Assembly (NCBI GenBank): GCA_013388515.1 | Contig: JACAFC010000177.1 | Location: forward strand, 1-32,214 | Length of the DNA: 32,214 nt | Direction of reading: 5' to 3' | Origin: Ignavibacteriaceae bacterium | GTDB taxonomy: Bacteria; Bacteroidota; Ignavibacteria; Ignavibacteriales; Ignavibacteriaceae | Shown here: positions 1-32,214 of the stretch, in pieces | Position numbering within the stretch: position 1 is the stretch's first letter | Layout: every line of letters begins with the position of its first letter | The notes under the pieces: generated by a model | Databases searched by the model: none | The model's input: the letters and a program-made list of their open reading frames with translations, nothing else | Told to the model about the DNA's origin: nothing | Program-made: the position numbers and the translations under genes

Positions 1-26
1 CGCTCTCCCAACTGAGCTACAGCCCC
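1..26 (-). tRNA. tRNA 5' end, probably tRNA-Ala (partial)
   Basis: Read on the minus strand, this is the acceptor 5' strand and D-arm of a tRNA, beginning GGGGCTGTAGCTCAG and running through GTTGGGAGAGCG. That is the usual start of bacterial tRNA-Ala. The window edge removes the anticodon arm, the T arm and the 3' acceptor strand, so the isotype rests on the 5' half only; tRNA-Ile or another GGGG-starting tRNA is not excluded. Confidence 0.8.
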
Positions 27-61
27 AAATAACAAATTAGTATTACACAGATCATTGTTTT

Positions 62-158
62 TGTCATATTGAGCGAAGCGAAATATCTCAAAGTTATTTA
101 AGATAGTAAGCTTTGAGATTCTTCACTCCTGCCTTGCGGCAAGTCGTTCAGAATGACA
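62..158. repeat. Imperfect inverted repeat, TGTCAT...ATGACA type
   Basis: The left arm runs TGTCATATTGAGCGAAG then ATCTCAAAG. The right arm, read in reverse complement, runs TGTCATTCTGAACGA and later GAATCTCAAAG, with about 15 extra bases in the middle. The unit folds into a long hairpin between the tRNA and the end of rmuC. Its ends resemble those of the repeats at 18303-18392 and 29246-29344. It is non-coding and could be a MITE-like or REP-like element; it may also help end rmuC transcription. Confidence 0.6.
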
Positions 159-181
159 TTCGTAAATAACATCACTTATTA

Positions 182-1471
182 CTATTCCTCTGCACGATTA
201 GTTGCAGCCGGCGGCAATGTTTTGCTTGCTTTCGCACCAAGTTCTTTTATTTTCTCGACACTGGAAATTAAATTTCCTCTTCCCTCATGTATTTTCTTCA
301 TTGCATTTTCGTAACTGTCTTTTGCTGAATCCATTTTTTTTCCAACATCAACAAGGTCGTTATAAAAATTAACAAATTTATCATATAAACTACCAGCCTG
401 CCGCGCAATCTCTAATGCATTCTTATTTTGATTTTCCTGACGCCAAATGCTGGCAATCGTTCTTAACGTTGCGAGTAAAGTTGAGGGACTAACTATCACA
501 ATGTTTTGCTCAAATGCATCATTAAATATTTCCGGATCTTGCTGAACAGCCAATGCAAAGGCCGGTTCAATCGGCATGAACATTAAAACAAAGTCCAAGC
601 TTTCAAGCTGATAAAGATTTTGATAATTCTTGCTCGCTAAATTCTTAATATGGCTTCGTATCGAAATATTGTGATCTCTCAATGCAAGCTGTTGATCTTT
701 TTCATTTTCGGAGGAAATGAATTTTTCATATCCAATTAGGGAAACCTTTGAGTCAATGATAATGCTTTTGTTTTCGGGAAGTTTAATTATAACATCTGGT
801 TGATATCTTTTCCCGGATTCTGCAGTCAAGCTTTCCTGAACAACATACTCTCTTCCTTTAACAAGCCCGGATTTTTCGAGTATGCTTTCGAGAATAAATT
901 CTCCCCAGTTTCCTTGAGTTTTAGTTTGTCCTTTTAATGCTTCTGTTAAATTCTTTGCTTCCTTGGTTATCTCTTGATTCATATCCTTAAGCATCTGAAG
1001 CTGCTGCCTGAGTGAGGCGTGTCTATCAATATTTTCTTTGTTGCTTTCTTCAACTTTCTTTTCAAAATCTTTAATTTTTTCCTTTAATGGATCAAGAATC
1101 TGTGAAAGATTAGTCTTGTTGGTTTCTGTAAATGCTTTCCCTTTTTCTTCAAAGATTTTGTTGGCAAGATTCTCAAACTCCTTTGTAAACTTTTCTTGAA
1201 GCTGTTCAATTTCGCCTTTTTGTTCGGTAAGTTTTTGTTGGAGGTTCGCGTAGTCTGATTTCAATGATGAAAGTGAGTTGTTCAGTTCAACAACTTTCTC
1301 TCTCTCACCCCTTAGTTCAATCGCTTGGCTTTCTTTGTCCTTTTCCAAAAGACTGCTTCGCTCAAGCAGCTTGCTGTTATCATTGCTTAGGTCTTTTAAT
1401 TTTGATGAGAGAAAAAACCAAGCAACAACAAATCCAACTATTAAACCGATAATTGCTAATAATATTTCCAT
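182..1471 (-). CDS. rmuC: DNA recombination protein RmuC
   Basis: This 429-residue protein has the standard RmuC layout. An N-terminal membrane helix (about residues 3-22) is followed by a long Lys/Glu-rich coiled coil (about 25-180). The RmuC domain then starts at GNWGEF (187-192). The PD-(D/E)xK nuclease-like core is visible as PDVII (225-229) and IIIDSK (237-242). RmuC limits recombination at inverted repeats in E. coli; its biochemistry is poorly defined. The length is close to the family norm. The start is supported by an AAGGA about seven bases upstream of ATG. The stop is TAG. A GxxExxY cassette lies just upstream and a hairpin repeat just downstream. Confidence 0.93.
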   Translation of the reverse strand: MEILLAIIGLIVGFVVAWFFLSSKLKDLSNDNSKLLERSSLLEKDKESQAIELRGEREKVVELNNSLSSLKSDYANLQQKLTEQKGEIEQLQEKFTKEFENLANKIFEEKGKAFTETNKTNLSQILDPLKEKIKDFEKKVEESNKENIDRHASLRQQLQMLKDMNQEITKEAKNLTEALKGQTKTQGNWGEFILESILEKSGLVKGREYVVQESLTAESGKRYQPDVIIKLPENKSIIIDSKVSLIGYEKFISSENEKDQQLALRDHNISIRSHIKNLASKNYQNLYQLESLDFVLMFMPIEPAFALAVQQDPEIFNDAFEQNIVIVSPSTLLATLRTIASIWRQENQNKNALEIARQAGSLYDKFVNFYNDLVDVGKKMDSAKDSYENAMKKIHEGRGNLISSVEKIKELGAKASKTLPPAATNRAEE

Positions 1472-1489
1472 CTAAAATCCTTAAAAATT

Positions 1490-1518
1490 ATTTCACGCAA
1501 AGACGCGAAGTCGCAAAG
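1490..1518 (+). repeat. Left terminal inverted repeat of GxxExxY cassette
   Basis: This copy reads ATTTCACGCAAAGACGC then GAAGTCGCAAAG. It matches the reverse complement of 1905-1933 at 26 of 29 positions. It ends two bases before the GxxExxY stop codon and begins about seven bases beyond the rmuC ribosome-binding site. Confidence 0.85.
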
Positions 1519-1520
1519 AA

Positions 1521-1898
1521 TTATAAGTTGTTTACAATTCTTTTAATTCCGTCTTTGATTAAAGCTTCATTAAAGTTCACTAATAATCCTAATTTTAATC
1601 CGGTTAATTTTAAATATGTTAAAAGTTGTTTGGAATGTACTGGTGCTATAGCATCAATTGATTTTAATTCAATAATAACTTTATTCTCAACTATTATATC
1701 CGCTCTAAATCCTAATTCCATTTTTAAATTATCATAAACTACCGAAATTCCTTTTTGTCTATCAATATACAATCCTCTTTTATTCAATTCATACGATAAA
1801 ACTTCTTCATATACAGACTCTAATAATCCAGGGCCTAATTGATTATGAACTTTAAAACAACAATCAACAACTATTTTAGATATTTCATTCTCATTCAT
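1521..1898 (-). CDS. GxxExxY protein (PD-(D/E)xK nuclease-like fold)
   Basis: This 125-residue protein carries the signature motif as GLLESVY near residues 24-30. Downstream is a PD-(D/E)xK-like core, FRADIIVENKVIIELKS (about 63-79), and a C-terminal hydrophobic strand-rich region ending in LVNFNEALIKDGIKRIVN. The length is normal for the family. The molecular role of GxxExxY proteins is not established; the fold suggests a nucleic-acid-acting enzyme. The gene fills almost the whole space between two 29-bp inverted repeats, and its weak ribosome-binding region lies inside the right repeat, so gene and repeats probably travel together. No Cys pair or transposase motif is visible. Confidence 0.9.
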   Translation of the reverse strand: MNENEISKIVVDCCFKVHNQLGPGLLESVYEEVLSYELNKRGLYIDRQKGISVVYDNLKMELGFRADIIVENKVIIELKSIDAIAPVHSKQLLTYLKLTGLKLGLLVNFNEALIKDGIKRIVNNL

Positions 1899-1904
1899 TT
1901 CTTA

Positions 1905-1933
1905 CTTCGCGGCTTGGCGTCTTTGCGTGAAAT
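1905..1933 (-). repeat. Right terminal inverted repeat of GxxExxY cassette
   Basis: Read on the minus strand it is ATTTCACGCAAAGACGC then CAAGCCGCGAAG. It differs from the left copy at three positions. It ends five bases before the hutH stop codon. Confidence 0.85.
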
Positions 1934-1937
1934 GTAA

Positions 1938-3461
1938 TTACTCAAGTGTTCCCACCGATTTCTCCACCTCCTCAAGTATCTCGCAAGACTTCACTAGTTC
2001 CTTCATCTTGTTATGATCAGGGAAGAGCGGGCGGTCAACGTCCAAAAACTCAACATGCTTACGAATGACTTTTTTCGCTTTTGCAACACCAACACCGGGT
2101 TTATGCTCACGAAAATCGAGAGCTTGAGCCGCAGCCATAAATTCAATTCCCAAAACTCCATAAGCATTATCAAGAATTTTTTCATTCTTCAGAGCAGTAT
2201 TCATTCCCATAGAAACAAAATCCTCTTGATCAGCAGCAGCAGGTATAGATTGAATCGACGCGGGCATTGATAATATTCTTTGTTCAACTATCATCATATC
2301 GGCTGTGTACTGACTAAGCATCAGCCCCGAAAACATACCAGCACCTTTTGTAAGGAATGCCGGAAGTCCAACACTCAACGCTGGATTGTTCAATCGATTC
2401 ATTCTTCTTTCTGAAAGAACGCTAACCATTGTTACTGCTGCACCAACCATATCCATTGGGAGAGAAACAGGACTGCCCTGAAAGTTTGCACCAGTTAAAG
2501 TCAACTTGTCTTCGGGAATAAAAATTGGATTATCACCGACACCATTCAACTCTGTTTCAATTTGCTTTTTTGCAAATGCAACTGCGTCATGAGCTGTACC
2601 AATTACTTGAGGAGTTGAACGCATTGAGTAGGCGTCTTGAACTTTCTGTTTAATTTTTCCGGTAAGAAGATCACTTCCTTCAATACATTTTTTAATTGCG
2701 ACTGAACTTCGAACAGCGCCAGGGAATCCTCTCAATTTGTGAAGCCGAACATCATAAGGTTTCATATTTGCATGAAGTGCTTCAAGAGTCATAGCAGCAG
2801 CAATTTCAGCTTGTTTCAACCATCGATTGATATCGTAAAGATGCAAGCCGCTCATTGCTGTAATAAAGTTTGAACCGTTAATTGTTGCAAGCCCGTCTCG
2901 TGCTTGTAATCCGGGAATTTTAATTCCAGCTTTTTCGAACGCAATTTTTCCCGGCAATCTTTCTCCATTATAAAATGCTTCACCTTCGCCCATGAGTGTT
3001 AAAGCTAACTGAGCCATTGGAGCTAAATCTCCGCAAGCACCAACCGATCCCTTTTCACAAACAACTGGAACGACATCTTTGTTTAGCATTTCAACTAAGG
3101 TTAGAGTTATTTCCGGTCTGCATCCCGAGTTGCCGTGTGCATGAACATTTATTCTTCCCGCGATTGCACCGCGAACGTATTCAATTGGCATTGGTTCGCC
3201 AATTCCAGCAGCATGATTGTAAATAAGATATTTCTGAAAATCTTTTACTTGTTCATCATTTAGAACAACTTCTGAAAATTCACCAATCCCAGTATTTGTT
3301 CCATACATTATTTCCTTTGCAGCAAGCTTTTGTTCAAGCATTGTGCGGCAGATTTTTATTCTCTCAAGTGCTTCTTTACTTAATTCTACTTTTTCCTTGT
3401 GACGGGCAATTTGAACTAGTTTTTCAACAGTAAGATTTGAACCATCTAAAACGATCGACAT
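1938..3461 (-). CDS. hutH: Histidine ammonia-lyase family enzyme, with Ala-Cys-Gly MIO site
   Basis: This 507-residue protein is a full-length member of the MIO ammonia-lyase/aminomutase family. Family members deaminate histidine (or Phe/Tyr) with a cofactor self-made from an internal Ala-Ser-Gly. Visible active-site parts are Y53 in MYGTNTGIG, H83 in NHAAGIG, INGSNF (193-198), YSMR (277-280), NPIF (310-313) and E412 in QED. The numbering matches Pseudomonas HAL at Y53, H83 and 143. H83 and E412 favour histidine as substrate. Oddly, the MIO tripeptide is A142-C143-G144, with TGC for the usual Ser. No hutU, hutI or hutG lies nearby, so a degradation pathway cannot be confirmed. A GGAG about eight bases before ATG supports the start. 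Confidence 0.85.
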   Translation of the reverse strand: MSIVLDGSNLTVEKLVQIARHKEKVELSKEALERIKICRTMLEQKLAAKEIMYGTNTGIGEFSEVVLNDEQVKDFQKYLIYNHAAGIGEPMPIEYVRGAIAGRINVHAHGNSGCRPEITLTLVEMLNKDVVPVVCEKGSVGACGDLAPMAQLALTLMGEGEAFYNGERLPGKIAFEKAGIKIPGLQARDGLATINGSNFITAMSGLHLYDINRWLKQAEIAAAMTLEALHANMKPYDVRLHKLRGFPGAVRSSVAIKKCIEGSDLLTGKIKQKVQDAYSMRSTPQVIGTAHDAVAFAKKQIETELNGVGDNPIFIPEDKLTLTGANFQGSPVSLPMDMVGAAVTMVSVLSERRMNRLNNPALSVGLPAFLTKGAGMFSGLMLSQYTADMMIVEQRILSMPASIQSIPAAADQEDFVSMGMNTALKNEKILDNAYGVLGIEFMAAAQALDFREHKPGVGVAKAKKVIRKHVEFLDVDRPLFPDHNKMKELVKSCEILEEVEKSVGTLE

Positions 3462-3595
3462 TTACGTTCTCCAAAAAGAAATGAAAAATTGTGAAGTGAA
3501 ATTTAAGAATTAACGGTGAGAAATAGGAAGCTGGTTATCGATTGCCGATTCTGGAGATTAAATATCCAATCCTGGATAACAGACAAAGGGCCTAG

Positions 3596-4864
3596 CTATT
3601 TGAGGTCTCTAATCAAATTCTTAATCTTTTCCGCATTGGCACGGTTTGTTTTATAAGTTATATGTATTGCATCTTCAGAATACTTTGTTGAAAGCACTTT
3701 TGCAAGTGAGTGTATCTTAGAAGCAAACTTCGAATTATGAATATCTATTTCAATCGTATCATGCACAAAACTTTGTTCAATTATTTCAATCAGATTTTTT
3801 TCTAACGCAGAAATATTAATTCCACGTTCTGCAGAAATGATAACTGAATTTTCGTACCTATTTCTAACGAATTCAATTTTACTTTTATCTTTTACAATAT
3901 CAACCTTATTAAAAACTTTCAGTGCGGTTTTATCTTTGCAGCCAAGCTCTGCCAGTGTTTCTTCCACAACTTCAATATGGTCTGTAAAATATTGATGCGC
4001 TAAGTCCACTACATGAAGAATTATATCGGCATTTCTGACATCATTAAGCGTACTTTTAAATGAAGCAACTAAATGATGAGGCAGCTTTCGAATAAATCCA
4101 ACTGTATCACTTAACAATAATTTTTGCTTGTTGAGATTATAAATTCTCGTGGTAGAATCAAGAGTTGCAAAAAGTTTATCCTCAGCGAATACATCAGACT
4201 TTGTAAGCAAATTAAATAAAGTAGATTTGCCAGCATTCGTATAACCAACCAAAGAAATTTTTGTAATATCAATTCTGCCGCTGCTTTGAATTTCTCTTTC
4301 AGATTCAATTTTTTGCAGTTTTTCTTTTAGATGACTAATTCGATTTCGGATTATTCTGCGGTCGGTTTCAATTTGCGTTTCACCAGGACCTTTAGTTCCG
4401 ATACCGCCGTATTGTTTCGAAAGGTGAGTCCATGCGCGTGTTAATCTTGGCAAAAGATATTGAAGCTGTGCAAGCTCGACTTGCGTTTTTGCTTCTTTAG
4501 TTTTTGCACGCGAAGCAAAAATGTCGAGTATCAGTCCGCTTCTATCTACAATTTTTCTGTTGATGAGCCGTTCAAGATTTCTTACCTGCACAGCAGAAAG
4601 ATCATCGTCAAAAATTACAAGATCTATGTCGTTAATCTCAACTAATGATGCGAGTTCTTCGGCTTTACCTTTGCCAATGTAGAAAGCAGGGTCTTGCGAA
4701 TATTTATCTTGAATAATTTTAATTACAGTTTCGGCTCCGGCAGTAATCGCCAATTCCTCAAGCTCATCGAGATGCTCTTCCACCATTTCACGCTTGATTT
4801 CTTTAGTGTTAAGAGCAACTAAAATTGCCCGTTCGATAGTTTTATTTTGAATATCAATCATCAT
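3596..4864 (-). CDS. hflX: GTPase HflX, ribosome-associated
   Basis: This 422-residue protein begins with the HflX nucleotide-binding N-domain (about 10-190), including FYIGKGKAEEL (61-71) and the hallmark GGIGTKGPGETQ (153-164). The Ras-like G domain follows: G1 GYTNAGKS (207-214), G3 DTVGF (253-257), G4 NKVD (319-322) and G5 SAERG (344-348). HflX splits stalled or stress-inactivated 70S ribosomes in other bacteria. The length is normal. Two consecutive Met codons begin the frame, so the start is uncertain by one residue, and no clear Shine-Dalgarno is seen. The gene is preceded by a cluster of palindromic repeats (4901-5045). Confidence 0.95.
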   Translation of the reverse strand: MMIDIQNKTIERAILVALNTKEIKREMVEEHLDELEELAITAGAETVIKIIQDKYSQDPAFYIGKGKAEELASLVEINDIDLVIFDDDLSAVQVRNLERLINRKIVDRSGLILDIFASRAKTKEAKTQVELAQLQYLLPRLTRAWTHLSKQYGGIGTKGPGETQIETDRRIIRNRISHLKEKLQKIESEREIQSSGRIDITKISLVGYTNAGKSTLFNLLTKSDVFAEDKLFATLDSTTRIYNLNKQKLLLSDTVGFIRKLPHHLVASFKSTLNDVRNADIILHVVDLAHQYFTDHIEVVEETLAELGCKDKTALKVFNKVDIVKDKSKIEFVRNRYENSVIISAERGINISALEKNLIEIIEQSFVHDTIEIDIHNSKFASKIHSLAKVLSTKYSEDAIHITYKTNRANAEKIKNLIRDLK

Positions 4865-4900
4865 TGTTTATTAAATACACTTAACATACAAATCAAATAG

Positions 4901-5045
4901 CCACGACCTTCAGGTCGTGGTAAAGAAATCCACTCCGATTTCAGGTTTTAACCACTATAAATTTTGGGCGAAAGCCCACTCATATTAGGTTATTCTAATC
5001 CCCGACATACCCGTCTCACCTCGGTGAGTCGAGGTGGAAATGTCG
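4901..5045. repeat. Cluster of short palindromes (REP-like)
   Basis: Three hairpins lie between hflX and the BatA-like gene. The first is a 9-bp stem CCACGACCT/AGGTCGTGG with a 2-base centre (4901-4920). The second is TGGGC-GAAA-GCCCA (4965-4978). The third is a looser unit with CCGACAT near 5002 and ATGTCGG ending at 5045, enclosing CTCACCTCGGTGAG. The AGGT/ACCT core is shared with the hairpin at 7215-7245, and the style matches the palindromes at 30157-30246. No coding frame is present. Confidence 0.65.
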
Positions 5046-5078
5046 GTGCTACTAAGGAAAAATTCAAATTCACAAAAA

Positions 5079-7187
5079 TCATTTGCTCATTTCAACTAAA
5101 TCTTTTTTAGCACTGCGAGCAACCAGCATTTCTACAAATGCAAACAGCAATGCTATAATCAAAAAGTGCTTCCACAGTTCAGAACCAAATCTTGCTTTTA
5201 ATACTGCATCGCCAATATTCTCTTCTCGATCTAAGAATAAAAGCTTGCCTTGAAAATTTATCTTGCTTAAATAATTCTCAACATCTTGTTTCTCGAGGTA
5301 TTGAGTTTTTGATTCCATTGGATCTGCATTTACTGAAATCTGATCGAATACTTTTGAACTCGAAAGGATTTTATAATTTCCAATCAAATTTGATTTATCA
5401 TACTTCACAACTGTATTTGCAGCACTTTCATCTAAGGGAATAAATTCGTCAGTATTGTCCGGTCTGAGCACTTTTAACTGCGAAACACTTCTTCCACGTA
5501 AATCAATATCAAAATCATCCCCGGCAAGTATATTCATTTCACTTTTATCTTTTGAAGCAAGATAGAGTACTGATTTATTCATGAGCGGAACAAAAATGCT
5601 TTTGAGCGGAAAGTTACTCCAGCTTAAAACCGGTGCTGAATTCATTAAGAATATTTTGCCGTCTTTAATTCTATACTCAGCAAGAAACGAAGAGCCGTCT
5701 TGAAGTGTGATGATGTTACGCCCTTTACCTTGTGTACTTATTTTGAAATAAGAAAATATATCCGGCGATTCGATTTTAGTTTTTTCTTTATTAGTAAAAA
5801 TATTCTGGAAAACAGGATGATTGATATCAGTTGTTTCAAATAAAACCGAATTGGTTTGATCTCCAGCTTTGCCAACTAATGTTGTTGGAGTGGAGAGACC
5901 AATCTCATCTAGCATTTTTTGAAATGCTGCTAAAGTTGTTCTTGAACCTGGAGCGAGGAACAAGCTGCCGTTGTTTAAAGAATACTCCCTCAATTTATTC
6001 CAAGCATTTAGATTTTGAGAACCGATTATCAGCACAACTTCATAACGCTTCAAATCGTATGCAGAAAGTTCGCTTAGATTTTTTTCCGTAATGCCGAACG
6101 TATTTTGATTTTCAATCGCAGTTAAGGCAAGTTCAATAAAACGTGAATCCGCTGCATCGTCTGTGAAAATTATTATTGGAATCTTGGCGGGAATAAAAAC
6201 GCTTGTGTATCTCCGGTTATCATGAAGAATTTCATCATCTTCAATTTCTGCAAAAACATTTACAAATCCAGAAGACTTCACTAAAGCATCTATAGTTAAT
6301 TGCTTTGATTCTCCAGCGTTAATGTTTGCACTTACTTGTGCACTTCTTTCGTTATCAACAAACAGAGAGACAATAACGTTATCAACATTTTGGTTTGAAT
6401 AATTGGTTACAGTTATTGTGAAGTTAACCGGTTTATCTTTTTCAAAAATCTGTGTATTCACTTTAAGGTTGTCAACTCCAATGTTATAAACATCTTTACC
6501 GGAATAATTCACAGCATAAATTCTAACGTTCTCATATAATATCGAGCTGAAGTCGCTTAAAGTTTTTTCATCAGCTAATCTTCCCGATTGAAAATCCGAA
6601 AGAATATAAATTTCTTTGTTGAAATTTTTTGATTGTGAAAGAACCTGAACAGCTTTAGTGATTGAGTTGTGGAGTAAACTTGATTGATAAGATGGTTCGA
6701 TTGCATCAATTGATTTTTGAATGTCAACAATACTTTTCGAAAGGTTTACATTTTTTTTGTCTGATTGAGAAACTTGAATTACAGCAACTTCATCACCTTC
6801 TTGAAAATTTTTGAGCAGATTTTTTGCGGCGGCTTTTGCTTGATTAAGCAGCGAACCGTTATTATCAATCACACTCATACTGAAGGTGTCATCAATTATC
6901 AATACTGCCGTTGTTTTTGCAGCTGAGGTTGTTCCACCGATTGCTATACCTTTTAAAGTTGGCCGTGCAAATGCAAACACTAAAAACAAAATGATTAGAA
7001 CACGAAGTGCAAGTAGAATCCACTGCTTAAGCTTTATTTTTCTAATCTTGTTTTTTTGAAGTTCTTTCAGAAAAGCAAGCGTGCTGAACTCTATCTTTTT
7101 CAGTTTTCGCAAATTGAAAAGATGAATCAAAATCGGAACTGAAGCGGCTATAAGTCCAAATAAAACTGCGGGATTAAGAAATGTCAT
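5079..7187 (-). CDS. BatA-like membrane protein with von Willebrand A domain
   Basis: This 702-residue protein opens with the BatA N-terminal double-membrane domain: one helix at about 7-25 and a second at about 56-75, joined by a basic stretch (LRKLKKIEF, then NKIRKIKLK). A VWA domain follows, with a MIDAS-like D99-D-T-F-S103 (DxTxS rather than DxSxS). A long periplasmic-type beta-rich middle leads to a C-terminal helix at about 674-692. Related proteins are called aerotolerance or Bat proteins, but their function is not settled. The usual partners (MoxR ATPase, DUF58, BatB-E) are absent: aconitase lies upstream and hflX downstream. The family call is firm; the role is unknown. Confidence 0.8.
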   Translation of the reverse strand: MTFLNPAVLFGLIAASVPILIHLFNLRKLKKIEFSTLAFLKELQKNKIRKIKLKQWILLALRVLIILFLVFAFARPTLKGIAIGGTTSAAKTTAVLIIDDTFSMSVIDNNGSLLNQAKAAAKNLLKNFQEGDEVAVIQVSQSDKKNVNLSKSIVDIQKSIDAIEPSYQSSLLHNSITKAVQVLSQSKNFNKEIYILSDFQSGRLADEKTLSDFSSILYENVRIYAVNYSGKDVYNIGVDNLKVNTQIFEKDKPVNFTITVTNYSNQNVDNVIVSLFVDNERSAQVSANINAGESKQLTIDALVKSSGFVNVFAEIEDDEILHDNRRYTSVFIPAKIPIIIFTDDAADSRFIELALTAIENQNTFGITEKNLSELSAYDLKRYEVVLIIGSQNLNAWNKLREYSLNNGSLFLAPGSRTTLAAFQKMLDEIGLSTPTTLVGKAGDQTNSVLFETTDINHPVFQNIFTNKEKTKIESPDIFSYFKISTQGKGRNIITLQDGSSFLAEYRIKDGKIFLMNSAPVLSWSNFPLKSIFVPLMNKSVLYLASKDKSEMNILAGDDFDIDLRGRSVSQLKVLRPDNTDEFIPLDESAANTVVKYDKSNLIGNYKILSSSKVFDQISVNADPMESKTQYLEKQDVENYLSKINFQGKLLFLDREENIGDAVLKARFGSELWKHFLIIALLFAFVEMLVARSAKKDLVEMSK

Positions 7188-7214
7188 TCACAACCTATAA
7201 AACGTCCTATTAAA

Positions 7215-7245
7215 GATGAGGTTCACCTTTAAGGTGAACCTCATC
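7215..7245. repeat. 31-bp near-perfect palindrome between acn and BatA-like gene
   Basis: Two 15-base arms, GATGAGGTTCACCTT and its exact complement, flank one central T. The hairpin starts 12 bases after the aconitase stop on the minus strand. It is followed there only by TTTA, so it makes a poor intrinsic terminator. Its ACCTT/AAGGT core matches the style of the other intergenic palindromes, which favours a REP-like unit; protection of the acn mRNA 3' end is possible. Confidence 0.75.
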
Positions 7246-7257
7246 TCAACCAAAAAT

Positions 7258-9516
7258 TTACTTTTGCGATGCAGCAATCAAATTAAGCGCGCTGCCTGCT
7301 TTGAACCATTTTATTTGGGCTTCATTAAAGGAATGATTTAATAGAATTTCTTCGCTCGAACCGTCCTTATGCTTTAATATCATCTTCACAGGTTTTTCCG
7401 GAGTTAATTCGGATACTTTTAATGTAACCCTATCATCTTCTTTTATTTTATCATAATCTGCCGGATTAGCAAAGGTAAGCGGCAGCATTCCTTGTTTCTT
7501 CAAATTAGTTTCATGAATTCTAGCAAAGCTTTTTACAATTATTGCTTTACCACCAAGAAATCTTGGCTCCATTGCGGCATGTTCACGGCTTGAACCTTCG
7601 CCGTAATTTTCATCTCCAACAACTACCCAGCCAGTTCCTCTTGCTTTATAATCGCGAGCAACTTCGGGAACAGATTTTAATTCTCCCGAAAAAATATTTT
7701 TGACTTTTCCTGTTTCATTGTTGTATGCATTCAACGCACCTATAAACATGTTGTTAGAAATATTATCAAGATGTCCGCGATATTTTAACCAAGGACCAGC
7801 CATCGAAATATGATCGGTCGTACATTTTCCCTTTGCTTTCAGAAGTATAGGTAAATCAACGAAATCCTTTCCATCCCATGGTTCAAAAGGTTTTAAGAGT
7901 TGAAGTCTTTCGCTGTCTGGTTTTACTTTTACTTCTACCTTGTCGCCATCTTTTGACGGAGCAACAAATCCGCTTTCGCCTTTATCAAATCCATTAGGAG
8001 GAAGTTCTTCACCTTTTGGAGGATCAAGCTTAATTTTCTCACCTCTGTCGTTTTCAATTTCATCTGTCATTGGATTGAATGATAATCTTCCCGCAATTGC
8101 AAGCGCAGTTGTGACTTCCGGACTGGCAACAAAAGCTAAAGTTTCCGGATTGCCATCATTTCTCTTTGCAAAGTTTCTGTTGAAAGAGGTTACAATTGTA
8201 TTTCTTTCTCCCGTTTTTACATCCATTCTTTTCCACATACCTATGCAAGGTCCGCAAGCATTAGCCAAAATCAATCCGCCAAATTCTTCCAGAGTTTTTA
8301 ACTGTCCGTCTCGTTCAATTGTTGCTCTCACCTGCTCAGAACCGGGAGTAATTGTGAATTGTGATTTTGCTTTTAATCCTTTTGCTAAAGCTTGTTTCGC
8401 AATATTGGCAGAACGATCAATATCTTCATAGCTAGAATTTGTACAGCTTCCAATCAATGCAACTTTTATCGTATCGGGATAATCGTTTTCCTTAACAGCT
8501 TTTTTCAACTGGGAAAGAGGCCAAGCTTTATCAGGCGTGAATGGTCCGTTAAGATGCGGTTCAAGCTTATTCAAATCAATTTCAATTACCTGATCATAAA
8601 ATTTTTCCGGATTTGCAAGGACTTCCTTATCGACTGCAAGTTCATCGGCAAGCCCTTCGGCTAAAGCAGCTACATCGGCTCTTCCGGTTATTCGCAAGTA
8701 AGCAGCCATCTTTTCATTAAAAGGAAAAACTGAAGTTGTTGCACCGATTTCGGCTCCCATATTACATATTGTTCCTTTCCCGGTGCAAGAAATTGTTCCT
8801 GCACCTTCTCCAAAATATTCTACAATTGCACCGGTGCCGCCTTTAACAGTAAGAATGCCGGCTAATTTTAGGATAACATCTTTTGGAGAAGTCCAACCCG
8901 ATAGTTTGCCGGAGAGTTTAACACCAATAATTTTAGGCCATTTGAGTTCCCAGGGCATACCTGCCATAACATCAACGGCATCAGCACCGCCAACGCCTAT
9001 GGCAATCATTCCAAGTCCGCCTGCATTAGGTGTGTGCGAATCTGTACCAATCATCATTCCGCCGGGGAAAGCATAATTTTCCAACACCACTTGATGAATA
9101 ATTCCTGCACCTGGTTTCCAAAAACCAATTCCATATTTCTGGGAGATACTTTCAAGAAAATCATATACTTCTTTATTTTCTTCATTGGCTCGCAGCAAAT
9201 CATCTTTAGCACCAACTTGTGCTTGAATCAAGTGATCGCAATGAACTGTTGAAGGAACAGCAGTTGTTTTTCTTCCGGCAGACATAAATTGCAGTAACGC
9301 CATTTGAGCAGTTGCATCTTGCATTGCAACTCTATCGGGAGCTAACTCTGCATAATCTTTTCCTCGCTTAAGTTCTTTTGCAGCAGATTCCCATAAATGA
9401 ATGTAAAGAATTTTTTCGGCGTAGGTTAACGGACGGTTAAGCACTTTTCTAACTTGAAGTAATTTCTTCCTATAAGTTTCAAAGTGCTTTTTTATCATAT
9501 CAAAATTGGACGTCAT
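7258..9516 (-). CDS. acn: Aconitate hydratase, mitochondrial-type
   Basis: This 752-residue enzyme interconverts citrate and isocitrate in the TCA cycle. The three [4Fe-4S] ligands are visible: C358 in GSCTNSS and C421/C424 in ACGPC. Other conserved segments include [14 protein letters not shown] (157-170) and the C-terminal swivel-domain block [15 protein letters not shown]. The length and motifs fit the mitochondrial-type branch common in Bacteroidota rather than AcnA or AcnB. An AAGG about seven bases before ATG supports the start. Its cluster would depend on Fe-S assembly, and the suf genes lie at 27767 onward. Transcription diverges from the regulator gene at 9716; no convincing promoter was recognised in the 199-bp gap. 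Confidence 0.96.
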
Positions 9517-9715
9517 GCTTGTACCTTATTTTTACTGTTTTAAAATTTTATCTGTAATGTTTACTATAATTAAATTAACAAAAACTCAATAAACTTGCTT
9601 ACGTTGTTTCAATTTGTGTTTATTAGTAATGGCAGTTGTTTTGATGTTAAATTATGATGAAAATGTGATAGCTGCACTGCTATTTGTTAGAAATTGGTTG
9701 ATAGGTTAGGTAATT

Positions 9716-11077
9716 ATGAATAGTTTATCAATTCTCATAGTCGATGATGACAACACTTATTTAACACTTTTAAAAAGTATTTTGGTGGACGAAGGGTATA
9801 CCAATATACTAACTCTAAGTAATCCTCATCAGGTTATCCAAACTATTCAAGATAAAAAAATTGATTTGGTGTTGTTAGATGTCCATATGCCTAATATGGA
9901 TGGATTGGAAGTGCTTGACAATATTAAACATCAAAATCCTCATATACCAGTTATAATGGTAACTGCAGCAAATGATGTAGATATTGCTCTAAAAGCTATA
10001 AAACTAGGGGCATATGAATTTATATTAAAACCTGTTGACTCAACACGTCTTTTTTTAACTATTGAACGTGCTTTAGAAAATAAAATATTGAATCAAGAAT
10101 TAGATTCGCTTCGGAGACCAACCGCCTCACAGCGCAAAAGACAACTTAGTTTCGAAGATATTATTACCAACGCACCTCAAATGCATAAGGTGTTCGACCT
10201 AATTGAAATTTATGCTCCAACTAATGAAACTGTTCTGATTACAGGTGAAACCGGCACAGGCAAAGACTTGGTAGCAAAAAAAATTCATGACCTATCATCT
10301 AGAAAAGACAAGGCATATGTCGTAGTTAATTTAGCATCAATAACTCCGAACTTATTTGAAAGCGAGCTGTTTGGTCATGAAAAAGGTTCTTTCACCGGCG
10401 CAACTAGCGAACGAATTGGATATTTTGAAACAGCAAATGGCGGAACAATTTTTCTGGATGAGATTGGCTAATTACCCAAAGAATTACAAGGAAAACTTTT
10501 AAGAGCAATTCAATATAACGAGATTTACAGAATAGGCAGCTCAAAACCAATTAAGCTTGATATAAGGATTATTACAGCAACAAATAAAGATCTTCTTGAA
10601 GCTGTAAATAAAAAAGAATTTAGAGCAGATTTGTACTACCGGTTAAACCGCGGGTATATCCACTTACCTCCTCTTCGCTCCAGAGGTGAAGATATTATTT
10701 TATTGGCAAATCACTTTCTGAAAGTCGGGCAAAAAATATACAACAAATCAATTCCGGGTTTTTCAAAGGAGATTGCTAAACGCTTAAAGAATTATGAATT
10801 CCCCGGAAATATTAGAGAGCTTGAGAACATAATTCTGCATACGGTAGCTCAAAGTACAAATGACAAGCCAATAACAGAAATGATTCTACCGGGCAGCAGC
10901 ATGAACAATAATCTTCATAATTCAAATGGCGAGGATTTCCCAACGATTGAAGAATTAGTGCAAACCCATATCATTCGCGCAATTCAACAATCAAAAGGAA
11001 ACACACAAAAAGCAGCTTACATTTTAGGTATCAGCGAAAGAACTTTACAACGAAGATTAAAAAAACTACGTAATTGA
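9716..11077 (+). pseudogene. NtrC-family sigma-54 response regulator, interrupted by one stop codon
   Basis: A 454-codon frame encodes three domains. The receiver has D10-D12, phospho-acceptor D55, T83 and K105. The sigma-54 AAA+ domain has Walker A GETGTGKD (177-184), the sigma-54-contact loop GSFTGA (224-229) and Walker B IFLDE. A Fis-type helix-turn-helix lies at the end (GNTQKAAYILGISERTLQRR). Codon 252 (10469-10471) is TAA where homologues have Glu or Asp after DEIG. The frame stays open on both sides and the second half (LPKELQGKLLRAIQ onward, RSRGED) is well conserved. A single G-to-T change from GAA explains it. As read, the product lacks half the ATPase and the DNA-binding domain. 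No histidine kinase is nearby. A recent null allele or a base-call error are the likeliest explanations. Confidence 0.85.
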
Positions 11078-11259
11078 TTGCTGTATGTCTATAAAAAGTG
11101 CAATCTTAATTCGAATCGATCCAATTTATAAAAATTCCACTTCTCAATTTCCTAATGCCATCAAAATTAATTCGAAATGTAATTTTGTAAGTGCATCATT
11201 ATTAGAAAATATTTTGTTGAGGAAAAAAAGTATTTCAAGCAGGTAACAAATTCATTTTC

Positions 11260-11282
11260 ATGTGTCATTTTTTTTGACACAT
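11260..11282. promoter_or_regulatory. Inverted repeat ATGTGTCA-N7-TGACACAT, possible operator/enhancer
   Basis: Two perfect 8-base arms are separated by seven T residues. The half-site spacing would suit a dimeric regulator, such as an NtrC-type activator bound about 200 bp upstream of the pilin-like operon. It could equally form a hairpin in RNA; the T-run lies in the loop rather than after the stem, which argues against an intrinsic terminator. Confidence 0.4.
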
Positions 11283-11358
11283 CCTAAGACAGTCTCATTT
11301 TAAATTCTATTTTCGTTCGAAATAAATAAATAGAAATCTCATTTTAGTCTGCACAACA

Positions 11359-11388
11359 TTTGATTTATTAGGGGCACGATTGTATTTG
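11359..11388 (+). promoter_or_regulatory. Possible Bacteroidota-type promoter for the pilin-like operon
   Basis: TTTG (11359-11362) and TGTATTTG (11381-11388) are 18 bases apart. They resemble the -33 TTTG and -7 TAnnTTTG elements of Bacteroidota housekeeping promoters, with one mismatch in the -7 box. The leader to the first gene would be about 90 bases. Confidence 0.3.
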
Positions 11389-11480
11389 AAATCGGCATGT
11401 AAAAAAGTATTCTAAGATTATCAAATTTACTTGCCGTTTGATTTTTAGGATTTGCAAACTATGATGAAGGATTAGAGAGG

Positions 11481-12005
11481 ATGAGTACAGGCCATACCAT
11501 GCTATCTGTTGGGGCAATGTTGTTACTGTCAATTACAATATTAGGAATTAATGGGAAATTCTTGAATACAAGCACAGTATTATATAACACAAAATTCGGA
11601 GTACTTGCTGTATCACTTGGCACATCAATCATTGAGGAAGCAAACGGAAAAGCATTCGATCTTGCTGGATCTGAAGATGCGATAGTGGACCTTAGTCAAT
11701 TAACTGGTCCTAGCAGTTTAGGTCCCGCCTCTGGCGAATATTATCCGAATTTTAATGACTTTGATGATTACAACTGGCTGCATAAAGTAGATTCGATTAA
11801 AATAAATTCCCAAACCTTTGCTGTTTTCACAATAGACTGCAGGGTTAATTATGTTTCAGAATCAAATCCTTCAAACATATCAAGTTTACGTACTTGGCAT
11901 AAACGATTAGATGTTAGTGTAACGAGTCCGTCGATGAAAAATGCAGATAATAAACAAGATACTGTGAAGTTATCGTCTGTTTACAGCTATTGGCATTTTA
12001 GGTAG
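11481..12005 (+). CDS. Pilin-like membrane-anchored protein, first gene of trio
   Basis: I do not recognise a named family. The 174-residue protein starts with a hydrophobic helix (about residues 7-25) followed by a helical-looking stretch rich in small residues (about 26-57). A soluble, strand-rich C-terminal part contains FAVFTIDCRVNYV. The outline is that of a minor pilin or pseudopilin. However, the leader lacks the K/R-G-F-[S/T]-L-x-E prepilin-peptidase site, and only one Cys is present in the soluble part. It heads a tight operon: the next gene starts 12 bp after its stop. AAGGA lies nine bases before the ATG. A role in an envelope filament or secretion complex is inference from topology and neighbours. 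Confidence 0.6.
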   Translation: MSTGHTMLSVGAMLLLSITILGINGKFLNTSTVLYNTKFGVLAVSLGTSIIEEANGKAFDLAGSEDAIVDLSQLTGPSSLGPASGEYYPNFNDFDDYNWLHKVDSIKINSQTFAVFTIDCRVNYVSESNPSNISSLRTWHKRLDVSVTSPSMKNADNKQDTVKLSSVYSYWHFR

Positions 12006-12017
12006 GAAGGGATAAAG

Positions 12018-12629
12018 ATGGGTTTTAGTGATATTATTGATTTGGCGGGTTCTTTTTTAATTGGAGGATTGATTCTGCTTATTCTATTCAGAATGAATGG
12101 TGCAGCAGTAGAAAATGTTTACAACAATGGCGGAGAGCTGAGCTTGCAGCAAAATCTTTCAGTAACTGCAAAAGTGTTAGAAGACGATTTTAGAAAAATA
12201 GGTTACTGTTTGGATTGGAAAAAAATTCCCGATCCATCAAAGTCTATCCTTATGGCAGATTCCAATAGAATAAGATTCTTAACTGATGTGGATAATGGTT
12301 CGGGTCCCGACGGTGAAGTTGATACTCTTCTTTATGCCTTAGGTCCAACTTCTGAACTGGCAGTTACTCCTAATCCTAGAGATAGATTTCTTTATAGAAT
12401 TATTAACAACGAAACACCTCGAGGCGTAAATCTTGGTGTTACTCAATTCAAACTTATTTACTTTGATGCTTTGGGCGACACAATCAATTACCCCATAGCT
12501 GTCCCGAGCGAAATTTATACTATTGAAATAAATCTTACAGTTGAAAATACAGCTGGTTATAATGAACAGTACTCATCTGCATTTTGGAGACAGATACGAT
12601 TAGTGGCAAGAAATCTTAGAAATAGATAA
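12018..12629 (+). CDS. PilW/GspJ-like pseudopilin, second gene of trio
   Basis: This 203-residue protein has an N-terminal hydrophobic helix (about 8-26) followed by a long helix containing LSVTAKVLEDDFRKIGY. It then has IRFLTDVDNGSGPDGEVDTLLYAL, a FKLIYFDALGD segment and a C-terminal strand ending in the basic FWRQIRLVARNLRN. This order resembles minor pilins of the PilW/PulJ type. As in its neighbours, no cleavable prepilin leader is visible; an acidic D follows the short N-terminus (MGFSDIIDLAG). AGGAAGG about seven bases upstream supports the ATG. It lies 12 bp from genes on both sides, consistent with co-translation. The family call is moderate. Confidence 0.6.
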   Translation: MGFSDIIDLAGSFLIGGLILLILFRMNGAAVENVYNNGGELSLQQNLSVTAKVLEDDFRKIGYCLDWKKIPDPSKSILMADSNRIRFLTDVDNGSGPDGEVDTLLYALGPTSELAVTPNPRDRFLYRIINNETPRGVNLGVTQFKLIYFDALGDTINYPIAVPSEIYTIEINLTVENTAGYNEQYSSAFWRQIRLVARNLRNR

Positions 12630-12641
12630 GGATTAAATGAT

Positions 12642-13856
12642 ATGGCAGGTAAAGCAGCTTTGTTTTTAGTTGTTGGTTTCAGTTTGATATTCTTAGCTAT
12701 AGGAAAAAACTTTGGAGGCTTATCCACAAGAGCAGTAGATAATCTTTCAGATTACTACACTGAAACAGTAGCTCACGATATTGCCGTAACAGGAGCCAAC
12801 ATGGCTGCAAACAGAATCTTTAAAGATCCCACTTGGACTGCAGGCTATGACAAGGTTAGTTATCAAAACGGCAAAATGAATGTTGAAATTGATGTAATTG
12901 ATGCATTTAAAAATATCAGGCAAATTGTATCAACCGGAAGTTTTAACGGCTTAACTAATACTGTCACCGTAACTTTGCAGCCAAGCAAGTTTTCAAAGTT
13001 TGCATATTATTCAATTAACGAGGGAAGTTCCATTTACTGGATAACAAGTGACACTGTGTGGGGTCCTTTTCATACACAAGATTATTTACGCGTAAGCGGC
13101 AATCCATGCTTTTGGGGAAAAGCTACAACAAAAAGAAATGTTGTTAAAAATCCGAGCAGCAGTAAGCCGCGATTTTTTGGCGGCTTTGAAAAAGGAGTTG
13201 ATCTCCCTCTTCCAACAGATGGCTTAACACCAATTGAAAATGCTGCTGATGCTGGAGGGCATAAATTCACGGGCCAAGATACTGTGTATCTCACTTTTGT
13301 ATCCGATAGTATTAAAATAAAATATTCTTACAGCGGTGCTGTTTCAACTGTGCTGGCAGCAGACTTTGCGCCAAACGGAGTAATTTTTGCTAAGGATGCC
13401 GTTGTAAGATTAAAAGGAACAGTTAAAGGACAATATTCCGTTGCTGCTTCTGGTACTTCTCCTAAGGGGAGAATATATTTAGATGATAACATTGTTTATG
13501 AAACAGATCCCAGAGTTGATCCAACAAGTGAAGACATACTCGGCATTATTGCAAAAAATGAAATTTATGTAACTGACAATGCAGCAAATAATAGCAGTAT
13601 TGATATTCATGGATCTATTTACAGCGAATCTAAAGGATTTGGAGCAGAGAACTACAGCACAAGACCAGTTAGCGGAAGCATAAACTTATTGGGAGGTATT
13701 GTTCAGAATACCAGGCAGGCAGTTGGTACATTCAGCGGCTCAACAATTAATCATGGATTTGCAAAAAGATACCGATATGATGATAGATTAATGTTTAGCT
13801 CACCGCCAATGTATCCAGGAACCGGCGCATTTGAAATTGTATCATGGTTAGAATAA
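12642..13856 (+). CDS. PilX/DUF4900-like membrane-anchored protein, third gene of trio
   Basis: This 404-residue protein has a hydrophobic helix (about 4-21) and then a helical stretch ending near ANMAANRIFKD. The large extracytoplasmic part contains FAYYSINEGSSIYWITSDTVWGPFHTQDYLRVSGNPCFWGKAT, a block I associate with DUF4900/PilX-like proteins of Chlorobi and Bacteroidota. The C-terminal half is repetitive in beta-strand pattern (VIFAKDAVVRLKGTVKGQYSVAAS, later IDIHGSIYSES). It is the largest protein of the trio and may be the tip or sorting component. Only one Cys appears in the large domain. AAGGA upstream supports the start. A 16-bp AT-only palindrome overlaps the stop codon. Confidence 0.65.
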   Translation: MAGKAALFLVVGFSLIFLAIGKNFGGLSTRAVDNLSDYYTETVAHDIAVTGANMAANRIFKDPTWTAGYDKVSYQNGKMNVEIDVIDAFKNIRQIVSTGSFNGLTNTVTVTLQPSKFSKFAYYSINEGSSIYWITSDTVWGPFHTQDYLRVSGNPCFWGKATTKRNVVKNPSSSKPRFFGGFEKGVDLPLPTDGLTPIENAADAGGHKFTGQDTVYLTFVSDSIKIKYSYSGAVSTVLAADFAPNGVIFAKDAVVRLKGTVKGQYSVAASGTSPKGRIYLDDNIVYETDPRVDPTSEDILGIIAKNEIYVTDNAANNSSIDIHGSIYSESKGFGAENYSTRPVSGSINLLGGIVQNTRQAVGTFSGSTINHGFAKRYRYDDRLMFSSPPMYPGTGAFEIVSWLE

Positions 13857-13982
13857 AATTTTATTCTCAAAATGATTTTTTTATTGAAGATGAATTTGCA
13901 GTTGAATGAAAATATTACCGATAAAAATTTTTTCTCAAAATATTTTGTGCAGATTATTTTCCAATATCAAAACTAAAAACAG

Positions 13983-13997
13983 GTACAATAGTTGTAC
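13983..13997. promoter_or_regulatory. Small palindrome GTACAA-TAG-TTGTAC upstream of small acidic gene
   Basis: Perfect 6-base arms are separated by three bases, about 50 bp before the gene's start, where an operator would be expected. It is short enough to occur by chance in AT-rich DNA. Confidence 0.25.
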
Positions 13998-14049
13998 TAA
14001 TACAAACACAGTTTTTTGATGTATTGAAATAAAAAATTTGGTCCCTCAA

Positions 14050-14313
14050 ATGAATGATAAATGCTCAGATACCTATGATAAGGTAAGACAAACCAGAAGA
14101 GACCAGCTTATCGATCAATGCCTCCAAGCAGGAATGCCGGTAACTGGTGATGAGGACGAAGAAACATTAGAGATGTATGTAGAGATGGCTTATGATGATG
14201 AATGTATGGAGTTTGATGTTAATGAACTAGATTTTTGCACCGATGATGAATCTAATGAATCTTCAAATAAACAGACATCGATGTCAAAGAAAATCGTATC
14301 GCTCTTTATGTAA
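14050..14313 (+). CDS. Small acidic cysteine-containing protein, unknown function
   Basis: I do not recognise this family. The preferred ATG gives 87 residues; a TTG four codons earlier (14038) is possible. The sequence has a basic stretch (KVRQTRRDQ, 11-19), then a strongly acidic region (VTGDEDEETLEMYVEMAYDDE) and a Ser/Asn-rich tail. Four Cys are spread singly (5, 24, 52, 63), not in CxxC pairs. It has no signal peptide or membrane helix. It stands alone: 193 bp separate it from the pilin-like trio, and a strong terminator follows. A GTACAA-N3-TTGTAC palindrome (13983-13997) sits just upstream. The compact isolated unit with its own terminator suggests a genuine gene. Confidence 0.55.
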   Translation: MNDKCSDTYDKVRQTRRDQLIDQCLQAGMPVTGDEDEETLEMYVEMAYDDECMEFDVNELDFCTDDESNESSNKQTSMSKKIVSLFM

Positions 14314-14341
14314 AGTTTCAGAAGAGGGACCACCAAATTGA

Positions 14342-14361
14342 GCCGCCGAAAGGCGGCTTTT
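14342..14361 (+). terminator. Rho-independent terminator after small acidic gene
   Basis: A 6-bp GC stem GCCGCC-GAAA-GGCGGC (14342-14357) is followed by TTTTATATT. It lies about 30 bp beyond the stop of the plus-strand gene and just past the stop of the convergent GroES-like gene. On that strand the stem is not followed by a T-run, so it mainly serves the plus strand. Confidence 0.85.
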
Positions 14362-14737
14362 ATATTATATCCAGAAGATCATTTCTTATTAATAATAAAA
14401 CCGCCGACTGCGGAACGATAAGCAGTTTTTCCTTTTCGAATTCAATTTCAAAAGCCTCTTTGCGCAGAAATATTGCTAAGTCTCCTTGTTTAGCTTGCAA
14501 AGGAATATATTTCACCTTTTCTTTGGATTCCTTCCAGGGCTCTTCGTCCATATTAGGTGCCGTTGGATAACCAGGCCCAACTTTAATTACATAACCGCTT
14601 TGTATTTTCTCTTTTTCAGAAACACCTGGAGGAAGATATAAACCACTTGCTGTTTTAGTACTGTCCTCTTCCGGGCGAATTAATACGCGGTCACCAACAA
14701 CTATAAACTTTTCAATATTTTTTAAATTTATTGTCAC
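14360..14737 (-). CDS. GroES-like co-chaperonin family protein
   Basis: This 125-residue protein has the GroES beta-barrel signature at its start: VVGDRVLIRPEEDSTKTASGLYLPPG (about 13-38), where the mobile-loop region reads TASGLYLPP in place of the usual GGIxLP. GYVIKVGPG follows. An insertion of about 25 residues (YPTAPNMDEEPWKESKEKVKY) then precedes the rest of the barrel (GDLAIFLRKEAFEIEFEKEKLLIVPQSAVLLLIR). It is some 25-30 residues longer than GroES and has no groEL next to it, so it is a paralogue rather than the main co-chaperonin. Whether it still binds GroEL is unknown. The gene converges on the small acidic gene and diverges from the glycan locus. Confidence 0.85.
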   Translation of the reverse strand: MTINLKNIEKFIVVGDRVLIRPEEDSTKTASGLYLPPGVSEKEKIQSGYVIKVGPGYPTAPNMDEEPWKESKEKVKYIPLQAKQGDLAIFLRKEAFEIEFEKEKLLIVPQSAVLLLIRNDLLDII

Positions 14738-14879
14738 GTTAGTTCATTAAAGTTATTTTTAACACCTAAATATATCAAAGTTTGCTGTTTTTTTAGAGGG
14801 CTAGATATCAATCTCTTTATTAAATTTTTTCGTTTGATAACATTTTATTTTATTTTGCAATTAGAATTAAATCATATCG

Positions 14880-15491
14880 ATGTTAAAGAGCATGAATGAT
14901 TTTTGGAATAAAAAATTTTCAACTGATGAATATATTTATGGAACAAAACCAAATGAATTTCTGAAAGATCAGTTAAGCAAACTTAAGCCTGCAAAAATAC
15001 TTTTTGTGGGCGAAGGTGAAGGAAGAAATGCAGTTTATGCTGCTAAAATTGGCTGGCAAGTTGATGCAATAGATTCGAGTGATGTTGCAATGAATAAAGC
15101 TTTGAGTTTGGCTGTTCAGAATAATGTTTCAATAAATTATCAATTAGCAGATATTCAATCTTATGATTTTCCAGAAAATTATTATGATGCTGTTGGAATT
15201 ATTTTTTTGCACGTAAATGAAAACTTAGGAGAAAGAGACCGGCTATATCAAAAGTTAACTGCCAGCCTCAAAAAAAATGGCACTATCATAGTAGAACTCT
15301 TCTCAAAAAATCAGTTAGGTAAAAAATCCGGTGGACCGCAAGATGTTTCAATGCTTTGTTCCATTGATCAAATAAAAAAAAGTTTTTCAACACTTAAACA
15401 CAAATTATTGAAAGAAGAAAATATTTATTTGTCTGAAGGCAATTCCCATGTAGGCGAAGCTTCAGTAATTAGATATGTTGGGGTAAAATGA
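14880..15491 (+). CDS. Class I SAM-dependent methyltransferase, TehB-like
   Basis: This 203-residue protein begins with MNDFWNKKFSTDEYIYGTKPNEFL, typical of the TehB-like branch. It then shows SAM-binding motif I as ILFVGEGEGRNAVYAA (about 40-55), the acidic strand-2 end in VDAIDSS, and motif II in YYDAVGIIFLHV. TehB itself methylates tellurite, thiols and similar small substrates; here the substrate is unknown. The stop overlaps the start of the next glycosyltransferase gene as ATGA, so the two are translationally coupled. That suggests a glycan-related job. Met5 is an alternative start. Confidence 0.85.
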   Translation: MLKSMNDFWNKKFSTDEYIYGTKPNEFLKDQLSKLKPAKILFVGEGEGRNAVYAAKIGWQVDAIDSSDVAMNKALSLAVQNNVSINYQLADIQSYDFPENYYDAVGIIFLHVNENLGERDRLYQKLTASLKKNGTIIVELFSKNQLGKKSGGPQDVSMLCSIDQIKKSFSTLKHKLLKEENIYLSEGNSHVGEASVIRYVGVK

Positions 15492-16768
15492 AAAAAGTAC
15501 TTTTTGTAACTTACTTTTGGCCTCCATCGGGCAAAGCCTCATTGCATTGGCCGTTGGACATGATTAAATATCTTCCCGAAAGTAATTGGCATCCAGCCTT
15601 ACTTACTGCTCAAGATGATACTTTTTCACAAAGGGACGAAAGCTTTTTAGAGCAAATAGATCCCACGTTGTTAGTACTAAAAACCAAATCCCTTGAGCCA
15701 TTTAATTTTTATAAAAGATTTATCGGGAAAAATAAATCTGACACTTTGATCGCTTCAGAAACCATTTCAAATACTAAAAAAGGGATAAGACACAAACTAG
15801 CAGTTTGGATAAGATTGAACTTATTTATACCTGATGCTAGAGTTGGCTGGTATTTCCACTCAGTTGTTGAAGGAAGAAAATTCCTTACCGGCAATTACTT
15901 TGATGCCATAGTTTCAATTGGTCCTCCGCACACTTCGCACTTAATTGCAAAACGATTAAGTAAGATGTTTGGTATTTCGCACTACCCGGTTTTTATCGAT
16001 CCTTGGACAGACATTGTATATTACCAAAAATTGGAAAGAAGTAAACTCGCTGCTGCAGTTGACAATTATTTTGAAAAAAGTGTTCTTTTGAACGCAAAAA
16101 AAATTGTGTTCGTCACCAAGGCAATGAGGGAATCTTACATAAAGAAATTTCCTTGGGTGGAACAAAAATCTCAAGTTCTTTATTGGGGATACAATTAAGA
16201 AAGTTTTAATCATCTTCTGAATGCAAAAAGAACTCCAAAACTTGGCGAAGAAAATTTAAAGAGAGATGAAGAGATTTTACTTCACGCAGGAAACATTTTT
16301 GATTACCAGAATCCTCTTGAGCTTTGGAAATACATTAAGAGAGTCACTGAGAGTAAGAGAAAGATTAAGATAAAGTTTATTGGAACCGTAGCACCTGCAA
16401 TTAAAAACAGTCTAAACGATTTAGGATTATCTAACCAAGTGGAATATGTTGGTTTTCTAAGCTATTCCGAAATGATTGCTGAATTGTATAATGCCGATTA
16501 CTTGATGGTATGTGCCTCTGAACCAAGGCATGTGCCAGGCAAATTATTTGAGTATTTGCGAACAAGAAAACCAATTATTGCTTTTGGTGATGGAAATGCA
16601 GAAATAAAGCAAATCCTTACTGATGCCAATGCCGGAATGCTGTTTAATTATTCGCAGGACGGACATGAGTTTTTTGAGACTGCATCTAAGTTCAGTACCG
16701 ATCTTTCCTACATTAAACAATTTGACAGAAGAGAAATCGCCCACCAGCTTGCTACAATAATGAATTAA
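15488..16768 (+). pseudogene. GT4-type glycosyltransferase, interrupted by one stop codon
   Basis: A 427-codon frame encodes a GT-B glycosyltransferase. The N-domain begins KKVLFVTYFWPPSGKASLHW and ends with a VLYWGYN hinge. The C-domain has EEILLHAGNIFDYQNPLELW, IKFIGTVAP, VEYVGFLSYSEMIAELYNADYLMV and PGKLFEYLRTRKPIIAFGDG, the last carrying the nucleotide-sugar-binding Glu. Codon 237 (16196-16198) is TAA directly before ESFN, where related enzymes have an acidic residue (WGYN-E-E). The frame is otherwise open through 16768, so this is one G-to-T nonsense change, not a frameshift. As read, only the acceptor-binding half is made. The gene overlaps the upstream methyltransferase by four bases. 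Confidence 0.85.
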
Positions 16769-16797
16769 ATCCTGTGTTTAAATTTAGGTTAATCGGA

Positions 16798-17517
16798 TTA
16801 ATTTTTCTTTCTTACGAGTACTACATTATCAAGGTAAAGATCATTATTCTTCGGAAGAAGATACGAGACTGATATTCCAAGAAAATTTACCAACGCGCAC
16901 AATGTAACAGTTGTTATTTGCTTTAATATGGGGATTCTATGTGTAATTTTGTATAAGTAAGCATTAATTAACTGAACCAGCACTCGAAAATCATTTACAC
17001 TTTTGTAATGCTTAATTATTTCAAATCCTTGTTTTTCAAGAAGTGATTTAAGACCAAAAGAGGAATACCTGGCATAATCATATGGCTGCTCATGTTCATC
17101 CCAAACAAATGGAACAGTAAGCAGAAGTTTTCCACCAGGCTTAAGAACACGATTTATTTCTCTAAGAAAATCGTCTGGATTAAAAACATGTTCAAGAACT
17201 TGATTAGTTACAACTGACTCGAACTCAGAATCAGCAAATGGAAAAACTTTACCGTCATAAAAATAATCAGCTTTTTTTAGCTCACGGTTAATTGTTGTCT
17301 CAATCTCTAAACCAATATACTCTGAGCAATTAAAATATTTCTCGTATGGTTTAGTTCCACAGCCAACATCTAAAGTTCTGCCTTTAACCTCCGCTCCTAA
17401 TTTCTTTATACTTTTCATCAATCCGCGCCGAGCAATAAAAAAGGGATTTGTAAACAATCCAACAAATGAAGGTTCAAATTGATTTATTAAAACTATACTT
17501 TTTATGAATTTTAGCAT
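16798..17517 (-). CDS. Class I SAM-dependent methyltransferase
   Basis: The preferred ATG lies one base after the stop of the MetW-like gene and gives 239 residues; a TTG six codons earlier would overlap that gene. SAM motif I is TLDVGCGTKPYEKYF, the acidic strand-2 end is IGLEIETT, and VLEHVFNPDDFLREINRVLKPGGKLLLTVPFVWDEHEQPYDYARYS is the classic methyltransferase-11 block. Two hydrophobic stretches near the C-terminus (around ILKQITTVTLCALVNFLGISVSYLL) could tether it to the membrane. Such enzymes O-methylate sugars or lipids; the substrate here is unknown. It converges on the GT4 gene, with 29 bp between. Confidence 0.85.
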   Translation of the reverse strand: MLKFIKSIVLINQFEPSFVGLFTNPFFIARRGLMKSIKKLGAEVKGRTLDVGCGTKPYEKYFNCSEYIGLEIETTINRELKKADYFYDGKVFPFADSEFESVVTNQVLEHVFNPDDFLREINRVLKPGGKLLLTVPFVWDEHEQPYDYARYSSFGLKSLLEKQGFEIIKHYKSVNDFRVLVQLINAYLYKITHRIPILKQITTVTLCALVNFLGISVSYLLPKNNDLYLDNVVLVRKKN

Positions 17518-17518
17518 G

Positions 17519-18181
17519 CTACTTCGAAAATTCAAATATTATTATCGGAACAAATAGATTCGGAAATAATTTAGCTACATAAGACTTAAACGGATTAAAG
17601 CCTGTAAGAAATTCTTTCCTTGAAATTCTCAATCCCCCAACTTCCTCAACCAGTTCATAAAAATCTTTAATTGAAAGCTGGTGAATATGACCGGTGCTGT
17701 ACCATTTATAACCAAACAACATTGGCTTCGGCATTCTGCCATTCAGCAATAAATCCAACCGGTTTTTGTAATGTGCAAAATTTGGGAATGAGATAATTTG
17801 GTATCTCGAAATACGTTTCATTTCAGAAAGTAAAACTTCCGGGTACATAACCATTTGGATTGTAACATTGCAAATGGAGTAATCGAAAGCATCATTCTCA
17901 AAAGGAAGTATCTCATCAATCCTTCCTTTATGCACATTCAAGCCCTTTGATTTACAAACCTCCACCCCGCTATCGGAAAGTTCGATTCCCTCAGCAACAA
18001 CTTGTTTTTCCTTAATTAATTTTTCCATCAGCGAACCATTTCCGCATCCCAGATCAATAACTTTAGAATTAGGTTCCACCATTTCGCAAACAAGTTTATA
18101 CTCATTTCTTTCTTCAGTGGGAACATTACTGTAGTCATAATTTCTGTTATCGTTATAAAGCGGAGAATCTATGCTCAACAT
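17519..18181 (-). CDS. MetW-like methyltransferase
   Basis: This 220-residue protein has motif I VIDLGCGNGS (41-50), EGIELSDSGVEVC, FDYSICNVTIQMVMYPEVLLSEMKRISRYQIISFPNFAHYKNRLDLLLNGRMP, and a WY.TGHIHQLSIKDF segment. This order matches MetW proteins, which pair with MetX in methionine synthesis. No metX is nearby, and the gene is followed at one base by another methyltransferase, so a glycan or lipid role may be more likely. The stop TAG is next to the following ATG, giving tight coupling. The family call is firm; the metabolic role is open. Confidence 0.85.
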   Translation of the reverse strand: MLSIDSPLYNDNRNYDYSNVPTEERNEYKLVCEMVEPNSKVIDLGCGNGSLMEKLIKEKQVVAEGIELSDSGVEVCKSKGLNVHKGRIDEILPFENDAFDYSICNVTIQMVMYPEVLLSEMKRISRYQIISFPNFAHYKNRLDLLLNGRMPKPMLFGYKWYSTGHIHQLSIKDFYELVEEVGGLRISRKEFLTGFNPFKSYVAKLFPNLFVPIIIFEFSK

Positions 18182-18492
18182 AAATTTAAATTCATATTTT
18201 ATTTAAGTAAATATTTCATCTAAGCGGAATGTGGGTAAAGCATTAAAGTTTATGATGATTTATTAGAGGCCGTCTCATAACCTTAAATTGTTAGTCAGAG
18301 CAATGTCATGTTGAACCTGTCCATCAGCAAACAGGCATGTCGAAGGCTGACAATTTGAATTATAATTACACTTTGACAAGCTCACTGTGCCAGTAAAAGT
18401 TACTATTGAAACAGCTTCTATAAAAAGTCACCACCGAGACGGACTTTAGTCCACAATATAGTAATAGATTAATTATCAATATTTTTTCAGTT
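18182..18492. other. 311-bp gene-free region with repeat remnants
   Basis: No credible coding frame is present. The stretch holds the TGTCAT-type repeat at 18303-18392 and a small palindrome GGACTTTAGTCC near 18441. GAGGCCGTCTC (from about 18266) and GAGACGG (18436-18442) are inverted with respect to each other and enclose the repeat. It may also carry the promoter for the MetW-like gene, but no clear box was recognised. Confidence 0.6.
18303..18392. repeat. TGTCAT-type interspersed repeat, degenerate copy
   Basis: It starts ATGTCATGTTGAACCTG, contains a CCTGT...ACAGG stem, and ends CACTTTGACAAGCTCACTGTGCCA. It aligns along its length with 29246-29344, where the end reads CACTTCGACGGGCTCAGTGTGACAT. 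The ends are inverted repeats, weaker here through base changes. Confidence 0.65.
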
Positions 18493-19986
18493 TTAATTTA
18501 AAATATCTTTAATTCTATTTAAGATGGTTTGAACAATTTTTCTCACATCATCAGACACATTCAGCAGCAAAACTAAACCGCCAAATAAAAACAGTACAAC
18601 CACACTGCGTAAAATCAGATCAACAATAAAATTTTGCATTGAACTAATTTGAGAGCTTACAAACAAAGTTAAAAAGAAAATTACCAATACTTTAATTGTG
18701 CCAATTGAAAAGGGCTGAATCTTCATAAATGAAAGTAAAAACAAAAATCTTATGGTATTGAAGAGAAAAATTGAAATGGCCGATGCAAATGCGGCACCTG
18801 TAATTCCATACTTAGGAATAAAAATCAAGTTTGTAATTACCGCTACAGCTGCCAAAAACAAATAGAATGCTAAATCAATTTTATAATATTTAGAAGTGCC
18901 CACAATTTCCTGGTTTACACCTGTTGCCATATCAAACAGCTTACTAAGACCAATGTAAAACACAACCCACTTTCCAGGTGAATAAATTTCTCCATTCGGT
19001 ATAAGTTTAAAGATATTATCAATGTTGCACCAAATCCCGAGAAAGAGTAATCCGCCGACAATTAATTGGTTAAGCGAGGTTTTTTGATACATTTCCTTTA
19101 GCTTTGATACGTCGCCGTCTTTATTGGCTTGGGAAACTATCGGAATTACTACTTGAGAAATTGACCGCTTAGGAATTTCAATAACAGCTGCTATAAAAAA
19201 AGCGATGGTGTATATACCTGCGCTGCCTAAACCGCTGTAAGCGCTGAGCATCAAGCTGTCGATGTTTGCAATAATTGTTGCACTTGCATTTCCCATAATT
19301 ATGAAACCAGCATACATCAGCATTTCTTTCAGGTGCGCACTTTTTAGAATTTGGAAGTTTGGTTTAAGGAAAAGAACCTTTTTTCGTTTTATGTAGAGAA
19401 TTAAAATCATCAAGCCGATTAAATAATAAATGATTATAGAATCAGCAAATGTTTCGAATGAAAATATGCTCGTTAAAACGGCAACAAGCCCAAGCGACAT
19501 GAAAAGCCGCATCAAAACTTCTCTTACTATTGTTGGAACAACAGGTTTTTGCTGAACAATGAGGTAACTTTCAAATATTGTGGTAAGCAAAACAATCAGT
19601 GTGAAAGGAAGGAAGTAATAAAAGTAATCAAGCAGAAGCGGCGAGTTTTTTGTATAAATGCTAAAGATTACATCTTTAAGAAGAAAAAAAACTATAACAA
19701 AGATTATATACCCAACCATTCCAACTGAAATAACGAAAGGCAGAATTCCATTGTGTTGTTTAGATTCGTCTTTGAAGTAAGGGAAAAATTTTGTTGGAAT
19801 GTTTCCAGCTCCAAGTGAGGCGAACGTAGCAAATAAAAAAGAAACACTTATGAGCAGCCGAGTTAAACCAATTTGTTCTTTAGATAAAACAAGGGGAAAC
19901 AAGAGTAAAGTATTCAAATAACCGACGACAAAACCCAGGTAGGTAATCCCTGTGGTTTTAATACTTTGACGAATAACTATTCCCAT
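18493..19986 (-). CDS. Wzx-type polysaccharide/oligosaccharide flippase
   Basis: This 497-residue protein is nearly all membrane helix (about 12-14 segments by eye). It has the MOP-superfamily pattern: a short charged start (MGIVIRQSIKTTGITYLGFVVGYLNTLLLFPLVLSKEQIGLTRL), paired helical repeats, a central TIIANIDSLMLSAYSGLGSAGIYTIAFFIA block, and a late GITGAAFASAIS. Such proteins flip lipid-linked glycan units across the inner membrane for O-antigen or capsule assembly. It is 60 bp downstream of the dehydratase gene on the same strand. Substrate specificity cannot be read from sequence. The short C-terminal tail is basic. Confidence 0.85.
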   Translation of the reverse strand: MGIVIRQSIKTTGITYLGFVVGYLNTLLLFPLVLSKEQIGLTRLLISVSFLFATFASLGAGNIPTKFFPYFKDESKQHNGILPFVISVGMVGYIIFVIVFFLLKDVIFSIYTKNSPLLLDYFYYFLPFTLIVLLTTIFESYLIVQQKPVVPTIVREVLMRLFMSLGLVAVLTSIFSFETFADSIIIYYLIGLMILILYIKRKKVLFLKPNFQILKSAHLKEMLMYAGFIIMGNASATIIANIDSLMLSAYSGLGSAGIYTIAFFIAAVIEIPKRSISQVVIPIVSQANKDGDVSKLKEMYQKTSLNQLIVGGLLFLGIWCNIDNIFKLIPNGEIYSPGKWVVFYIGLSKLFDMATGVNQEIVGTSKYYKIDLAFYLFLAAVAVITNLIFIPKYGITGAAFASAISIFLFNTIRFLFLLSFMKIQPFSIGTIKVLVIFFLTLFVSSQISSMQNFIVDLILRSVVVLFLFGGLVLLLNVSDDVRKIVQTILNRIKDILN

Positions 19987-20046
19987 TAAAAATCTCTGTT
20001 AAAGTTAGTACATAGCAGAAAGATTTTTAAATAATTGAAGTAAGGA

Positions 20047-21015
20047 TTAATTCGTCATCTCCTTTAACTGGTTATCAATCATCATTTGAATAACATCATC
20101 AACATGATATTTTGCTTTCCATTTCAAAACTTGTTCAGCTTTTAATGGATCACCAAGACTTTCATAAATATCGGATGGGCGAAGCAGTGAGTTATCTATG
20201 CTTGTATAATTTTTATAATCCAAATTAAAGAAAGCAAATGCTTTTTGAACAAATTGTTCTAAGGATAGGTTGGTACCAGTGGCTATCACAAAATCATCTG
20301 GTTTTTCATTCTGAAGAATTAGGTACATTGCTTCAACAAATTCGGGTGCCCATCCCCAATCACGTTTAATAGAAACATTTCCCAGCGTAAGTTTTTCCTT
20401 TTTGCCTTTAGCAATATTGCATGCAGCTTCAACAATCTTTTTTGTAACAAATCTTTTAGGACGCAATGGAGACTCATGGTTAAAAAGAATTCCTGAACAC
20501 GCAAATAAATTATATGCTTCACGGTAATTTGCAAGCTGCCAGTGTGCAGTAGATTTTGCAACTGCATAAGGGCTTCGCGGTTTAAAGGGAGTTTCTTCAT
20601 TTGCGGCTTTACCTCCTGTGTCACCAAAACATTCACTTGATGATGCATTGTAAAACTTGGTGGGTAATTTGTGAAAACGTAGAACTTCAAGAATATTCAA
20701 AGTTCCAATACTTATACTTTCTAAAGTTTCTACCGGCTGAAGGAATGAAAGTCCTACAGATGATTGACCAGCAAGGTTATAAATTTCATCGGGCATTATT
20801 TGCAATATTGTTTGCATCACACTTCTAAAATCAATTAAAGACATTGAGTGCAGCTTAACTTTATCATAAATACCAAGTTTCTTCAAACCAGAAAAGGTTG
20901 ATAAATCCGCATCGCGTGATGTTCCATAAACTTCGTAATTTTTGCTAAGCAAAAGTTGGGCTAAGTATGATCCATCTTGACCCGATATGCCAATGACTAA
21001 AGCTTTTTTCTTCAT
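20047..21015 (-). CDS. gmd: GDP-mannose 4,6-dehydratase-type SDR
   Basis: This 322-residue extended short-chain dehydrogenase starts with an NAD(P)-binding GISGQDGSYLAQLL (9-22), the form typical of Gmd. The catalytic set is S126/S127-E128 (ASSSECFG, where most Gmd proteins have TSE) plus Y150-x3-K154 (SPYAVAKS). NHESPLRPKRFVTKKI and KRDWGWAPEFVEAMYLILQ also match Gmd. The reaction makes GDP-4-keto-6-deoxymannose, the precursor of fucose, rhamnose, perosamine and related sugars. It is somewhat shorter than E. coli Gmd. No fcl/wcaG or rmd partner is in the window, so the final sugar is unknown. The Ser replacing Thr and the short length leave some room for a related 4,6-dehydratase. Confidence 0.8.
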   Translation of the reverse strand: MKKKALVIGISGQDGSYLAQLLLSKNYEVYGTSRDADLSTFSGLKKLGIYDKVKLHSMSLIDFRSVMQTILQIMPDEIYNLAGQSSVGLSFLQPVETLESISIGTLNILEVLRFHKLPTKFYNASSSECFGDTGGKAANEETPFKPRSPYAVAKSTAHWQLANYREAYNLFACSGILFNHESPLRPKRFVTKKIVEAACNIAKGKKEKLTLGNVSIKRDWGWAPEFVEAMYLILQNEKPDDFVIATGTNLSLEQFVQKAFAFFNLDYKNYTSIDNSLLRPSDIYESLGDPLKAEQVLKWKAKYHVDDVIQMMIDNQLKEMTN

Positions 21016-21126
21016 ATCCTTAAATTAAAATTATTATCTGACTTAAAAATATCTATATTTATTTATATTTCACCCACTTAATTTCTTACGAACAACGAAG
21101 GATTACAGGTAAGGTACTGCCCATAC

Positions 21127-22935
21127 ATGAAAGCATTAAGATATAAAGTTCTGTTTTTAGCTAGCTGGTACCCAAGCCGTGTTAATAAAGTGCTCGGAAT
21201 TTTTGTAAAAAGAAAAGCCGAAGCCATGACCAAACTCTGCAGCGTTGCACTCATTTATGTTGTAGATGATAATTCACTTAAAGATAAAACATACGAATTA
21301 GAAACTTCGACCGAAAATAATGTTTTTACTGTAAGAGTTTATTTTAAAAAATCATCGAACAAAACAGCTAACCTCATTTTATATAACATCAGATACCTGA
21401 AATCATACTTCCTGGCTTGGAAGAAAGTAAAAGCTTGCTGGGGAAAACCAGATTTAATTCATGCTAATGTAATTGACCGCTGCGGATATATTGCTTTGCT
21501 CTTTAAATTCTTTAAAGGTATCAACTATGTTATTACTGAACATTCAACACCAGATATAGATTTTTTACGAGGAATTACAAATACAACCAAAATACCTTTA
21601 AAATTTTTAAAGAAGATCACCATTAAAAAATGTTCTTTCTTGAATGTTGATTCTCAACCTTCGTTAGAGTACCTAAGGAAAGCTGGATTTGATGGCAGCC
21701 TTGGCGTAATTCCAAACATTGTTGAACTTGATGAAAAGTATTTGAATCTAAATCAATTTACAAAGCCAAAAGAAAAAAAATCAGCAATTCACATTTCAAT
21801 CTTGAATAAAAGAAAAAATGTGGCGGATATTATTAGAGCATTTGCCTTTATTTATAATGATTTGAAAAGAAGAGACTTCGAATTCAATATAATTGGTGAG
21901 GGGAGTGAAAAAGAAAGCTTAATTTCACTCGCCGATGAATTGGGCATTCTTAATAATTGCGTTTTCTTTCATGGCTTGGTCTCTGAAGATAGAAAACTAG
22001 AACTTCTCACAAAATCTGATTTTCACATTCTAAACAGTGATGATGAAGGATTCTCCGTAGTAACTGCAGAGGCAATCCTTTATGGAATTCCAGTAATTGC
22101 AACAAAGTGCGGCGGTCCAGAGGATTTTGTAAATGAAACAACTGGAATTCTGATCGAAAGAAGTAATATTGAGGAGTTGAAGAATGCAATTCTATTTATG
22201 CTGGAAAATTCATGGAAGTATGATAAAACTAAACTTCATGAATTTGGCAAAAGAATGTTCAGCCCGCAGGTAATAAGCGCTAAAACTTATGATGCCTACA
22301 ATAAATCAATTGAAAATTGGAAAGCCGGCAACACAGCAAAAACGGTAAAGATAAAACCTAATTGGAAAGTACTAGATGTTGGAAGCGGTCATCAGCCGCA
22401 CAGAAGAGCAAATGTTATATTGGATAAATTTGTGGAGGATACAATTCATCGTACAACACAAAAGGTAGAAATGCCTGACGACAAATATTTTGTTTTGGGA
22501 GATGCTTTAGAAACACCTTTTACAGAAAAAGAATTTGATTTTGTGATTGCTTCTCATGTTGCCGAGCATATTGATGACCCAGTAAAATTTTGCAACGAAC
22601 TCCAGCGAATAAGCAGGCAAGGCTACATCGAAACTCCTGGTCCGCTCACAGAGCTGCTGCTGCCGGCTAATTCTCACAAATGGATTGTGAGGAAAAGTAG
22701 GAATGGATTGGTTTTTAAGAACAATAATAGAACTAAACCTTTTTCGGCTTTTTTCTATTCTTTGTTTTATTTAAACCGTGATGGTTATGATTTTAGAACC
22801 ATGAAATCTAAGAGCAAACTATTAAAGCTGGCTTCGTGGTTTTTGAATACTATTTGGAAATTTATTCCTTATACCTATGCCCGTTTAATTTGGGAAGATA
22901 ACTTTGACTGCAAAATGAATAAAGTTAAAAAATAA
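21127..22935 (+). CDS. GT4 glycosyltransferase fused to a SAM methyltransferase
   Basis: This 602-residue protein has two enzymes in one chain. Residues about 7-385 are a GT-B/GT4 glycosyltransferase: FLASWYPSRVNKVLGIFVKRKAEA at the start, ITEHS, IPNIVE, IIGEGSEKESL, and the EX7E pair E307/E315 in DEGFSVVTAEA. Residues about 405-602 are a class I methyltransferase: VLDVGSGHQPHRRA (415-428), LGDALETPF, and HVAEHIDDPVKFCNELQRIS. A short linker joins them with no stop or frameshift. The fusion suggests sugar transfer followed by methylation of the same growing glycan. It diverges from gmd and converges on the YfhO gene, 14 bp away. The ATG at 21127 is the first Met. Confidence 0.9.
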   Translation: MKALRYKVLFLASWYPSRVNKVLGIFVKRKAEAMTKLCSVALIYVVDDNSLKDKTYELETSTENNVFTVRVYFKKSSNKTANLILYNIRYLKSYFLAWKKVKACWGKPDLIHANVIDRCGYIALLFKFFKGINYVITEHSTPDIDFLRGITNTTKIPLKFLKKITIKKCSFLNVDSQPSLEYLRKAGFDGSLGVIPNIVELDEKYLNLNQFTKPKEKKSAIHISILNKRKNVADIIRAFAFIYNDLKRRDFEFNIIGEGSEKESLISLADELGILNNCVFFHGLVSEDRKLELLTKSDFHILNSDDEGFSVVTAEAILYGIPVIATKCGGPEDFVNETTGILIERSNIEELKNAILFMLENSWKYDKTKLHEFGKRMFSPQVISAKTYDAYNKSIENWKAGNTAKTVKIKPNWKVLDVGSGHQPHRRANVILDKFVEDTIHRTTQKVEMPDDKYFVLGDALETPFTEKEFDFVIASHVAEHIDDPVKFCNELQRISRQGYIETPGPLTELLLPANSHKWIVRKSRNGLVFKNNNRTKPFSAFFYSLFYLNRDGYDFRTMKSKSKLLKLASWFLNTIWKFIPYTYARLIWEDNFDCKMNKVKK

Positions 22936-22949
22936 TTTTTATCTCCTGC

Positions 22950-25526
22950 TTACGCCGTTTGGACTTTCCTTTTTCTTTCAACAAAAATTCCCGCCGCAAT
23001 CCCTATCAACGAAATTGAACTAAGCAAAAACACAACATACTTGCTCACATAAAAACTTTTTGGTGCAAAAACGAATTCAACCGTATGCTTACCTTTAGGA
23101 ACAATAATTCCCATGAACCCATGATTGGTTTGGTAAATCTTAGTTTCATTCCCATCAATAAGGGCTTTCCAACCGGTAGGAATCTTAAATAATTTATAAT
23201 CTGCCTCCCCGCTAAAGAACGTACTTCCAAAAAACATAAAATTGTTCCCCGAAGCATTCACATCTAACTTAAGATTTTCATCTGTATATTTAAGAATCTT
23301 TGAATAAGCAGTAGAATCCGGTTTTTCCACAACTAGTTTTTCATTTACGAAAGCAACTTCTTTAGGATCAAATAAATTCGCTTTTATTAGGTTCAAAGCT
23401 TCAAAATTACTTTTTTGCTCTACTCTGTCTATAAAATAAGCACGCGGAAGTGCATTTAAATTTTTGTTCACAAATGTCTTTTCTCCAGAATACACTGTAC
23501 TAAATTCTTCACTTTGAATTGGTTGCTCAGATACAACATACTTAACTCCAAGCATCTTCCATAAAGTTGGGTTTGCCGGACCAACAACCTCAATAATATC
23601 TTGGTATGTTCTTGGTTTTATTCCAGAATAGCCGTAAAAATCTTCTAGTAAGAAATAAGCATTAAAATTTGAATTCTGAGCGAATGAACCTAGTGAACGA
23701 TCTTGCTTAAGATTCAAAATACGGAACGGTTCTTTATCATTTTGGCTTTTAATTGCTTTTACATATTCAGGAGTTTCAAACTGATTTTTAATTTCCGGAT
23801 TATCATGGTACTTTGCACCGCGAGCATCTATTCTCCACAAATCAATTAAGGTAAGAATAATTATTACCAGAACAACTGCATCTGCACTTAATTTCCTATT
23901 TACAAAAAATACTCCAGACCAGAACACAACTGTAAGCATTCCAAATGCAAGTATGAAATCATTGGTGAACATTTTCGCCATATACTCTGCAAATGCCTGA
24001 AAATATTGTGCATACTGCGGATTACTGGTTTGAAGAGAAGCTGCATGGTCATTTACTCTTCCTGTAAACCAGCTTGAAAGCGCACTGTTGCCAATTAAGG
24101 ATAAAACAAAAATTCCCGCAAAGATATATGCTGAATATTTCAGAACGGAGAATGCTTTTTTGTCTGTGTGTTCTCGTAAAGAGATAATTTTCATAATTCC
24201 GTAACCGGCAAGTACAGGTAAAGACATTTGCACAAGTACCAGAATCATGCTTGGAACTCGGAACTTATCAAAATATGGAAAGTAGTAGAACATCAAATCA
24301 AATAGCAGCGAGAGGTTTTTTCCAAATGAAATAAACAATGCGATTCCGGAAAGTATAGTTAAGAACTGAACGAAAGGTTCTTTCCAGCATGTAACAATTG
24401 CAAACAATGCTAAAAAGAAAACCAAAACACCCATATACATTGCAACATCTACAAAAGGCATTTGACCAAAGTAAGTATTCACCTCATACTCTTGATTTTG
24501 CGTGAGAGGACCCTTGTAAGTTGAATTTCCAAATCCATAAAATGATGGGATAATAAATGTCATTACTTCTTCGGGCGAAAAAGACCAGCTTGTATGATAA
24601 TCATAATATTGCGATTCGGACTGCTCAGCTTTACCTGTTGCTGTTTCGGTAATACTTTTTCCGCCTCTTGTAGAAAATGGTGTGTATTCGTAAATCTGTG
24701 TAAGGTTATCGGCAGAAATTAGAACAGCTAAAATTGAAGCTACAGCGAACACACCTGCTGATTTGATTAATCTTCCACTTATTTCCTTTTGCTTGTTTAT
24801 TAACGATCTTACAAAAAAGAAAGTGTAGTAAATAGCCACAGCAAAAAGTGTATAGAATATTATCTGAACATGAAACCCTTGAATGAATAATTGCAGAACT
24901 ATGATAAGTGTGAGAGCATATACAATCTTTATCTTTTCTTCAAACTTCAGCAAGATGAGGAAAATCAATGGATACATGCAAAGCGAAGTAAGCTTTGTAA
25001 CGTGACCAATGTAAAGAAATACAATTATGCCCGTACTGAAAGCGGTGGCAATTGCTGTGAACAAGCTCACCAAAGTATTTTTTGAAATATGCCGCATCAA
25101 AAGAAATGATGAGATACCAAGCATGATGAGGTAAAAACTCCACATAGCATAATCAACAGAAAACAAACTGCTGAATGCAGTTCGTATATAGCCAAATCCC
25201 ATATAAATTAAATTGAACCATGTTTTCTCTGTTCCAAGGGCATATGCCGGCATGCCGCAAAAAATGTGAGGATTCCAAAGCGAGAATCCTTCCCTATCTT
25301 TTAATATGTACGGTTTTGCACTTTCACTTGCTATTATATCACCCGATTGAAAGGTTTTACCTCCGAAATACAATGGATTAAGAAAAATCAAAAATAAAAT
25401 AAACATTACAAGTATCATTACAACCGCATGATATTTGGGAGGAAGAATCTCGTTGAAATTAAATTTTGCAAGAAATGACTGCTTCACTTCTTTTTGAGCT
25501 TTGGTTTCTTTTTTTGTTTTAGTCAT
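22950..25526 (-). CDS. YfhO family membrane protein
   Basis: This 858-residue protein has a basic N-terminus, then a first membrane helix (YHAVVMILVMFILFLIFLNPLYF) followed by a short loop with QSGDIIASESAKP. Roughly a dozen helices reach to about residue 590. A soluble extracytoplasmic domain follows, with EPFRILNLKQDRSLGSFAQNSNFNAYFLLEDFYGYSGIKP, and GWKALIDGNETKIYQTNHGFMGIIVPKGKHTVEFVFAPKSFYVSKY just before the last helix. This is the YfhO layout, linked in Firmicutes to glycosylation of lipoteichoic acid; in Bacteroidota the role is unproven. It ends a three-gene minus-strand run behind a GT2 and a methyltransferase, fitting a GT-C-like or glycan-modifying function. Confidence 0.88.
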   Translation of the reverse strand: MTKTKKETKAQKEVKQSFLAKFNFNEILPPKYHAVVMILVMFILFLIFLNPLYFGGKTFQSGDIIASESAKPYILKDREGFSLWNPHIFCGMPAYALGTEKTWFNLIYMGFGYIRTAFSSLFSVDYAMWSFYLIMLGISSFLLMRHISKNTLVSLFTAIATAFSTGIIVFLYIGHVTKLTSLCMYPLIFLILLKFEEKIKIVYALTLIIVLQLFIQGFHVQIIFYTLFAVAIYYTFFFVRSLINKQKEISGRLIKSAGVFAVASILAVLISADNLTQIYEYTPFSTRGGKSITETATGKAEQSESQYYDYHTSWSFSPEEVMTFIIPSFYGFGNSTYKGPLTQNQEYEVNTYFGQMPFVDVAMYMGVLVFFLALFAIVTCWKEPFVQFLTILSGIALFISFGKNLSLLFDLMFYYFPYFDKFRVPSMILVLVQMSLPVLAGYGIMKIISLREHTDKKAFSVLKYSAYIFAGIFVLSLIGNSALSSWFTGRVNDHAASLQTSNPQYAQYFQAFAEYMAKMFTNDFILAFGMLTVVFWSGVFFVNRKLSADAVVLVIIILTLIDLWRIDARGAKYHDNPEIKNQFETPEYVKAIKSQNDKEPFRILNLKQDRSLGSFAQNSNFNAYFLLEDFYGYSGIKPRTYQDIIEVVGPANPTLWKMLGVKYVVSEQPIQSEEFSTVYSGEKTFVNKNLNALPRAYFIDRVEQKSNFEALNLIKANLFDPKEVAFVNEKLVVEKPDSTAYSKILKYTDENLKLDVNASGNNFMFFGSTFFSGEADYKLFKIPTGWKALIDGNETKIYQTNHGFMGIIVPKGKHTVEFVFAPKSFYVSKYVVFLLSSISLIGIAAGIFVERKRKVQTA

Positions 25527-25549
25527 TTTTATTCAACTAGTTTTGAAAA

Positions 25550-26359
25550 TTATTTTTGTGCTATAAAATTTATTCCACTGCCAATTTTATTTTTTTGATT
25601 GAAATCCAACATCATCATCAAATAAGTTATGGGAAAAGTAAGCAAATAATAAAACGGGAGAACAATAAAAAACATTTTAGAAATATTTAAAAACTGCATA
25701 GGATATTTTATTCCCAACCGCCAAGCTTTATCGCCCCAAAACCCATAAGTGTACTGCGATTTATAAGTATTGAATCCTAAAGGATGTAATTTACTTTCCA
25801 ATTCTTCTTTCGAGTAACCAATACGAGCATGTTCTCCAATAAAACTTTCATCATCATCTGAATGAACATCGCTTCCTCCAAAAATGGAAGGAGAATTTAT
25901 TAGTAAAAATCCACTTGGTTTTAATGCGCGGTAAAAATTTTGAAATACCTTCGCATCATCCGCAATATGTTCCATAACATCTACACAAAGAATCAAATCA
26001 AATTTGTCTGCGTGCTCTATCTGAAGCAAATCTTCTGCCTCAAACTGAATATTGCTGGCTTTTATTTTCGCGAAAAAATCTTTTGCATCTTTAATCCAGT
26101 CGCTTTTTACATCAACAGAAAGAATTCTTGCCGGCTGCATATTTTTATTCATAAAAAATGAATATTGACCAAAGCCTGTTCCAGCATCATAAATCTCTAT
26201 ATTTTTTTCGCTAAATATTTTTCTCAGACTTTTTAGTTCTCGTCTAACATACCACGATCTTAAGAAAAATAAATCAAGAAGCTGGTAGAAAATTATCCGA
26301 AGAACAGGAAACTTTTTTATTACAGATGCAAAAACATTTTTTACTGGATCGTAATGCAT
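25550..26359 (-). CDS. Class I SAM-dependent methyltransferase, membrane-associated
   Basis: This 269-residue protein shows SAM motif I IYDAGTGFGQYSFFM, acidic end ILSVDVKSDWI, motif II DKFDLILCVDVMEHIADDAKVFQNFYRALKPSGFLLINSP, and a later HARIGYSKEELESKLHPLGF, which is common in sugar and quinone methyltransferases. A C-terminal hydrophobic span (MFFIVLPFYYLLTFPITYLMMML) probably anchors it to the inner membrane. It sits between the GT2 gene (78 bp) and the YfhO gene (23 bp) on the same strand, so co-transcription is likely. The acceptor is unknown. Confidence 0.85.
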   Translation of the reverse strand: MHYDPVKNVFASVIKKFPVLRIIFYQLLDLFFLRSWYVRRELKSLRKIFSEKNIEIYDAGTGFGQYSFFMNKNMQPARILSVDVKSDWIKDAKDFFAKIKASNIQFEAEDLLQIEHADKFDLILCVDVMEHIADDAKVFQNFYRALKPSGFLLINSPSIFGGSDVHSDDDESFIGEHARIGYSKEELESKLHPLGFNTYKSQYTYGFWGDKAWRLGIKYPMQFLNISKMFFIVLPFYYLLTFPITYLMMMLDFNQKNKIGSGINFIAQK

Positions 26360-26437
26360 TATGAAAGTGTTTTTATTGTAAGATAATGTCGAAAAACAAA
26401 ATTGTTGAAGTTTAAGCAGATTGGAGTTATCGCCCTG

Positions 26438-27547
26438 TTAACCTTTTTCCTTAATAACATATTCAGCTTCGTTTCTAGAATTATTTACAAGCATCTCACC
26501 CAGCAAACCAACTGAAAAGAATTGCACACCAACAATAATCAACAAAATACCAAGAAAAAGCATTGGGCGGTTACTTAAGTATTTGTCTTGAATTGCCCAA
26601 AGGTAAACCAAATATCCGTTTACAACCATACCAATTATAAATGAAAGCATTCCAAGAAAACCAAAAAAATGCATAGGTCTTCGAATATACCGTGTAGTGA
26701 ACATTACGGTAAGAAGATCGATAAACCCCTTAAAGAAGCGCGATATCCCAAATTTCGTTTTGCCGTACTTTCTTGGATGATGTTGAACAATGGTTTCCGA
26801 TATTCGGTAACCTTGCCACTTGGCTAAAACTGGAATGTAACGATGAAGCTCACCATAAATTTTTAAATTTTCGGTTACTTCTTTTCGGTAGGCTTTAAGC
26901 CCGCAATTAAAATCATGAATTTTTATTCCGCTTAGTATTCTAGTTACAAGATTAAAAAACTTGGACGAAAACTTTTTAATAAAAGGATCGTATCTTTTTT
27001 TCTTCCATCCAGAAACAATATCAAATCCCTCTTCCAGCTTCTTGAGAAGATTACTAATTTCCGACGGATCATCTTGAAGATCAGCATCCATTGTAACAAC
27101 TACATCTCCGGTTGCTTCCTTAAAACCCACTTGCAAAGCAGCCGATTTACCGTAATTTTTTTGAAAACTTATATACTTAAATCTTTTATCTGTTCTGCAG
27201 ATTTCTTTGATTACCTTTAGAGATGTATCCGAACTGCCGTCGTCAACAAATATGATTTCATAAGAAATTTCAATCGATTTTAGAGCTTTTCTTAATTCAT
27301 TCGTTAAAGGATTTAACGATTCCTCTTCGTTGTAAAGCGGGATAATCACTGATAATTTCTTGAACGCACTTTTCTCTTTTTGAACTGCTTCTCTATTAAA
27401 TTTTTGATAATACCGCCTGCGGTGATAAAATGGTTTTCTAAACTGAGATTTTCCTGATGACGATTTGTCTCCCTGTTTCGCTTGATTATTGCCGTCTTGA
27501 CCTTCACTTGGTGAAGGATTTGGCGCATGACTTATATTTTCTTCCAA
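26438..27547 (-). CDS. GT2 glycosyltransferase (DPM1/ArnC-like) with disordered N-terminal extension
   Basis: This 369-residue protein carries a GT-A domain from about residue 64: LSVIIPLYNEEESL, VDDGSSD (101-107), the metal-binding DAD (154-156) with LQDDP, and a HHPRKYGKTKFG block. Two membrane helices follow (about 292-315 and 330-353). This is the polyprenyl-phosphate mannosyl/glucosyl transferase layout, which charges undecaprenyl phosphate with a sugar at the inner membrane. Residues 1-63 are unusual: an acidic, Gly/Ser/Gln-rich segment and then a very basic stretch (FRKPFYHRRRYYQKFNRE). It leads the GT2-methyltransferase-YfhO run and could supply the lipid-linked sugar. The first ATG is used; a later start would drop the tail, but none near the GT-A domain looks better. 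Confidence 0.88.
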   Translation of the reverse strand: MEENISHAPNPSPSEGQDGNNQAKQGDKSSSGKSQFRKPFYHRRRYYQKFNREAVQKEKSAFKKLSVIIPLYNEEESLNPLTNELRKALKSIEISYEIIFVDDGSSDTSLKVIKEICRTDKRFKYISFQKNYGKSAALQVGFKEATGDVVVTMDADLQDDPSEISNLLKKLEEGFDIVSGWKKKRYDPFIKKFSSKFFNLVTRILSGIKIHDFNCGLKAYRKEVTENLKIYGELHRYIPVLAKWQGYRISETIVQHHPRKYGKTKFGISRFFKGFIDLLTVMFTTRYIRRPMHFFGFLGMLSFIIGMVVNGYLVYLWAIQDKYLSNRPMLFLGILLIIVGVQFFSVGLLGEMLVNNSRNEAEYVIKEKG

Positions 27548-27671
27548 TTATTTATCCATTCCTTAAAATTTCAGCGAAAATTAGTTGAATATCGCCATAA
27601 AAACAATTTGCAACCAACTTTTCTTGCCATTTACCTTTCTAAGAAAAAAAACAAGCTTTGGAACTTTAATC

Positions 27672-27702
27672 TTGACTAATTTGTATAGATTACATAGGTT
27701 TG
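27672..27702 (+). promoter_or_regulatory. Candidate suf operon promoter, Bacteroidota -33/-7 type
   Basis: TTG (27672-27674) and TAGGTTTG (27695-27702) are separated by 20 bases. The second box matches TAnnTTTG exactly. Initiation would fall around 27707-27712, leaving a leader of about 55-60 bases before sufB. No clear IscR-like palindrome was recognised around it. Confidence 0.45.
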
Positions 27703-27766
27703 AACTGAGTTTTAGTTTTCTTTTAACGAAACCATAAAAATTGGAATAATCACAATCAGGATAAAG

Positions 27767-29215
27767 ATGAGCGTTACCGAAACCTCAAAAATTGAAGAAT
27801 TAGCAAATAAAGAATACAAATACGGATTTGTAACTGATATTGAAACTGAAAGTCTTCCCAAAGGACTAAATGAGGAGATTATCTCCCAGCTCTCAGCAAT
27901 TAAAAAAGAGCCACCTTTTATGCTTGAGTGGCGCTTGAAAGCATACAAACATTGGCTTACTATGAAAGAACCGCATTGGCCGAATGTAAAATACGATCCA
28001 ATTAATTATCAAGATATCAGCTATTATTCTGCACCTAAAAAGAAACCACAGCTTAACAGCTTAGATGAAGTTGATCCTGAATTAGTTAGAACTTTTGAAA
28101 AACTTGGAATATCATTAGAAGAACAAAAGCGATTATCCGGCGTTGCAGTTGATGCGGTGTTTGACAGCGTGTCAGTCGCAACTACTTTTAAAGAAAAACT
28201 ATCAGAACTTGGAATAATTTTTTGCTCGATGTCCGAAGCAATTCGGAATCATCCAGATTTGATTCAAAAATATCTTGGCAGTGTGGTTCCTTATACCGAT
28301 AATTTTTTTGCATCATTAAACTCTGCTGTGTTCAGCGATGGATCATTCGTTTATGTTCCTAAGGGTGTTCGCTGTCCAATGGAACTTTCGACTTACTTTA
28401 GAATAAATGCAGCAAATACAGGACAATTTGAACGTACTTTAATTGTTGCCGATGAAGGAGCTTACGTAAGTTATCTTGAAGGATGTACTGCTCCGATGAG
28501 AGATGAAAATCAACTTCATGCTGCCGTGGTTGAACTTGTTGCTTTAGATAATGCCGAAATAAAATATTCAACAATACAAAATTGGTATGCAGGCGATAAA
28601 GAAGGCAAAGGCGGCATTTACAACTTTGTAACCAAGCGCGGTGCTTGCCGTGGTGTGAATTCAAAAATATCGTGGACTCAAGTCGAAACCGGTTCAGCAA
28701 TTACATGGAAATACCCGAGCTGCATTTTACAAGGTGATAATTCCATAGGAGAATTTTATTCTGTTGCCTTAACAAATCACCGCCAGCAGGCAGATACCGG
28801 AACAAAGATGATTCATCTTGGCAAGAACACTCGCAGTACAATTATTTCAAAAGGAATTTCGGCAGGATTCAGCAATAATAGTTATCGCGGTTTGGTTAAG
28901 ATTGTCAAGAAAGCTGATAATGCTCGTAACTTTTCACAATGCGATTCTCTTCTTCTTGGAGATAAATGCGGCGCTCATACTTTTCCTTACTTAGAAATTA
29001 ATAATCCCTCAGCACAAATTGAGCATGAGGCAACAACATCTAAAATTGGTGAAGATCAAATCTTCTATTTGAATTCAAGAGGAATAGCAACCGAAGATGC
29101 AATAAATCTTATTGTTAATGGATATTGTAAAGAGGTGTTCAAAGAGCTGCCGATGGAGTTTGCGGTAGAAGCAACAAAATTATTAAGTGTTAGTCTTGAA
29201 GGAAGTGTAGGATAA
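27767..29215 (+). CDS. sufB: Fe-S cluster assembly scaffold SufB
   Basis: This 482-residue protein is a full-length SufB, scaffold subunit of the SufBC2D complex that builds Fe-S clusters in the cytosol. Visible features include [49 protein letters not shown] and [14 protein letters not shown]. By alignment, C392 (QCDS) corresponds to the essential E. coli C405, and E419-H420-E421 to E432-H433-E434. The N-terminal region (about 1-110) is the longer form common outside Enterobacteria. AGGATAAAG just before ATG supports the start. It is first in the operon, behind the candidate promoter at 27672-27702. Confidence 0.97.
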
Positions 29216-29245
29216 ATGCTTTGCTACGTTTTATCAACTTGCGCA

Positions 29246-29344
29246 ATGTCATGTTGAGCCTGCCTGTCGGCAGACAGGCTTGTCGAAACATGCCGAAGAC
29301 TGAAATTGAATCAAAGTCACACTTCGACGGGCTCAGTGTGACAT
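29246..29344. repeat. TGTCAT-type interspersed repeat between sufB and sufC
   Basis: The ends are inverted repeats, ATGTCATGTTGAGCC and, in reverse complement, ATGTCACACTGAGCCC. Inside is a stem GCCTGTC-GGCA-GACAGGC. The 99-bp unit lies within the 163-bp gap between two genes of one operon and so would be transcribed. It is homologous to 18303-18392. Confidence 0.75.
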
Positions 29345-29378
29345 GAGAATAAAGTATTATAGATAAAAAGGAAATAAA

Positions 29379-30146
29379 ATGTTATTAGAAATAAAAAATT
29401 TACATGCAAATATTGAAGGCAAGGAGATTCTCAAAGGAATCAATTTGAAAGTAAATATTGGTGAAGTTCATGCTATAATGGGTCCGAACGGCTCGGGCAA
29501 AAGCACTCTTGCTCAGGTTCTTGCCGGAAGAGAAGAATATGAAGTAACCAAGGGTGAAATAATATATAACGAAAAAAATCTTCTAGAACTTTCGCCCGAA
29601 GACAGAGCAAGAGAAGGAGTGTTTCTTGCATTTCAGTATCCAGTTGAAATTCCTGGCGTGAGTAATACCAACTTGCTTAAAACAGCACTGAATGAAATTA
29701 GAAAATATCAAGGTCAGCCGGAACTTGATGCAATGGAATTTTTATCATTAATAAAATCCAAAATGAAACTTGTTGAGCTGGATCAAACATTGGTTAGCAG
29801 ATCGGTAAATGAAGGATTCTCCGGAGGAGAAAAAAAACGTAATGAAATATTCCAAATGGCAGTACTGGAACCAAAGCTTGCGGTACTTGATGAAACTGAT
29901 TCGGGGCTTGATATTGATGCACTTAGAATTGTTGCCAATGGTGTGAATAAATTAAAATCTGAAAAAAATGCGATTGTAGTAGTAACCCATTACCAAAGAT
30001 TACTGAATTATATCGTGCCCGATTTTGTACATGTTCTTTACAAAGGAAAGATTGTTCGTTCAGGAGATAAGAGCCTTGCTCTTGAACTTGAAGAGAAAGG
30101 TTATGATTGGATAAAAGCCCCCTCAGATTCTGTTGAGGTAGCATAA
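29379..30146 (+). CDS. sufC: Fe-S assembly ATPase SufC
   Basis: This 255-residue ABC-type ATPase powers the SufBCD complex. It shows Walker A GPNGSGKST (35-43), the Q-loop FQYP (85-88), an ABC signature in the SufC form FSGGEKKRNE (147-156), Walker B LAVLDETDSGLD (167-178) and the switch His in VVTHYQRLL. It has no membrane segment; SufC binds SufB and SufD rather than a transporter. AAGGAAATAAA directly before ATG is a good ribosome-binding site, useful because a 163-bp repeat-filled gap separates it from sufB. Confidence 0.97.
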   Translation: MLLEIKNLHANIEGKEILKGINLKVNIGEVHAIMGPNGSGKSTLAQVLAGREEYEVTKGEIIYNEKNLLELSPEDRAREGVFLAFQYPVEIPGVSNTNLLKTALNEIRKYQGQPELDAMEFLSLIKSKMKLVELDQTLVSRSVNEGFSGGEKKRNEIFQMAVLEPKLAVLDETDSGLDIDALRIVANGVNKLKSEKNAIVVVTHYQRLLNYIVPDFVHVLYKGKIVRSGDKSLALELEEKGYDWIKAPSDSVEVA

Positions 30147-30156
30147 TAAGATTTAA

Positions 30157-30246
30157 TGGACTAAAGTCCAGTAGTTTTTATTGCTGCTTTAACCCCAGAC
30201 TTAAGTCTGGGGTTAATAAATCACACAGCTAGTAACGGCTTTAGCC
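30157..30246. repeat. Cluster of three palindromes between sufC and sufD
   Basis: There are three units: TGGACTAAAGTCCA (30157-30170), a 28-bp perfect palindrome centred on CAGACTTAAGTCTG (30189-30216), and GGCTTTAGCC (30237-30246). The recurrent ACTAAAGT/CTTAAG/CTTTAG cores are typical of REP-like families. They fill most of the 143-bp gap within the suf operon. None is followed by a T-run, so they are not obvious terminators. Confidence 0.75.
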
Positions 30247-30289
30247 ACTTATTACAAAACATAAATTTTGAACTTAAAAGATATAATTG

Positions 30290-31615
30290 ATGGAAAATAC
30301 CTTAGACATAAAGAAAATTTATTTATCACACTTTGCTGATTTCGAACATAGTTTGAATGGCGGAAAATCACACCCGATTCATCAACTAAGAAAATCTGCT
30401 ATTTCTAATTTCTCTGAACTTCAATTCCCTACAACAAAGGAAGAAGAATGGAAGTACACAAACATCTCACCTCTTCTTAAACATTCGTTTGAACCAGCAA
30501 AAAGAATTTTTAAAGACACTGAGATTAAAGTTAATCATTACCTGTTCGATAAGATGGAACACAGTCTTATAGTTTTTGTTAATGGGTTTTATTCAAAGGA
30601 ACTTTCAAAAATTAAAGACTTGCCTCGCGGAGTAATCATAAAAAGTTTAGCTGATGCAATTAAAGAAGATCACCCAATTGTAAATCAACATTTGGGCAAA
30701 TACGCTGATTTCAAAAATCATATTTTCACTTCTTTAAGCTCTGCATTTGTCCAAGATGGGGCATTTATTTATGTACCGGATGGAAAGGTTGTTGAAGACC
30801 CGATTCACATTTTATTTTTAACATTTGCCGGCAAAAATAAAATTTTTATTCAACCGAGAAACCTTTTTGTTGCCGGGAAAAATTCTCAATCAGCAATAAT
30901 AGAACATTTTGCTTCGCTGGCTAAAGATGATATTTATTTTTCAAATTCTGTAACTGAAATTGTAACCGAAGAAAACGCTTTTCTAGACCATATAAAACTT
31001 CAAGAAGAAAGTGTGCAAGCTTTTCATATCGGCAGAATGGATGTTCATCAGGAAAGGAACAGCAATTTTGTTTCACATTTAATTTCATTTGGCGCTGATA
31101 TTTCCCGCAATGATTTCAACAGCCGATTTAATGGCGAGGGTGGTGAATCTATGCTTAATGGCCTCTTCCTTGTTGAAGGCAATCAATTATTTGATGCTCA
31201 CACACTTATTGATCATGCAAAACCACATTGCAACAGCCACGAGCATTACAAAGGAATTTTGACGGACAGTTCGAGAGGAGTATTTAATGGTAAAGTAATT
31301 GTTAGAAAAGATGCACAAAAAACAAATGCATTCCAAGAAAACAATAATATAATTCTATCGGACAATGCCCTTGTAAACACAAAACCTCAGCTCGAAATTT
31401 TTGCTGACGATGTAAAATGCTCGCACGGTGCAACTATCGGGCAGCTTGATAATGATGCAATGTTCTATTTAAAATCAAGAGGAATTGGAGATGATAAAGC
31501 AAAGGCAATTTTAATTCATGCATTTGCCAGCGATGTAGTGCGTTATATAAAAGTAAATCCGGTTCGAGATTATATTGAAGGCATTTTGAAAAGCAAATTT
31601 CACGAGGATCAATAA
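30290..31615 (+). CDS. sufD: Fe-S cluster assembly protein SufD
   Basis: This 441-residue protein (from the preferred ATG; a TTG lies one codon earlier) pairs with SufB as scaffold. The N-terminal helical part contains TTKEEEWKYTNIS, as expected for SufD. The beta-helix core ends in KPQLEIFADDVKCSHGATIGQLD, where H379 corresponds to the E. coli SufD H360 at the SufB-SufD cluster site. The length is normal. There is only a weak ribosome-binding site, so translation may depend on the structured leader made by the upstream palindromes. sufS begins 15 bp after its stop. Confidence 0.96.
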   Translation: MENTLDIKKIYLSHFADFEHSLNGGKSHPIHQLRKSAISNFSELQFPTTKEEEWKYTNISPLLKHSFEPAKRIFKDTEIKVNHYLFDKMEHSLIVFVNGFYSKELSKIKDLPRGVIIKSLADAIKEDHPIVNQHLGKYADFKNHIFTSLSSAFVQDGAFIYVPDGKVVEDPIHILFLTFAGKNKIFIQPRNLFVAGKNSQSAIIEHFASLAKDDIYFSNSVTEIVTEENAFLDHIKLQEESVQAFHIGRMDVHQERNSNFVSHLISFGADISRNDFNSRFNGEGGESMLNGLFLVEGNQLFDAHTLIDHAKPHCNSHEHYKGILTDSSRGVFNGKVIVRKDAQKTNAFQENNNIILSDNALVNTKPQLEIFADDVKCSHGATIGQLDNDAMFYLKSRGIGDDKAKAILIHAFASDVVRYIKVNPVRDYIEGILKSKFHEDQ

Positions 31616-31630
31616 AAGAAAGCTCTTAAA

Positions 31631-32214
31631 ATGAAAGTTGATGGCACAGCGGTCGAGCAGAAAAAAGCTTATGATGTAAATAAGATTCGTGAAGATTTCC
31701 CGATTCTTAAAAAATTAATTCATGGCCAACCGCTTGTTTATTTGGATAATGCCGCTACTACTCAAAAACCATATTACGTAATCAATAAAACCAACAGATA
31801 CTATGAGCAGATGAATGCAAACATTCATCGGGGTGTTCATGCGTTAAGTCAAGAAGCAACTGAAGCTTTCGAAGAATCAAGAATAATTGTTAAGAAGTTT
31901 ATAAATGCTCTCGGAAAAAACGAAATAATTTTTACAAGAGGAACCACAGAATCAATTAATCTTGTTGCATCTGCATTTGGTCGGGCAAACATAAAAGCCG
32001 GGGATGAAATTATAATTTCTCATATGGAACATCATTACAACATTGTTCCATGGCAAATGCTTTGTAAAGAAAAGAATGCTAAACTTCGCATTATTCCGAT
32101 AAATGACGCCGGCGAACTAATGATTGAAGAGTTTGAAAAGATGATAAACGCTAAAACAAAATTTGTATCAGTTGTTTATGCTTCCAACTCGCTGGGAACT
32201 GTAAATCCGGTGAA
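31631..32214 (+). CDS. sufS: Cysteine desulfurase SufS (partial, 3' end outside window)
   Basis: The first 194 codons of a PLP-dependent cysteine desulfurase are present, running off the window edge. After a short leader (VDGTAVEQKKAYDVNKI), the class II NifS/SufS pattern appears: REDFPIL, LVYLDNAATTQKP, NIHRGVHALS, IIFTRGTTESINLVA and the PLP-stacking His region SHMEHHYNIVPWQ. The catalytic Lys and active-site Cys lie beyond the edge. SufS takes sulfur from cysteine and passes it on to SufB, usually through SufE or SufU, which must lie outside the window. The 15-bp gap after sufD implies the same transcript. Confidence 0.95.
   Translation, partial: MKVDGTAVEQKKAYDVNKIREDFPILKKLIHGQPLVYLDNAATTQKPYYVINKTNRYYEQMNANIHRGVHALSQEATEAFEESRIIVKKFINALGKNEIIFTRGTTESINLVASAFGRANIKAGDEIIISHMEHHYNIVPWQMLCKEKNAKLRIIPINDAGELMIEEFEKMINAKTKFVSVVYASNSLGTVNPV

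What the first reader, a model, noticed from the sequence alone, without database searches (positions are those of the whole stretch)
11481..13856. Operon of three pilin-like proteins without prepilin-peptidase motifs
Three adjacent genes (12-bp gaps) each start with a short leader, one hydrophobic helix and a continuing helix, then a beta-rich outer domain: the layout of minor pilins. The second resembles PilW/GspJ and the third PilX/DUF4900. None has the K/R-G-F-x-x-x-E processing site. They may form a membrane-anchored pseudopilin complex that is not cleaved, or use a divergent peptidase. No pilus ATPase, peptidase or secretin gene is nearby.
Basis: partly seen in the sequence, partly recalled or inferred. 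Interest (0 to 1): 0.6.

Follow-up and report, generated by a model that had tools for sequence, protein, structure and literature searches.

The report
Pilus tip proteins lacking cleavable leaders
These three genes encode the small tip subunits of a type IV pilus-like machine in Ignavibacteria and relatives, and all its filament proteins appear to be made ready to use, without the leader peptide and cutting enzyme that define type IV pili elsewhere.

Summary
Three tightly spaced genes at 11481-13856 encode single-helix anchors with beta-rich outer domains and no class III (prepilin) site. The start codons are right: about 50 homologues per gene keep a conserved N-terminus from Met1, and most have an in-frame stop a few codons upstream, so no leader fits.

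The missing machinery is elsewhere. Across the order, leaderless major pilins (MGQQQLLL...) lead an operon of pilC, pilB, pilT, a pilM/N fusion, a pilO-like gene and a short secretin. In other orders and classes the same trio sits inside that operon, between pilB and pilT. The trio and the pilin co-occur in 87 genomes of a 296-genome phylum sample. The second protein's predicted fold matches the minor pseudopilin XcpW (GspJ).

Prepilin peptidase is absent from 110 of 116 relatives, including closed genomes. In the four of the six positives that I read, it sits in a separate canonical operon with real prepilins. So 'uncleaved pseudopilins' is supported, and 'no pilus genes nearby' is true only of the window.

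Best reading: minor (tip) pilins of a leaderless type IV pilus system. This would explain why Melioribacter roseus was reported to have pilBCTQ but no pilA or pilD. Processing, filament and function are unproven.

The parts
11481..12005 (+). Gene A: leaderless minor pilin, GspI/PilV position (MSTGHTMLSVGAMLLLS...), 174 aa
   Evidence: ORF; 50 homologues with conserved N-terminus MNTGQxxLTxGAxxLLS; AF2 helix 3-55 plus four strands, pLDDT 88.6; no significant PDB fold match
11487..11645 (+). Gene A N-terminal helix (residues 3-55), transmembrane in its first half
   Evidence: hydrophobic window starts at median residue 6 across homologues
12018..12629 (+). Gene B: leaderless minor pilin, GspJ/PilW-like (MGFSDIIDLAGSFLIGG...), 203 aa
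   Evidence: ORF; 50 homologues; AF2 pLDDT 84.6, helix 3-59 plus beta domain; Foldseek top hit 5bw0_C, XcpV-XcpW complex; acidic residue within positions 4-8 in 49 of 50
12024..12194 (+). Gene B N-terminal helix (residues 3-59)
12642..13856 (+). Gene C: leaderless minor pilin, GspK/PilX position (MAGKAALFLVVGFSLIFLAIG...), 404 aa
   Evidence: ORF; 53 homologues; hydrophobic segment from residue ~3
12963..13130 (+). Gene C DUF4900-like region (residues 108-163)
   Evidence: Pfam PF16241: below cut-off in the window protein (E 0.017); matches 41 of 53 family members, best 6.8e-9

Best explanation
The trio encodes the three minor (tip) pilins, in GspI-GspJ-GspK-like order, of a type IV pilus-like machine whose subunits have no class III leader. 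Shown: the genes begin at the residue where mature pilins begin; the trio is linked by co-occurrence and by operon position to PilB, PilC, PilT, PilM/N, PilO-like and a secretin; the major pilin is likewise leaderless; no prepilin peptidase or canonical prepilin is found in most of these genomes. Inferred: each protein is inserted N-in/C-out by SRP/Sec as an uncleaved signal anchor, losing at most the initiator Met where residue 2 is small; A, B and C form a tip complex that primes assembly of the MGQQQ pilin by PilB/PilC and leads the filament out through PilQ, with PilT retracting it. The window's trio is one of two detached copies in this genome; trios are often duplicated and scattered in the order, so they may act as interchangeable tips, perhaps for adhesion. 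Function is inference.
For: Conserved N-termini from Met1 with no room for a leader (pilin open frames of ~126-142 codons for ~127 residues). Operon order pilin-PilC-PilB-A-B-C-PilT-PilM-PilN in L117, L120, L121, L123, with variants in L113, L114, L115, L119; trio next to pilin/PilC/PilB in L022, L023, L035. Machinery identities: T2SSF 3.4e-28, T2SSE 6e-104 and 1.4e-33, Secretin 5.9e-25; PilN of the Myxococcus T4P structure 1.7e-7. Co-occurrence of gene B and the leaderless pilin in 87 of 296 genomes, 1 with B only and 15 with pilin only. Peptidase_A24 absent in 110 of 116 relatives with controls ringing 12 of 14, and nothing over cut-off even at E up to 10 in the peptidase-lacking genomes rechecked. 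N_methyl only in G075 and G089 of 59, which also have the peptidase in a canonical operon. Gene B fold = XcpW/GspJ.
Against: No direct evidence of a filament or of unprocessed N-termini. Gene A's model has the pilin layout but no significant PDB match. Gene C was not folded. Profile-profile comparison with canonical pilins of the same order found no convincing homology. The near-invariant Glu5 of mature pilins is missing except for an acidic residue in gene B. In the window's genome the trio is not adjacent to the machinery, and that genome's own operon is cut by a contig end inside pilB.
Confidence: 0.76

Rival explanations
1. The proteins are processed, but by an unrelated or very divergent peptidase that removes a minimal leader (for example cutting after the conserved early Gly in MG|FSTLID, MG|QQQLL, MNTG|QMLL).
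For: An early Gly followed by the hydrophobic stretch recurs: MG in 42/50 B, 32/53 C and 36/36 pilins, resembling the Gly(-1) of class III leaders (PMC4471445). The first seven pilin residues are invariant in 36 sequences.
Against: No peptidase-like gene was seen in the machinery operons; A24 families are absent. A 1-4 residue leader is shorter than any reported (6-26 aa, PMC4471445). Distant A and B proteins lack the Gly. Met aminopeptidase alone could act on MG-, MA-, MS- starts.
Confidence: 0.13
2. The trio is a membrane-anchored envelope complex that only looks like pseudopilins and is not part of a filament machine.
For: No pilus genes in the window, scattered stand-alone trios, no significant sequence homology to known pilins.
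Against: Operon position between pilB and pilT in several classes, co-occurrence with the leaderless pilin, GspJ fold.
Confidence: 0.06
3. A standard prepilin peptidase exists but was missed because genomes are incomplete, and acts in trans.
For: Most relatives are draft genomes from metagenomes; some known systems borrow a peptidase (MSH, PMC6668835).
Against: Single-contig genomes G002, G008, G020, G027, G090 and G092 have the pilin and no A24 match over cut-off even at E up to 10. More basically, the subunits have no leader to remove.
Confidence: 0.03
4. Start codons are wrong and real leaders lie upstream.
For: Gene A in the window has 13 open codons upstream.
Against: Those 13 codons hold no start codon; genes B and C have in-frame stops 4 codons upstream and the own-genome pilins 1 codon upstream; 47/50, 50/53, 48/50 and 35/36 members of B, C, A and pilin have no start 5 or more codons upstream.
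Confidence: 0.02

Closest known systems
Type IVa pilus machine (PilB, PilC, PilT, PilMNOP, PilQ; minor pilins FimU/PilV/PilW/PilX)
   Same: Assembly ATPase, platform protein, second PilT-like ATPase, PilM/N, PilO-like protein, secretin, a small one-helix major pilin and a minor-pilin set encoded in one operon in several lineages.
   Different: No leader on any subunit, no class III motif, no prepilin peptidase, no Glu5 in A, C or the major pilin, PilM/N fused; minor pilins often detached and duplicated.
T2SS minor pseudopilins GspI-GspJ-GspK (tip complex)
   Same: Three genes in the same I-J-K-like order with the largest last; gene B predicted fold matches XcpW = GspJ.
   Different: Leaderless; no detectable profile similarity to canonical I/J/K from the same order.
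Canonical second operon in a few Ignavibacteriales (L087-L090: secretin with N0 domain, GspE/F, GspG-, I-, J-, K-like prepilins, A24 peptidase)
   Same: Same order of bacteria, same class of machine.
   Different: Has leaders (GFSLTELMVALVIIG, GFTLIELMV, GYTLIETLVSI) and a peptidase. It co-exists with the leaderless system rather than replacing it.
Bacteroidetes 'T2SS' of Cytophaga hutchinsonii
   Same: Divergent pseudopilins in the same broad phylum; branches with T4aP (PMC6668835).
   Different: Its cluster includes a Peptidase_A24 gene, CHU_3197 (PMC5553014).
Melioribacter roseus pil genes (PMC3534657)
   Same: pilT, pilQ, pilB, pilC present, pilA and pilD 'not found': very probably the same system.
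   Different: There it was read as an incomplete set; leaderless pilins were not recognised.

Membership tests
Type IV filament superfamily (T4aP-like machine) | Assembly ATPase of the PilB/GspE family | tested here: met
   T2SSE 6.1e-104; orthologue in 100 of 116 relatives at E<=1e-150, including this genome
Type IV filament superfamily (T4aP-like machine) | Inner-membrane platform PilC/GspF | tested here: met
   T2SSF 3.4e-28
Type IV filament superfamily (T4aP-like machine) | Secretin in diderms | tested here: met
   Secretin 5.9e-25 and 1.3e-24
Type IV filament superfamily (T4aP-like machine) | PilT-type ATPase and PilMNO alignment complex | tested here: met
   Second T2SSE protein 1.4e-33; PilN of 3jc8 1.7e-7; PilO only weak, 0.033
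[quoted passage not shown]
   No leader possible; N_methyl absent from 57 of 59 relatives including this genome
Type IV filament superfamily (T4aP-like machine) | Prepilin peptidase (A24) | tested here: not met
   Absent in 110/116 relatives and in 91 of 102 phylum-wide genomes with the leaderless pilin
Type IV filament superfamily (T4aP-like machine) | Pilin fold: long N-terminal helix plus beta domain | tested here: met
   Layout met in models of A and B; a PDB fold match to a pseudopilin for B only; A had none; C and the major pilin not folded
Type IV filament superfamily (T4aP-like machine) | Extracellular or periplasmic filament | not testable with these tools
   Needs microscopy or cryo-EM
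Minor pseudopilin GspJ/PilW (gene B) | GspJ fold | tested here: met
   Foldseek 5bw0_C probability 0.99, E 3.7e-3, TM by target 0.46
GspK/PilX (gene C) | Recognisable GspK/PilX family match | tested here: inconclusive
   DUF4900 in 41/53 members; hhalign to canonical K 3.4% probability; not folded
GspI/PilV (gene A) | Recognisable family or fold match | tested here: inconclusive
   No Pfam match, no significant PDB fold match; position in the trio only

The most novel reading that the evidence does not exclude
A lineage-wide type IV pilus system (Ignavibacteria and other classes of the same phylum) in which major and minor pilins are synthesised without leaders and assembled with no proteolytic maturation at all: a type IV filament that has dispensed with the class III signal peptide and prepilin peptidase used to define the superfamily.
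Probability: 0.72. Interest if true: 0.86.

Novelty: new variant of a known kind. Interest (0 to 1): 0.8.

Why it matters
Reviews treat the class III leader and a dedicated prepilin peptidase as part of the conserved definition of type IV filaments (PMC4471445), and searches for such systems rely on those marks. [quoted passage not shown] It makes testable why pilins are normally made with a leader, what Glu5 and the free or methylated N-terminus are needed for, and whether assembly can work from signal-anchored subunits.

Tried and rejected
Hidden leaders from wrong starts: rejected by in-frame stops just upstream. Missed peptidase from incomplete genomes: rejected in closed genomes and at E up to 10. 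The A24 N-terminal domain PF06750 gave weak partial hits in some genomes (G092, 1.4e-4, over 50 residues, frame with a stop); without the catalytic domain I take these as unrelated CxxC-rich proteins, not checked further. Sequence matches to solved pilins for B and the major pilin, and a match to known minor pilins for C: nothing significant. hhalign of A, B, C and the major pilin to canonical pilins of the same order: nothing convincing (a first run printed nothing). Literature for a leaderless pilin or the motif MGQQQLL: none in the open-access library; subscription journals could not be searched.

Full report
WHAT IS THERE. The three ORFs lie exactly where described: 11481-12005, 12018-12629 and 12642-13856, + strand, 12 bases apart. 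They are under purifying selection against the same-genus genome G001 (pN 0.13/0.10/0.10, pS 0.70/0.65/0.75). The window protein C has relatives in 94 of 116 genomes of the order. In the 40 relatives' loci I fetched, homologues of all three genes were found together in the order A-B-C, often as two tandem trios, in varied neighbourhoods.

THE START CODONS ARE RIGHT. Alignments of 50, 50 and 53 members show strongly conserved N-termini beginning at Met1: A MNTGQxLLTIGAxxLLS, B MGFSTLIDILGSxIIGG, C MxGKAxLxLVLGFS. Upstream in-frame stops leave a median of about 4 codons, and 47-50 members of each family have no alternative start at 5 or more codons. The hydrophobic segment starts at residue 3-6 (median). 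An acidic residue within positions 4-8 is kept only in B, in 49 of 50.

THE MACHINE. In L022, L023 and L035 the trio is next to small proteins MGQQQLLLIVLG..., a PilC and a PilB. The closest relative, G001, has the full operon (L072): three MGQQQ pilins, T2SSF (3.4e-28), T2SSE (6e-104), a second T2SSE/PilT-like protein (1.4e-33), a 515-aa protein whose family matches PilN of the Myxococcus T4P structure (1.7e-7) and by position and length probably contains PilM, a PilO-like protein (weak, 0.033), a 415-aa secretin (5.9e-25), a response regulator and a sensor-like protein. The window's own genome has the pilins, pilC and pilB on contig C246, which ends inside pilB. PilB orthologues occur in 100 of 116 relatives.

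THE LINK. In more distant genomes of the class and of other classes the trio lies inside this operon. L117, L120, L121 and L123 read pilin(s)-PilC-PilB-A-B-C-PilT-PilM (L123 with one unrelated gene between A and B); L113, L114, L115 and L119 are variants. In a sample of 296 genomes of the phylum the pilin profile hits 102 and the gene B profile 88, with 87 in common. These genomes share ancestry, so the Fisher value printed overstates independence; the repeated operon order is the stronger argument.

NO PEPTIDASE. Peptidase_A24 was found in 6 of 116 relatives, while 12 of 14 control genomes rang. I read the positive loci of four of the six (G075, G089, G046, G076): there it sits in a second, canonical operon with GFSLTELMVALVIIG-, GFTLIELMV- and GYTLIETLVSI-type prepilins where those genes are covered. 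Class III motifs (N_methyl) were found in only 2 of 59 relatives, G075 and G089, both carrying such an operon. Closed genomes G002, G008, G020, G027, G090 and G092 have the leaderless pilin and no A24 over cut-off even at E up to 10. Phylum-wide, 91 of 102 genomes with the leaderless pilin lack A24.

FOLDS. Gene B: AlphaFold2 pLDDT 84.6, continuous helix 3-59 then a beta-rich domain; Foldseek's top PDB hit is chain C of 5bw0, the XcpV-XcpW minor pseudopilin complex (probability 0.99, E 3.7e-3), XcpW being GspJ (own knowledge). Gene A: pLDDT 88.6, helix 3-55 and four strands, the textbook pilin layout, but no significant PDB match. Gene C: DUF4900 in 41 of 53 members, not folded. No profile similarity to canonical pilins of the same order.

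HOW IT PROBABLY WORKS. Shown: leaderless subunits, a complete assembly machine, no peptidase, operon linkage. Inferred: SRP/Sec inserts each subunit with the N-terminus in the cytoplasm; only the initiator Met may be removed; A-B-C prime the filament and sit at its tip; PilB/PilC polymerise MGQQQ pilins; PilT retracts. The many detached trios suggest alternative tips. Whether the product is a long pilus, a short pseudopilus for secretion, or both, is open.

KNOWN OR NOT. [quoted passage not shown] A review of type IV filaments lists a class III signal peptide and a prepilin peptidase among the conserved set, noting only Nanoarchaeota without a detectable peptidase (PMC4471445). MSH loci lack their own peptidase but live with another system's (PMC6668835). 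Cytophaga's divergent system has an A24 gene (PMC5553014). I found no description of leaderless pilins in the open-access library, which is not the whole literature. I file it as a new variant of a known kind: it works like a type IV pilus machine, but two features used to define the family were tested and not met.

Noticed in passing
window 9716-11077: NtrC-family response regulator (receiver, sigma54 AAA+, Fis HTH) directly upstream of the trio; read through it is 454 codons long and 58-60% identical to intact orthologues beside trios in L045, L050, L052 and L053, but it has one in-frame TAA at codon 252 (window ~10469-10471): a nonsense mutation or an assembly error.
   Followed up: partly
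30-55 bp upstream of gene A in many relatives, e.g. L060, L050, L029, L027, L038: Sigma54-like -24/-12 sites (e.g. TTGCACGATTTTTGCG, TAGCACAATTCTTGCA); 18 of 50 upstream regions have shuffle p<=0.05. With the NtrC-type neighbour this suggests PilR-like control; no convincing site was seen in the window itself.
   Followed up: partly
G000:C262 about 27616-29952 (L041:7617-9953): A second trio in the same genome, followed by a MscS-like mechanosensitive channel gene; the same pairing occurs in L043 and L048.
   Followed up: no
L087, L088, L089, L090: A rare canonical T2SS/T4P-like operon with A24 peptidase and N-methylated-type prepilins in four Ignavibacteriales genomes read (six have the peptidase), co-existing with the leaderless system.
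   Followed up: partly
L030, L059: Trios with two tandem gene C copies (430 + 463 aa; 425 + 468 aa), as if the tip protein were being diversified.
   Followed up: no
L193 (Calditrichaeota bin), L196 (Deltaproteobacteria bin), L164 (Clostridium bin): Leaderless MGQQQ pilin genes on contigs labelled as other phyla; either transfer or binning errors.
   Followed up: no
window 18496-27547: Cluster of glycosyltransferases, methyltransferases, a polysaccharide flippase and a YfhO-like membrane protein, suggestive of a surface polysaccharide locus.
   Followed up: no
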